This document shows, one piece after another, positions 1-64,000 of a stretch of DNA of 64,000 nucleotides. The stretch comes from Cupriavidus sp. 2SB. Its GTDB lineage: Bacteria > Pseudomonadota > Gammaproteobacteria > Burkholderiales > Burkholderiaceae. The notes beneath the pieces are model-generated. The model saw only the letters and a program-made list of their open reading frames with translations, did not search any database and was not told the origin of the DNA. The DNA lies in contig NZ_SCMX01000019.1 in the NCBI RefSeq assembly GCF_005503625.1, positions 1-64,000 on the forward strand, read 5' to 3'. How positions within the stretch are numbered: the stretch's first letter is position 1; each line of letters starts with the position of its first letter. The translations under genes were made by a program, and so were the position numbers.

Positions 1-99
1 AAGGGGTGTGGGGAGGGGCGGGGGCGGCACTTGTGTCGTGCGGTTGTGTCTGGTCCTTATGCCAGTGGCGCCACGAGCGCGTCGCCACGGTCGTGCCCA

Positions 100-127
100 A
101 AACAGAACGCCCGGCCGGAGCCGGGCG
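100..127 (-). terminator. Rho-independent terminator of the SYLF gene
   Basis: Read on the minus strand, an 8-bp perfect GC stem (CGCCCGGC / GCCGGGCG, loop of 4) is followed by a T-rich run (TTCTGTTTTG). It lies about 40 bases past the stop codon of the SYLF lipoprotein gene. Nothing else is visible in the first 99 bases. Confidence 0.75.
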
Positions 128-165
128 ATTTCGCTTGCACAAGGCTGCCCCGCAGGGCGACGGGG

Positions 166-753
166 CTAGAGATCGAGCTTGCTGATCTTCGAGCCGTTCA
201 GCGACACATCGAACATCAGGCCCGCGTTGGTCTGCACGAAGGCGATGACCGGCTGCTGCATGGTGACGGTGTCGATGGTGCCATTGGCACCGATCTTGGC
301 CAGGGCCACGCTGGCATCTGCGCCAATGGTCCAGCCCTTGGACTGCACGAACTTGTTGTACGCCTCCGGTGTCATGAACATGATGATGACCGAGCGCGAC
401 TGGCCGCCAGCCGTCAGGCCGATGGTGCCCGAGATCGTGCGGTAGTAGCCCTGCGTCGCGCCCTTGCTGCGCAACGCGCCATCGCCATACTCGCCTCCGA
501 TCACGAGGCCACCCGCCAGCACGCGCGGGAATACCAGAATGCCCTGTGCCCGGTTGCCGAGATCCCTCGCACTGCTCGTCGAAGCGTAGAGGCGATTCAG
601 CGCGCCGTCGGCGCCTTCATCGATCTCCTTGCGCCGCGCCGCTACATCCGTGGGTGTGCTGGGACCCGTGGTCGTGCAGCCGGCGGCAAAGCCGGCGGTG
701 GCCACAAGCAGGCCCGACCCGGCGACGCGGGTCACAAACTGACGTCGATCCAT
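166..753 (-). CDS. SYLF (YSC84-type) lipid-binding lipoprotein
   Basis: Predicted 195-residue exported lipoprotein with a SYLF/YSC84 lipid-binding domain. The chosen start (MDRRQF) has a purine-rich AGGAG about 10 bases upstream; an in-frame upstream ATG would add 18 residues of non-signal-like sequence. The N-terminus combines a twin-arginine-like RRQF with a hydrophobic stretch and a lipobox ending GFAAGC, so Tat export followed by lipidation is plausible. The rest matches SYLF proteins: a helical region with ARDLGNRAQGILVFP, then the glycine-rich GG-GYGDGAL and GTIGLTAGGQ segments and a C-terminal beta-rich part ending DVSLNGSKISKLDL. In bacteria these proteins are small envelope proteins of poorly defined role. 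Its own terminator follows, so it is probably the last gene of its transcript. Confidence 0.85.
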   Translation of the reverse strand: MDRRQFVTRVAGSGLLVATAGFAAGCTTTGPSTPTDVAARRKEIDEGADGALNRLYASTSSARDLGNRAQGILVFPRVLAGGLVIGGEYGDGALRSKGATQGYYRTISGTIGLTAGGQSRSVIIMFMTPEAYNKFVQSKGWTIGADASVALAKIGANGTIDTVTMQQPVIAFVQTNAGLMFDVSLNGSKISKLDL

Positions 754-817
754 TTTCCTGTTCTCCTCTGTGGGACAAGTGCTGCGTCGGCGGCAACCGG
801 CCGCCACGTCATGCGGA

Positions 818-1420
818 TCAGCTGGCGTTCGGTGACTTGACGGTGATGGCCACGACTTCCTTCACGACGATCTTGGCCATCTGGCCCTTCTTGATGCCGG
901 CCAGATCGATATTGGGGTCCCTGACCTTGACGGTGCGCAGGGTCTCGCGCGGGCCACGGAAGGTGATGGTGCGCTTGGCAGCGTCCACGTTGGTGATCTC
1001 GGCGGTCACCGTGGTGGTGATCTCGCGCATCACGCCGGGTTTGCCGCCTTCGGCGGCGCGGGAGGTGCGCTCCACCTGTTCCATGAGGGCCGTGTCCTTG
1101 CTGCCCACTGGCTCCACCCCGGCGACCACGGCGGCAGCACGTGTCAGCGTGACGATATCGCCCTTCTTGACATTGCCGATGTTCTTGGCTTCGTCGCCCG
1201 CCACCAGCGCCACCAGGTTGCCGCGCGGACCCTGCACGAGGATGCCCTTGGCGTCCGGATCGACTTCCACGACCTTGCCGCTGACTACGGCCTCTTCGGC
1301 GATGCCGATTGGCGCGGGTGTCGTCGACGGTTTTTGCGCGTGGGCAGCACCGGCCATGGTGAAGGCCAGGCAGGCTGCGGCGGAAAGCATGGAGAGACTA
1401 CGGCTGGCTCGCTGTTTCAT
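818..1420 (-). CDS. Secreted protein of unknown function
   Basis: 200-residue protein that I do not recognise. The start MKQRASRSL gives a clean Sec signal peptide: basic N-terminus, hydrophobic core LSAAACLAFTMAG, cleavage after AHA. The in-frame extension upstream lacks signal-peptide character and covers an AT-rich promoter-like stretch, so I reject it. The mature part is Lys/Val/Thr-rich with alternating beta-type patterns (GKVVEVDPDAKGILVQG, AEITNVDAAKRTITFRG, TVKVRDPNIDLAGIKKG), which look like two or three repeated small beta units similar in style to OB-like or DUF5666-type periplasmic domains. It sits 64 bases upstream of the SYLF lipoprotein and may be co-transcribed with it. Periplasmic location is inferred; function is unknown. 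Confidence 0.8.
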   Translation of the reverse strand: MKQRASRSLSMLSAAACLAFTMAGAAHAQKPSTTPAPIGIAEEAVVSGKVVEVDPDAKGILVQGPRGNLVALVAGDEAKNIGNVKKGDIVTLTRAAAVVAGVEPVGSKDTALMEQVERTSRAAEGGKPGVMREITTTVTAEITNVDAAKRTITFRGPRETLRTVKVRDPNIDLAGIKKGQMAKIVVKEVVAITVKSPNAS

Positions 1421-1601
1421 GACTGTCCTTATCGCGCATGGCGCGTTTTTGTAAAAACGGGTGCAGTCATTGTGGACAAGCGGGCATAGCGGGGCAATCC
1501 ACTTCGAAAAAATTTCTAATGGTTCCCGAAAACGTTTAAATGGGGGATTCTGCGCGCGCAGCAGTAGGCTGCCGGCCCACCCGGCAGCATGCAAGACCGC
1601 C

Positions 1602-2669
1602 TCAGGGGGCGTCGAAAATCTCGCCGTCGCGTGACGACTGGGGCGAGGGCAGCCCGAAGTGGCGATAGGCCGCCGCCGTGGCCACCCGTCCGCGCGGCGT
1701 GCGCTGCAGGTATCCCTGCTGGATCATGTACGGCTCCAGCACATCCTCGATGGTGTCGCGGGCCTCGCCGATGGCGGCGGCCAGGTTGTCCACGCCCACC
1801 GGGCCACCATCGAACTTGTGCAGCACGGCTTCCAGCAGCTTGCGGTCCATCAGGTCGAAACCGACCGTGTCCACGTCGAGCATCGCCAGCGCGGCATCGG
1901 CCAGTTCGCGCGTGATGGTGCCGTCGCTTTTCACCTCGGCGTAGTCGCGCACGCGGCGCAGCAGGCGGTTGGCGATACGGGGCGTGCCCCGGGCGCGGCG
2001 CGCGATTTCCAGTGCGCCGGCCGGTTCGATCACGGCGTTGAGCAGATGCGCCGAGCGCGTCACGATGCGCGACAGTTCTTCGGGCGTGTAGAACTCCAGC
2101 CGCGCCACGATACCAAAGCGATCGCGCAGCGGATTGGTCAGCATGCCCGCGCGGGTGGTGGCGCCCACCAGCGTGAACGGCTGCAGGTCGAGCTTCACGG
2201 AGCGGGCCGCAGGGCCTTCGCCGATCATGATGTCGATCTGGTAGTCCTCGAGCGCCGGATACAGGATTTCCTCCACCACCGGGGACAGGCGATGGATTTC
2301 GTCGATGAAGAGGACGTCGTTGGCTTCGAGGTTGGTCAGCAGGGCGGCCAGGTCACCCGGACGCTCCAGCACCGGGCCGGAGGTTTGGCGCAGGTTCACG
2401 CCCATTTCGCGGGCGACGATGTGGGCCAGCGTGGTCTTGCCAAGGCCCGGCGGGCCGAACAGCAGCACGTGGTCCAGCGCCTCCTGGCGCTTGCGGGCCG
2501 CGTGCATGAAGATGTCGAGCTGGCCGCGCACTTTCTCCTGGCCCACGTACTCGTCGAGCAGCTTCGGACGCAGGGCGCGCTCGAACGCCTCTTCCTGTTT
2601 CGAGGCGGGGGTGGCGGCAATGACGCGCTCGGGCGGGCGGTCACCGGTCAGCTTATCGGTTTCGATCAT
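1602..2669 (-). CDS. ruvB: Holliday junction branch-migration ATPase RuvB
   Basis: RuvB is the AAA+ motor that, with RuvA, drives Holliday junction branch migration in recombination and replication-fork repair. The 355-residue product has normal family length. Walker [10 protein letters not shown] lies at residues 72-80, Walker B FIDEIH at about 121-126, the sensor/RuvB signature GATTRAG at 169-175 followed by PLRDRFG, and the C-terminal winged-helix DNA-binding domain occupies about 270-335 ([17 protein letters not shown]). It is 58 bases downstream of ruvA and is probably the last gene of the ruvC-glpQ-ruvA-ruvB run. Confidence 0.98.
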
Positions 2670-2727
2670 GGCAAGTCAGATGCGGGATGGCGCCATTCTA
2701 CGCTGCGGGCGCGGCGGATTCCGGCCA

Positions 2728-3309
2728 TCAACCCTTGGACAGTGCCTTGAGCGCGAGCTTGATGCCTTCGGACACGCCCGTGCCCGCAGGCACCTGCTTG
2801 ACGGCCAGTGCCGCCTCTTTCTCGGAGTAGCCGAGTGCCAGCAGGGCGTTGAGGATATCGGACGCGTTGTCGGACACCGGCGTCGCACCCGGCGCATGGC
2901 CCAGTTCCGCACCGAGCTTGCCTTTCAGTTCGAGCAGCAGCCGTTCGGCTGTCTTCTTGCCGATGCCGGGGATCTTGGTCAGCCGACCCGTTTCCTGCAC
3001 CGTGATCGCCTGCGCCAGTTCCGGCACTGACAGACCTGACAACACGGCCAGCGCCATGCGTGCGCCGATGCCGGTGATCTTGATCAGTTCGCGGAACGTG
3101 TTGCGCTCGGTAGCCGTGCCGAAGCCGAACAGCAGGTGCGCGTCCTCGCGGATGATCTGCTGCGTGAGCAGCGTCACGGGCTGTCCGACGGCGGGCAGGT
3201 TGTAGAACGTGCTCATCGGCACATCGATCTCGTAGCCGACGCCGTGGCAGTCGACCAGCAGATGCGGGGGGTTCTTCTCAAGCAGGGTGCCGGCGATGCG
3301 TCCGATCAT
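2728..3309 (-). CDS. ruvA: Holliday junction DNA-binding subunit RuvA
   Basis: RuvA tetramers bind four-way DNA junctions and load the RuvB motor. The 193-residue product has the three expected parts: an N-terminal OB fold ([27 protein letters not shown]), two helix-hairpin-helix motifs around residues 70-90 ([14 protein letters not shown]) and 105-127 ([18 protein letters not shown]), and a small flexible C-terminal domain that contacts RuvB ([17 protein letters not shown]...). Only 58 bases separate it from ruvB. A 63-base gap separates it from the glpQ-type gene upstream. Confidence 0.98.
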
Positions 3310-3372
3310 GATGGGTACAAAGGAAAGATTGGCCGCAAGTGTATCTGGTATCTGTAGCGCGCCTTGCGGGGG

Positions 3373-4545
3373 TTATCGTCCGTCGATGGCCTTGCGGCCC
3401 AGCGCGGGGTCATCCGTGAAGAAGCCATCTACCCCGGCTGCCACGAATGCCTGTACTTCGCGCTCCATGCCGGCCGGGTTGCGCGTGGCATCGCCGCCGG
3501 GCGCGCGCAGGGATTTCGGCAGGAAACTGTTCTCGGGGCGGAACGTGTAGGGATGCACGATAAGCCCGGCCGCGTGCGCATGCGTGACCAGCGCCGTGGG
3601 CGCGGCGAGGTTGCCTTGTGCGTCGCGCGGAATGACCAGGCTTTTCTCGGGGCCGATGCCGTTGGCATATGTGGCCACTTCGCGCAGGCCCAGCGGCGTC
3701 AGCATCGACGCATAGGTGCGGCTGTCGCCCGCCAGTCGCCAGTCAGCGGGACGATTGCGCGGATTGCCGATCAACTGCACGACCCTGAGGTTCGGCATCG
3801 ACGCGCCAAGCAATCGCTTCATCGTACGCAGCGGGCCGACTTCGAACGATTGCACGTACACCGGCGCGGTCTTCGCATAGGCATTGCCCTGCAGCGCTGC
3901 GGCGAGTTTTTCTTCGAGCGGCAGGCCGATGCCGCGGAAGTAGCTTGGATGTTTCAGTTCGGGATAGATGCCAATCGGGCTGCCACGCCGGGCAGCCGCC
4001 TGTTCCACGAGTTTGAGGATCTCGTCGAACGTGGGGACTTCGAACTGGCCGTCGAGCTTGGCGTTGTAGGGGCGCAGCTTCGGGATGCGTTCCCGCGCGC
4101 GCATCGACTTCAACTCGGCAAGGGTGAAGTCTTCGGTGAACCAGCCGTCGATCCGTTCGCCGTCGATGACCTTGATGCGGCGGCGGTCGGCAAACTGCGG
4201 CAGTTCGGCCACGTTGGTCGTGCCCGTGATGTCGTTCTCGTGGCGCGCCACCAGTACCCCATCCTTCGTGGCGACGAGATCGGGCTCGATGATGTCGGCA
4301 CCATCGTCGATGGCCTTCTGGTACGAGGCCAGCGTGTGCTCGGGCCGCAGCGCACTGGCGCCACGATGGCCGATGACAAGGGGCTTCGGGGCCGGCTCGG
4401 CGGCAGTAGGTGGAGAGACAGGAGTGGGGGCTGCTGGGGCAACGGTGCGTGGTGCTTGCGGAGCCGTGGCGCAACCGGCAATCAGTGCGGCAGTTGCGAC
4501 GGCCAGTGAAAGACGAAGCGAGAAGAGCGACGAGAGAGACGACAT
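3373..4545 (-). CDS. glpQ: Glycerophosphodiester phosphodiesterase lipoprotein (GlpQ-like)
   Basis: Hydrolyses glycerophosphodiesters such as glycerophosphocholine to glycerol-3-phosphate and an alcohol, outside the cytoplasm. The start MSSLSSLFS gives a signal peptide with a lipobox ending LIAGC (lipidated Cys about residue 25), followed by a Pro/Ala-rich linker and the GDPD domain. The active-site motifs are present: HRGASALRPEHT, then IEPDLVATKDGVLVARHEND with the metal-binding E/D pair and second catalytic His. The family hallmark DGFFTDDPALG is at the C-terminus. At 390 residues it fits the periplasmic GlpQ class rather than the short cytoplasmic UgpQ class. It sits between ruvC and ruvA on the same strand, with gaps of about 62 bases on each side, and has no functional link to junction resolution. 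Confidence 0.92.
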   Translation of the reverse strand: MSSLSSLFSLRLSLAVATAALIAGCATAPQAPRTVAPAAPTPVSPPTAAEPAPKPLVIGHRGASALRPEHTLASYQKAIDDGADIIEPDLVATKDGVLVARHENDITGTTNVAELPQFADRRRIKVIDGERIDGWFTEDFTLAELKSMRARERIPKLRPYNAKLDGQFEVPTFDEILKLVEQAAARRGSPIGIYPELKHPSYFRGIGLPLEEKLAAALQGNAYAKTAPVYVQSFEVGPLRTMKRLLGASMPNLRVVQLIGNPRNRPADWRLAGDSRTYASMLTPLGLREVATYANGIGPEKSLVIPRDAQGNLAAPTALVTHAHAAGLIVHPYTFRPENSFLPKSLRAPGGDATRNPAGMEREVQAFVAAGVDGFFTDDPALGRKAIDGR

Positions 4546-4607
4546 CCGGGGGCTTCCTGCATGGTCAAGGCCCCGATTGTAAGCCTGACGGACAGCCTGA
4601 GCCGTCG

Positions 4608-5153
4608 TCAGCCCACCAGCCGTCCGCGCCTGACGCGCATGCCCTTGCGGGCCAGTTCTGGCGCCATGTTGGCCAGCGTGCCGAGTGTGTTGCTGCCGTT
4701 GGCATGGCAGATTGCCACGCCGAGCGCATCGGCCGCATCGCTGCTCGGGCGTCCCGACAGCGCCAGCAGGCGCATCACCATTTCCTGCACCTGCTCCTTG
4801 TTGGCACGGCCATAGCCGACCACGGCCACCTTCAATTGCAGAGCGGTGTACTCGAATACCGGCAGACCCTGTCCAACGAGTCCGCAAATTGCCGCACCGC
4901 GTGCCTGCCCCAGCATCAGCGTCGACTGTGGATTGACGTTGACGAACACCTTCTCGATAGCCGCGCAGTCCGGCGCATAGGTGCGCGCCACCTCGGCAAT
5001 CCCGTCATAGAGCGTCTTCAGACGCTCCGGCAGGCTTTCGTCGCCATTGCTGCGGATCGTGCCCGATGCCACATAGGCCAGCTTGTTGCCGTGCTTCTCC
5101 AGCACGCCAAAGCCAGTGGTCCGCAAACCGGGATCGATACCGAGGATACGCAT
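4608..5153 (-). CDS. ruvC: Holliday junction resolvase RuvC
   Basis: RuvC is the dimeric endonuclease that nicks Holliday junctions symmetrically. The 181-residue product carries the full RNase H-like acidic set: D7 (ILGIDPG), E67 (CAAIEKVF) and D139/D142 (SSDAADALG), matching the D7/E66/D138/D141 set of the E. coli enzyme. The Lys/Arg-rich C-terminus ([14 protein letters not shown]) is typical of the betaproteobacterial protein. It lies downstream of purH, as is common in this group, but a half copy of the dispersed repeat occupies the purH-ruvC gap. Confidence 0.98.
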
Positions 5154-5208
5154 GAAGCGGGGGAGGGAAGAGGATGGGCGTAGTGTAGAGGATTACGCCG
5201 CGAGAGGG

Positions 5209-5275
5209 GCTCCCTCTCCCTTTGGTTTGCTCCCCTCTCCCGCAAGCGGGAGAGGGGCCGGGGGAGAGGGCAGGC
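5209..5275. repeat. Half copy (D) of the CTCTCCC composite repeat
   Basis: A hairpin of the form CTCCCCTCTCCCGC - AA - GCGGGAGAGGGG followed by GGGGGAGAGGGC, preceded by a further CCCTCTCCC half-arm. It matches the left hairpin and adjoining arm of the full copies at 21701, 32385 and 62132, but the conserved core and right hairpin are missing. It lies between purH (stop 5312) and ruvC (start 5153), which are co-directional. Confidence 0.85.
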
Positions 5276-5311
5276 GTGTCCAGCGCCAGTGCGCCGGACC
5301 TTGCCTACGTC

Positions 5312-6886
5312 TTAATGCCGGAAATGCCGCGTGCCAGTCAGCACCATCGCAATCCCGCGTTCATCAGCTGCAGCAATCACTTCATCGTCGCGCATCGAGC
5401 CACCCGGCTGGATCACCACGCTGGCGCCGGCATCCACCACCACGTCCAGACCGTCACGGAACGGGAAGAATGCATCAGATGCCACCGCCGAACCGGCCAG
5501 CGTCAAGCCGGCGTTCTGTGCCTTGATGCTGGCGATGCGGGCCGAGTCCACGCGGCTCATCTGGCCGGCGCCGACGCCCAGCGTCATGCCGTTGCCGCAG
5601 AATACGATGGCGTTCGACTTCACGAACTTGGCCACGCGCCAGGCGAACATCAGATCGTCCATTTCCTTCGGCGTCGGATGGCGGCGCGTCACCACGCGGA
5701 GTTCGGACGGCTGCACGTTGCGTGCATCCGGACCCTGCACCAGCAGGCCACCGCCCACGCGCTTCAGGTCATACTGGTTCATGCCACGGCCGAGCGGGAT
5801 TTCCAGCAGGCGCACGTTCTGCTTGGCCGCAAACACGTTGCGCGCAGCGGTGCTGAACGACGGGGCGATCAGCACTTCCACGAACTGCTTCGCCACGGCT
5901 TGTGCAGCGGCTTCGTCCAGTTCCACGTTGAAGGCGATGATGCCGCCGAAGGCCGAAGTCGAATCGGTCTTGAACGCCTTGTCGTAGGCTTCCAGCGCAT
6001 TGGCGCCAATGGCCACGCCGCACGGGTTGGCGTGCTTGATGATCACGCACGCGGCGCCGGCGGTGGATTCGAACGACTTCACGCATTCCCATGCGGCGTC
6101 CGCATCGGCGATGTTGTTGTACGACAGTTCCTTGCCCTGCAGTTGCACGTAGTTGGCCAGTGCACCGTCCACAGCCTTGAGGTCGCGATAGAAGGCGGCC
6201 GACTGGTGCGGGTTCTCGCCGTAGCGCATTTCCTGCACCTTCTCGAAGGCCAGGTTCAGGGTCTGCGGGTAGCTGCTGCGGCCCTGGTGCGACTTGTCGG
6301 CGCCGAGGCTGGTCAGGTAGTTGGTGATCGCGCCGTCGTACTGGGCCGTGTGCGCGAACACCTTGGTGGCCAGGCGGAAGTTGGTGTCGTAGCCCACGCT
6401 GTTGGCGTTGGCGCGCATTTCGTCGAGCACCACGGCGTAGTCGACGGGATCGACGATCACGGTCACGTCGCGGTGGTTCTTGGCCGCCGAGCGCAGCATG
6501 GTCGGGCCGCCGATGTCGATGTTCTCGATGGCGTCCGGCAGCGTGCAGTCATCCTTGGCCACGGTCTGCTGGAACGGGTACAGGTTCACCACCAGCAGGT
6601 CGATCGTCGGGATCTTGTGCTCGGCCAGGGCAGCCATGTGCTCGGGCAGGTCGCGGCGGGCCAGAATGCCGCCGTGGACCTTCGGGTGCAGCGTCTTCAC
6701 GCGGCCGTCGAGCATTTCAGGGAAGCCGGTGTAGTCGGCCACTTCCGTGACCGGCAGGCCGGCATCGGCCAGCAGCTTGGCGGTGCCGCCGGTGGAAAGC
6801 AGCGTGACGCCGAGCGCGTTCAGTTCACGCGCGAATTCGACGATGCCGGTCTTGTCGGAAACGGAGAGGAGTGCTTGCTTGATCAT
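5312..6886 (-). CDS. purH: Bifunctional AICAR transformylase/IMP cyclohydrolase
   Basis: Catalyses the last two steps of de novo purine synthesis: formylation of AICAR with 10-formyl-THF, then cyclisation to IMP. The 524-residue product has an N-terminal MGS-like cyclohydrolase domain (about 1-190: [40 protein letters not shown]). It is followed by the transformylase domain with the catalytic Lys-His pair in [11 protein letters not shown] and the [10 protein letters not shown] and [11 protein letters not shown] motifs. It starts 16 bases after the fis stop codon and is clearly in the dusB-fis operon. Fis control of this operon is suggested by the palindrome near 8348. Confidence 0.98.
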
Positions 6887-6902
6887 GGCTGGGGGAGACG
6901 CT

Positions 6903-7136
6903 TCAAAGTAATCCGTGTTGCTGCAACTTCTTGCGGAGGGTGTTGCGGTTGATGCCGAGATATGCGGCCGCCAGTGACTGGTTGCGCTCGGCGCGCAGCA
7001 TCACGGCTTCCAGCAGGGGCCGCTCGACGGCCTCCAGCACCATGTTGTACATGTTGGACGGCTCTTCGCCGTCCAGGTCGCGAAAGTACGTATCCAGGCT
7101 GTCCCGGATACATTGGTCGATGGCATTGCGGCTCAT
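6903..7136 (-). CDS. fis: Fis-family nucleoid-associated regulator
   Basis: Small DNA-bending nucleoid protein of 77 residues (E. coli Fis is 98), shorter at the N-terminus as is usual in betaproteobacteria. The C-terminal helix-turn-helix is clear: [31 protein letters not shown] at about residues 47-77, the family signature. It overlaps the end of dusB by 4 bases (ATGA), so the two are translationally coupled, and purH follows 16 bases later. A near-consensus Fis site lies upstream of dusB, suggesting autoregulation as known for E. coli dusB-fis. Confidence 0.95.
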
Positions 7137-8215
7137 GCGGCAAGCAGTTCCCGTTTCTTGTTGTTGTTCAGTTCTTTTTCTTCGTCCGTCGCGCCCGCGC
7201 TATCACCGGCATTCTCGTCGATATAGATCAGTCGATCGGAAATCGCCGCCTGTTCGTCGAAGAACGCGTTGACCGCTTCCAGTTGCGCGGCGGTAGTTTC
7301 CAGCGTGTTCATCTTGTGCCGGAACAGATTCGCGCCCTTCAGCCCCCGCGTGTACCAGGCGATGTGCTTGCGCGCGGTGCGCACGCCCGTGAATTCGCCG
7401 TAGAACGCGTAGTGATCTTCCAGGTGGTGGTTCATGATCGCGCGGATCTCGGCCACCTCGGGCGATGGCAGCAGTTCGCCCGTCTTCAGGTAGTGCTCGA
7501 TCTCGCGGAACAGCCACGGGCGGCCCTGTGCGGCACGGCCGATCATGATGGCATCGGCGCCGGTCACGGCCAGCACATGCTTGGCTTTCTGCGGCGTCGT
7601 GATATCGCCGTTGGCCACCACCGGGATCTTCAGCGCGGCCTTCACGGCGGCGATGGTCTCGTACTCGGCGTCGCCGTGGTACAGGTCGGCGCGCGTGCGG
7701 CCGTGGATCGTCAGCATGCTGATACCGGCATCCTCGGCCATGCGTGCCACGCGCGGGGCATTCTTGTGCTCGCGGTCCCAGCCGGTGCGGATCTTCAGCG
7801 TAACCGGCACGCGGTCGCCCACGGCGCCCACCACGGCTTCGACGATGCGCACCACGAGCGGCTCGTTCTGCAGCAGCGCGGAACCGGCCGCCACGTTGCA
7901 GACCTTCTTCGCCGGGCAGCCCATGTTGATATCGATGATCTGCGCGCCGCGATCCACGTTGTAGCGGGCCGCCTCGGCCATCATCGATGGCTCCGCGCCG
8001 GCAATCTGCACGGAGATCGGTTCCACCTCGCCGGCGTGATTGGCGCGGCGCATGGTCTTCTCGCTCTTCCAGAGCTGTGCATTGGACGCCACCATCTCCG
8101 ACACCGCGTAACCCGCCCCGAGCTGCTTGCACAGCTGCCGGAATGGCCGGTCGGTCACCCCGGCCATCGGGGCGACAAAGAGGTTGTTTCGAAGGGTATG
8201 CGGACCGATCTGCAC
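7133..8215 (-). CDS. dusB: tRNA-dihydrouridine synthase B
   Basis: FMN-dependent reductase that converts specific uridines in tRNA to dihydrouridine. The 360-residue TIM-barrel protein shows the family motifs NNLFVAPMAGVTDRPFR (FMN/phosphate contact), the active-site Cys in DINMGCPAKKV, PVTLKIRTGWD, LTIHGRTR, VVANGDITTP and IMIGRAAQGRPW. It is the first gene of the dusB-fis-purH run and overlaps fis by 4 bases. The 189-base upstream gap holds the operon's candidate promoter and a palindrome. The Asp/Glu/Lys-rich C-terminal tail is a divergent extension. Confidence 0.96.
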   Translation of the reverse strand: MQIGPHTLRNNLFVAPMAGVTDRPFRQLCKQLGAGYAVSEMVASNAQLWKSEKTMRRANHAGEVEPISVQIAGAEPSMMAEAARYNVDRGAQIIDINMGCPAKKVCNVAAGSALLQNEPLVVRIVEAVVGAVGDRVPVTLKIRTGWDREHKNAPRVARMAEDAGISMLTIHGRTRADLYHGDAEYETIAAVKAALKIPVVANGDITTPQKAKHVLAVTGADAIMIGRAAQGRPWLFREIEHYLKTGELLPSPEVAEIRAIMNHHLEDHYAFYGEFTGVRTARKHIAWYTRGLKGANLFRHKMNTLETTAAQLEAVNAFFDEQAAISDRLIYIDENAGDSAGATDEEKELNNNKKRELLAA

Positions 8216-8322
8216 GGTGTCGGGCTGGGGCGTTGGACCTGAGTGACAGGCGAATGGGGAGCGAAAACATGCCCCTGCCGGCCCTGTGGGCCGGCCAAGT
8301 CGGGGTCATGTGCGAGGCCGGG

Positions 8323-8364
8323 ATTTTACCGCTAATCCGGCGCTATTGCTCAATAAATGAGCAA
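8323..8364 (-). promoter_or_regulatory. Candidate dusB-fis promoter with Fis-consensus palindrome
   Basis: A perfect 7-bp inverted repeat (TTGCTCA - ATAAA - TGAGCAA, 8346-8364) contains GCTCAATAAATGAGC (8348-8362). This fits the Fis consensus GNtYAaWWWtTRaNC at all but one weakly conserved position. On the minus strand the palindrome is followed by a TAAAAT hexamer (8323-8328) that could be the -10 element of the dusB-fis-purH promoter, so a bound protein would cover the -35 region. Fis binding is inferred from consensus only. Confidence 0.5.
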
Positions 8365-8404
8365 ATATCATGGAGGCGGCCGTCTAACGACCGTCGAACG
8401 GTGC

Positions 8405-9655
8405 CTAGCGGCGCGCGCCAAACATCATGTGGCGCGCCAACGAGTGCTTGATCGGCGCCAGACAGGCCAAAGCGGCCAGCGATGCACCGCGTGCATGCGC
8501 AGCAAGCGGCCCGCCCACGCCGAATACGCGCGGCAGAAAGTCCGTGATACCGATGGTCATGGCCCGATCTACACGATGACGGCTGGCAAACGCCTGCAAA
8601 GCTTCGGGCGTGCAGCCGGCGCGCAGGGAATCGGCCAGCGCGAAGGCATCGCGCAATCCCAGATTCAGACCTTGGCCGGCCACCGGATGCAACGTCTGCG
8701 CCGCATTGCCGACTGCGACAACCCGGCCACTGACCGTCACAGGCGCCGCGTTCAGGCCGAGCGGGAAGGCGTGGCGCTTGCCGGCGAGCGCGAAACGGCC
8801 CATGCGTGTGCCAAAGGCGCGGCCCAGTTCCTCGGCAAACTCCTCATCTGACAGTGCCAGTCGCCGCTGTGCCTCTTCCGGCGCGCAACACCACACCAGC
8901 GCGTAGCCCGAAGCGCCATGCTCCTCATGCGGCAGAAGGGCCAGCGGACCTTCCTCGGTGAATCGCTCCCAGGCCCATCCGGGCTGCGGCTGTGTACACG
9001 TCACATGGCCGATGATGGCCGTCTGACCATAGTCGCGCCGCCGCGTAGTTTCGGTGCCCCGCGCCAGCCGCTGGGCCTGCTGATGGAACAGACCCCCCTC
9101 GGCCTGAATCGCCAGCCGGGCGGCGTAACGCACCGGCAGGCCATCGTGATCGGCGTGGGCTGTGCCGGTCAGGGTGACGGCGTCGTCGCCATCGGGTCCG
9201 ATATTGTCGATGCGGGTTTCGAACACGCGTTCCAGGCGACCCGGTGCCGCGTCGGCCGCGCGAGCCAGCGCACGTTCCAGCGTCTGGCACAGGTCGCCAT
9301 ACTTGACCACGTAGCCGAGCGCGGGCACGTCGTAGTCGTCGCGGTGCAGTTTCAGGTGGCCAAAGCGCCCCCGCTGCGAAACGTGGATGTGTTCGATGGC
9401 CTGCGCCGGCACCGGCCATGCGCCAATCTGTTCGAGCAACTGGCGGCTGCCGTGCGACAGCGCAATGGCACGCGGATCGCGCGCCGCGCGTGCGGGCGTG
9501 GCGGCATCGATCAGCGTGATGCGGAACGGCGTGCAGCGCAGCAGTTGCCCGGCCAGGGCCAGCCCCACGGGGCCACTGCCGACGATGACGATGTCGCGCG
9601 GCGCCGTTGTTGCCGCCGCGCTACCTTGCAGATCAGGGTTGCCCTGCTGTGTCAT
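8405..9655 (-). CDS. ubiH: UbiH/COQ6-family FAD ubiquinone-biosynthesis hydroxylase
   Basis: FAD-dependent aromatic-ring hydroxylase of ubiquinone synthesis. The 416-residue product starts at MTQQGNPDL; an in-frame upstream ATG would add 32 Arg/Pro-rich residues overlapping the neighbouring gene and is rejected. The Rossmann FAD motif DIVIVGSGPVGLALAGQLL is near residue 22, the DPRAIALSHGSRQLLEQIGAW motif typical of UbiH/VisC follows, and the second FAD motif VVAVGNAAQTLHPVAGQGLNLGLRDA is at about 310-340. Assignment to UbiH rather than another family member rests on its position next to pepP, as in E. coli. It overlaps the upstream gene by 23 bases. Confidence 0.88.
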   Translation of the reverse strand: MTQQGNPDLQGSAAATTAPRDIVIVGSGPVGLALAGQLLRCTPFRITLIDAATPARAARDPRAIALSHGSRQLLEQIGAWPVPAQAIEHIHVSQRGRFGHLKLHRDDYDVPALGYVVKYGDLCQTLERALARAADAAPGRLERVFETRIDNIGPDGDDAVTLTGTAHADHDGLPVRYAARLAIQAEGGLFHQQAQRLARGTETTRRRDYGQTAIIGHVTCTQPQPGWAWERFTEEGPLALLPHEEHGASGYALVWCCAPEEAQRRLALSDEEFAEELGRAFGTRMGRFALAGKRHAFPLGLNAAPVTVSGRVVAVGNAAQTLHPVAGQGLNLGLRDAFALADSLRAGCTPEALQAFASRHRVDRAMTIGITDFLPRVFGVGGPLAAHARGASLAALACLAPIKHSLARHMMFGARR

Positions 9656-10106
9656 GGCTGGCTGCCTCCTGTGCCGGCGCGGTCTCGGCTTGTGCCGCTT
9701 CGCCGCGCTTCCAGAGATTGGCGTCGGTGCGCTTCTTGCCGGCCTCGGCATCGCGCAGCGCGTTCTCTAATTTCTGCTCGTGGAAACCGGGCAGTTGCCG
9801 CAGTCGCTGCAGCAGCGCGTCAAAGTTTGCCGCGGCCATCGGCACCACGCAGCCCTGCTGGCTTTCGGCGTCGCCGGCCAGGATCAGCCACGGCTTGCCA
9901 GCCCAGGGTTCGCGGTCCGAGACGCGGATGACCACGCGCTCCAGTGCGTCCCATGCCAGTTCCTCGCGCTGACCATCGGGGCGATGCACGACCACGCGGT
10001 CGTCATGCAGGTTCACGACGAACGGTTCGTTCGGGTCCACGTGTTGCACGGTGCTGCGATGCCGCGTGGTCCCCACACCGAACAGTTTGCTCAACAATGC
10101 CTTCAT
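9633..10106 (-). CDS. Conserved hypothetical protein between pepP and ubiH
   Basis: 157-residue soluble protein with no signal peptide or membrane segment; I do not recognise a family. The first 110 residues look globular (FVVNLHDDRVVVHRPDGQREELAWDALERVVIRVSD followed by WLILAGD), reminiscent of a small beta-rich PH-like fold with a helix (NFDALLQRLRQLPGF). The last 45 are Ala/Gln/Glu-rich and probably disordered. It overlaps pepP by 4 bases (ATGA) and ubiH by 23 bases, so all three are translationally coupled and it is a real gene. A link to quinone synthesis or peptide processing is only suggested by position. Confidence 0.8.
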   Translation of the reverse strand: MKALLSKLFGVGTTRHRSTVQHVDPNEPFVVNLHDDRVVVHRPDGQREELAWDALERVVIRVSDREPWAGKPWLILAGDAESQQGCVVPMAAANFDALLQRLRQLPGFHEQKLENALRDAEAGKKRTDANLWKRGEAAQAETAPAQEAASHDTAGQP

Positions 10107-11521
10107 CGCGACGGTCCTCCGTTGCCGCGCATCAGTGCCTCGATTTCGTCTGCCTTCACAGGCACCCCGCGCGTGATCAGTTCACATTCGCCCGCCGTCA
10201 CCACGGCGTCATCCTCGATACGGATGCCGATATGCCAGTAGCGTTCGGGCACGTCTTCGGCCGGGCGCACATAGATGCCCGGCTCGATGGTCAACACCAT
10301 GCCGGCCTCCAGCGGGCGCCACGGGCGCTCGCCTTCCTGGCCGGCAGGCAATGGGCCGGGCACGCGGTACTCGCCCACATCGTGCACGTCCATGCCGAGC
10401 CAGTGGCCCGTGCGGTGCATGTAGAAGCGGCGATAGCTGCCGCTGGCCAGCACGTCGTCGAGCGTGCCTTCCTTGTTGCGGTCGAGCAGGCCCGTATCGA
10501 GCATGCCCTGCGCCAGCACCTTCACGGCCGCGTCGTGCGGCACGTTGTACGGCACGCCGGCGCGCGTCTCGGCAATGGCCGCTTCCTGCGCGGCCAGCAC
10601 GAGGTCGTACAGTTCGCGCTGGGCCGGCGTGAAGCGTCCCGAGACCGGGAACGTGCGCGTGATGTCCGATGCGTAGCCATCGAACTCGCAGCCCGCATCG
10701 ATCAGGCACAGGTCGCCGTCGCGCAGTTCCGCCGGGCCGGCGCGGTAGTGCAGCACGCAGGCATTGGCGCCCGTGGCGACGATCGAGTTGTACGCCACGC
10801 TCTGCGCGCCGTGACGACGAAATTCATACAGCAGCTCGGCTTCGAGGTGGTACTCGCGCAGGCCGGCGCGGGACGTCTGCATGGCGCGCACGTGGGCCTG
10901 GGCGGAGATCTCGGCGGCGCGGCGCATGGTGGCCACTTCGCCGGCATCCTTGAACAGGCGCATCTCGTCGAGCAGCGTGCGCACATCGACGGCGACCGAA
11001 GGTGCCGAGACACCGGCGCGGCCCTGCATGCGCACCGCATCGAGCCAGCGGCGCACGTTGATGTCGATCTCGGTATTCGCGGCCAGCGGATAGGCGAGCT
11101 GCGCGCGATTGGCAAGCAGCGGCGGCAGCAGCTTGTCGATCTCTTCGACCGAATAGGCCTCGTCGAATCCAAACGCGGCGAGCGCACCCTCGGGACCGTA
11201 GCGGAAACCGTCCCAGATCTCGCGTTCCTCGTGCTTGGGGCGGCAGAACAGGATGCTGCGGTCGCGGCCCTGCTCGCCAGTGTCGCCCGGTGCGCCCGCC
11301 ACCAGCACCAGCACGGCCTCGGGCTCGGTGAAGCCGGTCAGGTAATAGAAATAGCTGTCGTGCCGGTACGGATAGTCGCTGTCGCGGTTGCGCATGGCTT
11401 CCGGCGCGGTCGGCACGATGGCCACGCCGCCGCCGTTGCGGCGCAGGTGTTGCAGCACGCGGGCACGGCGGTCGCGGCACGCGCCGGAAACTGCGAAATC
11501 AGCGGATTCGTGTGCGGACAT
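10103..11521 (-). CDS. pepP: Xaa-Pro aminopeptidase P
   Basis: Dinuclear-metal aminopeptidase that releases an N-terminal residue preceding proline; cytoplasmic. From the chosen start MSAHESADF the product is 472 residues. The N-terminal creatinase-like domain contains YFYYLTGFTEPEAVLVL. The C-terminal pita-bread domain carries the metal ligands: two Asp in LCLIDAGCEFDGYASDITRTFP, His in HRTGHWLGMDVHDVGEY, Glu in MVLTIEPGIYV and the last Glu in GIRIEDDAVVT. It is downstream of murU (115-base gap) and overlaps the next gene by 4 bases. The pepP-ubiH association is conserved in many proteobacteria. Confidence 0.96.
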   Translation of the reverse strand: MSAHESADFAVSGACRDRRARVLQHLRRNGGGVAIVPTAPEAMRNRDSDYPYRHDSYFYYLTGFTEPEAVLVLVAGAPGDTGEQGRDRSILFCRPKHEEREIWDGFRYGPEGALAAFGFDEAYSVEEIDKLLPPLLANRAQLAYPLAANTEIDINVRRWLDAVRMQGRAGVSAPSVAVDVRTLLDEMRLFKDAGEVATMRRAAEISAQAHVRAMQTSRAGLREYHLEAELLYEFRRHGAQSVAYNSIVATGANACVLHYRAGPAELRDGDLCLIDAGCEFDGYASDITRTFPVSGRFTPAQRELYDLVLAAQEAAIAETRAGVPYNVPHDAAVKVLAQGMLDTGLLDRNKEGTLDDVLASGSYRRFYMHRTGHWLGMDVHDVGEYRVPGPLPAGQEGERPWRPLEAGMVLTIEPGIYVRPAEDVPERYWHIGIRIEDDAVVTAGECELITRGVPVKADEIEALMRGNGGPSR

Positions 11522-11635
11522 GGAGGAATGCCGGCGGGAGGCCGGAACAGGTCTGTTGAGGGAATGTGCCGATTCTAAACCCGTCGGCTCGCCGTGCGTG
11601 CCTGGCATGTGGGCAAACCGGCACCCCGGAGGGCT

Positions 11636-12352
11636 TCAGGCGCGCAATGCACGGTCGAGCGAGGCCAGTTGCTCGGGGGTGCCCACGTTTTCCCAGCGGC
11701 CGTCGAAACGCTCGCCGCTGGCGCGGCCGTCGGCAATCGCTGCGCGGTAGTACGGTGTCATCGCCACCTTCTGGCCGGGCAAGATATCGCGGAACAATCG
11801 CGTGTCGTACAGGCCGATATTGCCGAAGGTCAGTGCCTCGCCATTGGCCTTCCCATAGACATCGGGCAGCGCCAGCCTGCCATCCGCCCGCAGCACGAAA
11901 TCTCCGCGCGGGTGAAAGGGCGGATTGGGCACCATGACAAGGTGCATCCCGGGGCGCTCCGCACCGGTCATGTCCCGTGCGCGCGACAGCAGCGTGCGGT
12001 AGTCGAAATCGCAGAAGATGTCGCCCGAGACGGCCAGGAAGATGCCATCGCCCTCGTCGGCAGCCAGCAACGGCAGGGCCTGTGCGATGCCCCCGGCGGT
12101 CTCCAGCGCCGTGCCTTCGGCGGACCAGTGGATGCGCACGCCGAACTGCGCACCATCGCCCAGCGCGGATTCCAGCTGGGCACCGAGCCACGCGTGGTTG
12201 ATGACGATGTCGGCCACGCCGGCGCGGGCCAATGCCTCGATCTGCCAGACGATCAGGGGTTTGCCGCCCACGGGCAGCAGCGGCTTGGGTGTGGTGTCCG
12301 TCAACGGACGCATGCGATCGCCGCGTCCGGCGGCAAAAATCATCGCTTTCAA
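11636..12352 (-). CDS. murU: N-acetylmuramate alpha-1-phosphate uridylyltransferase MurU
   Basis: Converts MurNAc-alpha-1-P and UTP to UDP-MurNAc in the peptidoglycan-recycling shunt that bypasses MurA and gives intrinsic fosfomycin tolerance in Pseudomonas. The product is 238 residues from a TTG start (MKAMIFAAGRG). This start has GGAG 7 bases upstream and overlaps the azlD stop codon as TTGA; the ATG three codons later is too far from that site. The nucleotidyltransferase signature AAGRGDRMRPLTDTTPKPLLPVGGKPL is at the N-terminus. The AMG kinase gene amgK is in the same run, separated by azlC and azlD. Confidence 0.9.
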   Translation of the reverse strand: MKAMIFAAGRGDRMRPLTDTTPKPLLPVGGKPLIVWQIEALARAGVADIVINHAWLGAQLESALGDGAQFGVRIHWSAEGTALETAGGIAQALPLLAADEGDGIFLAVSGDIFCDFDYRTLLSRARDMTGAERPGMHLVMVPNPPFHPRGDFVLRADGRLALPDVYGKANGEALTFGNIGLYDTRLFRDILPGQKVAMTPYYRAAIADGRASGERFDGRWENVGTPEQLASLDRALRA

Positions 12353-12672
12353 ATCAGGGTCTCCATGGCGATCAGTGCGGCCATGCCGCCGGCGATCGTC
12401 CAGCCCACGCTGCGCGTGCGCGCGGCAATGACGATGGCCACAAGGCCTGCCACCAGGCGCGCATTCAGCGGGCTGAGGTACAGGGCGCCGTCGCGCATCA
12501 GCAGGTCGGGGGCGATCAGCGCCGACAGCATCGCGGCTGGCACGAACTGCAGCGCAGTGCGGAACCACGCGGGCAGTCGCACACGGCCTTCCACGGCAAT
12601 GAACGACAGGCGTATCAGGAACGTGGCCATGCCCGCACCGATGAATACCCACAGCAGTGTCATCGTGCTCAT
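12349..12672 (-). CDS. azlD: AzlD-type small subunit of branched-chain amino acid exporter
   Basis: 107-residue membrane protein of the AzlD family, with four hydrophobic segments (TLLWVFIGAGMATFLIRL, ALQFVPAAMLSALIAPDLL, NARLVAGLVAIVIAAR, IAGGMAALIAMETLI). AzlC and AzlD together form a branched-chain amino acid exporter. The start overlaps the azlC stop by 4 bases and its own stop overlaps the murU TTG start, so azlC-azlD-murU are translationally coupled. The substrate is inferred from family only. Confidence 0.9.
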   Translation of the reverse strand: MSTMTLLWVFIGAGMATFLIRLSFIAVEGRVRLPAWFRTALQFVPAAMLSALIAPDLLMRDGALYLSPLNARLVAGLVAIVIAARTRSVGWTIAGGMAALIAMETLI

Positions 12673-13436
12673 GCGGCAGGCTCCCGGTTGGCGCTGGCGG
12701 GCTGGCCGCGTCCGTGGCGGTCACGACCCAGCAGCATCATGCCCGCAGCGATGCCGCCCAGTGCTGCCGCCATGATGCCGAGCTTGTGCGGCATCGCGTA
12801 GCAGGCGACGGCCAGGGCCGTGGCCACCAGTGCAGCGGCCACCTGTGCGCGGTGTTTGAGGTTCGGCACGATGATCGCGATAAACGTCAGCGGCAGGAAG
12901 AAATCGAGCGGCCAGTCGCGCGGCACCTGGGCGCCCACGAGCACGCCCGCCAGCGTGGAAATCTGCCAGCTTGCCCAGAGCGAGAAGCCCGCACCGAAAT
13001 AGAACCAGTGGCGATACTTCGCGCGCGGGCCAGTATCGCCGAGCCGGCGCGTCATCGCGGCAAACGCCTCGTCGGTCAGCAGGTAGGCAATCAGCGCCTT
13101 CCAGCGGCGCGGCAGCGGTGCCAGCGAGGGTGCGATCGTGGCCGAGTACAGTGCGTGGCGCAGGTTGACCATTGCCACGGTGAAGGCGATCACCAGCGCC
13201 GGCGTGCCGGCGGACCAGAGCTGCGTCAGGATCATCTGCGAGGCGCCGCCAAACACCACGGCGCTCATCGCACAGGCCAGCCAGGCGGGCATGCCAGCGT
13301 TGACTGCCAGCACCCCATAGATCAGGCCGAATGGCACCACGCCCAGCAGCATCGGGGCCAGCGCGCGTACGCCGGCCCACCACTCGCCGCTGCGCGTGAT
13401 CTCGGTGTTTCCGGGTGAGTCAGATGGATTTGCCAC
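12669..13436 (-). CDS. azlC: AzlC-type large subunit of branched-chain amino acid exporter
   Basis: 255-residue AzlC-family inner-membrane protein, partner of AzlD. The family signature runs through the first helix and re-entrant part: GVRALAPMLLGVVPFGLIYGVLA, then VVFGGASQMILTQLWSAG, VAMVNLRHALYSATIAP and LLTDEAFAA. About seven hydrophobic segments are visible. It starts only 3 bases past the amgK stop and overlaps azlD, placing an amino acid exporter inside a cell-wall sugar recycling operon. Confidence 0.92.
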   Translation of the reverse strand: MANPSDSPGNTEITRSGEWWAGVRALAPMLLGVVPFGLIYGVLAVNAGMPAWLACAMSAVVFGGASQMILTQLWSAGTPALVIAFTVAMVNLRHALYSATIAPSLAPLPRRWKALIAYLLTDEAFAAMTRRLGDTGPRAKYRHWFYFGAGFSLWASWQISTLAGVLVGAQVPRDWPLDFFLPLTFIAIIVPNLKHRAQVAAALVATALAVACYAMPHKLGIMAAALGGIAAGMMLLGRDRHGRGQPASANREPAA

Positions 13437-13439
13437 GGC

Positions 13440-14498
13440 CTAGAACGTCAGGCCGGTAGGGCGGTCGGTGCCTTCCAGGGCATCGAGGAGACGCACGAGC
13501 TTGCGCAGCTCGGAATACCGGCCGGCGACGTTGCGCGTGTACTTGAGCACCAGTGGCAGGTTGGCCAGGTAGCCGTCCTTGCCGTCGCGGTGATACAGGC
13601 GGGCAAATATGCCGAGCACCTTGAGGTGCCGCTGCAGGCCCATCCACTCATAATCGCGATAGAAGTCGCCGAAGTCGGCGGCCACGGGCAGGCCGGCGCG
13701 GCGTGCCTGCTCCCAGTAGCGGATCAACCAGTCGAGCTGCTGCTCTTCGTCCCACTCGATATAGGCATCGCGCCAGAGCGACACCGCGTCATAGGTGATG
13801 GGGCCGATCACGGCGTCCTGGAAATCGAGGATGCCTGGGTTGCCGCCCACGCTGGCGTTTTCTGGTAGCACCATCAGGTTGCGCGAGTGGTAGTCGCGAT
13901 GCACGTAGACCTGCGGCTGGGCCAGGTTGTTGGCCAGGATCGCATCGAAGACGTCGCGCAGGTCCGCCTGCTGGCGCGCGTCGAGTGTCACGCCGAGGTG
14001 CTTGCCCACGTACCACTCGGGGAACAGGTCGAGTTCGCGCTGCAGCAGGGCGCGGTCGTAGACGGGCAGCTCGCCGGGTCGCGTCGCCAGCTGGATACGT
14101 ACCAGCGCCGTGGCCGCGTCGCCGTAGAGCGGGCGGGCCGATGCCTCGTCCAGGCGCGACAGGTAGGTCTCGTTGCCGAGATCGGCCAGCAGCAGGAAGC
14201 CCTGTTCCAGGTCCTGGGCCAGCACGGTGGGCACGGTCACGCCGGCGTCGCCGAACAGTTTCGCCACGTGGATGAACGGGCGGCAATCCTCATGGGACGG
14301 CGGCGCATCCATGACGATGGCGGTGGGGTGCGCAGGGTTTCCGGTACGTACGCGGAAATAGCGGCGGAAGCTCGCGTCGGCGGATGCCGGGGCGCACGAG
14401 GCCGGGTCGATCGACCATGTGTCGCCGAGGCCAGCTACCCACGATTTCAGTTGTTCGATGCGTGGGTCGTGGCCCAGGTCGTCAATATGTGCTGCCAT
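13440..14498 (-). CDS. amgK: N-acetylmuramate/N-acetylglucosamine anomeric kinase AmgK
   Basis: Phosphorylates MurNAc (and GlcNAc) at the anomeric carbon, feeding MurU for UDP-MurNAc recycling. From the ATG MAAHIDDLG the product is 352 residues; the longer open frame upstream runs through the lptD leader and is rejected. It has an aminoglycoside phosphotransferase fold: N-lobe with ASFRRYFRVR, catalytic loop VYVHRDYHSRNLMVL (HxD...N) and the metal-binding ILDFQDAVIGPITYD, about residues 205-245. Divergent placement next to lptD matches the Pseudomonas lptD/amgK-murU arrangement, which supports the specific name over a generic phosphotransferase. Confidence 0.9.
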   Translation of the reverse strand: MAAHIDDLGHDPRIEQLKSWVAGLGDTWSIDPASCAPASADASFRRYFRVRTGNPAHPTAIVMDAPPSHEDCRPFIHVAKLFGDAGVTVPTVLAQDLEQGFLLLADLGNETYLSRLDEASARPLYGDAATALVRIQLATRPGELPVYDRALLQRELDLFPEWYVGKHLGVTLDARQQADLRDVFDAILANNLAQPQVYVHRDYHSRNLMVLPENASVGGNPGILDFQDAVIGPITYDAVSLWRDAYIEWDEEQQLDWLIRYWEQARRAGLPVAADFGDFYRDYEWMGLQRHLKVLGIFARLYHRDGKDGYLANLPLVLKYTRNVAGRYSELRKLVRLLDALEGTDRPTGLTF

Positions 14499-14677
14499 GC
14501 CGGAAAGGGAGGATAGGATGCCCCGTATAATACCCGACCAGACCCGGGCGCCGGGTGGCCCCCGGGAGGGGCCTTTGTGCCCCGCAGCCCGCTCAGGCAT
14601 TGGGCCGGCGGGGTACGGGACCGCATTGTTTCTGTCCCGCCCCGCGCCCGTTGCCGAGCCGACCGACAACCGTTTGC
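14499..14677 (+). promoter_or_regulatory. lptD/amgK divergent promoter region with GC palindromes
   Basis: A perfect TATAAT lies at 14526-14531 on the plus strand, about 147 bases upstream of the lptD ATG, but no TTGACA-like hexamer stands 16-18 bases before it. The putative leader then contains strong GC inverted repeats (CCCGGGCGCCGGG, and CCCCCGGGAGGGG with symmetric arms near 14543-14572). These could form hairpins in the lptD mRNA leader. No gene is visible here. Confidence 0.4.
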
Positions 14678-17152
14678 ATGACCGAACAACGACGATCACC
14701 GCATCATCCGGCCACCCGACCGCCCGCGCCAGAGGGAATGCCTCGGCGCGTCCGCGTGCCTGCCAGCGCCCTGCGACCGCTCGTGCTGGCCATGGCCGGC
14801 CTATCGGTCCACGCGTACGCCCAGTATGGCGCGGCGTCGGCGATCCCCGACATCGATCTTTCCGCGCCGACGTTCACGCGGGCACCGGACTCCGCGCCCC
14901 AGCCTGAATCAGGTGAACTGGTGCCGCGCCTGGCCGAGCCAGCCCCGAAGGCTGCTACCTCCGGTAACAGCCCGCTGGGTGGGGCACAGAGTTCCAAACC
15001 TGCCAATCCTGATGCGCCGGCCTACATCTCCGGTGACCGGATGACGGGCTACAACGAGAAAGGCGTCGAACTCGAGGGCAACGCCGAACTGCGCCGCGAC
15101 GGCGCCGTGGTCAAGGGCGACAAGCTGACCTACGACCAGGACACCGACGAGGCGTATGCCACGGGCAATGTGCGGATGTCGCAGAGCGGCACGCTGGCCG
15201 TGGGCCCCGAGGCGCGGATGCGGATACAGGCCAACGAAGGCCACATGCTCTCGCCGGATTACTATTTCCAGCAGACGGGCGGCGCCGGCAGTGCCGAGCG
15301 CATCGATTTCCTGGATCCGGACCGCAGTACCCTCAAGAAGGCGACCTACACGACCTGTTCGCCCGACAACGCGGACTGGTACTTCAGCGCCTCCAAGCTC
15401 GATCTCGACAGCGACCGCGAGGTGGGTACGGCCTATGGTGGCGTACTGCATTTCTTTGGCGTGCCCGTGGCGGGTGCCCCGGCGTTCTCGTTTCCGCTGA
15501 ACGACGAACGCCGCAGCGGGGTGCTGCCGCCGCTGATGGGCTACAGCTCCAAGTCGGGGCTCGACCTGACCGTGCCGTACTACTTCAACCTTGCGCCAAA
15601 CCGCGACCTGACGATCTATCCGCGTCTGCTGTCGTCGCGAGGCGTGCAGCTGGGTGGCGATTTCCGGTATCTGGGCAACGGCTACAGTGGCCGGTTGCGT
15701 GCCGAGTTCCTGCCCGACGACAAGAAGGCAGGCCGGAATCGCTGGGCGTATTCGTTCCAGCACTCCCAGCAGATACTGCCGGGCCTGACCGCGTACGCCA
15801 ACGTGAGCAAGGTATCGGACGACCAGTATCCGGACGACCTGACGCGCACCGTCTCGCAATCCACCCTGCGCCAGTACACGCAGGAAGGCGGCGTGATCTA
15901 TAGCTGGAACTACTGGACGTTCATGGCGCGTGTGCAGAAGTTCCAGACGCTACGCCCCAGCGAGCCGTCGTACGAACGCGAACCGCAGCTCAACGCGAGG
16001 TACACCCGCTATGATTTTGGCGGTTTCGATGTCTCGATCGACACCGACTACACGCGGTTCCGCATCCCGCTGACGTCGACCGGCATTCAGCAGCCCGAAG
16101 GTTCGCGCGCGTACTTCCAGCCGACCATCAGCTACCCCATCGTCCGGCCGGGCTGGTACGTGACGCCGAAGGTGATCTTCAACGCGGCCCAGTACGACAT
16201 GGACGTGGGGACGAACACGACGGGCGCGGCGAACACGATGAGCCGTGCCATCCCGACGGTCAGCCTGGACTCCGGCATGACGTTCGAGCGCGAGGCGCCG
16301 GGCATCAGCCGGTTGTTCGGCGTGAACTATACCCAGACGCTTGAACCGCGCCTGTTCTACGTCTACACGCCGTTCCGCGACCAGAGCCAGTTCCCGCTGT
16401 TCGACACCGTGCAGTCGGACTTCAGCTACGGCCAGATTTTCACCGAGAACCCGTTCAGCGGTAACGACCGGATCGCGGACAACAACAAGCTGACGGCGGG
16501 CCTGACCACGCGCCTGATCGAAGCCGATACCGGCGTGGAGCGCTTCCGCGGCACGATTGCGCAACGGATCGACTTCACCGGCCAGCGCGTGCAGATTGGC
16601 GGCACGCTGACGGACAACAAGCCGAGCTATTCGGACCTGCTGGCCGCCACGACGATCCAGCTGTTCCGTGGCTACTATCTCGATGCGGGCATCCAGTGGA
16701 ACCCCGACGATAATCGCGTCAACTACTCCAACGTGGCGTTCGCGTGGCGTCCGGAATCGCGCAAGGTGGTGAACGTGGGCTACCGCTATCGCCGCCCGAC
16801 GTCGGTCACGGACAATACCGCCATCGACCAGGTGGAAATGTCGGCCCAGTGGCCGATTACCCAGCGCACCTACGGTATTGGCCGGGTTGCCTACGATCAG
16901 TCTGCCAACCAGCTTGTGGATGCGCTGGCGGGCATGGAATATGTGGCCGATTGCTGGGTGGGACGTTTCGTCTACCAGCGCTTCCGCAACACCACGAATG
17001 GATACACCGGCCGGTTCTTTGTGCAGGTGGAATTCCGCGGGCTGTCGAAAGTGGGTTCCAACCCGCTGAACATGCTGCGCCTCAACGTGCCGGGCTACGA
17101 GCCTGCCACCGCGCGGCCGGTGCCTACGACACCGTACGATCACTATGAATGA
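14678..17152 (+). CDS. lptD: LPS-assembly outer-membrane protein LptD
   Basis: LptD with LptE inserts lipopolysaccharide into the outer leaflet of the outer membrane. The 824-residue product starts at MTEQRRSPH. An alternative ATG 60 bases later (MPRRVRVPA) would give a more conventional signal peptide (ALRPLVLAMAGLSVHAYAQ), so the start is not certain. After a Pro-rich linker comes the N-terminal OstA/jellyroll domain (YISGDRMTGYNEKGVELEGNAELRRDG, about residues 115-230), then the LptD beta-barrel to the C-terminus. A conserved Cys lies in YTTCSPDNADWYF, and a single Cys (VADCWVGRFVYQR) stands where E. coli has a CC pair. Only 9 bases separate it from surA. Confidence 0.97.
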   Translation: MTEQRRSPHHPATRPPAPEGMPRRVRVPASALRPLVLAMAGLSVHAYAQYGAASAIPDIDLSAPTFTRAPDSAPQPESGELVPRLAEPAPKAATSGNSPLGGAQSSKPANPDAPAYISGDRMTGYNEKGVELEGNAELRRDGAVVKGDKLTYDQDTDEAYATGNVRMSQSGTLAVGPEARMRIQANEGHMLSPDYYFQQTGGAGSAERIDFLDPDRSTLKKATYTTCSPDNADWYFSASKLDLDSDREVGTAYGGVLHFFGVPVAGAPAFSFPLNDERRSGVLPPLMGYSSKSGLDLTVPYYFNLAPNRDLTIYPRLLSSRGVQLGGDFRYLGNGYSGRLRAEFLPDDKKAGRNRWAYSFQHSQQILPGLTAYANVSKVSDDQYPDDLTRTVSQSTLRQYTQEGGVIYSWNYWTFMARVQKFQTLRPSEPSYEREPQLNARYTRYDFGGFDVSIDTDYTRFRIPLTSTGIQQPEGSRAYFQPTISYPIVRPGWYVTPKVIFNAAQYDMDVGTNTTGAANTMSRAIPTVSLDSGMTFEREAPGISRLFGVNYTQTLEPRLFYVYTPFRDQSQFPLFDTVQSDFSYGQIFTENPFSGNDRIADNNKLTAGLTTRLIEADTGVERFRGTIAQRIDFTGQRVQIGGTLTDNKPSYSDLLAATTIQLFRGYYLDAGIQWNPDDNRVNYSNVAFAWRPESRKVVNVGYRYRRPTSVTDNTAIDQVEMSAQWPITQRTYGIGRVAYDQSANQLVDALAGMEYVADCWVGRFVYQRFRNTTNGYTGRFFVQVEFRGLSKVGSNPLNMLRLNVPGYEPATARPVPTTPYDHYE

Positions 17153-17161
17153 CGGACCAAG

Positions 17162-18649
17162 ATGAAACGTCAAGCTTTCTCCGTGTTGTCCCGCCTGAAC
17201 CCCTGGCAGCGCCTGCTGGTTTCGGCTGTCCTCGTGACACTGGCCGCACCGGCGGCCGCGCAGTTGCGTGCCCCGGGCTCCAGCTCCGGATCGCGTACAC
17301 AGGGCATCTTCATGCAGCCGTCCGCGCCGCAGAACACCGTTGCCCCGAGCCAGCCGCAGATGGGCGTGCCGCAGCCGCAGTCCGGCCAGAAACGCTCGCA
17401 ATTGGTGGACGAGGTCGTGGCCATCGTCAACAACAGTGTGATCACGCGCCGTGAACTGCTGGACCGTGCCGACGAGATCGAGAACCAGTTGCGCACGGCC
17501 AATCGCCAGGTTCCGCCGCGTGCGGACCTGCTGGGCGAAGTGCTCGAACGCCTGGTGATGGAGCGTGTGCAGACGCAGGCTGCCCAAGACGCCGGCATCA
17601 AGGTGACGGATCAGGAAGTGGACCGAGCCATCGAATCGGTGGCGCAGCAGAACAAGATGTCTGCTGGCGACTTGCGCATGCGTGTGGAATCCAGCGGCAT
17701 GAGCTGGACCAAGTATCGCGACGAACTGCGCAAGCAGGTGCAGGTGATCCGCCTGCGCGAGCGTGAGGTGGACTCGAAGGTGCAGGTGTACGACGGCGAG
17801 ATCGACAACTTCATCGCTGCGCGCGGCGGCCAGGGCGCGGCGACCGGCCCGACGGAGTTCGACGTGCAGCAGATCCTGGTGCGCGTGCCCGAGGACGCAT
17901 CCGAGGCGCAGAAGGCGCAGCTCAAGGCCAAGGCCGAGGGTCTGCTCAAGCAGGCACAGGCCAGCAACGCCGACTTCGCGGCGCTGGCCCGCGCCAACTC
18001 CGACGCGCCGGAAGCGGCGCAGGGCGGCTCGATGGGCTTCCGCGAAATTGGACGCCTGCCGGCGCAATTCGCGAATGCCGTGGTCGACCTGCAACCGGGC
18101 AGCGTAGTGCCGGAGGTAGTGGAATCGGCCAACGGCTTCCATGTGCTGAAGCTGGCGTCCAAGCGCATGGGCGCGGCGCCGCAGCAGGCCGCGGCCGACC
18201 GCATCACCCAGACGCAGGTGCGCCACATCCTGATCCGCACTGGCCCGAACATGCCCGAGGCAGAGGCCAAGCGCCAGATGTCCACCATCCGCGACCGGAT
18301 CACGCACGGCGGCGACTTTGCCGATGCGGCGCGCCGCTATTCACAGGATGGCTCGGCCCAGCAGGGCGGCGAACTGGGCTGGATTTCTCCTGGCGAGCTG
18401 GTGCCGGAGTTCGAGCAAGCGATGAACCGGCTGCGTCCGGGCGAGATTTCCGAGCCGGTCGTGTCGCAGTTTGGCGTTCACCTGATTCAGGTGGAAAACC
18501 GTCGCGAGACCGAAGTATCGTCGGAGAAGCAGCGCGACTTCGCCCGTGCGGAAGTTCGCGAGCAGAAGCTGCGCGCCGCCTATGATGACTGGGTGCGCCA
18601 ACTGCGCAGCGCCGCCTACGTCGAATACCGGATCAACCGCCAGCGCTGA
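17162..18649 (+). CDS. surA: Periplasmic peptidyl-prolyl isomerase and OMP chaperone SurA
   Basis: Escorts outer-membrane proteins such as LptD across the periplasm and isomerises Xaa-Pro bonds. The 495-residue product has a signal peptide ending LAAPAAAQ, a Gln/Pro-rich linker, an N-terminal SurA chaperone domain (about 75-230: [30 protein letters not shown]) and two parvulin domains. The first begins at about [15 protein letters not shown] and the second at about [15 protein letters not shown] with [22 protein letters not shown]-terminal helix ([22 protein letters not shown]) completes it. It is in a tight lptD-surA-pdxA-ksgA run, as in other proteobacteria. Confidence 0.97.
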
Positions 18650-18665
18650 TGCGCCGGCCCCTGCC

Positions 18666-19748
18666 ATGCCCGACCCTGCCTCTCTGACCGCAACGCCTGC
18701 CCTGGCGATCACCACCGGCGAGCCCGCCGGCATCGGCCCCGATATCACCATCGGTGCCCTGCTGCAGCTGGCCGGGAACGGTCACGGGGCGGGGAGCGGC
18801 AACGGAGGCAGCCTCCGCTTTCATGTGCTTGGAGATGCACGCCTGCTCATGGCGCGTGCAGAAGCTCTGGGCGTGGCTCATGCCTGGCAGCGACGCCTCG
18901 CCGAGGGCCATGTCGTGGTGGAGGACATCGCGCTTGGCGTGGCCTGCGAACCGGGTCACCTCGATGCGCGCAACGGACGCTACGTGCTGGCGCTGCTCGA
19001 TGCCGCCATCGACGGACTGCGCGACGGCCGCTATGCGGCCATGATCACGGCGCCTGTTCAGAAAAGTACGATCAACGATGCCGGTGTGCCGTTCACCGGC
19101 CATACCGAATACCTGGCCGAGCAGGCGGGCGTACCGCGCGTGGTGATGATGCTGGCGGGTCCGCAGCCGGCGCATGACAACGCCATGCTGCGCGTAGCGC
19201 TCGCCACTACCCACCTGCCGCTGCGCGCCGTGCCCGATGCGCTGACGGTGCCGATGCTGATCGATACGCTGCGCATCGTCGACCACGACCTGCGCCGCCA
19301 TTTCGGCATCGCCCGGCCGCGCATCCTGGTGACGGGCCTGAATCCGCATGCGGGCGAATCGGGCCATATGGGGCGCGAGGAAATCGATGTCATCGTGCCT
19401 GCGCTGCAGCTGGCGGCCGATGCCGATATCGATGCACGCGGCCCCTATCCCGCCGACACGCTGTTCCAGCCGCGCCATCTGCGCGATGCCGACTGCGTGC
19501 TGGCGATGTACCACGACCAGGGCCTTGCGCCCCTGAAATACGGCACGTTCGGCCACGGCGTCAATGTCACGCTGGGCCTGCCATTCATCCGCACCTCGGT
19601 GGACCATGGCACCGCACTCGACCTGGCCGGTAGCGGCCGGGCCGAGCACGGCAGCATGATCGAAGCCATCCGATGTGCCATCAACATGGCTGGCCACGCC
19701 AGCGGACGCCACGGCAACGGCGCGTCCGCCGGCAGCGGCCGGCACTGA
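18666..19748 (+). CDS. pdxA: 4-hydroxythreonine-4-phosphate dehydrogenase PdxA
   Basis: NAD-dependent oxidation of 4-phosphohydroxythreonine, a step of DXP-dependent pyridoxal phosphate synthesis. The start MPDPASLTA lies 16 bases after surA; the 360-residue product carries family motifs [40 protein letters not shown] (metal and substrate binding), [57 protein letters not shown] and the closing [10 protein letters not shown]. The C-terminal tail after that is His/Gly-rich and divergent. The ksgA start follows 3 bases after the stop. Confidence 0.97.
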
Positions 19749-19751
19749 CCT

Positions 19752-20594
19752 ATGCGTTCAAACGTGCATCAGGGCCATGTGGCCCGCAAACGGTTCGGCC
19801 AGAATTTTCTGGTCGACGACGGCATCATCTACGGCATCGTCAACGCGATCGATCCGCAACCGGACGACATCGTCGTCGAGATCGGGCCGGGCCTCGGCGC
19901 GCTGACCGACCCGCTGCTCGAACGTCTGCCTGCGATGCAGGTCGTCGAGCTGGATCGTGATCTCGTGGAACGGCTCCGTCGCCGCTACGAAGACCGCCTG
20001 ACGGTGCATGCCGGCGATGCGCTGGCCTTCGACTTCGGCAAGCTGCAGGAACCGGGCCGTGCGCTGCGTATCGTCGGCAACCTGCCGTACAACATTTCGA
20101 GTCCGCTGCTGTTCCACCTGATGGATTTCGCCGATCACGTGCGCGATCAGCATTTCATGCTCCAGAAGGAAGTGGTCGAGCGCATGGTTGCAGAGCCCGG
20201 CAGCAAGGCGTTCGGGCGGTTGTCGATCATGCTGCAGGTGCGCTACCACATGGAACACGTGCTGGACGTGCCGCCGGCATCGTTCAACCCGCCGCCCAAG
20301 GTCGATTCGGCCGTGGTGCGCATGATCCCGTGGCCACGCGGCGAGGATGGCACGCTGCGCTCGCCGTATCCGGCCTGCGACGCCAACGTGCTGGGCGATG
20401 TGGTGACCGCGGCCTTCTCGCAGCGCCGCAAGGTGCTGCGTAACACGCTGTCTTTCCTGCGTGACCAGGTGGACTTCGACGCGCTGGGCTTCGACCTGAC
20501 CCGCCGTGCGGAGGAAGTTGCCGTATCCGAGTATGTGGAACTGGCGCGCATCGTCGGCAATGGCGCCGCGCCGCGCGCAAGCGGCACGGCTTGA
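19752..20594 (+). CDS. ksgA: 16S rRNA dimethyladenosine transferase KsgA (RsmA)
   Basis: Dimethylates the two adjacent adenosines near the 3' end of 16S rRNA during small-subunit maturation. The 280-residue product has the Rossmann methyltransferase motifs: [14 protein letters not shown] at the N-terminus, motif [17 protein letters not shown], acidic loop [13 protein letters not shown], and the catalytic [14 protein letters not shown]. The C-terminal rRNA-binding domain has [21 protein letters not shown] and [15 protein letters not shown]. It is tightly packed behind pdxA, consistent with the conserved surA-pdxA-ksgA group. Confidence 0.98.
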
Positions 20595-20645
20595 TGCCGG
20601 ACCACGTCTTTCGTTTTCCTAAATTTGAAGTTTGAGCGACGCTCC

Positions 20646-21674
20646 ATGACCGAACAGACCAAGACCGATACGCGTCCCGTCATCCTGACCGGCGACCGCC
20701 CCACCGGCCCGCTTCACCTGGGTCACTTCGTAGGGTCCCTGAAGAGCCGCGTGCAGTTGCAGGAAACGCACAAGCAGTACGTGCTGCTGGCCGACACGCA
20801 GGCGATGACCGACAACGCGCACGATCCGGAGAAGGTGCGCCGCAACGTGCTGGAAGTCGCGCTCGATTATCTGGCCGTGGGCATCGACCCGGCCAAGACC
20901 ACGATCACGGTGCAGTCGCACCTGCCGGCACTGGCCGAACTGACCCTGATGTATCTCAACTTCGTCACGGTCTCGCGTCTCGAACGCAATCCGACGATCA
21001 AGGAAGAGATCCAGGCGCGCGGCTTTGGCCGTGACATCCCGGCGGGTTTCCTGTGCTACCCGGCGTCGCAGGCTGCGGACATCACGGGTTTCAAGGCCGT
21101 GCTGGTGCCGGTGGGTGAAGACCAGGCCCCGTTGATCGAGCAGACCAACGAGATCGTGCGCCGCATCAACCATCAGGTTGGCCGCGACGTGCTGCCCGAA
21201 GCCACCGCGCTGATCCCGAAGCATGGCCGTCTGCCGGGCGTGGATGGCAAGGCCAAGATGAGCAAGTCGATGGGTAACTCGATTCCGCTCGGCGCCTCGC
21301 CGGACCAGATCCGCGAGGCCGTGCAGAAGATGTACACCGACCCGAACCACCTCAAGGTGTCCGACCCGGGGCAGGTCGAGGGCAATGTCGTGTTCACCTA
21401 CCTCGACGCGTTCGATCCGAACGTCGAGGAAGTGCAGGCGCTCAAGGACCACTACCGACGCGGCGGCCTGGGCGACATGGTGCTCAAGCGCCGAGTGGAA
21501 GGCATCCTGCAGGAAATGCTGCGTCCGATGCGCGAGCGCCGCGAGCAGCTGGCGCAGGACCCGGGCTACGTCTTCGACATCCTCAAGAAGGGCACCGAAG
21601 AAGCCCGCGAACTGACCCAGCAGACGCTGGACGAAGTGCGTGGGGCGCTGGGGATGTTCTCGTTTCCGAAGTAA
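20646..21674 (+). CDS. trpS: Tryptophanyl-tRNA synthetase
   Basis: Class Ic aminoacyl-tRNA synthetase that charges tRNA-Trp. The product is 342 residues from ATG MTEQTKTDTR; an in-frame TTG 7 codons earlier is possible but has no better ribosome site. HIGH-type motif GPLHLGHFVGSL is at about 22-33, the KMSKS motif (GKAKMSKSMGNSIPLG) at about 205, and the tryptophan-pocket region MYLNFVTVSRLERNPTIKEE fits TrpRS. It is 51 bases downstream of ksgA on the same strand. It ends just before a copy of the composite repeat that separates it from a convergent gene. Confidence 0.94.
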   Translation: MTEQTKTDTRPVILTGDRPTGPLHLGHFVGSLKSRVQLQETHKQYVLLADTQAMTDNAHDPEKVRRNVLEVALDYLAVGIDPAKTTITVQSHLPALAELTLMYLNFVTVSRLERNPTIKEEIQARGFGRDIPAGFLCYPASQAADITGFKAVLVPVGEDQAPLIEQTNEIVRRINHQVGRDVLPEATALIPKHGRLPGVDGKAKMSKSMGNSIPLGASPDQIREAVQKMYTDPNHLKVSDPGQVEGNVVFTYLDAFDPNVEEVQALKDHYRRGGLGDMVLKRRVEGILQEMLRPMRERREQLAQDPGYVFDILKKGTEEARELTQQTLDEVRGALGMFSFPK

Positions 21675-21700
21675 AACTTGGATGTTCCCTTCGGTGTTCT

Positions 21701-21825
21701 GCCCTCTCCCGCAAGGCGGGAGAGGGGCGGGGGAGAGGGCAAGCAGTTCAAATTGCCGCACGTCGGCAAGCAGAACCTCCAGCGCTCACCCTCAACCCCT
21801 CTCCCACTCCATGGGAGAGGGGAGC
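21701..21825. repeat. Composite CTCTCCC repeat, full copy A
   Basis: Left hairpin CCCTCTCCCGC/GCGGGAGAGGGG, arm GGGGGAGAGGGC, core with TTCAAATTGCCGCACGTCGG and CAAGCAGAACCTCC, then a complementary arm and right hairpin CCCCTCTCCCACTC/ATGGGAGAGGGG. Inside the core TTGCCG-CACGT-CGGCAA forms a third hairpin. It lies between the convergent trpS and DMT exporter genes and could act as a bidirectional transcript end. Confidence 0.9.
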
Positions 21826-21831
21826 CAACAA

Positions 21832-22737
21832 CTATCCCTTCCGATTCACCAGCACAATCCCCCCCAATACCAGCACCGCCGCCACGGCGAATCTCACGCC
21901 CACCTGGTCGTGCATCAGCAGCACACCAAATGCCACGCCGAACAGCGGGGTCAGGAACGAGAAGACCGAGAGGCGCGAGGCCAGGTACTGGCGCAGCAGC
22001 CAGAACCAGATCAGGTAGCTGGCGAACGCCACGAGCACCGACTGGTAGAACAGGCTCGCCACCACAAAGCCGTTGACCTCCACGCGATGCACTTGCCCCG
22101 CCGCCAGGGCCATCACGAGCAGCAGCACGGCCGAGACCGTCAACTGATAGAGCAGCGTCTTGCTGGCCGGTGCGTGCGACAGTTTGCTGCCGCGTACCAC
22201 GATCGTTGTAGCCGCCCATAGCGCCCCAGCCACTACGCCCAGCGCATCGCCGAGCAGTGTGGACGATTGCGCTGACGACGAGACGATGCCATCGGCGAAG
22301 GCCAGCACCATGCCGCAGAACGCCATGACCACGCCCAGCCACTGGCCGCGCTGCAAATGCTCGCCCGGAACAAAGAGGTGCAGCCCCAGCGCGGTGAAGA
22401 TCGGTGCGGTGTAGAGGAACACGGCCATACGCGAGGCGGTGGTGTGGCCCAGTCCGACAAAGATGCAGAAGAACTCCGCACCGAACAGCAAACCGGCGAC
22501 GATGCCGGGCCGCAGGGTGCCGTCATGTTCCCAAAGCGGGGTACGGCGCCATGCCGCAAACGCGAAGACGAGCAGCGCAGCGATGGCGGAGCGGACGCCG
22601 GCCTGGAGTACGGCGCCCATCAAGGGCGCCGTGACCTTGATCACAACTTGCTGGAGTCCCCATGCGGCGCACAGCAGGACCATCAATCCGATGGCCATGC
22701 TGTCCAGCGGGCGCCTTGTTATTGTTTGCGTGCCCAT
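21832..22737 (-). CDS. DMT-superfamily (EamA) transporter
   Basis: 301-residue inner-membrane protein with ten hydrophobic segments in two EamA repeats (first from MAIGLMVLLCAAWGLQQVVIK, second from ALGVVAGALWAATTIVVRG). The glycines and Trp of the first helix (AAWGLQQVVIK) and VFLYTAPIFTALGL near helix 4 are typical of drug/metabolite exporters of the RhaT/EamA type. Substrate cannot be told from sequence. It is followed on the minus strand by copy A of the repeat; gloA lies 12 bases upstream, so the two may share a transcript. Confidence 0.9.
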   Translation of the reverse strand: MGTQTITRRPLDSMAIGLMVLLCAAWGLQQVVIKVTAPLMGAVLQAGVRSAIAALLVFAFAAWRRTPLWEHDGTLRPGIVAGLLFGAEFFCIFVGLGHTTASRMAVFLYTAPIFTALGLHLFVPGEHLQRGQWLGVVMAFCGMVLAFADGIVSSSAQSSTLLGDALGVVAGALWAATTIVVRGSKLSHAPASKTLLYQLTVSAVLLLVMALAAGQVHRVEVNGFVVASLFYQSVLVAFASYLIWFWLLRQYLASRLSVFSFLTPLFGVAFGVLLMHDQVGVRFAVAAVLVLGGIVLVNRKG

Positions 22738-22749
22738 GGATCCGGGCGC

Positions 22750-23157
22750 TTACGGACGGGCAGCGTCGCGCGTGGAATTGCGTTCGATGAGTTCGATCTT
22801 GTAGCCGTCCGGGTCTTCCACGAAGGCGATGACAGTGGTGCCGCCCTTGACGGGGCCAGCTTCGCGCGTGACCTTGCCGCCAGCGGCGCGGATGCGCTCG
22901 CAGGCATCGGCTGCGTTCGGCGTTTCCAGCGCGATATGGCCGTAGGCGGAACCCAGGTCGTACTTGTCCACGCCGTAGTTGTAGGTCAGTTCCAGCACCG
23001 CGGTTTCGCTCTCCGGGCCGTAGCCGACAAAGGCCAGGCGGTACTTGTACTCGGGGTTGTCGCTCTCGCGCAGCAGTTGCATGCCGAGGATGCGCGTGTA
23101 GAAATCGATCGAGCGCTGGTAGTCGCCAACGCGCAGCATGGTGTGGAGGAGTCGCAT
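22750..23157 (-). CDS. gloA: Lactoylglutathione lyase (glyoxalase I)
   Basis: Converts the hemithioacetal of methylglyoxal and glutathione to S-lactoylglutathione. The 135-residue product is full length. All four metal ligands of the Ni-type enzyme are at the E. coli positions: H5 ([10 protein letters not shown]), E56 (AVLELTYN), H74 (AYGHIALE) and E122 (GYKIELIER). The short-loop form indicates the Ni/Co-activated class. It is immediately upstream of a DMT exporter. Confidence 0.97.
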
Positions 23158-23235
23158 GGGGGCCTTCTCTGTGAGGTCGTTGTCAAAGCGGAGACCGCCA
23201 TTTTAGTCCCCCCCGACAGATTGCGCCCGGACGCC

Positions 23236-24117
23236 TCAGAACGTTGGCAGCAGTTCCGGCGGATGGGCGCGCAGCTCGGCGCGGGCGTCGCGGAACTCGG
23301 GGAAGATGGATTCAACGGTTTCCCAGAAGCGAGGGCCGTGGTTCATTTCCTTGAGGTGTGCCAGTTCGTGCGCGGCCACATAGTCGATCATCGACAGCGG
23401 GAAATGCATGAGCCGCCAGTTGAGGCGGATCTTGCCGTCCGCCGTACAACTGCCCCAGCGTGTGGCGGCCGAGGTCAGCGCGAAACCGGTGTGGCGCACG
23501 CCGAGCTTGTCTGCGTAGATGTCGAGCCGCTCTGCCAGCAGGCGGCGCGCCTGCGCCTGGAGCCAGCCCTGCACGCGGTCCTTGATCTGCTGATCGTCGG
23601 CATGGGCCGGCAGCGCCAGATGCAGCACGCGGGTCTCCGCGTCGAACATCAGAACGGAGGCCGGCGAATCCAGCCGCAGCGTGATCGGCGTGCCCAGGAA
23701 GGGCAGCGACGCACCGTCGCGCCATTGCACGGTGGGCAGCACGCGGCGGGTCTCGCGGTGGCGCCATTCGCCCAGTTTGGCGAAGATCCAGCGCTGCTTC
23801 TCCAGGATGGCCGATTCCACATCGCCCAGGGTGACCCAGCGTGGCGCGGTGATCGACAACCCGCGATCGTCCACGGTAAAGCCGATCGTGCGGCGGGCAG
23901 ACCGCTTGAGTGCGTAGTGAACGATGCGCTCGCCCACCCGCAGCATCCGCGCGTTCGGCTGCGCGGGCGGCCACGTGGCGTGGTCGGGCTGCAGGGCGGG
24001 CTGCGCAAGGCCATGCGCCTCCGGCAGCGATGGCTCCTGCGTGGCGACCGCCCCAGGCGCGTCGGCCAGCGGCAGTTCCAGCTGGGGATTCTCGGGAGAG
24101 GGCCGCAGCAGCTTCAT
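23236..24117 (-). CDS. YgjP-like (M48/DUF45) metallopeptidase
   Basis: 293-residue protein with a YgjP-like metallopeptidase domain. The zinc motif AAHELAHLKEMNHGPRFW (HExxH plus downstream His) lies at about residues 246-263, preceded by the family's TRWGSCTADGKIRLNWRLMHFP. The first 60 residues are Pro/Ala-rich and variable. No signal peptide, so cytoplasmic. E. coli YgjP-type proteins are small and poorly characterised. The start overlaps the plsC stop by 4 bases, so it is coupled to the gmhB-plsC run. Confidence 0.92.
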   Translation of the reverse strand: MKLLRPSPENPQLELPLADAPGAVATQEPSLPEAHGLAQPALQPDHATWPPAQPNARMLRVGERIVHYALKRSARRTIGFTVDDRGLSITAPRWVTLGDVESAILEKQRWIFAKLGEWRHRETRRVLPTVQWRDGASLPFLGTPITLRLDSPASVLMFDAETRVLHLALPAHADDQQIKDRVQGWLQAQARRLLAERLDIYADKLGVRHTGFALTSAATRWGSCTADGKIRLNWRLMHFPLSMIDYVAAHELAHLKEMNHGPRFWETVESIFPEFRDARAELRAHPPELLPTF

Positions 24118-24875
24118 GCGGTGGCCTGGCCGGCGGTCCGGCGATAACTATCGGCGTCGATACGGCGCATCTCCGCTTCGATCCACACCTCGGCTTCCTG
24201 GTTCAGTACGTCGGCCGTCTTGTTGGCCGAAGGAATGGCATCGCCCACGGAGATGGTGATGGTGCCCGGATACTTCAGGAACGTGTTGCGCGGCCAGCAG
24301 CGGCCCGAATTGACCGCCATCGGAAACACCCATGCGCCGGTTTCCACGGCCAGGCGTGCACCGCCGCTCTTGTAGCGGGGCTTCTGCATGCCCGAAGGCG
24401 TGCGAGTGCCTTCCGGGAACATGATGATCCAAGCCCCTTCGTTGAGGCGCTCGCGACCCTGACGTGCTGCCGATGCAAATGCACGCGTGCCGTCCTTGCG
24501 GTTGATGTGCACCATCTTGAGCATGCCCAGCGCCCAGCCAAAGAAGGGCACGAACAGCAATTCGCGCTTGAACACGAAGCACAGCGGCTTGGGCATCAGC
24601 GCCATGTAGGCGATGGTTTCCCAGGCGGACTGGTGCTTGGAGAGCAGCACCACGGGCTTGTCGAGCATCGCCAGCATCTTTTCCTTGCCTTCGATGCGGT
24701 AATTGATGCCACAGATCAGGCGCGCGGCACTGATGACAAGCACCGGCCAGCCACGCACGAAGCGGAAGCGTTTCTCGGCGTTGACGAACGGGAAGACGAT
24801 GAAGCAGGCGCACGCATACGGCGGCGTGATGATCAGCAGGTACAGCGCGAAAATCAGGGAACGGATGAAGAGCAT
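24114..24875 (-). CDS. plsC: 1-acyl-glycerol-3-phosphate acyltransferase PlsC
   Basis: Transfers an acyl chain to lysophosphatidic acid to make phosphatidic acid at the inner membrane. The 253-residue product has an N-terminal membrane helix (SLIFALYLLIITPPYACACFIVFPF). The catalytic block reads LSKHQSAWETI, an HX4E rather than the usual HX4D, followed by the glycerol-phosphate motif FPEGTRTPSG and the VFPMAVNSG motif. The HX4E form appears in this subfamily, so loss of activity is not implied. It sits between gmhB (17-base gap) and the YgjP-type gene (4-base overlap). Confidence 0.93.
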   Translation of the reverse strand: MLFIRSLIFALYLLIITPPYACACFIVFPFVNAEKRFRFVRGWPVLVISAARLICGINYRIEGKEKMLAMLDKPVVLLSKHQSAWETIAYMALMPKPLCFVFKRELLFVPFFGWALGMLKMVHINRKDGTRAFASAARQGRERLNEGAWIIMFPEGTRTPSGMQKPRYKSGGARLAVETGAWVFPMAVNSGRCWPRNTFLKYPGTITISVGDAIPSANKTADVLNQEAEVWIEAEMRRIDADSYRRTAGQATA

Positions 24876-24892
24876 CGATGGGAACCGGAAAT

Positions 24893-25486
24893 TCAGGGGG
24901 CAGGCTGCGGCGCAGGCGCGGCAACCTTGTGGGAGCCTTCCGTGACGAGCCAGCGCGCGAACGCGGCCAGGTCGTCATGCACGCGGGTGGCGGCGGGCAG
25001 GCCGCCCTTCTCCAGCGTGCGCAGGCCCTTGCCGGTGCGCACCAGGTGCGGCACGCAGCCTACCGAGACGCCGGCTTCGAGGTCGCGCAGCGAATCGCCG
25101 ACGGTCGGCACATTGCGCAGTTCGATACCGAACCGCTCGCCGATCTGCTCGTACAGCCCGGATTTGGGCTTGCGGCAATCGCAGTTGTCGGCGGCAGTGT
25201 GCGGGCAGAAGAAAATGGCCTCGACACGGCCACCGAGGCTGGCCAGTGCCTTGTACATCTTTTCGTGCATGGCATTGAGCGCGCTCATCTCGAACAGGCC
25301 GCGGCCGATGCCCGACTGGTTGCTCGCGATCACCACGCGATAGCCCGCCTGGTTCAGCGCGGCAATCGCCTCGAGGCTGCCCTCGATCGGCACCCATTCA
25401 TCGGGCGTCTTGATGAACTGGTCGCTGTCGAGATTGACCACGCCGTCGCGGTCGAGGATCACGAACTTCGGATGGGACTGTGGCAT
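24893..25486 (-). CDS. gmhB: D,D-heptose 1,7-bisphosphate 7-phosphatase GmhB
   Basis: HAD phosphatase of ADP-heptose synthesis for the LPS inner core. The 197-residue product has the nucleophile and acid pair D12/D14 in ILDRDGVVNLDSDQF. Motif II is VIASNQSGIGRGLF, the GmhB Zn-site is CPHTAADNCDCRKPKSG (Cys-His-Cys-Cys), and motif IV is VGDSLRDLEAG. The last 25 residues are variable. It is 18 bases downstream of glyS, in a glyQ-orf-glyS-gmhB-plsC run common in Burkholderiales. Confidence 0.95.
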   Translation of the reverse strand: MPQSHPKFVILDRDGVVNLDSDQFIKTPDEWVPIEGSLEAIAALNQAGYRVVIASNQSGIGRGLFEMSALNAMHEKMYKALASLGGRVEAIFFCPHTAADNCDCRKPKSGLYEQIGERFGIELRNVPTVGDSLRDLEAGVSVGCVPHLVRTGKGLRTLEKGGLPAATRVHDDLAAFARWLVTEGSHKVAAPAPQPAP

Positions 25487-25504
25487 GTCGCGCTCCTCGT
25501 CCGC

Positions 25505-27628
25505 TTACGCCGCGAGCTTCGAAATGTCCGCCACGCGGTTGGCCAGGCCATGCAGCGTGGCCAGCAGCGCCAGGCGGTTGGCACGCAGCTTCGGATCCTC
25601 GGCCATCACCATGACGTCGTTGAAGAAGCGGTCCACGGCATCGCGCAGTTGGGCCAGGTCGCGCAGCGCGGCGGTGAAGTCGCCACCGGCAAAGGCCGCT
25701 TCCACGCCCGGACGCACGCGCTCGATGGCGTCATGCAGGGCACCTTCGGCGGCTTCCTGGAACAGGGCCGTATCGACGCTGCCGATGGCCTCGTCGGTCT
25801 TCTTCAGGATGTTCGTGATGCGCTTGTTGGCGGCGGCCAGCGCTTCGGCTTCAGGCAGTGCGGCAAAGGTGCGCACGGCTTCCATGCGGGCCAGCACGTC
25901 GTGCAGCGTCTGCGGCCGCAGGCTGACCACGGCTTCCACCTCGTTCGTCGTGTAGCCCTTGTCCTTCAGGTAGCCACGCACGCGGTCGTAGAGGAAGTCC
26001 GCAATGGCGTCGCCCGACGGCTTCACGGCCGGGATGCCGGCAAACGACTGGGCGGTCAGCGACAGCAGCGCGTCGATCGACACCGCCAGCGGTTTCTCGA
26101 TCAGCATGCGCAGGATGCCCAGCGCGTGGCGGCGCAGCGCGAACGGGTCTTTCTCGCCCGTCGGCTGCAGGCCGATGCCCCAGATGCCCACCAGCGTTTC
26201 GAGCTTGTCGGCCAGCGCCACGGCCGTGCTGACGTTGCCTTGGGGCAGTGCGTCGCCGGCAAAGCGCGGACGGTAATGTTCGGAGCAGGCCAGTGCCACG
26301 TCGTCGGCTTCGTCGTCATGGCGCGCGTAGTATGTGCCCATGGTGCCCTGCAGTTCGGGGAACTCACCGACCATGTCGGTCAGCAGGTCGGCCTTGGCCA
26401 GCTCGGCACCGCGCATGGCGGAAGCCTTGTCGGTCGGGGCGCCAGCGGCGTTCATCGCATCGGCGACGTGACCGGCGATCTGTTGCAGACGCTGCACGCG
26501 GTCCAACTGGGTGCCGATCTTGTTGTGATAGACCACGTTGCCGAGCAGGGGCACGCGCGAGGCCAGCGTCTTCTTGCGATCCTGATCGAAGAAAAACTTG
26601 GCATCGGCCAGCCGGGGACGGACCACGCGCTCGTTGCCGGTGATGATCGATTGCGGGGTGTCGGTCGCCAGGTTCGAGACGATCAGGAAGCGATTGCGCA
26701 AGTGGCCGGCAGCATCGGTCAGCGCAAAGTACTTCTGGTTGGTTTGCATCGTCAGGATCAGGCACTCCTGCGGCACGGCCAGGAAAGCTTCCTCGAAGTG
26801 GCAGGCGTAGACTACCGGCCATTCGACCAGCGAATTCACCTCGTCGAGCAGCGCATCGGGCATGACCACCTGATCAGCGCCGGCTTCCTTGAGCAGCGCC
26901 GTGCGGATGCGTTCGCGGCGGTCCGCATAGCTTGCCACTACGCGGCCACGCGATTCCAGCAGGCCCGCGTACTCGGCGGCGTGCGGAATCTCGATCGTGC
27001 CTTGCGACAGGAAGCGATGGCCCTGGGTGATGTTGCTGGCCTGCAGGCCGAGCACGGACACGGGCACGATCTCCGCACCGTGCAGTGCGATCAGGCTGTG
27101 TGCCGGACGCACGAAATGCACCGTGGTGCCGTCCGGCCGCTGGTAGCTCATCAGCTTGGGGATTGGCAGCTTGCCCAACGCATCGTCGAGCGCAGCTTGC
27201 AGGCCCTCGGTCAGCGACACACCCTTTGCGGTGTAGCGATGGAAGAACGCATCGGCCTTGCCATCGGAGGCGCGCTCCAGCGTCTGCCAGTCGATCTCGG
27301 CCACGCCGATGGACTTGGCGAGTGCAGCCAGCTTCTTGGCGAGCGGGGCGGTCGGCGCACCGTTTGCGTCGAGCGCCACGGTCAGCGGCAATACCTTCTC
27401 GCGCTGTTCGCGGTCCGGTGCGGTGCGTCGCACGCCGGTCACCAGTGCGGCCAGGCGGCGCGGCGTGGCGAAAGTCGTCACGGCGGCGCCTTCGTCGAGC
27501 AGGTCGCGTGCGCGGAGGCCATCGGCCAGTCCCTGTGCGAAGGTCTCGCCCAGGCGCGACAGGGCCTTGGGCGGCAGTTCCTCGGTGAACAGTTCGATCA
27601 GCAGCGAATCGGTCATGGGTTGCGACAT
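25505..27628 (-). CDS. glyS: Glycyl-tRNA synthetase beta subunit
   Basis: Tetrameric alpha2beta2 GlyRS beta chain, needed for tRNA-Gly recognition. The 707-residue product begins [22 protein letters not shown], the typical GlyS start; the upstream of two ATGs is chosen for a GGAAA about 9 bases before it. The HD-like region ([39 protein letters not shown]) and the C-terminal anticodon-binding-like domain ([28 protein letters not shown]) are present. Unusually, an unrelated secreted-protein gene is placed between it and glyQ. Confidence 0.97.
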
Positions 27629-27662
27629 GAATGCGTTTCCAGCAAGTATGGGCGACGCGCGC

Positions 27663-28295
27663 TCAGCAGCGCGGCGCGTTGTTCGGTTCTACGCCAGACA
27701 GCAGCCACAGGCCGTTCTGCTGGCGGAATTGCAGCGTGGTGTAGGCGCACTGCGCGGCCACGCCGGAGGCGCCGCGGGTGCCGGCGGCCGGAAAGCGTGC
27801 GTCGATGCGGTTCGCGCGACGGTCGTAGCGGATCTCGTCGATGCGCCCGCCCACCCAGAAATCAATCTTCTGCGGCAACTGCGCCGCCGAGTAGTAGGTG
27901 CGCACAGTGCGGCGCGAGCGGCCATTGCTCTCTTCCCACGACACCCACTGCAGCGGATAACGGATCGCGCTTTCATAGGCGCGCAGCGGCACGCGGTGCC
28001 AGCCCAGGTCTTTCGAGCCCGACAGGTCGCACGAGAACGAGCGCACGAGCTGCGTCCACTGGTCGATCGACGACAGCGCCGGGCGCCAGTGCCGCGCGAT
28101 GGCCTGCTGCAGCGTCTGCGTGTCGGCCTCGCAGATGGCGGCGAGGTCCGCCGGCAGGTACAGCGCCTGAGGCGACGGCGCCGCCGTGGTGCGAGCGGAC
28201 GCCAGTGCGCTGCCTCCCAGCGGCACGACGGCCGGCAGGGTGACGGGCAGGGCAAACGCGGCGACAGCGATCATGCCGCGCATGCGGGCCTTCAT
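27663..28295 (-). CDS. Secreted protein of unknown function between glyQ and glyS
   Basis: 210-residue protein starting MKARMRGM, its ATG overlapping the glyQ stop by 4 bases (ATGA). A signal peptide is visible ([26 protein letters not shown]). The mature protein has four Cys ([23 protein letters not shown] and the C-terminal PRC) and an ordered pattern of [61 protein letters not shown] and [16 protein letters not shown], the last suggesting an NTF2-like or lipocalin-like beta sheet. I do not recognise the family. Its coupled position makes it a genuine expressed gene but gives no functional clue. Confidence 0.82.
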
Positions 28296-29245
28296 GCGCG
28301 AACCCCGTTGCCGCACATCGGGAAGCCCAGGGCCTCGCGCGAATCGTAGTAAGCCTGCGCCACCGAGCGCGACAGGTTGCGGATGCGGCCGATATAGGCT
28401 GCGCGCTCCGTTACCGAGATCGCGCCGCGTGCATCCAGCAGGTTGAACGTGTGCGCGGCCTTGAGTACCTGTTCGTAGGCAGGCAGGGCCAGGCGCGTGT
28501 CGGTGGCCTTCGGCGTGCCGTCCTCGTTCTTCTCGCCCGTATCGCCCATCAGGCGTTTGGCTTCGCCCTCGTGCTCGGCGAAGTGGCGGAACAGGATTTC
28601 GGTATTGCTGTGCTCGAAGTTGTAGGTGGACTGCTCCACCTCGTTCTGGTGGTACACGTCGCCGTAGGTCAGGCGGCGCGTCTCGCCGTTTTCTTCCCAC
28701 TCGGTCCAGACCAGGTCGTAGACGTTCTCGACCTTCTGCAGGTACATGGCCAGACGCTCGATACCGTAGGTGATCTCGCCGGTGATTGGCTTGCAGTCGA
28801 TGCCACCCACTTGCTGGAAGTACGTGAACTGGGTCACTTCCATGCCGTTGAGCCAGACTTCCCAGCCCAGGCCCCAGGCGCCGAGCGTCGGGTTCTCCCA
28901 GTCGTCCTCGACAAAGCGGATGTCGTTCTGCTTGAGGTCCAGCCCCAGGGCTTCCAGCGAGCCGAGGTACAGGTCGAGGATGTTCTCGGGTGCAGGCTTG
29001 AGCACTACCTGATACTGGTAATAGTGCTGCAGACGGTTCGGATTCTCACCGTAGCGGCCGTCCTTGGGGCGGCGCGACGGCTGCACATAGGCCGCGCGCC
29101 ACGGTTCCGGGCCAATGGCGCGCAGGAAGGTGTGCACGTGCGACGTGCCGGCGCCAACCTCCAGATCGATCGGTTGCAGCAATGCGCAACCCTGCCGGTC
29201 CCAATAGGCCTGCAGGGTCAGAATCATTTGTTGGAAGGTCAGCAT
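28292..29245 (-). CDS. glyQ: Glycyl-tRNA synthetase alpha subunit
   Basis: Catalytic class II subunit of the alpha2beta2 GlyRS. The product is 317 residues from [25 protein letters not shown]; an in-frame ATG ten codons upstream gives an odd Phe-rich leader and is rejected. Conserved blocks include [69 protein letters not shown] and [14 protein letters not shown]. The stop overlaps the start of the following secreted-protein gene. Confidence 0.98.
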
Positions 29246-29464
29246 AGGGAGACAAAAAAAGAAGCTGGCGGGCAAGTTCCGGATACGGCTCGGGACGGGT
29301 TTGCCAAACCCCGAATTCTATCGGGTTTTTGACCCGGACCCGTCCCGAACAGAGAGGAAAACCGTGAGGCAGGGCACGGATCGTGCATGGAGAGCATTGT
29401 CGGCATTGCGCAACGGCTCGGGTAAATCCCGATCCGGGATTCAGAATCGTCCCATAGGTGCCGA

Positions 29465-29484
29465 TACCGTTTTTGTATACAGTG
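29465..29484 (+). promoter_or_regulatory. LexA-like box (one mismatch)
   Basis: TACCGTTTTTGTATACAGTG differs from the CTGT-N8-ACAG LexA core only by C for T in the left half, and closely resembles the perfect box upstream of recA in this window. It lies 131 bases upstream of the small ORF at 29616 and 220 bases upstream of glyQ on the other strand. Binding is inferred by similarity only. Confidence 0.4.
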
Positions 29485-29615
29485 GAATTACGCAGCCGAC
29501 GCATGCAAATCAAACGGCTGCAAGCCGAACCGCCATTTGGGGTGATTCTGGCCGGCAATGTCCGGTGCAAGAAAACGGTTCGGGATGAACGAAGAACTAT
29601 TTTTGGGGATTGGTC

Positions 29616-29708
29616 ATGTCGCTTCTTTCTCGCAAGCCTTATGTTGTCGCCATCGTCGTGATGGTGGCCGCCGCAGCGGTCTCGATGGCAACGTCGCTGG
29701 CCAGCTAA
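29616..29708 (+). CDS. Possible 30-residue single-span membrane peptide
   Basis: ATG to TAA reads MSLLSRKPYV then a hydrophobic run VAIVVMVAAAAVSMA ending TSLAS: 30 residues with two basic residues before one predicted membrane helix. A GGGGA lies 6 bases upstream of the ATG. It is the only plus-strand candidate in a 16-kb minus-strand block. The size and shape resemble SOS-linked small membrane peptides such as TisB, and a LexA-like box lies upstream, but there is no sequence homology that I can claim. It could be a chance ORF, since short frames are common and GC-rich DNA easily encodes Ala/Val runs. Confidence 0.4.
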   Translation: MSLLSRKPYVVAIVVMVAAAAVSMATSLAS

Positions 29709-29742
29709 GCAGCAAAACAGCCGAGGGTCCGCGGAGGATGCC

Positions 29743-31395
29743 TCAGGCCGGCCGCCGCGCACGCCGTGCGCGGAAGGCCAGGCCCAGCACGAGTACGCAA
29801 CCGGCCAGCACTGGTACGTTGCCCCAGCGGATATAGGGCGTCAGCCCCTGCATGCCCTGGACTTCCGCCGCCAGCGTACCGACCTCGAAAGTCGGCAGGG
29901 CCGCCTGGACGCTGCCGTCCGGCCGGACTACGGCCGTCATTCCCGTATTGGTGGCGCGCAGCATCGGGCGGCGCATTTCCAGCGCACGCATGCGCGAGAT
30001 CTGCAGATGCTGGTCCAGCGCGATGGTGTCGCCGAACCAGGCCAGGTTAGTCACGTTGGCCAGCAGGTTGGCGGGCGTGGGCTGGTTCCTAAGCGTCTCG
30101 GCGATTTCCTCGCCGAACAGATCCTCGTAGCAGATGTTCGGCGCCACGTGGATGCCGCGCACCGGTACAGCCGGTTGGTCGAGCGTGCCGCGTCGGAAAT
30201 CTCCGAGCGGCATCTTCATCATGTCCACGAACCAGTGGAAGCCAAACGGGATGAACTCGCCGAAGGGCACCAGATGGTGCTTGTTGTAGCGATAGAGCTG
30301 TTCCTGTTCCGGCCCGATGGCAAATACGCTGTTTGTAAAATCTACGGGCGAATCTGCGCCGGCCGCACCGAACACGACCGTGGTGCCCGTCTTTTCCATA
30401 TAGCCGCGCACCGCCTGGGCGATGTCCATCGGCAGTTCCTGGAGGATGATCGGGAACGCGGTCTCGGGCGTCACCACAAGGTCTGCCGGCGCTGCCGTGA
30501 TCAGGTCGCGATAGAGTTCCAGCGAGCGCTGGATGCCGGCGGGTTCGAACTTGATGTCCTGCGCCACGTTGCCCTGCAGCAGCCGTACCGAGAGTGGCTT
30601 GCCGATCGGCGTGGTGTAGGCGATGCCCGCCAGGCCGATGCCGCCCCCCAGTGTTGCCACGATCACACCCGCCGACCAGCCGGCGGTCGTTGTCGCGCCA
30701 GCTTCGCTGCGCCTCAGCCAGGCCCGAACGCCCGTAGCGAGTAGGGCCGCGAGGCTCGCGGCAAGGAATGTGATGCCGTAGACGCCAAACAGCGGGGCGA
30801 AGCCTGCTAGCGGACCATTCGTATGCGGATAGCCGCTGCCAAGCCACGGGAATCCTGTGAACACCACGCCGCGCAACCATTCGGACAGCGCCCAGGCGGC
30901 GCCAAATGCCAGCGCAGCTAGCATGCCGTGACGATTGCGTTGCGTGAGCCAGTGCCAGACCCCGGCCGCCAGCGCCGGCCAGATCGACAAATAACCAGCG
31001 AACAGCACCACGGCAAATGCGGCCATCCAGGCCGGCATCTCGCCGTAGACGTGCATGCTGATATAGAGCCACCAGATACCGGACAGGAACCAGCCCAGGC
31101 CGAACGCGTAGGCCGTAGCCGCCGCTGCGCGCGGACGCGGTGCGCCTGCGATCAGGGCAAACAGGCCGGATAGCGCCAGCAGTTGCAGCCACCACCAGTC
31201 ATGCGGGGCGAAGGCTTGCGTATGCGCCACGCCCAGGACGGCGGCGATCAGGAGACGAAACCACTGACTGCTGCGGGAGGTGGCTTGCAAGGCTTCCGGG
31301 GTGTGCGGGGAGTGGGAGGGCGACGCGCTGGCGCCGCCGCTGGCTGGCTCGGTGCGACGGGTACCCACGGCATCGGGCGTGCCGAACCGCTTCAT
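29743..31395 (-). CDS. lnt: Apolipoprotein N-acyltransferase Lnt
   Basis: Adds the third acyl chain to the N-terminal Cys of lipoproteins in the inner membrane. The 550-residue product has a variable 40-residue N-terminus, six or more membrane helices and a nitrilase-type periplasmic domain. The catalytic triad is visible as Glu in VTPETAFPII, Lys in the YRYNKHHLVPFGEF region and Cys in NICYEDLFGEE. A final helix (VPVLAGCVLVLGLAFRARRARR) ends it. The ATG overlaps the corC stop by 4 bases; corC-lnt coupling is widely conserved. Confidence 0.97.
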   Translation of the reverse strand: MKRFGTPDAVGTRRTEPASGGASASPSHSPHTPEALQATSRSSQWFRLLIAAVLGVAHTQAFAPHDWWWLQLLALSGLFALIAGAPRPRAAAATAYAFGLGWFLSGIWWLYISMHVYGEMPAWMAAFAVVLFAGYLSIWPALAAGVWHWLTQRNRHGMLAALAFGAAWALSEWLRGVVFTGFPWLGSGYPHTNGPLAGFAPLFGVYGITFLAASLAALLATGVRAWLRRSEAGATTTAGWSAGVIVATLGGGIGLAGIAYTTPIGKPLSVRLLQGNVAQDIKFEPAGIQRSLELYRDLITAAPADLVVTPETAFPIILQELPMDIAQAVRGYMEKTGTTVVFGAAGADSPVDFTNSVFAIGPEQEQLYRYNKHHLVPFGEFIPFGFHWFVDMMKMPLGDFRRGTLDQPAVPVRGIHVAPNICYEDLFGEEIAETLRNQPTPANLLANVTNLAWFGDTIALDQHLQISRMRALEMRRPMLRATNTGMTAVVRPDGSVQAALPTFEVGTLAAEVQGMQGLTPYIRWGNVPVLAGCVLVLGLAFRARRARRPA

Positions 31396-32279
31396 GCCTC
31401 AGCCATGCCGTCGACTTCGGCAGGCGTCTCGCGCCGTACCTGGAGCAGGTGGACCTGACGGGCATCGGCCCGCAGGACCTCGAAGCGGATCGGTGGCAAT
31501 GTGATGACTTCGCCGCGATGCGGCACATGGCCGACGTGGTTCGTCAGCAGTCCGCCCACCGTATCGACATCGTCGTCCGGGAATGCCGTGCCAAACGCTT
31601 CGTTGAACTGTTCGATCTCGGTGAGGCCATGCACGCGCCAGGCGCCGTCGGCGGTTGGCAGGATCTTGTCCAGGTCCTCGTCGAGGTCGAACTCATCCTC
31701 GATATCGCCCACGATCTGTTCCAGCACGTCCTCGATGGTGACTAGGCCCGCCACGCCGCCGTACTCGTCGACCACGATCGCGATGTGATTGCGGTTGATG
31801 CGGAACTCGCGCAGCAGGATATTCAGCCGCTTCGACTCGGGAATGAACACGGCGGGGCGCAGCGCCTCGCGCAGGTCGAACGTGTCATCCGTGTAGTAGC
31901 GCAGCAGATCCTTGGCCAGCAGGATGCCGATGACGTTGTCGCGATTCCCTTCGTACACCGGAAAGCGCGAGTGCGCCGTCTGCTGCATGTAGGGAATGAA
32001 CGCTTCTGGGGCATCGGCGACGTTGACCGCATCCATCTGGGAGCGGGGCACCATGATGTCGCGTGCGGTCAATTCGGAGACCTGGAACACCCCCTCGATC
32101 ATCGAAAGCGAATCGGCGTCGATCAGGTTGCGCTCGTGGGCATCCTGCAACACTTCGAGCAATTCGGCGCGGGTGTCTGGCTCGGGGGAAATGAAATCGG
32201 AGAGGCGTTCGAGAAGGGATCTAGGGCGATCCGTCTGCTTGAAGTTGGCAGATTTCGAACTGGGATAGGGGTCGTTCAT
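31392..32279 (-). CDS. corC: CorC/HlyC-family CBS-domain protein
   Basis: Cytosolic CBS-pair protein historically linked to Mg/Co efflux via CorA (E. coli YbeX). The 295-residue product starts MNDPYPSSK; the longer open frame upstream runs through the repeat at 32385 and is not coding. The first CBS motif follows DIMVPRSQMDAV, the second includes NHIAIVVDEYGGVAGLVTIEDVLEQIVGDIEDEFD (about 170-205), and the CorC/HlyC C-terminal domain ends with VDTVGGLLTNHVGHVPHRGEV. It is coupled to lnt. The usual ybeY-ybeX link here is interrupted by a 256-base gap with a composite repeat. Confidence 0.95.
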   Translation of the reverse strand: MNDPYPSSKSANFKQTDRPRSLLERLSDFISPEPDTRAELLEVLQDAHERNLIDADSLSMIEGVFQVSELTARDIMVPRSQMDAVNVADAPEAFIPYMQQTAHSRFPVYEGNRDNVIGILLAKDLLRYYTDDTFDLREALRPAVFIPESKRLNILLREFRINRNHIAIVVDEYGGVAGLVTIEDVLEQIVGDIEDEFDLDEDLDKILPTADGAWRVHGLTEIEQFNEAFGTAFPDDDVDTVGGLLTNHVGHVPHRGEVITLPPIRFEVLRADARQVHLLQVRRETPAEVDGMAEA

Positions 32280-32384
32280 GTCGCGGCTAGCGCGTGGTGG
32301 AGATCGCTTGAAGCATACACTAAAAGGCTTGCAGCCCCGTGACGGGGGGATGACGGTGGCGTATGAGGCTCTTCCGGGGAGAAC

Positions 32385-32516
32385 GCTCCCCTCTCCCACA
32401 AAGTGGGAGAGGGGTTGGGGGAGAGGGTAGGAGGCTCTGCTTGCCGACCTGCAGCAATTTGAACCGCTGGCCCTCTCCCCCTGCCCCTCTCCCGCCCGGC
32501 GGGAGAGGGGAGCAAA
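32385..32516. repeat. Composite CTCTCCC repeat, full copy C (inverted)
   Basis: Reverse complement of the orientation of copies at 21701 and 62132. Terminal hairpins GCTCCCCTCTCCCAC/GTGGGAGAGGGG and CCCCTCTCCCGCC/GGCGGGAGAGGGGAGC flank a core which, inverted, reads GGTTCAAATTGCTGCAGGTC then GGCAAGCAGAGCCTCC. The core hairpin stem is kept by a G-U type pair (TTGCTG/CGGCAA). It separates ybeY from corC on the minus strand. Confidence 0.9.
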
Positions 32517-32535
32517 CACTGAGCAGGTCAGCGCC

Positions 32536-33297
32536 TTAGATCTCCCGCACCGGCTGATAAGGATCGCTGTACCCCAGCGCCTGCAGCGTCTCCGTTTCAA
32601 TCGCTTCCATCTCTTCGGCGTCGGTGTCGTCGTCGTGCTCGTAGCCCTGGGCGTGCAGCACGCCGTGGACGATCAGGTGTGCGTAGTGGGCTTCCAGCGG
32701 CTTGTTCTGTTCGCGGGCCTCGGCTTCCACCACGGGGCAGCACAGCACGATATCGCCGCTCACCGGATCGTCGGCGGTCTCCGCATAGGCGAAGGTCAGG
32801 ACGTTGGTGGCGTAATCCTTGCCGCGATAGGTGCGGTTCAGCGTGCGGCCTTCTTCCTCGTCGACGAAGCGCACGGTCAGCGTGGCGTCTTCATACAGGG
32901 CGGATTTCACCCACTTTTCGATCTGGCGGCGGCTCGGCATTCCCGCGCGCTTGGCCGTGGCCTGTCCGTGCTGTACGTCGAGATCGACTTCCGGCGGCGT
33001 GGCCGGCGTGCCCGTGGTGGTCACGATCGGCGTGGCGGTGACGGCCACCGACAGCGCGTCGCTGTTGTCCGGGCGAACCAGCAGGCCAGCCTGTTGATGC
33101 GGGTCGGTGTGTTCGGCGAGCAGTGCCACCACGCCGTCCTCGGCTTGCGACAGATCCAGCGTCAGGCTGCGGCCATCGGCCAGCTGGACGCGCAGCGCAT
33201 GGGCGGATGCCTTGCGCGCGCGGCCCTCGGCGTCGAACAGCACCAGGCTGGCGGATTTCTTGTTCGAGGTCTGGGTGTTGGGGGACTTCTTGGTCAA
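32536..33297 (-). CDS. ybeY: Endoribonuclease YbeY with long N-terminal extension
   Basis: Zn-dependent RNase involved in 16S rRNA 3' maturation and ribosome quality control. The zinc motif [12 protein letters not shown] is at residues 211-222 and the typical [16 protein letters not shown] precedes it. At 253 residues it is about 100 longer than E. coli YbeY (155). The canonical part begins near residue 102 ([11 protein letters not shown]). Residues 15-90 form an extra block with two beta-hairpin-like segments ([55 protein letters not shown]) followed by a Thr/Pro linker. Its ATG is 2 bases from the phoH stop, so the extension is in the natural operon reading frame. Confidence 0.93.
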
Positions 33298-33299
33298 GA

Positions 33300-34295
33300 T
33301 CAGGCGTCCTTGTGCTGGGCGTGATATTCGTCATAAGCCTCGACGATGCGCGCCACCAGGGGATGGCGCACCACGTCGATGCTGGTAAAGCGGGTGCACG
33401 ACACTCCGCGCACATCGCGCAACACGTGCTGCGCTTCCACGAGGCCGCTCTTCTGGCCGCGCGGGAGGTCGATCTGCGTGGTGTCGCCGGTGATCACGGC
33501 TTTGGAACCAAAGCCGATCCGCGTCAGGAACATCTTCATCTGTTCCGGCGTGGTGTTCTGGGCTTCGTCGAGGATGATGAACGCATGGTTCAGCGTGCGG
33601 CCGCGCATATAGGCAAGCGGCGCAATCTCGATCATCTGGCGCTCGAACATCTTTTGCGTGCGATCGAAACCCAGCAGGTCGTACAGCGCGTCGTAGAGCG
33701 GGCGCAGGTACGGGTCCACCTTCTGTGCCAGGTCGCCGGGCAGGAAGCCCAGACGTTCGCCCGCTTCCACGGCCGGGCGCGTCAGTACGATGCGCTTGAC
33801 CGCGTCGCGTTCCAGCGCATCGACGGCGCAGGCCACGGCCAGGTAGGTCTTGCCCGTGCCCGCCGGCCCGATGCCGAGCGACAGGTCGTGCGACAGGATG
33901 CTGCGAAGGTATTCGCGCTGCATCGCCGTGCGGCCCTGCAGACCGGTGCGTCGCGTCTGCAGCACCGGCGATTCGTCATCGGCACTGGCCGAGGACCCTT
34001 CGCCGTTGCCCGGCAGGTAGGCACCGTGCGCCGCGATCTGGCGGGCTTCCACGAGGCCGAGCTGGATGTCGTCCACCGACAGCTCCACCTTTGTATTGTT
34101 GTAGAAGCGCTCCAGTGCCAGCGCCGCATCCTGCGCGCGTTCGCCGCGCACGGTCATGCGGTGGCCGCGGCGCTGGATGGTCACGTCGAGGGCCTGCTCG
34201 ATCTGGCGCAGGTTCTCGTCGAGCGGTCCGCACAGGTTCTGCAGGCGCGTGTTGTCGTCCCTGGGGGCGACGAATTCAGCGGTCGGAACTTTCAT
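33300..34295 (-). CDS. phoH: PhoH-family ATPase (PhoL)
   Basis: Cytoplasmic PhoH-like P-loop ATPase, associated with YbeY in RNA metabolism. The start MKVPTAEF gives 331 residues. A KH-like N-terminal part ([17 protein letters not shown]) precedes the PhoH domain, with Walker [14 protein letters not shown] (about 140-152), Walker [24 protein letters not shown] and the [11 protein letters not shown] motif. It is 29 bases downstream of miaB and 2 bases upstream of ybeY, the conserved miaB-phoH-ybeY-corC-lnt order. Confidence 0.95.
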
Positions 34296-34324
34296 GGAAT
34301 CCTGAATGGGCGCGGTGGGCTTGC

Positions 34325-35677
34325 TTACTGGCGCACGACCACTTCGCCGCGAAGCGAGTGCGGGAATGCCTGCGTGATGTTCACGTCGACCATCTGGCCG
34401 ATCATGCGGTCGCGCTGGGCCTGCGGCACACCGGGCAGCGCGAAGTTGACCACGCGATTGTTTTCCGTGCGGCCGTGCAGTTCGGTGGGGTCCTTGCGCG
34501 ACGGACCTTCCACCAGAATGCGCTGGACGCTGCCAAGCATGCCATGGCTGATGCGCACCACGTTTTCCTCGATGGTGGCCTGCAGGCGTTGCAGGCGGCG
34601 CAGCTTCACCTCGTGTGGCGTGTCGTCCTGCAAGTTGGCGGCCGGCGTGCCGGGACGCGCGCTGAAGATGAACGAGAACGAGGTGTCGTAGCCGATCTCC
34701 TCGACCATTGCCATCAGCTTCTCGAAGTCGGCATCGGTCTCGCCGGGAAAGCCGACGATGAAGTCCGACGACATCGACATCTGCGGCCGGATCGTGCGCA
34801 GACGGCGGATGATGCTCTTGTACTCCAGCACGCTGTAGCCGCGCTTCATCGCCATCAGCACGCGGTCCGAAGCATGCTGCACGGGTAGGTGCAGATGGTT
34901 CACCAGCTTGTCGCAACGCTCGTAGAGTTCCACGAGGCGCGACGTGAATTCCTTCGGATGGCTGGTGGTGAAGCGGATGCGCTCGATGCCGGGGATCTCG
35001 GCCACATATTCGATCAGCAGCGCGAAATCTGCGATTTCAGTCGTGCCACCCATCACGCCGCGATAGGCGTTGACGTTCTGGCCCAGCAGCGTCACTTCGC
35101 GCACGCCCTGGTCGGCCAGGCCAGCCACTTCGGCCAGCACGTCCTCGAACGGGCGCGACACTTCCTCGCCGCGCGTGTAAGGCACCACGCAGTAGCTGCA
35201 ATATTTCGAACAGCCTTCCATGATCGAGACGAACGCGCTCGGGCCTTCGACGCGCGCGGGCGGCAGGAAATCGAACTTCTCGATCTCGGGGAAGGAGATA
35301 TCGACCTGCGACAGGCCGGTCTGCTGACGACGGTTGATCAGGTCGGGCAGCCGGTGCAGTGTCTGCGGGCCGAAGACCACATCGACATACGGTGCGCGCG
35401 AAACAATGGCCGCGCCTTCCTGGCTGGCCACGCAGCCACCAACGCCGATCACCAGGCCGGGCTTGGCGGCTTTCAGCGCCTTCATGCGGCCCAGTTCGGA
35501 GAAGACTTTCTCCTGGGCCTTTTCACGGATGGAGCAGGTATTGAACAGGATCACGTCGGCGTCTTCGACGTTGTTCGTGGGCTCCATGCCCTGCGTGGCG
35601 TTCAGTACGTCCACCATCTTGTCCGAGTCGTACTCGTTCATCTGGCAGCCGTACGTTTTGACAAATACCTTCTTCAT
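34325..35677 (-). CDS. miaB: tRNA-2-methylthio-N6-dimethylallyladenosine synthase MiaB
   Basis: Radical-SAM methylthiotransferase that adds the 2-methylthio group to i6A37 of tRNAs reading U-starting codons. The 450-residue product begins [21 protein letters not shown]. It has the UPF0004 domain with Cys ligands for the auxiliary cluster ([27 protein letters not shown]), then radical-SAM [15 protein letters not shown] (CxxxCxxC) at about 155, and a C-terminal TRAM domain ([24 protein letters not shown]). It heads the miaB-phoH-ybeY group. Confidence 0.98.
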
Positions 35678-35747
35678 GGGTGCCGGTCTCAGTGTTATAC
35701 CTGGGGGCATCGGGGCGCAACAGGTTGAAGCAAATTCAAAAAAACGG

Positions 35748-36185
35748 TCAGTGAGCGGCCTTCCAGGCCTTCACTTCCGCATCGGTCATGACCCAGGCCG
35801 TGAGCAACTGGCCGTAGAGGTCGAGCTTGTAGCGCACGCTGAGCTTCTTGCCAGCGAGCGCCGCGGGATTCACCAGCAGTGTTTCCGTGCTGAAGATCCG
35901 TACCCCAGGAGCGACATTCACGACCTTGCCGTCGAGCTTGGCCCGGCGCGGCTCCGTGGCCGACGGCGGCGACAGTTCCATGCGCGCCATGCCGGCCTCC
36001 GGAGGAATCACGCGTATTGGCGTGCCGGGCATGGTGTTGAGGCCGGCGGCGGCCAGATCGGACACCGAGTTGGTGGTCACCGGCGCGGTGGTCGTCGACA
36101 CGGTTTCCTGCGCGCCAGCGGGGCTCAGAGACAGCAGCGCCATGGCGCACGCAGGACCCGACAGTCGTGCAAACAGCTTGTTCAT
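35748..36185 (-). CDS. Small secreted protein of unknown function
   Basis: 145-residue protein starting [10 protein letters not shown] with a signal peptide ([14 protein letters not shown]) and a Thr/Val-rich linker. The mature part has [44 protein letters not shown] and [29 protein letters not shown]. The [13 protein letters not shown]...[19 protein letters not shown] pattern suggests a small beta barrel, but I do not recognise a named family. It is 70 bases upstream of miaB on the same strand and may be transcribed separately. Confidence 0.78.
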
Positions 36186-36375
36186 GAAAACTCCCGACAA
36201 AAAACTACGGCAATCGTTATAGGAATACCGCCGGCGTCGGACGCCCTCACGCTTCAGGCCATCGCGCAGGCTGGGTAACCCGCGATTCTACCCGCTTGCG
36301 TGCGCCGGAGCGAGGCGCGGCTGCCACGCGGGTGTGGCGGATTCCGTACATCGGATGGGGTGGCAATCGGGGTGG

Positions 36376-38166
36376 TCAGAACAGGCAGGACGCTTCCTGC
36401 AGCACGCGTTGCTTCGACACCGTGCCCAGCAGTTCGCGGCTGACCGCATCACGTATCAGCGGAATCCGATTGATGCCGTGGTCGGAGAAGATCGCCAAGG
36501 CATCGCGCAGGCGGGAGTCAGGAGTCAGGCTCGGAAAATCGGGTTCGCCCAGCGCCAGTAGCGAGGCACTGTCTTCCGCCACGCCGTCGCGTTGCGCGCG
36601 CTGCACGGCGTGGATCGAGATCGCGCCGCGCAGCGCGCCGAGGGCATCCACCAGATAGAGATAGCGGGTGCCGGTTTCGGCGAACTTGTCGGCGGCCTGC
36701 GCCAGCGTGGCGCCGGGGTCGATCACGGTATCGGTGGGGTCGCAGAGCCCGTCGAGCCGCAGCCCGCGAGCGCGCTCCACGGCGGCCGTTGCCTGGGCGC
36801 GTTCCACCACCACGCTGTAGAGCGACAGGCTCTGGCAGCGCGACGCCGTGTAGTAAGCCGCCACTGCGCCGATCATCAGCGGCAGCAGCAGTGTGGGCGC
36901 CAGCGTCATCTCGAATACCATCAGGATGGACATCAGCGGCGCCTGGCTTGTTGCCGCCAGGAAGGCCGTCATGCCGACCAGCGGCAGCACCGGCGTGGCC
37001 GTGCCGCCCGGAATCAGCATCGCGAGCATCTGGCCCAGCGCAGCGCCCACGAACATCGACGGTGTGAACACACCGCCCACGGCGCCGGAGCCCATGCTGA
37101 TGACCGTGGCCAGCAGCTTGGCCAGCAGCACCGCCCAGACGGCCACCGAGAGCGGCTCGTTGTGCAGGATGGTGCGGATCGTGTAGTAGCCGTTGCCGAC
37201 AACTTCGGGCACTACCATGGCGAGCAGCCCGACCAGCAGGCCGCCGAGCGCCAGCCTTGCGATGGGGCCGCCCGGCACATGCCGGAACGTATTGCGGGCG
37301 AGTGTGTTGGCGCGCATGAAGACCGCGCCGGACACCCCGGCGACGAGACCGATGCCGGCTGCGGCCAGCAGCAGGTGCGGTTGCAGGATGTCGGGTGCGA
37401 AATGCAGTCCGGTATAGAGCGGCTCCAGCCCGCCGCGCCACTGGCTGACCATGGTGCCGGCTACCGAAGCGAGGAACAGCGGCATCAGTCGCTGCACCGC
37501 CAGTGCCCCGAACACCACCTCGGCCACGAAGACTGCGGCGGAAAGTGGCGTGTGGTACGCGGTGGCCAGCCCGGCAGCGGCGCCGCAGGCGGTCAGCATG
37601 CGGCGCATATTGCTGTCGCCGGTGGCTTGATCGGCGCGTGCCGACGGAAAGACCGAGCCGGTCAGCGCGGCCAACTGAATCATCGCCCCCTCCTTGCCGA
37701 CCGAACTGCCGGAGACAATCGAGCAGAACGATGACAACGCGCGCAGCAGCGTGATCTTGATGGGCAGCCGCCCGGTGCCGCGCGCCACGGCTTCCATGTA
37801 CTCGCTCGGCAGGGGTTCGGTGCGGGCGGCGCGTTGTGCCAGGACGAGCAGGGCGCCCGCCACGGCACCGCCCAGCGTGGGAATCACCACGCGCCAGGCC
37901 AGCGCCAGCCCGGCGAAGATCAACACGATATCGGCGTCGTGGCCGAACATGACGAGTCCGCTGGCTTCGAGGGCGTCCTTGAACAGCGTGGTGACCACGC
38001 CGGCCAGCAGACCTACCGGGATGGCCGCGAACAGCGTGACTTCCTGGTCTTCGAGAAATCGGAACCGCATGGCAGAAAGAGGGGGCTTCGGCCCGCGGGG
38101 GCCGGGTGGCCGCAATGATAACGCAGCCCTTCTGGCGTCCAGACTTCGGCGCAGCCGTTTCCACAC
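36376..38166 (-). CDS. CLC-family chloride channel/transporter with CBS domains
   Basis: 596-residue CLC protein, similar to ClcB-type proteins. The channel part (about 40-440) has the glutamate-gate motif as GSSVGKEGAMIQLAAL (variant of GREGP, gating Glu kept) and the GXFXP motif as GAVGGVFTPSMFVG. A CBS pair follows (TVIDPGATLAQAADKFAET, LRDALAIFSDHGINRIPLI). The start is uncertain: the given one is a GTG (WKRLRRSLDA...), and an ATG at 38070 (MRFRFLEDQE) is equally possible; neither has a strong ribosome site. The gene is divergent from rhlE. Confidence 0.9.
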   Translation of the reverse strand: MWKRLRRSLDARRAALSLRPPGPRGPKPPLSAMRFRFLEDQEVTLFAAIPVGLLAGVVTTLFKDALEASGLVMFGHDADIVLIFAGLALAWRVVIPTLGGAVAGALLVLAQRAARTEPLPSEYMEAVARGTGRLPIKITLLRALSSFCSIVSGSSVGKEGAMIQLAALTGSVFPSARADQATGDSNMRRMLTACGAAAGLATAYHTPLSAAVFVAEVVFGALAVQRLMPLFLASVAGTMVSQWRGGLEPLYTGLHFAPDILQPHLLLAAAGIGLVAGVSGAVFMRANTLARNTFRHVPGGPIARLALGGLLVGLLAMVVPEVVGNGYYTIRTILHNEPLSVAVWAVLLAKLLATVISMGSGAVGGVFTPSMFVGAALGQMLAMLIPGGTATPVLPLVGMTAFLAATSQAPLMSILMVFEMTLAPTLLLPLMIGAVAAYYTASRCQSLSLYSVVVERAQATAAVERARGLRLDGLCDPTDTVIDPGATLAQAADKFAETGTRYLYLVDALGALRGAISIHAVQRAQRDGVAEDSASLLALGEPDFPSLTPDSRLRDALAIFSDHGINRIPLIRDAVSRELLGTVSKQRVLQEASCLF

Positions 38167-38314
38167 ACTGGTACACTACGGGCCTTTCCTAGCCCGGGAA
38201 CCGGGGGCAATCGACCCATCCCGCCGGCCCTGACCCTCAGGTACGGTTTTCTACCCGAGCCACCCCACGATTGGCGCACTTCTCATGCGCGACGGGTGGC
38301 CGAAGCGTCCTTTC

Positions 38315-39958
38315 ATGTCTTTTTCCGAACTCGGCTTGTCCGACAAGCTGGTGCGTGCCGTGGCCGAACAGGGCTACACCACGCCGACCCCTATTCAGGC
38401 GCAAGCCATTCCCGCGATTCTCAAAGGAGGCGATCTCCTCGCCGGCGCCCAGACCGGCACCGGCAAGACCGCGGGCTTCACGCTGCCGATGCTGCAACTG
38501 CTGTCCGAATCCGCAGCCAAAAACCCGGCACCGCGCACTGGCCGGCCCGTGGTGCGTGCCCTGGTGCTGACCCCCACGCGTGAACTGGCCGCGCAGGTGG
38601 AAGAAAGCGTGCGCAACTACGGCAAGTACGTGAAGCTGCGCTCCATGGTGATGTTCGGCGGCGTCGGCATCAATCCGCAGATCGAAGCGCTCAAGCGCGG
38701 CGTCGATATCGTCGTGGCCACGCCGGGTCGCCTGCTGGACCACGTCTCGCAAAAGACCATCGACCTGAGCCATGTGGAACTGCTGGTGCTGGACGAAGCC
38801 GACCGCATGCTCGACATGGGCTTCATCCACGACATCCGCAAGGTGCTGAACGTGCTGCCGCCGAAGCGGCAGAACCTGCTGTTCTCGGCCACGTTCTCCG
38901 ACGATATCCGCGCACTGGCCGACCGCCTGCTGAACAACCCTGCCTCGATCGAGGTGGCACGCCGCAACACCACGGCGGAGACCGTGGCGCAGCGCGTCTT
39001 CCCGGTGGATCGCGATCGCAAGCGCGAGCTGCTGGCGCATCTGGTGAGCCGGCACGACTGGCACCAGGTACTGGTCTTCACGCGTACCAAGCACGGCGCC
39101 AACCGCCTGGCGGAACAACTGACGAAGGACGGACTGTCCGCGCTGGCCATCCACGGCAACAAGAGCCAGTCCGCGCGCACGCGTGCGCTGACCGAGTTCA
39201 AGGCCGGCACACTGCGCCTGCTGGTGGCGACCGACATCGCGGCGCGCGGCATCGATATCGATCAACTGCCTCACGTGGTTAACTTCGACCTGCCGAACGT
39301 GCCGGAAGACTACGTGCACCGTATCGGCCGTACGGGCCGCGCGGGTGCCGAAGGCGAGGCGATTTCGCTGGTCTGTGTGGATGAGCACGGGCTGCTGCGC
39401 GATATCGAGCGGCTGATCAAGCGCCAGATCGAGCAAGTGGTACTGCCGGGCTTCGAAGTGGACCCGAGCATCGCTGCCGAGCCGATCCAGAAGGGTCGCC
39501 AGCAACGTGGTGGCGGCGGTGGTGGACAAGGGCGCGGCGCACCGCGTGGCGCCTCGGCCAATGGCGGCGGCAACGGTGGCGGCGAACGTCGCCCGCGTCC
39601 GCAGGGTCAGCGCCAGGACGCCCCGCGTCAGGCGCGTCCCGCGCAGGGCGGCGCCGCTGGTCAGGCGGCCCAGCCCGCTCGTGGCGAAGGTCGCAACGGC
39701 AATGCGCCGCGTGGTGGGAATCAAGGCGGCAATCAGGGTGGCAATCAGACCGGCGCCCGCAATGGCAATGGCAATGGCAATGGCAACGGCGCCGCCCGCG
39801 GTGCCGCAACCGGCAAGCCCGCCGCACCGCGTCCGCAACAAGCCCGTCCGCAGCCGCCGCGCCCTGCGCAGGATGCGGCGGGCGCGGCACCGGTCCGTAA
39901 CCGTCGTCCGGCACCGCAAGCTGCGCTGCTCGGCGGCAATCGCAAGCCGGCCCCCTGA
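38315..39958 (+). CDS. rhlE: DEAD-box RNA helicase RhlE
   Basis: ATP-dependent RNA helicase linked to ribosome assembly and RNA decay. The start [21 protein letters not shown] gives 547 residues. Core motifs are all present: Q motif [17 protein letters not shown] (motif I), [28 protein letters not shown] (DEAD), [30 protein letters not shown] and [10 protein letters not shown]. The last 170 residues are a low-complexity Gly/Arg/Asn/Gln/Pro tail with RGG-like units and an Asn-Gly repeat encoded by tandem GGCAAT, probably for RNA binding or condensation. Confidence 0.95.
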
Positions 39959-39967
39959 TCTGCCGCC

Positions 39968-41020
39968 ATGCAGACACCGGAAGCGCCCCAGTCCGATGAC
40001 GATGTCCCGTATGCGGGACTCACGCCGGAGTGCATCCTCGATGCGCTGGAATCGGCGGGGTACTTTCCGGATGGCCGCCTGCTTGCGCTGAACAGTTACG
40101 AGAACCGCGTCTGGCAGGTCGGTATCGAGGATGCCTCGCCGATCATCGCCAAGTTCTATCGGCCCGGCCGATGGAGCGACGCGGCGATTGTCGAAGAACA
40201 CGCGTTCGTGCAGCAACTGGCCGATACGGAGATTCCCGCCGTGCCGGCGCTGCGCGCCAGCCAGGGCGCCGGAATGCCCACCACGCTGCTGACGCACGAA
40301 GGTTTCCGCTTCGCGGTGTTTCCACGCTGCGGCGGCCGCGAGCCAGCGCTTGAGCGTCGCGAGACGCGCGAATGGCTGGGCCGCTTCATTGGCCGCATCC
40401 ATGCCATGGGCGCGGCCACGCCGTATCAGGCGCGTCCCACGCTCGACATCGAATCGTTCGGCATCGCGCCGCGCGACTACCTGCTCTCCCACGACTGTAT
40501 TCCTGCCGAACTGCTCGCGCCCTGGCGCGCAGCCGTCGACCTCGCGCTGGATGCCGTGCGCCGTTGCTACGACCGGGCCGGCGATGTACGCCTGCTGCGT
40601 CTGCATGGCGACTGCCATCGCGGCAACGTGCTCTGGATCGATGAAGAGGATGCGCGCGGCCGCGGTACGCCGGGTCCGCATTTCGTGGATTTCGACGACA
40701 GCCGGATGGGCCCCGCAGTGCAGGATCTCTGGATGCTTCTGGAGGGCGACCGTGCCGCCATGCAGGACCAGTTGGCCGATATCGTGGCTGGCTACGAGGA
40801 CTTCGCGGAATTCGATACGCGCGAACTATGGCTCGTCGAGGCCCTGCGCACGCTGCGGCTGCTGCACTACAGTGCGTGGCTGGCCAGCCGCTGGCGCGAT
40901 CCCGCGTTCCCGGCGGCGTTTCCGTGGTTCGGCACCGCGCGCTACTGGCAGGATCGCATCCTGGAATTGCGCGAACAGATCGCGCTGATGGACGAGCCGC
41001 CGCTCTGGGCGACGGCGTAA
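39968..41020 (+). CDS. srkA: Stress response kinase SrkA (YihE)
   Basis: Ser/Thr kinase of the choline-kinase/APH fold; in E. coli it counters MazEF-mediated death and extracytoplasmic stress. The 350-residue product has AVVFPRCGGR-type hinge features, the catalytic loop LRLHGDCHRGNVLW (about 215) and the metal motif HFVDFDDSRMGPAVQDLWML. The typical SrkA N-terminus LALNSYENRVWQVGIED and C-terminal RYWQDRILELREQI support the name over other APH enzymes. It starts 9 bases after rhlE, so the two are likely co-transcribed. Confidence 0.93.
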   Translation: MQTPEAPQSDDDVPYAGLTPECILDALESAGYFPDGRLLALNSYENRVWQVGIEDASPIIAKFYRPGRWSDAAIVEEHAFVQQLADTEIPAVPALRASQGAGMPTTLLTHEGFRFAVFPRCGGREPALERRETREWLGRFIGRIHAMGAATPYQARPTLDIESFGIAPRDYLLSHDCIPAELLAPWRAAVDLALDAVRRCYDRAGDVRLLRLHGDCHRGNVLWIDEEDARGRGTPGPHFVDFDDSRMGPAVQDLWMLLEGDRAAMQDQLADIVAGYEDFAEFDTRELWLVEALRTLRLLHYSAWLASRWRDPAFPAAFPWFGTARYWQDRILELREQIALMDEPPLWATA

Positions 41021-41029
41021 GCCACTTCT

Positions 41030-41470
41030 TCAGCGGGCGGACTTCTCCGCCTTCACCATGATCACCGGGCATGGCGCCAGCGCCAGCACGCGACCCGCCA
41101 CCGACCCCAGTACGGCGTCGAAGAACGATCCGCGTCCATGCGTGCCCATCACAATGGCGTCGGCGCCAACGGATTTGGCGAGGCCCATGATCTTCTCGGG
41201 TGCGAAGCCATGCAGCGCATGGCGCTCGAACGGTACACCGGCACTTTCGAAAATCGCGCAGACCGAGGCCATGGCCTTGCCACTCTCCTCGTTGTGCCAT
41301 GCATCGATCGTCTCCTTGTTGACGAATGCACGGACTCCCCCCGTGACATCCGGCGTTACGTGAACAACGTGGACGGTAAAGCCAGGCTGCAGCAGCTTGC
41401 CGTCGACAATGAATCTCGCGGCGGCATCGCTGAACGGGGAGCCGTCGGTGGCAAGTACGATCTGGGACAT
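41030..41470 (-). CDS. Universal stress protein (UspA family)
   Basis: 146-residue single-domain Usp. The nucleotide-binding pattern is intact: MSQIVLATDGSPFSDAAARF at the N-terminus and ADAIVMGTHGRGSFFDAVLGSVAGRVLALAPCPVIMVK at the C-terminus (G-2x-G-9x-G-S/T type). A ribosome site AAGGAGA lies 8 bases upstream. It is convergent with srkA and divergent from an orphan response regulator, which might control it; no operator can be assigned. Confidence 0.95.
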   Translation of the reverse strand: MSQIVLATDGSPFSDAAARFIVDGKLLQPGFTVHVVHVTPDVTGGVRAFVNKETIDAWHNEESGKAMASVCAIFESAGVPFERHALHGFAPEKIMGLAKSVGADAIVMGTHGRGSFFDAVLGSVAGRVLALAPCPVIMVKAEKSAR

Positions 41471-41792
41471 GGCGCAATCTCCTTGGTTGGGAAAAGACTG
41501 GCGCTGGGGGCGCCGCTGGAACCAGCATGGCACGTACAGGGTGCTTACACCGTAACTTAGATCAAATCCTATCGGAATTTTTAAGGATTTCACGATTGTC
41601 ATGGTGATGGCGATGTGGTTGCTCCGCGCCCCGCCCAAATTCGGCGATGCGGAACTCGACGACACAATTCCGCAAAGACGGAAATTTCCGCAGAAATACT
41701 CGGACCTTTCCCACACGAATTCGAGACGTTTCCTTATCCGGCGCGCCCTCGGAAAAACTATGCTGTGGCTTGTTCGTTCACGGAGAACTGCA
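41471..41792. other. Intergenic region between uspA and the orphan regulator
   Basis: About 320 bases with no convincing gene. On the minus strand a TTGAT half-site (TTTGATCTAAGTTAC) recalls an FNR/ANR half-box, but the second half does not match. Both flanking promoters presumably lie here. The stretch 41640-41790 has an open frame continuing upstream of the regulator start, without ribosome site or domain character, so I treat it as leader. Confidence 0.5.
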
Positions 41793-42410
41793 ATGCCCAA
41801 TGCTCTAGTTATCGACACCCATCCCGCCATCCGCCGCAACGCTCAGGCGGTACTGCAAGGTGAAGGCTTCGACGAGGTTCGCTTTGCCAGCGGTGGCATC
41901 GAGGCGCTGGACACGCTTCGCGCCCGTGCGGCGGATTTCGTCATGCTGGATCTCCAGATGGCGGACCTGCCCGGCGACGCCGTGCTGGAGGAAGTTGTGG
42001 CCAACTATCCGCTCACGCGCGTGCTGGTGCTCTCCGCACTACAGCAGGCTGCGGAACGCGCATTGCTGAGCGGCGCGCATGGTTATGTCGACAAGGGTGG
42101 CGGACTGGAGAACCTTGGTGACACCGTGCGCGCCGTGATGAGTGGCTACGCGTCGTTCCCGCTGTCGTCGCTGCCGACGATCCGCCGCGCCGCCATCAAC
42201 CCCGCCGACCCGCGCGCGCTGCTGAGCCGCCGCGAGCTGACGGTACTGCGATTCCTCGCGGTCGGACATTCCAACAAGGCCATCTCGGACGCGCTCGGCA
42301 TCAGCAACAAGACGGTCAGCTCGCACAAGACAAGCATCATGACCAAGCTCGGGTTCAATTCGCTGATCGATCTGGCGGAGTTCTCGCGACGGCATCAGTT
42401 GGCGTTCTGA
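41793..42410 (+). CDS. Orphan NarL/LuxR-family response regulator
   Basis: 205-residue regulator with a receiver domain and a C-terminal LuxR-type helix-turn-helix. The start MPNALVIDTHP has GGAGA 8 bases upstream. Phospho-acceptor D53 (VMLDLQMADLPG), S81 (LVLSALQ) and K101 (YVDKGG) are present. Only one of the two usual N-terminal acidic residues is kept (D8, followed by T instead of D), which may alter metal binding. The HTH LSRRELTVLRFLAVGHSNKAISDALGISNKTVSSHKTSIMTKLG at about 147-190 resembles the BvgA/EvgA group. No histidine kinase is adjacent; neighbours are uspA and a PLP decarboxylase. Confidence 0.92.
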   Translation: MPNALVIDTHPAIRRNAQAVLQGEGFDEVRFASGGIEALDTLRARAADFVMLDLQMADLPGDAVLEEVVANYPLTRVLVLSALQQAAERALLSGAHGYVDKGGGLENLGDTVRAVMSGYASFPLSSLPTIRRAAINPADPRALLSRRELTVLRFLAVGHSNKAISDALGISNKTVSSHKTSIMTKLGFNSLIDLAEFSRRHQLAF

Positions 42411-42543
42411 GCGGGGCCGTCCGGGACGACATCGGGACCATGACGGGCCATTGCTGCCGCAGGATGGCCCGCCGGTTGACCAATCCGGCATAATCCCCAG
42501 TCAAATCAGTGCCGCCCTCGTAGCGGCATGGAATGACTGGGTG

Positions 42544-44220
42544 ATGCAAATGAAGGCGGAGACTTCCCACGACGTTCGTGGAACGGCAGAGCACGAGGCA
42601 CGCGCGGACAAGGTGATTGGCGCGGATGACGATTGCCCGCTGCACTGGTTCGATGCGGACCGTGGCGCGTTCGAAGATCTGGAACGCCGGATTGCCGAGC
42701 ATCCTGCGGATTTCTTCGCTGGCGAAGATTTCGATCCGGTGGATGCCTGCACTACGCGCGAGGCGCAGTTTGCTTCGGTGGCGTTGCCCGAGGAACCCAC
42801 CGCGCCGCAGGTTCACGCAGACCATCTGCTCCACGACGTGTTCCGGCACGTGATGCCCGTGGCGTCGCCGACGTTTATCGGCCATATGACGTCCTCCCTG
42901 CCGTCATTTATGCCATCGCTGGCAAAGATCGTGGCGGCGCTGAACCAGAACGTGGTGAAACTCGAAACCTCGGGCGCGCTGACCGGGCTGGAGCGACAGG
43001 TTGTTGGCATGCTGCACAACCTTGTCTTCGGGAGGGGCGACGACTTCTACGCGCGGTGGCTGCACGATGCCGAGCACTCGCTGGGCGCTTTCTGCGCGGG
43101 CGGCACCACCGCGAACCTCGCCGCGCTCTGGGCCAGCCGCAACAACACGCTGCGCGCCCGCGACGGGTTTGCAGGTGTGCACAGCGCAGGGCTGGCCGCG
43201 GCACTGCGCCACTATGGCTATGATGGGCTGGCGATCGTGGTTTCGGAGCGCGGTCACTACTCGCTGCGGAAAGCGGCCGACGTTCTCGGCATCGGGCGCG
43301 ACAACCTCATCCCCGTTGGCGTCGATGCCGATGGCCGCATGCGCATCGACCTGCTTCGCGAGACGCTGCGGGATCTTGGTCAGCGCAATATCCGTGCGAT
43401 GGCGATCGTCGGCATCGCCGGCTCGACCGAAACCGGTGCCGTCGATCCGCTCGACGCCATGGCCGATGTCGCGCAGGAGTTCGGCTGCCACTTTCATGTG
43501 GATGCTGCATGGGGTGGCGCCACGCTGCTTTCCACGCGCGAGCGGGGCCGCTTCGCCGGCATCGAGCGCGCGGACTCCGTCGTCATCGACGCCCACAAGC
43601 AGTTCTATGTACCGATGGGTGTCGGCATGGTGCTGTTCCGCGATCCCGCATGGACGCAAGACATCATCCAGCACGCCAACTACATCGTCCGGAAGGGATC
43701 GGTCGACCTGGGCCGCCATACGCTGGAGGGGTCCCGGGGCGCCGCAGCGGTGATGCTCTATGCCAACCTGCACCTGCTGGGCCGCAAGGGTCTGGCAAAG
43801 CTGATCGAAACGGGCATCGACAACGCGAAATACTTTGCCTCGCTGATCGAACAGCAACCCGACTTCGAACTCGACAGTCGGCCCCAGCTTTGCCTGCTGA
43901 CCTACCGCTACGTGCCGGAAGCCGCGCGCGCCGCGCTGGCCTCGGCCACGACACCGGCGGATAAGCGCGAGCAGATCCAGCAGGCGCTGGATGCGCTGAC
44001 CATCGACATCCAGGAAATGCAGCGCGAGGCCGGGCACTCCTTCGTGTCCCGCACACAACTGACCTCGTCTCAATGGGGCGGTCGCGCCATCGCCGTGTTC
44101 CGCGTAGTGCTGGCGAATCCGGATACCACGCGGGAGATTTTGCAAGGCGTGCTGGCGGAGCAGCGTGAACTGGCGGGGAAGAGTTTGAAGCTGGGAGCGC
44201 TGATGGGTCTGGTGGCCTAG
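42544..44220 (+). CDS. PLP-dependent group II decarboxylase (PanP-like)
   Basis: Pyridoxal-phosphate decarboxylase of fold type I, 558 residues from ATG MQMKAETSH (a GTG one codon earlier and an ATG two codons later are alternatives). PLP lysine is in VVIDAHKQFYVPMGVGMV, and the cofactor-binding FHVDAAWGGATLLS and CAGGTTANLAALWASRNN are clear. The N-terminal SPTFIGHMTSSLPSFMPSLAKIVAALNQNVVKLETSGALTGLERQVVGMLHNLVFG looks most like the PanP-type L-aspartate 1-decarboxylases, which make beta-alanine for pantothenate, rather than GadB. The substrate is inferred. The gene stands alone and ends before a bidirectional terminator. Confidence 0.87.
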   Translation: MQMKAETSHDVRGTAEHEARADKVIGADDDCPLHWFDADRGAFEDLERRIAEHPADFFAGEDFDPVDACTTREAQFASVALPEEPTAPQVHADHLLHDVFRHVMPVASPTFIGHMTSSLPSFMPSLAKIVAALNQNVVKLETSGALTGLERQVVGMLHNLVFGRGDDFYARWLHDAEHSLGAFCAGGTTANLAALWASRNNTLRARDGFAGVHSAGLAAALRHYGYDGLAIVVSERGHYSLRKAADVLGIGRDNLIPVGVDADGRMRIDLLRETLRDLGQRNIRAMAIVGIAGSTETGAVDPLDAMADVAQEFGCHFHVDAAWGGATLLSTRERGRFAGIERADSVVIDAHKQFYVPMGVGMVLFRDPAWTQDIIQHANYIVRKGSVDLGRHTLEGSRGAAAVMLYANLHLLGRKGLAKLIETGIDNAKYFASLIEQQPDFELDSRPQLCLLTYRYVPEAARAALASATTPADKREQIQQALDALTIDIQEMQREAGHSFVSRTQLTSSQWGGRAIAVFRVVLANPDTTREILQGVLAEQRELAGKSLKLGALMGLVA

Positions 44221-44302
44221 CGCTCAACGACGTGAGGCAAAGGGGTGGCGCAACGGCTGGCGGGTCGTTCGCCGGCATCCCAAAGCCCGCACCCCCAAAG
44301 CA

Positions 44303-44336
44303 AAAAGCCGCAATCCCGTGAAGGACTGCGGCTTTT
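44303..44336. terminator. Bidirectional terminator between PLP decarboxylase and tRNA-Met
   Basis: Inverted repeat AAAAGCCGCAATCC...GGACTGCGGCTTTT, with T-runs on both strands (CTTTTCT on plus, CTTTTTGCTTT on minus). It lies 82 bases past the decarboxylase stop and just past the 3' end of the tRNA, so it probably serves both. Confidence 0.85.
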
Positions 44337-44344
44337 CTAATAGA

Positions 44345-44421
<77 letters not shown>

Positions 44422-44434
44422 AACGAAGACCGCA

Positions 44435-44462
44435 ATTATACCGTTGGATTGGCACCTGTCAA
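44435..44462 (-). promoter_or_regulatory. Consensus sigma-70 promoter of tRNA-Met
   Basis: On the minus strand TTGACA (44457-44462) and TATAAT (44435-44440) are separated by 16 bases: both hexamers are perfect. The tRNA 5' end is 13 bases past the -10 hexamer, leaving room for a very short leader. This is the best promoter in the window. Confidence 0.9.
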
Positions 44463-44514
44463 CACCTTCATGACAACTTTCTGCAAGCTTCGGCAGGTGG
44501 CCGGAAAGCTGCCC

Positions 44515-44542
44515 AAAAAAATGGCAGACCCGAAGGTCTGCC
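44515..44542 (-). terminator. Rho-independent terminator downstream of the MHS transporter
   Basis: Read on the minus strand: GGCAGACC-TTCG-GGTCTGCC followed by ATTTTTTT. The 8-bp stem with a UUCG tetraloop and T-tract is textbook. A second perfect 8-bp hairpin (GGCTGGCC/GGCCAGCC, 44553-44573) lies just before it. It lies about 90 bases past the transporter stop and upstream of the tRNA promoter. Confidence 0.88.
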
Positions 44543-44630
44543 TGGAAGGAGCGGCTGGCCTGGTTGGCCAGCCATCCTGAGCGAGGGTTACCGGTCCCTC
44601 CGATAAATCTTCTGCGTCCACTACCAGCCG

Positions 44631-46322
44631 TCAGTCGTTGGCGTAGATATCCACGTCCTTGGTCTCGCGGACGAACAGCGCGCCGACCACGAAGGTGATG
44701 GCCGCGATGACGATCGGGTACCAGAGGCCGTAGTAGATGTTGCCGTTCTGCGCCACCAGCGCGAAGGAGATGGTGGGGAGCAGGCCGCCGAACCAGCCGT
44801 TACCGATGTGGTACGGCAGGGACATCGACGAGTAGCGGATGCGGGTGGGGAACATTTCCACCAGCATGGCCGCGATAGGTCCGTAGACCATGGTCACGTA
44901 GATCACCAGGATGACCAGGATCACCAGCACCATGATCGTGTTCATCTGCGCGGGGTCCGCCTTGGTCGGGTAGCCGTGCGAGGTCATCTCGCTGCCAACC
45001 GCCTTCTTGAACTCCGCGATCTGCTTCTTGCTGGCGTCGTCGAACGCGCCACCGGCCACGTTGGCGTCGAAGGACTTGATTTCCTTGTCGCCGATCTTGA
45101 CCGAGGCCACCGTGCCGGCCGGTGCTTCCACCACCTCGTAGCTGGCCGATGCCTGGGCAAGCGTACGCTTGACGATGTCGCACGAGCTGCGGAAGTCGAT
45201 CTCGCGGGCAATCGGGCTACCCTGGAACGAGCAGGTCTTCGGGTCTGCCGTCACCACGATCTGTGCCGACTGCTGGGCGCGTTCCAGTGCCGGGTTGGCG
45301 TAGTGCGTCAGCGCCTTGAACAGCGGGAAGTACGTGCACACGGCCAGTGCGCAACCGAGCATGATGATCCACTTGCGGCCGATCTTGTCCGACAGGGAGC
45401 CGAAGAAGATGAAGAACGGCGTGCCGATCACCAGGGCGCCGGCAATCAGCAGGTTGGCCGTCTTGGCATCTACCTTGAGCACCTGGGTCAGGAAGAACAG
45501 CGCGTAGAACTGGCCCGTGTACCAGACCACGGCCTGGCCGGCGGTCAGGCCCACCAGCGCCAGGATCACGATCTTCAGGTTACGCCATTGGCCGAAGGCT
45601 TCGGTCAGCGGTGCCTTCGAGGTCTTGCCCTCGGCCTTCATCTTCTGGAAGGCCGGCGATTCGCTCATGGACAGGCGGATGTACACCGACACGGCCAGCA
45701 GCAGGATCGAGAGCAGGAACGGAATGCGCCAGCCCCAGACTTCGAATGCCGGACCCGTCAGTTCGCGGCACAGCAGGATCACGATCAGCGACAGGAACAG
45801 GCCCATCGTCGCAGTGGTCTGGATCCACGCGGTGTAGGCGCCGCGCTTGCCGTGCGGAGCGTGCTCGGCCACGTAGGTAGCCGCGCCGCCGTACTCGCCG
45901 CCGAGTGCCAGGCCCTGCAGCATGCGCAGCAGGATCAGGATGATCGGGGCCGCCCAGCCGATGGTGGCATAGCCGGGCAGCAGGCCGACGACGAACGTCG
46001 ACACGCCCATGATCAGGATCGTGACGAGGAACGTGTACTTGCGGCCGATCATGTCACCCAGGCGGCCGAACACCAGCGCGCCGAACGGTCGCACGATGAA
46101 GCCCGCAGCGAATGCCAGCAGCGCGAAGATGAATGCCGAGGTCGGGTCCAGGCCCGCGAAGAACTGCTTGGCGATGATGGCCGCCAGCGAACCGTACAGG
46201 TAAAAGTCGTACCACTCGAAAACCGTGCCGAGGGAAGAGGCCATAATGACCTTTTTCTCTTCCTTCGTCATCGGCGCATTGCTGGCGGACGATACCGTCC
46301 CCACGTTTTGCGCGTTTGCCAT
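44631..46322 (-). CDS. MHS-family (ProP-like) MFS transporter with periplasmic insert
   Basis: 563-residue inner-membrane symporter of the metabolite:H+ family. N-half signature SSLGTVFEWYDFYLYGSLAAIIA and GRLGDMIGRKYTF, C-half signature GSLSDKIGRKW (about 308-318). MHS proteins usually have about 430-450 residues. Here a hydrophilic stretch of about 120 residues (about 340-460) is inserted after the helix following GSLSDKIGRK, which places it in the periplasm between helices 9 and 10. It contains C364 and C381 and ends at NTIMVLVILVILVIYV. A strong GGAGGAGA site precedes the ATG. It lies 300 bases downstream of the DUF4212/two-component run. Substrate unknown; ProP-like osmolyte or carboxylate uptake is possible. 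Confidence 0.92.
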   Translation of the reverse strand: MANAQNVGTVSSASNAPMTKEEKKVIMASSLGTVFEWYDFYLYGSLAAIIAKQFFAGLDPTSAFIFALLAFAAGFIVRPFGALVFGRLGDMIGRKYTFLVTILIMGVSTFVVGLLPGYATIGWAAPIILILLRMLQGLALGGEYGGAATYVAEHAPHGKRGAYTAWIQTTATMGLFLSLIVILLCRELTGPAFEVWGWRIPFLLSILLLAVSVYIRLSMSESPAFQKMKAEGKTSKAPLTEAFGQWRNLKIVILALVGLTAGQAVVWYTGQFYALFFLTQVLKVDAKTANLLIAGALVIGTPFFIFFGSLSDKIGRKWIIMLGCALAVCTYFPLFKALTHYANPALERAQQSAQIVVTADPKTCSFQGSPIAREIDFRSSCDIVKRTLAQASASYEVVEAPAGTVASVKIGDKEIKSFDANVAGGAFDDASKKQIAEFKKAVGSEMTSHGYPTKADPAQMNTIMVLVILVILVIYVTMVYGPIAAMLVEMFPTRIRYSSMSLPYHIGNGWFGGLLPTISFALVAQNGNIYYGLWYPIVIAAITFVVGALFVRETKDVDIYAND

Positions 46323-46622
46323 TTATTGTCTCCTCCGTTTGACGTCGTTCCGTCGAAATGGTCCCTGGTGCCGGGCCATGCCATATGCGCGTGCCGGCCC
46401 ATACACCAAAGCTGGAACGATTGTGGGAGGCGAAACTTACTGCGTTCTGACAGAAGTTCTGCAAACGCCGCGGAATGCGTCGGGGTATACGCTACTCGGC
46501 GCGAGCCACCGGCAACGGGCGAATTTGCTGCGATGCGGGGCGATTCCCGCGCGTGCCGCATGGCACTGCGCGCAAACGCGCTCTTGCTCTGCAGCATGGC
46601 GTGCGGCGGTTCGCGAAAACCC
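46323..46622. other. Gap between DUF4212 gene and MHS transporter
   Basis: 300 bases with no credible gene on either strand: short frames here are Arg/His-rich and lack ribosome sites. I looked for a remnant of a sodium:solute symporter, the usual DUF4212 partner, and saw none. The transporter's ribosome site GGAGGAGA is at the left edge. Confidence 0.6.
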
Positions 46623-46988
46623 TTACACGGAGGGCAGATCCGCCGAGCGGGGTTTGTCAGGAACGGCGGGCGCTGGCGAGGGCGATGCAACTGACGCCGC
46701 GCGGACCTCTGCCTCGATGCGCTCACGCTCATGCAATGCGTCATCGGCCCGATTCATGCGCCAGGCGTAGAGCGCGGCCATCAACACGTAGAGGATCAGT
46801 GCCCCCTGCGCGCCCATCCAGTACGAGAATGGCCAGCCCATGAAGTCGAAGCGCAGTTCGCGCGCGAACCAGCTCACGCCGAACGTCATGACAAACCATA
46901 CGGCCAGCAACCCGACGATCCAGCGCACGTTGTGGCGCCACGACCTGCGTTCGAGCGGCGTCATCCTGTCACGCGGTGGCTTTTTCAT
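46623..46988 (-). CDS. DUF4212 small subunit of a sodium/solute symporter
   Basis: 121-residue membrane protein, start MKKPPRDRMTPLERRSWRHN, overlapping the kinase stop by 4 bases (ATGA). Two membrane helices (WIVGLLAVWFVMTFGVSWFA and WMGAQGALILYVLMAALYAWRMN) and the RHNVRWIV...FPFSYWMGAQG layout match DUF4212, the small partner of VC2705-type sodium:solute symporters. A 40-residue Ala/Pro-rich tail follows. The large SSS subunit that normally neighbours it is absent; an MHS transporter lies downstream instead. Confidence 0.88.
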   Translation of the reverse strand: MKKPPRDRMTPLERRSWRHNVRWIVGLLAVWFVMTFGVSWFARELRFDFMGWPFSYWMGAQGALILYVLMAALYAWRMNRADDALHERERIEAEVRAASVASPSPAPAVPDKPRSADLPSV

Positions 46989-48568
46989 GCGAGCGCTTCC
47001 TCTGACGGCGTACGGCGCAGCGTGATGCGCAGCCGCGTGCCGGCCAGCCGTGGCGATGTTTGATACACGTGGTCGTCGATCGTTACCTCGCCGCCATGCT
47101 GCTGCACGATCTCGCGCACGATGGCCAGTCCGAGGCCACTGCCTTCGGTATTGGTGCCCAGCACGCGGTAGAAACGCTCCATCACGCGTTCGCGTTCGGC
47201 CGGCGCGATGCCAGGGCCGGTGTCTTCCACATCGAGATACGCGAAGGGCTCGAACGCATCGGTGGTCACGCGTACCGTGGCGTGGCCACCGGCAGGCGTG
47301 TAGCGGATGGCGTTGTCGAGCAGGTTGTTCAGCATCTCGGTCAGCATGAGCCGGTTGCCGGTGATGAGCACCGCGTGCTCGTCGGCTTCCAGGCCCAGGT
47401 CGATGCGGCGCGCCCATGCCTGCGGCAGCCAATCCTTCACCACGTCGCGCGCGAGTGCGGCCAGGTCCAGCGGCACCATGCCACCGGCGCCAGCGAGGTT
47501 CTCCATTCGTGCGAGAGACAGCAACTGCGTGACGAGGTGCGCCGTGCGTTCCGAACTGCCGGCGATCTGCGCGAGCGAGCGCCGCAACTCTTCGGGCGAC
47601 TGCTCGCGCTGCGCCAGTTCGGCCTGCATGCGCAGCCCCGCGAGCGGCGTCTTCATCTGGTGCGCGGCATCGGCAATGAAACGCTTCTGCGTCTGCACGG
47701 ACTGGTCGAGTTGCGCGAGCAGTCCGTTGAACGATGCCACCAGTGGTGTGATTTCCTGAGGCGCGGCGCGTTCATCGATGGGGCTTGTGTCACCGGGATT
47801 GCGCGCGCGGATGCGCTGCTGGATCGCCGTGAGCGGCGCGAGTCCGCGCGAGAGGCCGAACCACACCAGCACCACGGCAAGCGGCAGGATCACGAACTGC
47901 GGCAGGATCACACCCTTGATGATTTCATTGGCCAGCCGTGCGCGCTTGTCGAGCGTTTCGGCCACCTGTATCAGCACGTGCTGCGGACCGCCAACGTTCT
48001 TGAGATCGACGTAGGTATAGGCCACACGCACGTCGTTGCCTGCCACGCGATCGTCGCGCATCGACACCAGGCCAGCGTGGCCCTGTTCGTCTTCGGGCGG
48101 CAGCGGCAGGTCGTGATCGCCGGCCACGTATTCACCGCGCCGGCCCACCACCTGGTAATAGATGTTGTCGGTCTCGTCCGCGCGCAGGATCTCGCGCGCC
48201 GAGAGCGGCAGTTGCAGCGTCACGCGGCCATTCACTTCGCGCACCTGCTGCGAGAGCACGATGGCGCTGGCTTCGAGCGCACGGTCGAATGGCCCGTTGG
48301 CGATGGACTTGGCTACAAGGTACGTGACCGCGATGCTCATCGGCCAGAGCAGCAGCAGCGGTGCCAGCATCCAGTCGAGGATCTCACCGAACAGCGAGCG
48401 CGGCGCGGGATGCGCGGAGGTTTCCTCGAGGTGAGGCAAAGCGTCGGCCAGCGCCGCGTCATCGGCGGCGGCATCCGCCAGTGTCGGGTGGGCCGGTTCG
48501 GGCTTGCGGGTGGCGCCGTCGGCGGCCTGGCGTCGCCACGGCAATCGCAGCAGACTCAAACGGCTCAT
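46985..48568 (-). CDS. TctE-like sensor histidine kinase
   Basis: 527-residue membrane kinase. After a 60-residue cytoplasmic N-terminus it has a first helix (MLAPLLLLWPMSIAVTYLVA), a periplasmic 2CSK_N-type domain (about 85-210), a second helix (VILPQFVILPLAVVLVWFGL), a HAMP region, H-box FIADAAHQMKTPLAGLRMQ, N-box EMLNNLLDNAIRYTP, and G-boxes DVEDTGPGIA and GSGLGLAIV. The TctE-type sensor domain is often linked to carboxylate transport. It is 30 bases downstream of its response regulator and overlaps DUF4212, so it likely controls the adjacent transport genes. Confidence 0.94.
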   Translation of the reverse strand: MSRLSLLRLPWRRQAADGATRKPEPAHPTLADAAADDAALADALPHLEETSAHPAPRSLFGEILDWMLAPLLLLWPMSIAVTYLVAKSIANGPFDRALEASAIVLSQQVREVNGRVTLQLPLSAREILRADETDNIYYQVVGRRGEYVAGDHDLPLPPEDEQGHAGLVSMRDDRVAGNDVRVAYTYVDLKNVGGPQHVLIQVAETLDKRARLANEIIKGVILPQFVILPLAVVLVWFGLSRGLAPLTAIQQRIRARNPGDTSPIDERAAPQEITPLVASFNGLLAQLDQSVQTQKRFIADAAHQMKTPLAGLRMQAELAQREQSPEELRRSLAQIAGSSERTAHLVTQLLSLARMENLAGAGGMVPLDLAALARDVVKDWLPQAWARRIDLGLEADEHAVLITGNRLMLTEMLNNLLDNAIRYTPAGGHATVRVTTDAFEPFAYLDVEDTGPGIAPAERERVMERFYRVLGTNTEGSGLGLAIVREIVQQHGGEVTIDDHVYQTSPRLAGTRLRITLRRTPSEEALA

Positions 48569-48598
48569 GCATGCCTCATACGCGCTGCGTCAGCCAGG

Positions 48599-49288
48599 TC
48601 AATCATGAGCGGCCAGCGCCGGCTGGAATTTTTCGAGGCAGTAGCCCAGCCCGCGTACTGTGGCGATGCGGATGCCACCCACCTCGATCTTTTTGCGCAG
48701 GCGGTGTACGTAGACTTCGATGGCATTGTTGCTGACTTCCTCGCCCCATTCGCAGAGATGGTCGACGAGTTGCTCCTTCGAGACCAGCCGCCCGCTACGC
48801 GTGAGCAGGATCTCCAGCAGGCCGATCTCGCGCGCGGAGAGGTCCAGCATCTGCTCGTTGAGATAGGCGATGCGGCCCACCTGGTCGAAGGCCAGCGGCC
48901 CATGGCGCATCAGCGTGGCGCCGCCGCCGGCACCGCGCCGCACCAGCGCCCGCACGCGCGCCTCCAGTTCGGACAGCGCGAACGGCTTGGCCATGTAGTC
49001 GTCGGCGCCGAGGTCCAATCCCTTCACGCGCTCGTCCACGCCATCGGCAGCAGTCAGGATCAGCACCGGCAGCATGGCGCCGCGCGTGCGCAGCCGCTTG
49101 AGCACCTCCAGGCCGGGCATGCGGGGCAGGCCCAGGTCCAGGATCAGCAGGTCGAAAGTCTGCGTGGACAGCGCCGAATCGGCTTCCACGCCATTGGCGA
49201 CATGATCCACTGCATAGCCCGACTGGCGCAGGGAGCGAGTGAGGCCGTCGGCCAGTACATCGTCGTCTTCGGCGATCAGAATCCGCAT
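48599..49288 (-). CDS. OmpR-family response regulator (TctD-like)
   Basis: 229-residue regulator starting MRILIAEDDDVLADGL. The receiver has E8-D9-D10, phospho-acceptor in LLILDLGLPRMPG (about D51), Thr in LILTA and Lys in YMAKPF. A winged-helix DNA-binding domain follows (LSAREIGLLEILLTRSGRLVSKEQLVDHL, NAIEVYVHRLRKKI, VRGLGYCL). It is the first gene of the regulator-kinase-DUF4212 run and is divergent from recA, sharing a 269-base upstream region. Confidence 0.95.
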   Translation of the reverse strand: MRILIAEDDDVLADGLTRSLRQSGYAVDHVANGVEADSALSTQTFDLLILDLGLPRMPGLEVLKRLRTRGAMLPVLILTAADGVDERVKGLDLGADDYMAKPFALSELEARVRALVRRGAGGGATLMRHGPLAFDQVGRIAYLNEQMLDLSAREIGLLEILLTRSGRLVSKEQLVDHLCEWGEEVSNNAIEVYVHRLRKKIEVGGIRIATVRGLGYCLEKFQPALAAHD

Positions 49289-49369
49289 GGTTGTCTCCAC
49301 CCTTGTCCAGCTTTTTATGGCCTGGCATCGCCGGCCACCGGCTGCGGTACCGGAGGGGCTTGCCAAGCA

Positions 49370-49389
49370 TACTGTTTTTTTATACAGTA
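49370..49389 (+). promoter_or_regulatory. LexA operator (SOS box) of recA
   Basis: TACTGT-N8-ACAGTA, a perfect match to the LexA consensus, 168 bases upstream of the recA ATG. TTGCCA at 49360-49365 with a 17-base spacer to TACAGT would put the box over the recA -10 region, so LexA would block initiation. Confidence 0.93.
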
Positions 49390-49557
49390 CTCGACATTCC
49401 GCGTCCGGTCTCCGAAAGGGAGGGGCGCGGGGCCGAGCAGGGCGCCAAAGGGTTCAAACTCCTCCGATATCAATCGGAAAAGTCTTGAAAATCAGGCGCC
49501 GCGCCGCATGCGGCCTATTTATACACCAATTGCTACCTATTGAACTGAAGGACGACC

Positions 49558-50616
<1,059 letters not shown>

Positions 50617-50645
50617 GCCGGCCGATTGCAGCAAGACAGCAGGAA

Positions 50646-50677
50646 AGCCGTCGCATGGTTGTGCGGCGGCTTTTTTG
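50646..50677 (+). terminator. recA terminator (read-through to recX possible)
   Basis: AGCCGTCGCA - TGGTTG - TGCGGCGGCT followed by TTTTTTG: a 10-bp stem with one wobble pair and a T-run, 30 bases past the recA stop. recX begins 48 bases later, so its expression probably depends on partial read-through, as in E. coli. Confidence 0.88.
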
Positions 50678-50724
50678 TTTCTGATGTGTCCTGATGACTG
50701 TTTTACCCAAGCCAAGCCGTATCG

Positions 50725-51204
50725 ATGCCCCGTCCCCCGCTATCCCTCAAGGCCCGTGCCGTGGGCTACCTGTCACGTCGTGAGCACAGTCGGGTTGAAC
50801 TGGCTCGCAAGTTGGCGCCGCACGCCGAGTCGGCCGAACAGGTAGAGGCTTTGCTGGATGCGCTGGAGCGCGAGAACTGGCTCTCCAATGATCGGTTCGT
50901 CGACAGCCTCGTACATCGGCGAGCCGCCCGATACGGCAGCGCGCGCGTCATGCAGGAAGCGAAGACCCACCAACTGGGCGGCGACCAGCTACGCGACCTG
51001 CAGGATCGATTGCGTGATACGGAACTGGAGCGAGCGACCGAGGTTTGGCGCAAACGCTTCGGCACGCCACCCGACTCCCCGGAAGCGCGGGCCAAGCAGA
51101 TCCGCTTCATGATGGCACGCGGATTCTCGCGGACGGTGATCGGAAAGATCCTGCGCGGGGCCGAGGACGACTTCCCTGAAGGGGATGAAAACGCCGAGGA
51201 GTAG
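50725..51204 (+). CDS. recX: RecA modulator RecX
   Basis: Binds RecA filaments and limits their growth and activity. The 159-residue product has the three-helix repeats of RecX: SLKARAVGYLSRREHSRVELARKLAPHA, VEALLDALERENWLSNDRFVDSLVHRRAARYG and RFMMARGFSRTVIGKILRG. Its position right after recA and the terminator is typical. Confidence 0.95.
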   Translation: MPRPPLSLKARAVGYLSRREHSRVELARKLAPHAESAEQVEALLDALERENWLSNDRFVDSLVHRRAARYGSARVMQEAKTHQLGGDQLRDLQDRLRDTELERATEVWRKRFGTPPDSPEARAKQIRFMMARGFSRTVIGKILRGAEDDFPEGDENAEE

Positions 51205-51568
51205 CCACCTGCATACCTGCGTACGCATAAGGGGTATTTGTGCGGACGTCAAGGCGGTTGTCGTACCACTGGTGCAACGCAGCGCCGAAACGCGCCGCGC
51301 GGCGGATTCCCTTGTGTGGGGCGGGTTTGCCGGCTTTGTCGATGCAACAATCGACGCCGGACAGTCTGTCGCGCAGGATGTTCCGGGTCAAAGCGGTTCG
51401 GCATGTTAAACTCCACGAGTTCTCCGGCCCAAGGCGGCCGTCCGGCCGATTCGTTGAAGATTCAAGGAGTGGCCAGACCGAGTGCCAGGTAGTCCGGGCC
51501 ACGGAGTCCACCGCGAATTTCGCCCCCCATTTCTGCCACAACAGCCTGCCGCGTCAGCCCCTGGTGTC
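51205..51568. other. Intergenic region between recX and DUF2889 gene
   Basis: 364 bases with no convincing gene. A weak sigma-70-like pair TTCCGG-N17-TGTTAA at about 51380-51408 could start transcription of the DUF2889-sucCD group. Short frames on both strands lack ribosome sites and domain character. Confidence 0.4.
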
Positions 51569-52249
51569 ATGCCGCTTTCCCCGCCCGTCAATCGAGCCAT
51601 GCGTCACCGCCGTGCCATCACGGCTGAGGCGTATTTGCGGGAAGACGGCCTGTGGGACATCGAAGCACGCCTGACCGACACCAAGCCGCGCGACATCGAG
51701 CTGGCCGGCAATCGCATCCGTCCCGAAGGCCAGCCGCTGCACGACCTGTGGCTACGCGTCACCGTGGATCTGCGCCTGAATATTGTCGATGCCGAGGCAT
51801 GTTCCGATTGGGTGCCTTATCCGACGCACTGCGACACCATTGGTCCCGCCTATCGTCAGTTGATCGGCCTGAACCTCATGAAGGGGTTCCGCAAGGCGGT
51901 GCGCGAGCGGCTCGGCAGCGTGGCGGGTTGCAGCCATCTCACGGAACTGGCCGGCGTGCTGCCGACCACCGCTATTCAGGCTTTCGCCGGCGACGTCTTC
52001 AAGATTCGCGACGGCGAGGGTGACGGCACCGATCCCAATCCCGAACCGCCGATGCAGCTTCATGGCTGTCACGCCTTGCATTTCGAGGGCGAGGTGGTTC
52101 GCAAGTTTTACCCGCGCTGGTATGGTCACCAGCCGAAACCGAGAGCCGGCGCCGTGGCGTCGTCCCCCCAGAGCGCGTCACGCGCCGATGCCTCGGCATC
52201 AGGTGGGGGGGAGACCCAGGTCCACCGGCCCAACGGTACGTCGGGCTGA
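51569..52249 (+). CDS. DUF2889 domain protein
   Basis: 226-residue cytoplasmic protein with a DUF2889 domain: [95 protein letters not shown] (three Cys, two close to His). The last 55 residues are Ser/Ala/Gly-rich and probably disordered. The start [11 protein letters not shown] is chosen; a Met ten codons later (MRHRRAI) is an alternative. Placement between recX and sucC recurs in Burkholderiaceae. Function unknown; the conserved Cys/His could bind metal. Confidence 0.85.
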
Positions 52250-52335
52250 CCGTCACGGTCGGCTCAGGAACAGGCGAAAGCCCTTCGATTCCAAATTTTT
52301 CCCATCCCTTTACGCCTACCCGAAAGGAAACACGC

Positions 52336-53502
52336 ATGAATATCCATGAGTACCAAGGCAAGGAAATCCTGCGCAAATACAATGTGCCGGTTCCGCGCGG
52401 CATCCCGGCTTTCTCGGTCGAAGAGGCCCTGAAGGCGGCTGAACAGCTCGGCGGCCCGGTGTGGGTCGTCAAGGCACAGATCCACGCAGGCGGCCGCGGC
52501 AAGGGCGGCGGCGTGAAGGTGGCCAAGAGCATCGAGGACGTCAAGACCTACGCCACGAACATCCTGGGCATGACCCTGGTGACGCACCAGACCGGCCCGG
52601 AAGGCAAGAAGGTCAATCGCCTGCTGATCGAAGAAGGCGCGGACATCAAGAAGGAACTGTACGTTTCGCTGGTCGTGGACCGCGTGTCGCAGAAGGTGGC
52701 CCTGATGGCATCGAGCGAAGGCGGCATGGACATCGAGGAAGTGGCTGCCCACAGCCCGGAAAAGATCCACACGCTGCTGGTGGATCCGGCTGAAGGCCTG
52801 AAGGATTCGGACGCAGACGACATCGCCCGCAAGATCGGCGTGCCCGACGCAAGCGTGCCGCAGGCCCGCCAGGCACTGCAAGGTCTGTACAAGGCGTTCT
52901 GGGACACCGACGCTTCGCTGGCCGAAATCAACCCGCTGATCCTGACCGGCGACGGCAAGGTCATCGCTCTGGACGCCAAGTTCAACTTCGACTCGAACGC
53001 ACTGTTCCGTCACCCGGAAATCGTTGCGTACCGTGACTTGGACGAAGAAGACGCCAACGAAATCGAAGCCTCGAAGTTCGACCTGGCCTACATCTCGCTC
53101 GACGGCAACATCGGCTGCCTGGTGAACGGCGCCGGCCTGGCCATGGCCACGATGGACACCATCAAGCTGTTCGGCGGCGAGCCGGCCAACTTCCTGGACG
53201 TGGGCGGTGGTGCCACGACCGAGAAGGTGACTGAAGCCTTCAAGCTGATGCTGAAGAACCCGAACGTAGAAGCCATCCTGGTGAACATCTTCGGCGGCAT
53301 CATGCGCTGCGACGTGATCGCCGAAGGCGTGATCTCGGCCTCGAAGGCTGTTCAGCTGGGCGTGCCGCTGGTCGTCCGCATGAAGGGCACGAACGAAGAC
53401 CTGGGCAAGAAGATGCTGGCCGAATCCGGTCTGCCGATCATTTCGGCTGACACGATGGAAGAAGCTGCCCAGAAGGTCGTGGCCGCTGCCGCTGGCAAGT
53501 AA
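52336..53502 (+). CDS. sucC: Succinyl-CoA synthetase beta subunit
   Basis: ADP-forming succinyl-CoA ligase beta chain of the TCA cycle. The 388-residue product starts [22 protein letters not shown] after AAAGGAAA. The ATP-grasp domain has [20 protein letters not shown], and the C-terminal CoA-ligase region has [20 protein letters not shown] and [17 protein letters not shown]. It is co-directional with sucD 68 bases downstream. Confidence 0.98.
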
Positions 53503-53570
53503 GGACAACTGCGTTGCCGTCAGGCCAGCGTGAACGACGGGCCGGGCGGGACGACTAAAAGGACTAGCAA

Positions 53571-54452
53571 ATGAGCATTCTGATCAACAAGGACACGAAG
53601 GTCATCACCCAGGGTATCACCGGCAAGACCGGACAGTTCCACACCCGTGGCTGCCGTGACTATGCCAACGGCAAGAACGCGTTCGTTGCCGGCGTGAACC
53701 CGAAGAAGGCCGGCGAAGACTTCGAAGGCATTCCCATCTACGCCAGCGTCAAGGACGCCAAGGAGCAGACGGGTGCCACGGTGTCCGTCATCTACGTGCC
53801 GCCCGCAGGCGCTGCTGCCGCCATCTGGGAAGCCGTCGACGCCGACCTGGATCTGGTGGTCTGCATTACCGAAGGCATCCCCGTCCGCGACATGATGGAA
53901 GTCAAGGACAAGATGCGTAAGCAGAACAAGAAGACCCTGCTGCTGGGACCGAACTGCCCGGGCCTGATCACGCCGGACGAAATCAAGATCGGCATCATGC
54001 CGGGTCACATCCACCGCAAGGGCCGCATCGGCGTGGTGTCGCGCTCGGGCACGCTGACGTACGAAGCCGTGGGCCAGCTGACCGCGTTGGGCCTGGGCCA
54101 GTCGTCGGCTGTCGGTATCGGCGGCGACCCGATCAACGGTCTGAAGCACATCGACGTGATGAAGATGTTCAACGACGATCCGGATACGGACGCCGTGGTC
54201 ATGATCGGTGAAATCGGTGGTCCGGACGAAGCCAACGCGGCTTACTGGATCAAGGAAAACATGAAGAAGCCGGTGGTTGGCTTCATCGCTGGCGTGACCG
54301 CGCCTCCGGGCAAGCGCATGGGCCACGCCGGCGCGCTGATCTCGGGCGGTGCCGATACGGCACAGGCCAAGCTGGAAATCATGGAATCCTGCGGCATCAC
54401 CGTGACCAAGAACCCGTCGGAAATGGCGCGCCTGCTGAAGGCAATGCTGTAA
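53571..54452 (+). CDS. sucD: Succinyl-CoA synthetase alpha subunit
   Basis: CoA-binding alpha chain carrying the phosphorylated His. The 293-residue product begins [25 protein letters not shown] (CoA/Rossmann domain) and has the ligase motifs [34 protein letters not shown] and the phospho-His region [14 protein letters not shown] near residue 245. A long hairpin (54567-54600) follows the gene. Confidence 0.98.
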
Positions 54453-54566
54453 GCCATACCGATGACGCCGTGCCGCATGTGCCGAATCAGACGCATGCGG
54501 TGGGGTGATCTCTCGCTGCCACATATTGCCTTGATCGGTGTGATCGGGGCGGCATGATGGCTGCAA

Positions 54567-54600
54567 ACGTTGCCCCCGCCGTTGCTGGCGGGGGCAACGT
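54567..54600 (+). terminator. Long GC hairpin after sucD
   Basis: A perfect 14-bp stem ACGTTGCCCCCGCC/GGCGGGGGCAACGT with a 6-base loop, 114 bases past the sucD stop. There is no T-run behind it, so it may be a strong pause or mRNA-stabilising hairpin rather than a classical terminator. Confidence 0.6.
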
Positions 54601-54689
54601 CATTCTGGCGATGCGTGTCATAGGGGTATATCCCAACATTACAGCGTTGTCATTGAAACCGAATCGAAAGGTTCGTGCGATAAATCTTC

Positions 54690-54709
54690 ATGTCTGATAT
54701 CTCAGACAT
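54690..54709. promoter_or_regulatory. Palindrome in terC upstream region
   Basis: ATGTCTGA-TATC-TCAGACAT: 8-bp perfect arms, 90 bases upstream of the terC start, in an AT-richer stretch. It is suitable as an operator for a dimeric regulator. There is no yybP-ykoY-type manganese riboswitch motif in the 54601-54799 gap. Confidence 0.45.
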
Positions 54710-54799
54710 CCGAATGTCCGCAGTGGCCGAGGCTGGTCCGATCATCGACCTGTCCGCCGTGGGCACGGAACATAACTTTGAAATTCGAGGAGTCTTGCC

Positions 54800-55495
54800 G
54801 TGGAATTGTTGTCCAGCAGCACGTTCTGGCTTGCGCTGGGTTCGATCATCCTGACCAACATCGTCCTGTCGGGCGATAACGCCGTGGTGATCGCGCTCGC
54901 ATCGCGCAACCTGCCCCCTGCCCAGCAGAAGAAGGCCATTTTCTGGGGTAGCGCCGCCGCCATCATCATGCGGGTGGTACTGACCGTGGCCGCAGTGAAG
55001 CTGCTGAGCCTGCCGTACCTGAAGATCGTCGGCGCCGTGCTGCTGGTCTACATCGGCGTGCAACTGCTGACGGGCGACGACGGCGAAGACGGCCATGACG
55101 CCAAGGACAACATCTGGGCCGCGATCCGCACCATCCTGATCGCCGACCTGGTCATGTCGCTGGACAACGTGGTGGCAGTGGCTGCCGCCGCGCAGAAGGG
55201 CCCGGAAGGCAGCCAGCTGATGCTGCTGATCATCGGCCTGGGTCTGTCGATTCCGCTGATTGTCTTCGGTAGCACGCTGCTGCTGAAGGTGATGGAGCGC
55301 TTCCCGATCATCATCGTGCTGGGCGCCGCGCTGCTGGGCTACCTGGCTGGCGAAATGCTGGTCAGCGATCCGGTGGATGCCGCCTGGTTCGAAGTGCACG
55401 TACCGCACGCCCACCTTGTGTTCGGCATCGCTGGCGCGGTGCTGGTGGTGCTGGTCGGCAAGCTGTTGCAGCGTCGCAACGCGCAGCCTGCCTGA
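54800..55495 (+). CDS. TerC/YjbE-family integral membrane protein
   Basis: 231-residue protein from a GTG start (MELLSSSTFW) with GAGGAG about 9 bases upstream. Seven or so hydrophobic segments are present, with the TerC acidic signatures LTNIVLSGDNAVVIALASRNLP and IADLVMSLDNVVAVAAAAQ, where the buried Asp residues are thought to bind metal. The family exports or handles metal ions (Mn in E. coli Alx-like proteins). A strong terminator follows, and a palindrome lies upstream. Confidence 0.93.
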   Translation: MELLSSSTFWLALGSIILTNIVLSGDNAVVIALASRNLPPAQQKKAIFWGSAAAIIMRVVLTVAAVKLLSLPYLKIVGAVLLVYIGVQLLTGDDGEDGHDAKDNIWAAIRTILIADLVMSLDNVVAVAAAAQKGPEGSQLMLLIIGLGLSIPLIVFGSTLLLKVMERFPIIIVLGAALLGYLAGEMLVSDPVDAAWFEVHVPHAHLVFGIAGAVLVVLVGKLLQRRNAQPA

Positions 55496-55531
55496 TATCG
55501 CACGAAACATCGCGAGCCAAAAAGCCTTGTG

Positions 55532-55569
55532 AAACGGGCGACCCGCAAGGGGTCGCCCGTTTTGTTTTT
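55532..55569 (+). terminator. terC terminator
   Basis: AAACGGGCGACCC-GCAAG-GGGTCGCCCGTTT, a perfect 13-bp stem followed by TGTTTTTG, 37 bases past the terC stop. A clear intrinsic terminator. Confidence 0.95.
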
Positions 55570-55987
55570 GTGCTCCCGTTTTCGTGTCGGACCGTACGGC
55601 ATCTCCTCCTCGGACTTCTGCGAATTTTCAGACGGGTCGAGTAGCCGGATCCGTTTGACATCAGCAAGGAGGGGCGCAGGACTCGTCCGCATGGCGGTGA
55701 TGAAAACGCGCGAGTAAGGAGAGCGTAGGAATCTTCCGAATACTGCGGACTGTGTCCCTTGATGAGTCCAGACAGTCTGGGCTGGGCCCAGCGTGCCTGC
55801 CAAAAAAGACAAGTCTTATCCATCACGGTTTTGCGAGTTTCCGGACTTTTTCAGTAAGCGAATTGGGATTGTCTTGGGTCAGTTACAGACGCGAATCGTG
55901 CGCCGATCATGCCCCTTGTGCTTTGCCGCGTGAAGTTGAGCCAAGCGGCAGTGCATGACATTTCACAACAAACGAAAAGGGTCATTC
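55570..55987. other. pilA upstream region
   Basis: About 420 bases of lower GC with no convincing gene. Two adjacent palindromes, CCAGAC-A-GTCTGG (55768-55780) and GCTGGGCCCAGC (55781-55792), stand in the middle and could be operators or a hairpin. I found no TGGC-N9-TTGC sigma-54 pair, although many pilin genes have one. A ribosome site AAGGG lies 8 bases before the pilA ATG. Confidence 0.5.
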
Positions 55988-56515
55988 ATGGAAAGCAAGT
56001 TCGACACTATCCAGCCTGTCCACTCGCCATCGCGCCGGCCATTGTCCCTGCGGCAACGCGCGCAGCGCGGCTTCACGCTGATCGAGCTGATGATCGTGGT
56101 GGCGATCGTCGGCATTTTGGCTGCGTTCGCCGTGCCGCAGTATCAGGATTACATTGCGCGCGCACAGTTTGGCGAGGCGCTTAGCCTGGCGTCGGGCCAG
56201 AAGCCCCAGGTCACCGAGTATTTCTCCCACAACGGAACTTGTCCGGCTAATGCGACCGCGGCGGTTGATGGCATCCCGAAGGCATCTGATATCAACGGAA
56301 CCTACGTTGCGAGTGTGACGCTAGGTGGCGACGTCACTGATGCAGGCGGCTGTACTATCAAGGCCACGTTCAAAGACGCTAAGGTCGCGAAGGGGTTGTT
56401 AGGTAAGACCGTAACACTGACCATGGGCAATGCGAACCAAGGATCGGTGACTTGGGCTTGCACGTCGAATGCTGTCAAATCGCTCCTGTCACGGGATTGT
56501 GAGGCGACGAAGTAG
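55988..56515 (+). CDS. pilA: Type IV pilin (PilA-like)
   Basis: 175-residue prepilin. The prepilin peptidase site is QRG^[32 protein letters not shown] with Glu5 present, and the mature pilin has four Cys (GTCPAN, GGCTIK, WACTSN, RDCEAT) for two disulfides. The leader is 28 residues (MESKFDTIQ...RAQRG), much longer than the usual 5-10 for type IVa pilins. An in-frame TTG would give a 10-residue leader but has no ribosome site. Assembled by type IV pilus machinery not in this window. The O-glycan ligase downstream suggests it is glycosylated. Confidence 0.92.
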
Positions 56516-56563
56516 GCGTCAGCTCGCCGCAGCTAAATCGAAATCGGTATCGTCCCCTCACTT

Positions 56564-56586
56564 AACGCCCGGCCCAGCCGGGCGTT
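56564..56586 (+). terminator. Hairpin after pilA
   Basis: AACGCCCGGC-CCA-GCCGGGCGTT, a 10-bp perfect stem about 50 bases past the pilA stop, followed by only TGCC. It may attenuate between the abundant pilin transcript and the ligase gene. Confidence 0.65.
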
Positions 56587-56648
56587 TGCCCTTCCTCCCC
56601 CCTCCCGCGCTATCATGGCGCCTCTTCTTTCTTCCCCCACTGGTCCGC

Positions 56649-58451
56649 ATGCCGGCACAGAAAGCCACGATCCCGGCGGCGATGATTGTCGTCGCGTTCA
56701 CTGTTCCCCTGCTTGTCTCGAAGCACACGCTGCCGCTGTCCACGTTCTACGGCGAATGGACTGCAGCTGCGCTTGGCGTATTGCTGGTGATCGTGCTGGC
56801 GATGAAGCGCGTGGACGATGGCTTGCCGCGTGTGCGTGGGGCCTTGCCGTGGATTGTGTGGCTGCCGCTATGGCTGATCGGGGTGACGATCGCGCAGGCT
56901 GCCATGGGCATGGCCGATATCACAGGCAGCCGGCTGACGACGCAGCTGGTGCTGGCGCTTGGCGCGGCGCTCATGATCGCTGCATGGCAGTTCGGGCGAG
57001 GGATGTCCACGGAGCGTCGGGCCAGCATCGTCGATGCACTGGCTATCGCGCTGCTCGTGGCGGGGTTGCTTGGCACGCTTGCGCAGTGGGTGCAGGTCTT
57101 CCGCATGGAGGACCAGATGTTCGGACTCGTCTCCGAATACTTCTATCCCGCGAACCGCCGGCTGTGGGGCAACCTGAACCAGCCGAACCATCAGGCGACG
57201 ATTCAGGGCCTGGCGCTTGTGGCGGCGATCTGGCTGGCTACGCGTGGCTGGCTCCAATTCCCGAGCTGGCTGGTGGCGACGTTGTTGCTTGAAAGCGGCA
57301 TCGCGCTGTCCGGATCGCGGACGGGCCTGGTTCACGTGGGACTTGCCGCGGGCTATGCACTGATTGCGGCGGCGATGGCACGCGGTACGCCACGCGGCTC
57401 CAGCCCGATGCATCGCGCGCCCGGACTCATCGCCGCAGCCATGATCCTGGTCGTGGGAAGCCTCGCGATGCAGGCTGGCATCAAGGAAGCGGGACGTGCG
57501 TTCGACTGGCAGCTATTCGATACCGTCGCGCAAATCCAGGCCGGCAACCAGATGTCGGCGCGTGGCGCATTGTGGGCGCAGGCACTGGCGATGTTCCGCG
57601 ACCATCCTTTGTTTGGCGTGGGCTATGGTGAATTTGGCTGGGTCCAGTTCCAGGAGGCGGCGCAGGTGCGCGTGGTGGCCGAGATGTCGCTGCATGCCCA
57701 CAACGCGGTCCTTGACCTGATGGCCAAGACGGGCGCGGCGGGCACGGCTGGCGTGGCGCTGGTGCTGGCGGCGTGGCTCTGGCGTGTCTGGCGCGCGCGG
57801 ATCTGGCAAGGGTCGGCGGAGGCTCGTGCCGCTGCAGCACCTGTGTTGGTCTGGCTGGCAATGCTCGCGGCGCATTCGATGCTCGAGTACCCGCTGCACT
57901 ATCTCTACTTCTTCCTGCCGTTCTGCTTCATGCTCGCCTGGCTCGAACCAGCGGGCTTCGGTGGACGCATGCCACGCCAGGCCGGATGGCTGATAAGCGC
58001 AGTGTTCGTGGTCGTGTCGGGAGTCGTGTTGGCGACGATGTGGCAGGACTACAAGCGTGTGGAGACGCGCGAGTATGCCAGCGACGCGCACCGAGATAAC
58101 TTGCCGATGCCGCGCTGGTGGTTCCGCCAGCATGCAGCGTCCGATGTGTCCGAACGGACCGCGATCACCGCCGCCAACGCCCGGACGCTGTTGCCCGGGC
58201 ACATGGCGGCGTTGCACCTGCTGCCTACGCCGACGATGATTCGCCGCACAGCCTGGCTGCTGGCACTGGCCGGCGAGCAGGAGCGTGCCCGGCTATGGAT
58301 GGAGCGATTGCGCTTCTACTATCAGGGCGACGAGGCCGCGCAGTTTGCCGCGCTCGTGCATGACTGCGATGCCATACCGTCACGCCAGCGCCCGCGCGAA
58401 TTCTGCACCTGGGCAACGCACCGCGAGCACCAGCCGCGCAACGGCAACTGA
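56649..58451 (+). CDS. PglL/TfpO-type O-oligosaccharyltransferase
   Basis: 600-residue polytopic protein (about ten helices in the first 460 residues) with a Wzy_C/PglL core: NRRLWGNLNQPNHQATIQGLALVA, ALSGSRTG, DHPLFGVGYGEFGWVQFQ and the periplasmic loop SLHAHNAVLDLMAKTGA with the conserved His. A soluble C-terminal Wzy_C_2-like part follows. Such enzymes move a lipid-linked glycan to Ser/Thr of pilins. The start MPAQKATIP has no obvious ribosome site, so it may be coupled or start elsewhere. Adjacency to pilA strongly suggests pilin glycosylation. Confidence 0.88.
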   Translation: MPAQKATIPAAMIVVAFTVPLLVSKHTLPLSTFYGEWTAAALGVLLVIVLAMKRVDDGLPRVRGALPWIVWLPLWLIGVTIAQAAMGMADITGSRLTTQLVLALGAALMIAAWQFGRGMSTERRASIVDALAIALLVAGLLGTLAQWVQVFRMEDQMFGLVSEYFYPANRRLWGNLNQPNHQATIQGLALVAAIWLATRGWLQFPSWLVATLLLESGIALSGSRTGLVHVGLAAGYALIAAAMARGTPRGSSPMHRAPGLIAAAMILVVGSLAMQAGIKEAGRAFDWQLFDTVAQIQAGNQMSARGALWAQALAMFRDHPLFGVGYGEFGWVQFQEAAQVRVVAEMSLHAHNAVLDLMAKTGAAGTAGVALVLAAWLWRVWRARIWQGSAEARAAAAPVLVWLAMLAAHSMLEYPLHYLYFFLPFCFMLAWLEPAGFGGRMPRQAGWLISAVFVVVSGVVLATMWQDYKRVETREYASDAHRDNLPMPRWWFRQHAASDVSERTAITAANARTLLPGHMAALHLLPTPTMIRRTAWLLALAGEQERARLWMERLRFYYQGDEAAQFAALVHDCDAIPSRQRPREFCTWATHREHQPRNGN

Positions 58452-58472
58452 TGCTGACGTTCGCGCCTTGCG

Positions 58473-58997
58473 TTAGCGGACATATCCGGGTGGCGGAGGC
58501 GGCGGGTAGTAGGGCTGGTAGTTGGCGGGGGGCATCGCAGCGCGGGACGGTGGCGGCGAGTTGACCATCTGCCCGTACACCGGCACGCGGTTGCCGCTCG
58601 CGTACATGCACTGCACGTAGGCCGCGTCGTAGCGCTGCTGGGAGCCGTAGCCCGCGTTGTACGAATTTCCGGCCCCTACCGCAGCGCCAGTCAACAGGCC
58701 GACACCCGCGCCCACGGCAGCCCCAGCACCGCCATCGAACGCCGCACCCGCAGCCGCGCCCAGCGCCGTGCCGATTGCCGCGCTGCCGACGGCCGCCGCG
58801 TTGGCATTCTGCTGTGGGCTCGTGCCGCCAATCTGTCCAAACGCATACTGGCGGCAGTTATAGTCGTCGCCCCGGAACTGGTCGAACGACTTGTTGGTGC
58901 CCGGCAACGCCATCACGCTCGGCCCCGATGGCATCACGGCACAGGCGCCCAGCGCGCTGGTAGCCACGAGCAGCAGGCAGACGGAACGGGTTCTCAT
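58473..58997 (-). CDS. Glycine-zipper lipoprotein
   Basis: 174-residue lipoprotein, start MRTRSVCLLL, signal peptide with lipobox ALGAC (Cys about 19). The middle is a glycine zipper: ANAAAVGSAAIGTALGAAAGAAFDGGAGAAVGAGVGLLTGAAVG. Two Cys flank it (YNCRQYAFGQ, AAYVQCMYASGN), and the C-terminus is Pro/Tyr-rich. Such proteins associate with the outer membrane. Its ATG overlaps the upstream gene's stop by 4 bases, so they form a coupled pair. Function unknown. Confidence 0.85.
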   Translation of the reverse strand: MRTRSVCLLLVATSALGACAVMPSGPSVMALPGTNKSFDQFRGDDYNCRQYAFGQIGGTSPQQNANAAAVGSAAIGTALGAAAGAAFDGGAGAAVGAGVGLLTGAAVGAGNSYNAGYGSQQRYDAAYVQCMYASGNRVPVYGQMVNSPPPSRAAMPPANYQPYYPPPPPPGYVR

Positions 58998-59512
58998 GAC
59001 GTGGCTCCCGGCAGGGCGGACGAAGATGCGGCGGGTGTGCCCGGCACAGGTGCCGAGGACGATGGCGCGCGCGGTTGTTCGCGTTGCCAGCCACCCGGGC
59101 ATTCCTTCACATACGGAAAATAGCCCTGCGGTTGATTGCAGTAGTACCACCACGCATTGGGCGAGGTGCCATCGGTCAGCGTCGGATTCCCATCGCTGCC
59201 CTGCTCGATGTACTGCGGCGGATTCGGCGCCGGCACGGCTACGACTGCCGGTGCCGGTGCCGGATAGTAGCCCGGACCATAGACCGGACCATAGACCGGA
59301 CCATAAGCCGGCCCATAGTAGGAGCCGTATGGTCCCCATCCCGGTCCCCACGCAGGTCCCCAGCCGGGGCCCCATCCTGGGCCGTAGCCCCAGCCCGGTC
59401 CGACATAGACACCCACGCCCACGCGCGTGCGGGCCTCGGCGGTTGTGGTGAAAGCGACCGCACCGATTGCGGCCAGTGCCAGCGCCAACTGGCAGAGCTT
59501 GCGCCCGTTCAT
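58994..59512 (-). CDS. Gly/Pro/Tyr/Trp-rich secreted protein
   Basis: 172-residue protein with signal peptide (MNGRKLCQLALALAAIGAVAFTTTAEA). Residues 35-85 are tandem repeats of GPGWG and YGP-type units encoded by in-frame 12-base repeats around 59260-59320. The C-terminal half carries a conserved motif NAWWYYCNQPQGYFPYVKECPGGWQR with two Cys, seen in small envelope proteins of Burkholderiales. It is coupled to the glycine-zipper lipoprotein and divergent from moaC transcription by about 180 bases. Function unknown. Confidence 0.82.
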   Translation of the reverse strand: MNGRKLCQLALALAAIGAVAFTTTAEARTRVGVGVYVGPGWGYGPGWGPGWGPAWGPGWGPYGSYYGPAYGPVYGPVYGPGYYPAPAPAVVAVPAPNPPQYIEQGSDGNPTLTDGTSPNAWWYYCNQPQGYFPYVKECPGGWQREQPRAPSSSAPVPGTPAASSSALPGATS

Positions 59513-59693
59513 GATCGTTACCTCGAAATCCTGCCGAACACCTGCATAACGCCCGATCCCGCCGCCTGGGATACCGGCGCCGGCTGCGGAATTGTTACGT
59601 TCTATTCAATATCAATTTGCCTGAGGCAGGCGCACGGGAGCGCTTTCCGAAATGCCGCGTTACCGTTATTACGGGCAGGACAAGCGCCGGATG

Positions 59694-60179
59694 CTATCCC
59701 TGCGGACCCGCCACCCAGTCGCCCGACTTCCCGCCATGCTTCTCCAGCAGCTTCACATTGCCGATGACCATGCCGCGATCGACGGCCTTGCACATGTCGT
59801 AGATCGTCAGCAGGGCGATCTGGACGCCGGTGAGTGCTTCCATCTCCACGCCGGTCTGGCCCTGGGTTTCGGTGCGGACGATGCAGGCGACGGTCGCGCT
59901 GGGTTCGTCGAGGGCGAAATCCACGGCCACGCGGGTCAGCCCGATGGGGTGGCACAGCGGAATCAGGTCGGAAGTGCGCTTGGTGGCCATGATGGCGGCC
60001 ACGCGGGCGATGCCCAGCACATCGCCTTTCTTGGCGTTGCCATCGCGCACCAGCGCGAACGTCTCGGGCTGCATGGTGATCGTGCCAGTCGCCACGGCCA
60101 CGCGGTGCGTGCTGGCCTTGCTGCCAACATCCACCATATGGGCCTGGCCGGCATTGTCGAAATGGGTGAGCTGACTCAT
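59694..60179 (-). CDS. moaC: Cyclic pyranopterin monophosphate synthase MoaC
   Basis: Molybdenum cofactor synthesis, second step after MoaA (cPMP formation). The 161-residue product has the full set: [51 protein letters not shown] with the conserved His, and [23 protein letters not shown]. It stands alone here, with no moa neighbours, and is divergent from the M48 protease gene. Confidence 0.97.
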
Positions 60180-60276
60180 GGGTGCGAACGCTTGGAAAGT
60201 GGAGGGTGCGGGGGACGAACTGGCCAGGAGGGCTTGCCCGATGGGAACGTCATCAAGAGGCCGCTATCATAGCAAC

Positions 60277-62103
60277 ATGCCAAAGACTCCATGGCCTCGC
60301 CGCCTGCCCGTCCGGTCGAGTGCCCGCGCTGCCGATTCCGCCGTGCCCGCTCCGTCCGCCGTCCGCGCGTCACTTTTGACGCGTGGGGTGGCGGCTGCGC
60401 TCGTGATGACGCTCGCGGCCCCCGCGTGGCCGCAAGGCACCCCATCGCGGGCACCCCAGGTCTCGGCGGCCTCGTCGCCCGCTGCAGCCGCCAACGCGCG
60501 GTTGTCCACTGCACCGGTGGCGTCGCTGGGGCCGGCATTGAGCGGCGATGTCAGCGATCAGGTCTTCGACAACCTGAACCGCAGCGTGCGCGCCGGGCAG
60601 AAGTCAGACTTCGGGCTGCGCAGCGGCAATACGGTGGTGGAGTCGTCGGGCATCCAGTTGCCGGACCTGGGCGACCCTTCCACGGCATCGCTGTCGCCCG
60701 ACATGGAGAAGCGGCTCGGCGACCGCATCATGCGCAGCATCCGGCGCGATCCGGACTACGTGTCCGATGCCTTGCTGAACGATTACCTGAATGCGCTGGG
60801 TTACCGGCTGGTGCAGGCCGCGCGCAGGCAGAACCTGGCGGGTTCCAACGGTGCGGGCACGTTTGCCACGGGCTTCGAACTGTTCGGTGTGCGGGATCGC
60901 TCGATCAACGCCTTCGCCATGCCAGGCGGTTATATCGGCGTGCATACGGGTTTGCTCGTGCAGTCCGAGACCGAGTCCGAGTTGGCCTCGGTGCTCGGCC
61001 ACGAAATCGGCCACGTCACGCAACGGCATATCGCGCGCGGGATCACGAGCCAGGACCAGTCGATGTGGATCGCCCTGGCGTCGATGGTGCTGGCCGGTCT
61101 GGCCGCCACCAAGAGCGGTGACGCGGCGGCGGCGCTGGCCATGGGCGGGCAGGGCGCCGCCGTGGCCAATCAGTTGTCGTTCTCGCGCGGCGCGGAGCGT
61201 GAGGCGGATCGAGTCGGGTTCCAGATCATGACCTCGGCGGGCTTCGATCCGCAGGGCATGCCCGATTTCTTCCAACGGCTGCAGCGCGTGACCGGGATTT
61301 CAGACACGTCCGTGCCGGCCTATGTGCGCACCCACCCGCTTACGTCCGAGCGGATCGCGGACATGTCCGACCGTGCGCGCCACATCGCTCCGCGCAAGGT
61401 CGCCAACACGCCCGACTACGAGTTCGCGCGCGCCCGGGCCGCCGTGGTGCAGTCCCCCGCGCCCAGTGACCTGCGCAACCTGCTGGCTTCGTTCCAGGCC
61501 CAGACTTCCACTGCCTCGCCCATACGTCTGCCCGCGATCTACTACGGCATGGCGTTCGCCAACCAGAAGCTGGGCCGTTTCCAGGACGCGGAGAAGGCGT
61601 TGATGGAGGCGCGTCGGCTCTACGGCAACATTCCCGGCGTGACGTCGGGCACGCCGATGCTCGACGTGATGGCCGTGGAACTGGCGCGTAACGAAGGCCG
61701 TATCCAGGATGCATTGAACCAGTCGGCGGCCACGCTGAAGGCGTTTCCGCTCTCCCACGCCGCTGCGCTGGCCTATGCGGATACGCTGGTCGCCGCGGGC
61801 CGCCTCAACGATGCCGTGGCGTTCCTGAGATCCCGCACGCGCGAGGAAACGGGGCGTTCGGAATGGTGGGAGTTGCTGGCGCGGGCCTACGCTGCGCAGG
61901 GCAAGCGGCTGCAGCAGCATCAGGCGCTGGCCGAGAAATATGCGATGGACGGTTCGTACCAGGCCGCCATCGAGCAGTTGCAGATTGCACGCAAGGCGTC
62001 CGATGGCGATTTCTATACGCTGTCGGAGGTCGATGCGCGGCTGCATCAGTTGCAGCTGCAGTACAAGGAGGATCGGCAGGATAGCAAGGGGATGCCGAAC
62101 TGA
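60277..62103 (+). CDS. M48 metalloprotease with TPR repeats (BepA-like)
   Basis: 608-residue periplasmic protease/chaperone. Start MPKTPWPRRLPVR gives a signal peptide (GVAAALVMTLAAPAWPQ). The M48 domain has AFAMPGGYIGVHTGL and the zinc motif GHEIGHVTQRHIARG (about 245-259), then the third ligand region FSRGAEREADRVGFQ. The C-terminal 230 residues form TPR helices (AIYYGMAFANQKLGRFQDAEKALMEARR and similar). In E. coli BepA assists LptD maturation and degrades misassembled OMPs; lptD and surA are in the same window but far away, so no operon link. Confidence 0.92.
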   Translation: MPKTPWPRRLPVRSSARAADSAVPAPSAVRASLLTRGVAAALVMTLAAPAWPQGTPSRAPQVSAASSPAAAANARLSTAPVASLGPALSGDVSDQVFDNLNRSVRAGQKSDFGLRSGNTVVESSGIQLPDLGDPSTASLSPDMEKRLGDRIMRSIRRDPDYVSDALLNDYLNALGYRLVQAARRQNLAGSNGAGTFATGFELFGVRDRSINAFAMPGGYIGVHTGLLVQSETESELASVLGHEIGHVTQRHIARGITSQDQSMWIALASMVLAGLAATKSGDAAAALAMGGQGAAVANQLSFSRGAEREADRVGFQIMTSAGFDPQGMPDFFQRLQRVTGISDTSVPAYVRTHPLTSERIADMSDRARHIAPRKVANTPDYEFARARAAVVQSPAPSDLRNLLASFQAQTSTASPIRLPAIYYGMAFANQKLGRFQDAEKALMEARRLYGNIPGVTSGTPMLDVMAVELARNEGRIQDALNQSAATLKAFPLSHAAALAYADTLVAAGRLNDAVAFLRSRTREETGRSEWWELLARAYAAQGKRLQQHQALAEKYAMDGSYQAAIEQLQIARKASDGDFYTLSEVDARLHQLQLQYKEDRQDSKGMPN

Positions 62104-62131
62104 CGTTCGGTTCAATCTACCGCTGGTTTTT

Positions 62132-62250
62132 CCCTCTCCCTTTGGGAGAGGGGCAGGGGAGAGGGCAGGCGGTGCAAATTGCCACTGTTCGGCAAGCAGA
62201 ACCTCAGGCCCTCTCCCCCAACCCCTCTCCCGCAGGCGGGAGAGGGGAGC
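62132..62250. repeat. Composite CTCTCCC repeat, full copy B
   Basis: Left hairpin CCCTCTCCC-TTT-GGGAGAGGGG, arm GGGGAGAGGGC, core GCAAATTGCC...GGCAAGCAGAACC with a TTGCC/GGCAA stem, arm GGCCCTCTCCCCCA, right hairpin CCCCTCTCCCGC/GCGGGAGAGGGGAGC. The right half is translated as the end of the next gene on the minus strand. Confidence 0.9.
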
Positions 62251-62800
62251 TTATAAACCCAAACCGCTTCTCCACCTCCGCCTCCACGATCGGCTCGATT
62301 TCAATATCGCGGCCATCGTAGTGGAAGACCCCCAGCGTCGCCCCGCAGGCTTCGCCATGCCAATCGCTGGTCGTACTGAACGCATCCAGATCATGATCGT
62401 GGAGCAGCGCCGCCTGCTCGCCATCCACGCCGTCGACCGTGCCCGACAGCAACACATTGCCGTGCTCATCGGCAAAGCATGAAGCCGGAACAAACGCGCG
62501 GCTCGTCGTGGTGGACAGCACGCCGTTGTGCAGCCGCACGATCCATGGTGTGTACATCAGCGAAACAAACACGCGCTGCGGCCCGTTCTGGAAGTACCAG
62601 CCGCCGTGTTCGTCTCGCGTGTAGTTGCGTTCGATAAAGGCGATCAGCGCCTCATGCCGGATCGGGTCGCCGGACAGGCCGTGCTGTTGCGCGAACTCGT
62701 TGCGCATGCGCCATTGGCCGCGCCGGTCCAGCGCCAGCCAGCCGTAGCAGTTCGGCACGTTCGGCCAGCGGGCCATGGCTTGCCTGACAACTTCGTCCAT
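62204..62800 (-). CDS. Conserved hypothetical with repeat-encoded C-terminus
   Basis: 198-residue cytoplasmic protein; family number not certain to me, but the start MDEVVRQAMARWPNVPNCYGWLALDRRGQWRMRNE and the middle part YTRDEHGGWYFQNGPQRVFVSLMYTPWI belong to a conserved DUF of Burkholderiales. The last 15 residues (SSPLPPAGEGLGERA) and the stop codon are read from copy B of the composite repeat, so the natural end was probably near KRFGFI. It lies 16 bases downstream of the YheT-type hydrolase and is likely co-transcribed with it. Confidence 0.82.
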   Translation of the reverse strand: MDEVVRQAMARWPNVPNCYGWLALDRRGQWRMRNEFAQQHGLSGDPIRHEALIAFIERNYTRDEHGGWYFQNGPQRVFVSLMYTPWIVRLHNGVLSTTTSRAFVPASCFADEHGNVLLSGTVDGVDGEQAALLHDHDLDAFSTTSDWHGEACGATLGVFHYDGRDIEIEPIVEAEVEKRFGFISSPLPPAGEGLGERA

Positions 62801-62816
62801 GGTCTGTCTCCTTTGT

Positions 62817-63833
62817 TTATGCGCGAATGCTGTCGAAGAACGCGAGGATGCGTGCCGGCAGCCATTCGATATGGCCAGCCACGGGCAACAGCGGCAGATG
62901 GCCGAGCAGGCCGTTGCGCGGCGTCATGAAGCCGACGTGGCCGCCGTGCTCGGGTTGCTCCAGCGTGACGTCGGCGCTCACCTCTGCGGGGCCAGGCAGG
63001 TGGCGGCCCGGCAGGAAGGGATCATTGCGCGCGTTCAGCACGAGCGTAGGAATGCGGATCTCGCCGAGGATGGGCTTGCTGGAGGCGCGCGCCCAGTAGT
63101 CGTCCGTATCGCGAAAGCCGTGCAGCGGTGCCGTGACGATGTTGTCGAACGCGTACAGGTCGCGGCTCGCCAGCATCGTGTCGCGGTCGAACAGGCCGGG
63201 GAACTGGTCGAGCTTGGCCAGCGACTTGCGCTTGAGCGTCTGCAGGAACATCCGCGTGTAGAGCATGTTGAAGCCGCTGGAGAGCGCCGCCCCGCCTGCC
63301 GCCAGATCCAGCGGGGAAGAGATTGCTGCCGCCCCGCTCAGGAAGCCGGCCGCGTGGCCATCCTCGCCAAGAAAGCGCAACAGCGCATTGCCGCCGAGCG
63401 AGATGCCCACGGCCAGTATCGGCCTGTCTGGGTCGCTCTGGCGTACCGTGTCGCGCAGACGGTGCAGCACCCAGCGGATCTCGGCGGAATCGCCCGAATG
63501 ATAGAAACGCGGCGCCTGGTTCAGTTCGCCCGAGCAGCCACGGAAATGCGGAATCACGCCTTGCCAGCCGCGCTCGCGCAGCGCGGTCATCAGCGTCTGC
63601 GCGTAGTGGCTGCGCGAGTCGCCTTCCAGGCCGTGGAACATCACCACCAGCGGCGCATCGGCGGCGGTGGGGTGCGTGGTCCAGTCGAGATCGATGAAGT
63701 CGCCATCGGGCGTGCTCCAGCGCTCGCGCCGGAACGTGATGCGGCGGTGTCGCGTGAAGCGCGCGGGCAGGATGGTCTGCGCGTGGCCGCCGCGCAGCCA
63801 CCACGGTGTCTGGAAGGCGTCGCCGAACAGCAT
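62817..63833 (-). CDS. YheT-family alpha/beta hydrolase
   Basis: 338-residue cytoplasmic hydrolase of the YheT/AB-hydrolase group. The start MLFGDAFQTPWWLRGGHAQTILP is the family's usual N-terminus; upstream codons are Arg/Gly-rich and rejected. The oxyanion and motif region VMFHGLEGDSRSHYAQ, nucleophile Ser in AVGISLGGNALLRFLGE (about 145-161), acid Asp in LNARNDPFLP and His in PEHGGHVGFM are visible. Substrate unknown; an esterase role is inferred for relatives. Confidence 0.92.
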   Translation of the reverse strand: MLFGDAFQTPWWLRGGHAQTILPARFTRHRRITFRRERWSTPDGDFIDLDWTTHPTAADAPLVVMFHGLEGDSRSHYAQTLMTALRERGWQGVIPHFRGCSGELNQAPRFYHSGDSAEIRWVLHRLRDTVRQSDPDRPILAVGISLGGNALLRFLGEDGHAAGFLSGAAAISSPLDLAAGGAALSSGFNMLYTRMFLQTLKRKSLAKLDQFPGLFDRDTMLASRDLYAFDNIVTAPLHGFRDTDDYWARASSKPILGEIRIPTLVLNARNDPFLPGRHLPGPAEVSADVTLEQPEHGGHVGFMTPRNGLLGHLPLLPVAGHIEWLPARILAFFDSIRA

Positions 63834-63844
63834 GGCGTCGCCTG

Positions 63845-64000
63845 TCAGTGCAGGGCCTGTCCCGGTGCGGCGGCCACGGCGGCCACCTGCACCGCGTTGG
63901 CCGGGCTGCAATGAATATGGGCCAGGCGCCAGCCCTCGTGGTTCTGCATCAGCACATAGGTGGTATGCACGAAGAGGTCGGCTTCCACGCGGCCTTCGCC
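63845..64000 (-). CDS. Partial CDS (C-terminal 51 residues), NTF2-like
   Basis: Truncated by the window end. The minus strand reads in frame GEGRVEADLFVHTTYVLMQ then NHEGWRLAHIHCSPANAV and stops at TGA 63845-63847, 11 bases upstream of the YheT-type gene. The pattern of a strand ending in W-L-A-H-I-H-C-S resembles the last strands of NTF2/SnoaL-like (DUF4440) domains. Only the C-terminus is visible, so the call is tentative. Confidence 0.6.
   Translation of the reverse strand, partial: GEGRVEADLFVHTTYVLMQNHEGWRLAHIHCSPANAVQVAAVAAAPGQALH

Follow-up and report, generated by a model that had tools for sequence, protein, structure and literature searches.

A doublet-dominated, high-copy variant of the BoxC-type repeat in Cupriavidus

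Results

The window, a 64,000-nucleotide stretch of the Cupriavidus sp. 2SB genome, contains three full copies and one partial copy of a palindromic repeat (Table 1). A preliminary description had placed full copies at 21701, 32385 (inverted) and 62132 and had added a half copy; all four are present, with the somewhat extended limits given here. Two of the three gaps that hold full copies are convergent and one is tandem. The gene that ends ahead of copy 1 carries the PF00579 domain and is one that we take to be trpS; its product shares 95-96% identity with each of the five best named records, of which four are from Cupriavidus and one is labelled Ralstonia sp., and most of the other close matches are from Cupriavidus as well. 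A mechanically called ORF crosses copy 2, with its CorC/CBS domains confined to the part outside the repeat, and at copy 3 the final residues (~SSPLPPAGEGLGERA) and the stop codon of the neighbouring ORF are supplied by the repeat itself. The solo unit lacks a partner and lies between two ORFs that presumably correspond to purH and ruvC, which they resemble.

Table 1. Copies of the repeat in the window and the genes that adjoin them
Feature	Position	Strand	Remarks
Solo left unit	5225-5277	+	Hairpin plus third purine strand, partnerless
ORF beside solo unit	4608-5153	-	
ORF beside solo unit	5312-6886	-	
Full doublet, copy 1	21694-21827	+	Left unit 21702-21739; core ~21740-21782; right unit ~21783-21822 (other strand)
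trpS-type gene	20625-21674	+	Convergent with the EamA-family gene
EamA-family gene	21832-22737	-	Convergent with the trpS-type gene
Full doublet, copy 2	32382-32517	-	Inverted; flanked by the YbeY and CorC/CBS genes
Mechanical ORF, CorC/CBS gene	31392-32600	-	Crosses copy 2; CorC/CBS domains within 31392-32300
YbeY gene	32536-33297	-	
Full doublet, copy 3	62126-62252	+	
ORF at copy 3	62204-62800	-	Convergent; terminates within the right unit

Each full copy is composed of a unit of ~37 nt, CCCTCTCCC-loop-GGGAGAGGG-linker-GGGAGAGGG, which is paired in inverted orientation and faces a core of ~44 nt. Aligning 43 well-scoring copies, and considering 135 full copies, yields the consensus GGTTTKCTCCCCTCTCCCG-loop-CGGGAGAGGGG-C-GGGGGAGAGGG-core-CCCTCTCCCCC-AA-CCCCTCTCCC-loop-GGGAGAGGGGAGCAAAC, with stems of 12 pairs, inverted terminal sequences of ~18 nt and a total length of ~132 nt. 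The triplex-type order of a Y tract, a loop, an R tract, a linker and a mirror third R strand, all on one strand, is present in the 135 full copies, and in 116 of them both halves are exact; in copy 1 the third strand of the right unit deviates from the consensus at several bases. Complementarity between window copies amounts to 85% over 102 nt for copies 1 and 2 and to 86% over 76 nt for copies 2 and 3. Copy 1 folds far better than its shuffles both as DNA (z = -6.6) and as RNA (z = -6.2; -77.8 kcal/mol), with none of 200 shuffles as good. The three-hairpin plan that had been proposed can be folded, and so can a single long hairpin. At the Rfam gathering score the window has a single match, a tRNA, and none at the element.

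The genome comprises 6.98 Mb in 174 contigs. A BLAST search of it gave 373 candidates, of which the best 40 were scored; the stretches around the matches provided the 43 aligned copies, from which a covariance model was built. Searching the whole genome with this model located the element in at least 148 distinct places, far beyond the copies in the window (the best 150 of 3,554 first-look candidates were scored and all 150 were significant). Genome-wide, the exact arm-core-arm pattern is found in 175 doublets, as opposed to 3 with a reversed control pattern, and the exact half unit 387 times against a control of 0. In the stretches examined, which were selected around copies, 257 of 270 exact halves overlap a doublet. 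The repeat is multi-copy, mostly intergenic and dispersed, with only two adjacent pairs among the 135 copies less than 400 nt apart. Contig ends carry many copies (for example those of C46, C53, C63, C99, C139 and C166), so that breaks in the assembly are probably due to the repeat, and the copy numbers may be underestimates. Short hairpins consisting of the outer arms only, with the exact pattern CTCCCCTCTCCC-N-GGGAGAGGGGAG, occur 75 times in this genome (control 0). Just one of them lies within the 581,514 bases in which most doublets are located, so that deletion from doublets is only a putative origin for them in this genome.

Sequence conservation resides in the CTCTCCC arms rather than in pairing of a core hairpin. 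Arms and third strands are nearly invariant across the 135 full copies, and the sole clearly variable third-strand position on each side is occupied by A or T only (A115/T20 on one side, T110/A25 on the other). These two positions are Watson-Crick-matched in 120 of the 135 copies (Fisher p=1e-9, related copies being non-independent) and likewise in 41 of 46 doublets of relatives, which favours arm-to-arm pairing alongside, or in place of, triplexes. A or T at such a position is also compatible with a purine-motif triplex. Altogether, arm pairing, compatibility with a triplex, recognition by a protein and correction templated by the hairpin are all consistent with the arm data, which do not discriminate among them. 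In the right hairpin, both pairs that close the loop show two-sided changes, in 14 and 16 of the 43 aligned copies; the first of these pairs is GC in 60 and AT in 43 of 135. As for the linkers, the left one is CG in 106 of 135 copies and the right one TTG or TTA in 93; other Cupriavidus genomes also have C with CC.

Measured between exact arms, the core is 41-46 nt long in 141 doublets of this genome (43-44 nt in 110 of them) and 40-47 nt in relatives. Cores within the genome are similar, with a median of 5 mismatches in 43 to the nearest neighbour and of 12 over all pairs; those of other Cupriavidus genomes differ yet can be aligned, and some genomes have several core types. The preliminary description held that a core hairpin, TTGCCG/CGGCAA, keeps its pairing while its sequence drifts, and here our data point elsewhere. 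Pairing of TTGC with GCAA is seen in 94% of cells, with zero two-sided changes in the 43 copies, and that of GGTTC with GAACC in 78%, with one two-sided cell; a further covariation count of the core structure gave 85.0% paired and one two-sided pair. What the core displays is sequence conservation, with no covariation worth naming, and its folds barely beat shuffles (the 135 cores of this genome have a mean z of -0.42, and 36 fall below -1; a set of 31 cores drawn mostly from relatives has a mean of -0.31, and 11 fall below -1). In a covariation scan of relatives' cores the sole clear signal was the third-strand A/T pair, for which the search pattern itself required A/T. Given such weak folding, a core hairpin maintained by compensation is unsupported. 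Cores of distant Cupriavidus doublets (in G026 and G254) have in common, within one half, a word resembling CACTTCGTNGA that may be a site for a protein.

We examined the distribution of the element among relatives. In a 249-genome sample of the family, a strict-filter model search matched 29 of the 30 genomes of the same genus, plus three of other genera. Exact doublets are found in 54 of 60 genomes of the genus, ranging from 1 to 175; control checks gave 110 against 8 in G190 and 6 against 6, hence no excess, in G159. In a class-wide sample, the half unit is present in 99 of 369 genomes, with a control of 0 in every row, and its highest count, 387, is that of the genome studied here. Three named plasmid records carry the element, all from Cupriavidus, with 96 model matches on both strands of the EM10 megaplasmid and 6 on the CH34 megaplasmid, while phage records gave zero matches. 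A second C. metallidurans record, apparently of the same strain as CH34 to judge by its source line, was excluded as a strain pair.

The same gap is variably occupied across species. Among 28 loci of relatives (L043-L070), 12 have one or more exact arms of the CTCTCCC type in the 400 nt behind trpS and 16 have none, one of the latter (L066) being rearranged and lacking the EamA neighbour. The forms found there vary from full doublets with other cores (L047, L064, L065) to a solo unit or the outer hairpin alone. Across 20 syntenic stretches of relatives (~396 kb), the hairpin pattern detected 9 hairpins in 8 loci, 8 of them in the trpS gap, one next to ybeY and none elsewhere. These differing forms in equivalent gaps suggest that the same gaps are re-used or retained while the form changes; the nearest sampled relative is ~90% identical, and the gaps have diverged too far for insertion junctions to be read.

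Copies are strongly associated with the 3' ends of genes. Neighbours were taken from a simple ORF caller and the stretches were selected around copies, so that the position figures are estimates. The 112 classifiable copies among the 135 are divided into 62 convergent, 46 tandem and 4 divergent, compared with 10, 110 and 32, respectively, for copy-free gaps of the same stretches (Fisher p=4e-19); the other 23 have no gene on one side and were left out of this split. A stop codon lies within 60 nt of 97 of the 112, and the distances to neighbouring stops have quartiles of 22, 27 and 39 nt (n=170). Another count of 23 out of 135 refers to copies that share more than 60 nt with a called ORF, such ORFs being skipped as neighbours; once these copies are removed, the division is 60/35/4 of 99, and 87 of the 99 lie no more than 60 nt from a stop codon. 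The intergenic or gene-end placement noted for the window copies is therefore a strong tendency of the repeat in the genome.

This placement is what gives weight to the strongest functional rival of our interpretation, namely that the element acts in RNA at gene 3' ends, where transcribed hairpins would terminate mRNAs or shield their ends and would insulate convergent genes from each other, the copies being retained for this function. The RNA fold of copy 1 and the two-sided changes at the loop-closing pairs of the right hairpin speak for it as well. However, the hairpins are without a T-tract in the flanks of the 43 copies, a terminator-like site was not found at copy 1, tandem copies favour neither strand (24 of 46), and 16 of the 28 relatives' loci do without an exact arm behind trpS. 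Moreover, earlier work cited in sections of PMC4666352 found E. coli PIT elements to be without terminator activity. The suggestion of structured RNA ends has the position behind stop codons in its favour, and we regard an RNA role as possible but doubtful.

With its inverted terminal sequences of ~18 nt, its length of ~132 nt and its high copy number, the element also has the appearance of a MITE, which some transposase recognising the GGTTTKCTCCCC ends would mobilise. Against this, the 126 copies with both flanks show no consistent target-site duplication, in agreement with what had been remarked for the window. The best 3-nt duplication, out of ~1,200 offset pairs per length, is shared by 8 of the 126 copies, where permuted pairs give 2.1, no length from 5 to 9 nt reaches 4 copies, and the longest direct word common to both flanks is 4.33, versus 4.40 in permuted flanks. 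We consider this origin highly improbable.

Another candidate for mobilisation is a RAYT: the genus has a RAYT-like HuH transposase encoded by a single-copy gene, and the doublet would be its REPIN-type substrate. According to sections of PMC3116915 and PMC8049555, REPINs, like the Cupriavidus doublet, have two inverted conserved ends, a length-sensitive spacer of conserved length and a long hairpin, and form a dispersed population around a consensus. The search for a RAYT that had been proposed did find a single RAYT-like match in each of 58 Cupriavidus genomes out of 60, and the gene of the present genome exceeds the Pfam Y1_Tnp cut-off. However, CCCTCTCCC is absent from 21 RAYT-like loci of 3.3 kb each, meaning that no copy flanks the gene (no unit within ~1.5 kb), and the NCBIfam REP-transposase cut-off is reached in 0 of 60 genomes. 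Six genomes (G059, G123, G249, G251, G252 and G276) have the gene and zero exact doublets, four of them with 1 to 17 exact halves, while G277 has no RAYT-like match, yet holds 106 exact halves and 3 doublets. The Cupriavidus half also differs from a REPIN end in being itself a hairpin with a third strand, and inspection of the hairpin foot revealed no tag of the GTAG type, a REP feature in sections of PMC3733652. Given these flanks and scores, and a presence that does not track copy number, the gene is a weak candidate and the REPIN reading is unlikely; the gene resembles a transposase that has been inherited vertically and perhaps domesticated. At the RAYT-like locus of this genome (L123, G000:C90 ~41560; others are L128-L147), GGGGACAG and TGTCCCC words occur nearby, and the adjoining gene is one that we take to be dgt-like. 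The BIME and REP sequences of enterobacteria are mosaic palindromes that often lie near gene 3' ends, and their sequence appears to differ from that of the Cupriavidus repeat.

Discussion

The element is a doublet-dominated, high-copy variant of the known BoxC-type repeat. Its unit follows the BoxC/PIT/TM plan of a Y tract, a loop, an R tract, a short linker and a third R strand (sections of PMC4666352 and PMC2267715), a plan identical to that of the E. coli TMs in Table 1 of PMC4666352, and both repeats are dispersed and intergenic. The idea of a REP-like, structurally maintained element accordingly survives as a dispersed palindromic, REPIN-like doublet, with BoxC/PIT/TM as its closest family and without support for a RAYT link. 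In PMC4666352, BoxC, PIT and TM(ECO) are one repeat, with 3,610 copies in 262 proteobacterial genomes and a maximum of 143 per genome; it has been on record since the 1990s, its function and spreading mechanism without an accepted answer. The main text of that paper mentions none of Cupriavidus, Ralstonia or Burkholderia, and our searches of an open-access library listed no paper whose title or opening of the abstract treats this repeat in Cupriavidus. Using one half unit as a BLAST query, 1,650 of 5,426 E. coli genomes were matched, with weak E-values (best 0.2).

The likeness extends to the inverted doublets of E. coli. In the five MG1655 doublets that we read, third strands point inward in four, the layout of Cupriavidus, and GGTTTTCT / CGTTTTCT to the left of two of the five matches the left end of the Cupriavidus element. 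According to sections of PMC4666352, all five E. coli inverted doublets combine two different linkers, TTA of type A and CCG of type B, and the third-strand position that varies between A and T is mostly T in E. coli TMs, whereas it is mostly A in Cupriavidus. There are further differences. Doublets dominate in this genome, in contrast to E. coli BoxC; stems have 12 pairs rather than 9-10 (as read from Table 1 of PMC4666352); the core of 40-47 nt exceeds the spacers of 18-29 nt in the E. coli doublets; and copies are close to gene 3' ends, whereas E. coli TMs are more often upstream than downstream of ORFs (sections of PMC4666352).

Based on these results, we propose, with a probability of roughly 70%, that the element is a BoxC/PIT/TM-type repeat whose usual unit is the inverted doublet, which spreads at a low rate, is lost by deletion and survives behind stop codons. 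Each half consists of a CTCCC/GGGAG hairpin and, after it, a third purine strand; as a mirror repeat it could in principle adopt an intrastrand DNA triplex. Two halves meeting at the ~44 nt core, rather than the single half, would be the unit that is propagated. Against triplexes, DMS revealed no stable ones in vivo in E. coli (sections of PMC4666352), and in Cupriavidus cells they are a prediction from sequence. The doublet may spread inside the genome at a low rate, probably via single-stranded or hairpin DNA at replication forks; against this, most copies in E. coli remain assigned to one locus (sections of PMC4666352). Deletions that leave the short outer hairpin alone would account for loss, and the short outer hairpins of this genome resemble the 'palindrome effect' described there. 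Copies would then persist mostly right behind stop codons, chiefly between convergent genes, presumably because they do least harm there or confer some mild benefit at the 3' end.

We also put forward, tentatively, a broader reading in which BoxC-type doublets are a class of dispersing palindromes of their own. They would form sequence populations in which the whole doublet spreads. Such doublets would depend on a factor other than a RAYT, perhaps replication-fork or repair proteins acting on single-stranded hairpin or triplex DNA, would have a core that is fixed in length while it drifts and marks lineages, and would land or survive at gene 3' ends. If so, such dispersal may be under way now in Cupriavidus, whose sampled genomes hold between 0 and 175 exact doublets each. 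Regardless of this broader reading, a genus with that range of doublets, lineage-specific cores and strong 3'-end placement makes the function and spread of BoxC testable. For annotation, copy 3 serves as a warning that the repeat can encode the end of a gene.
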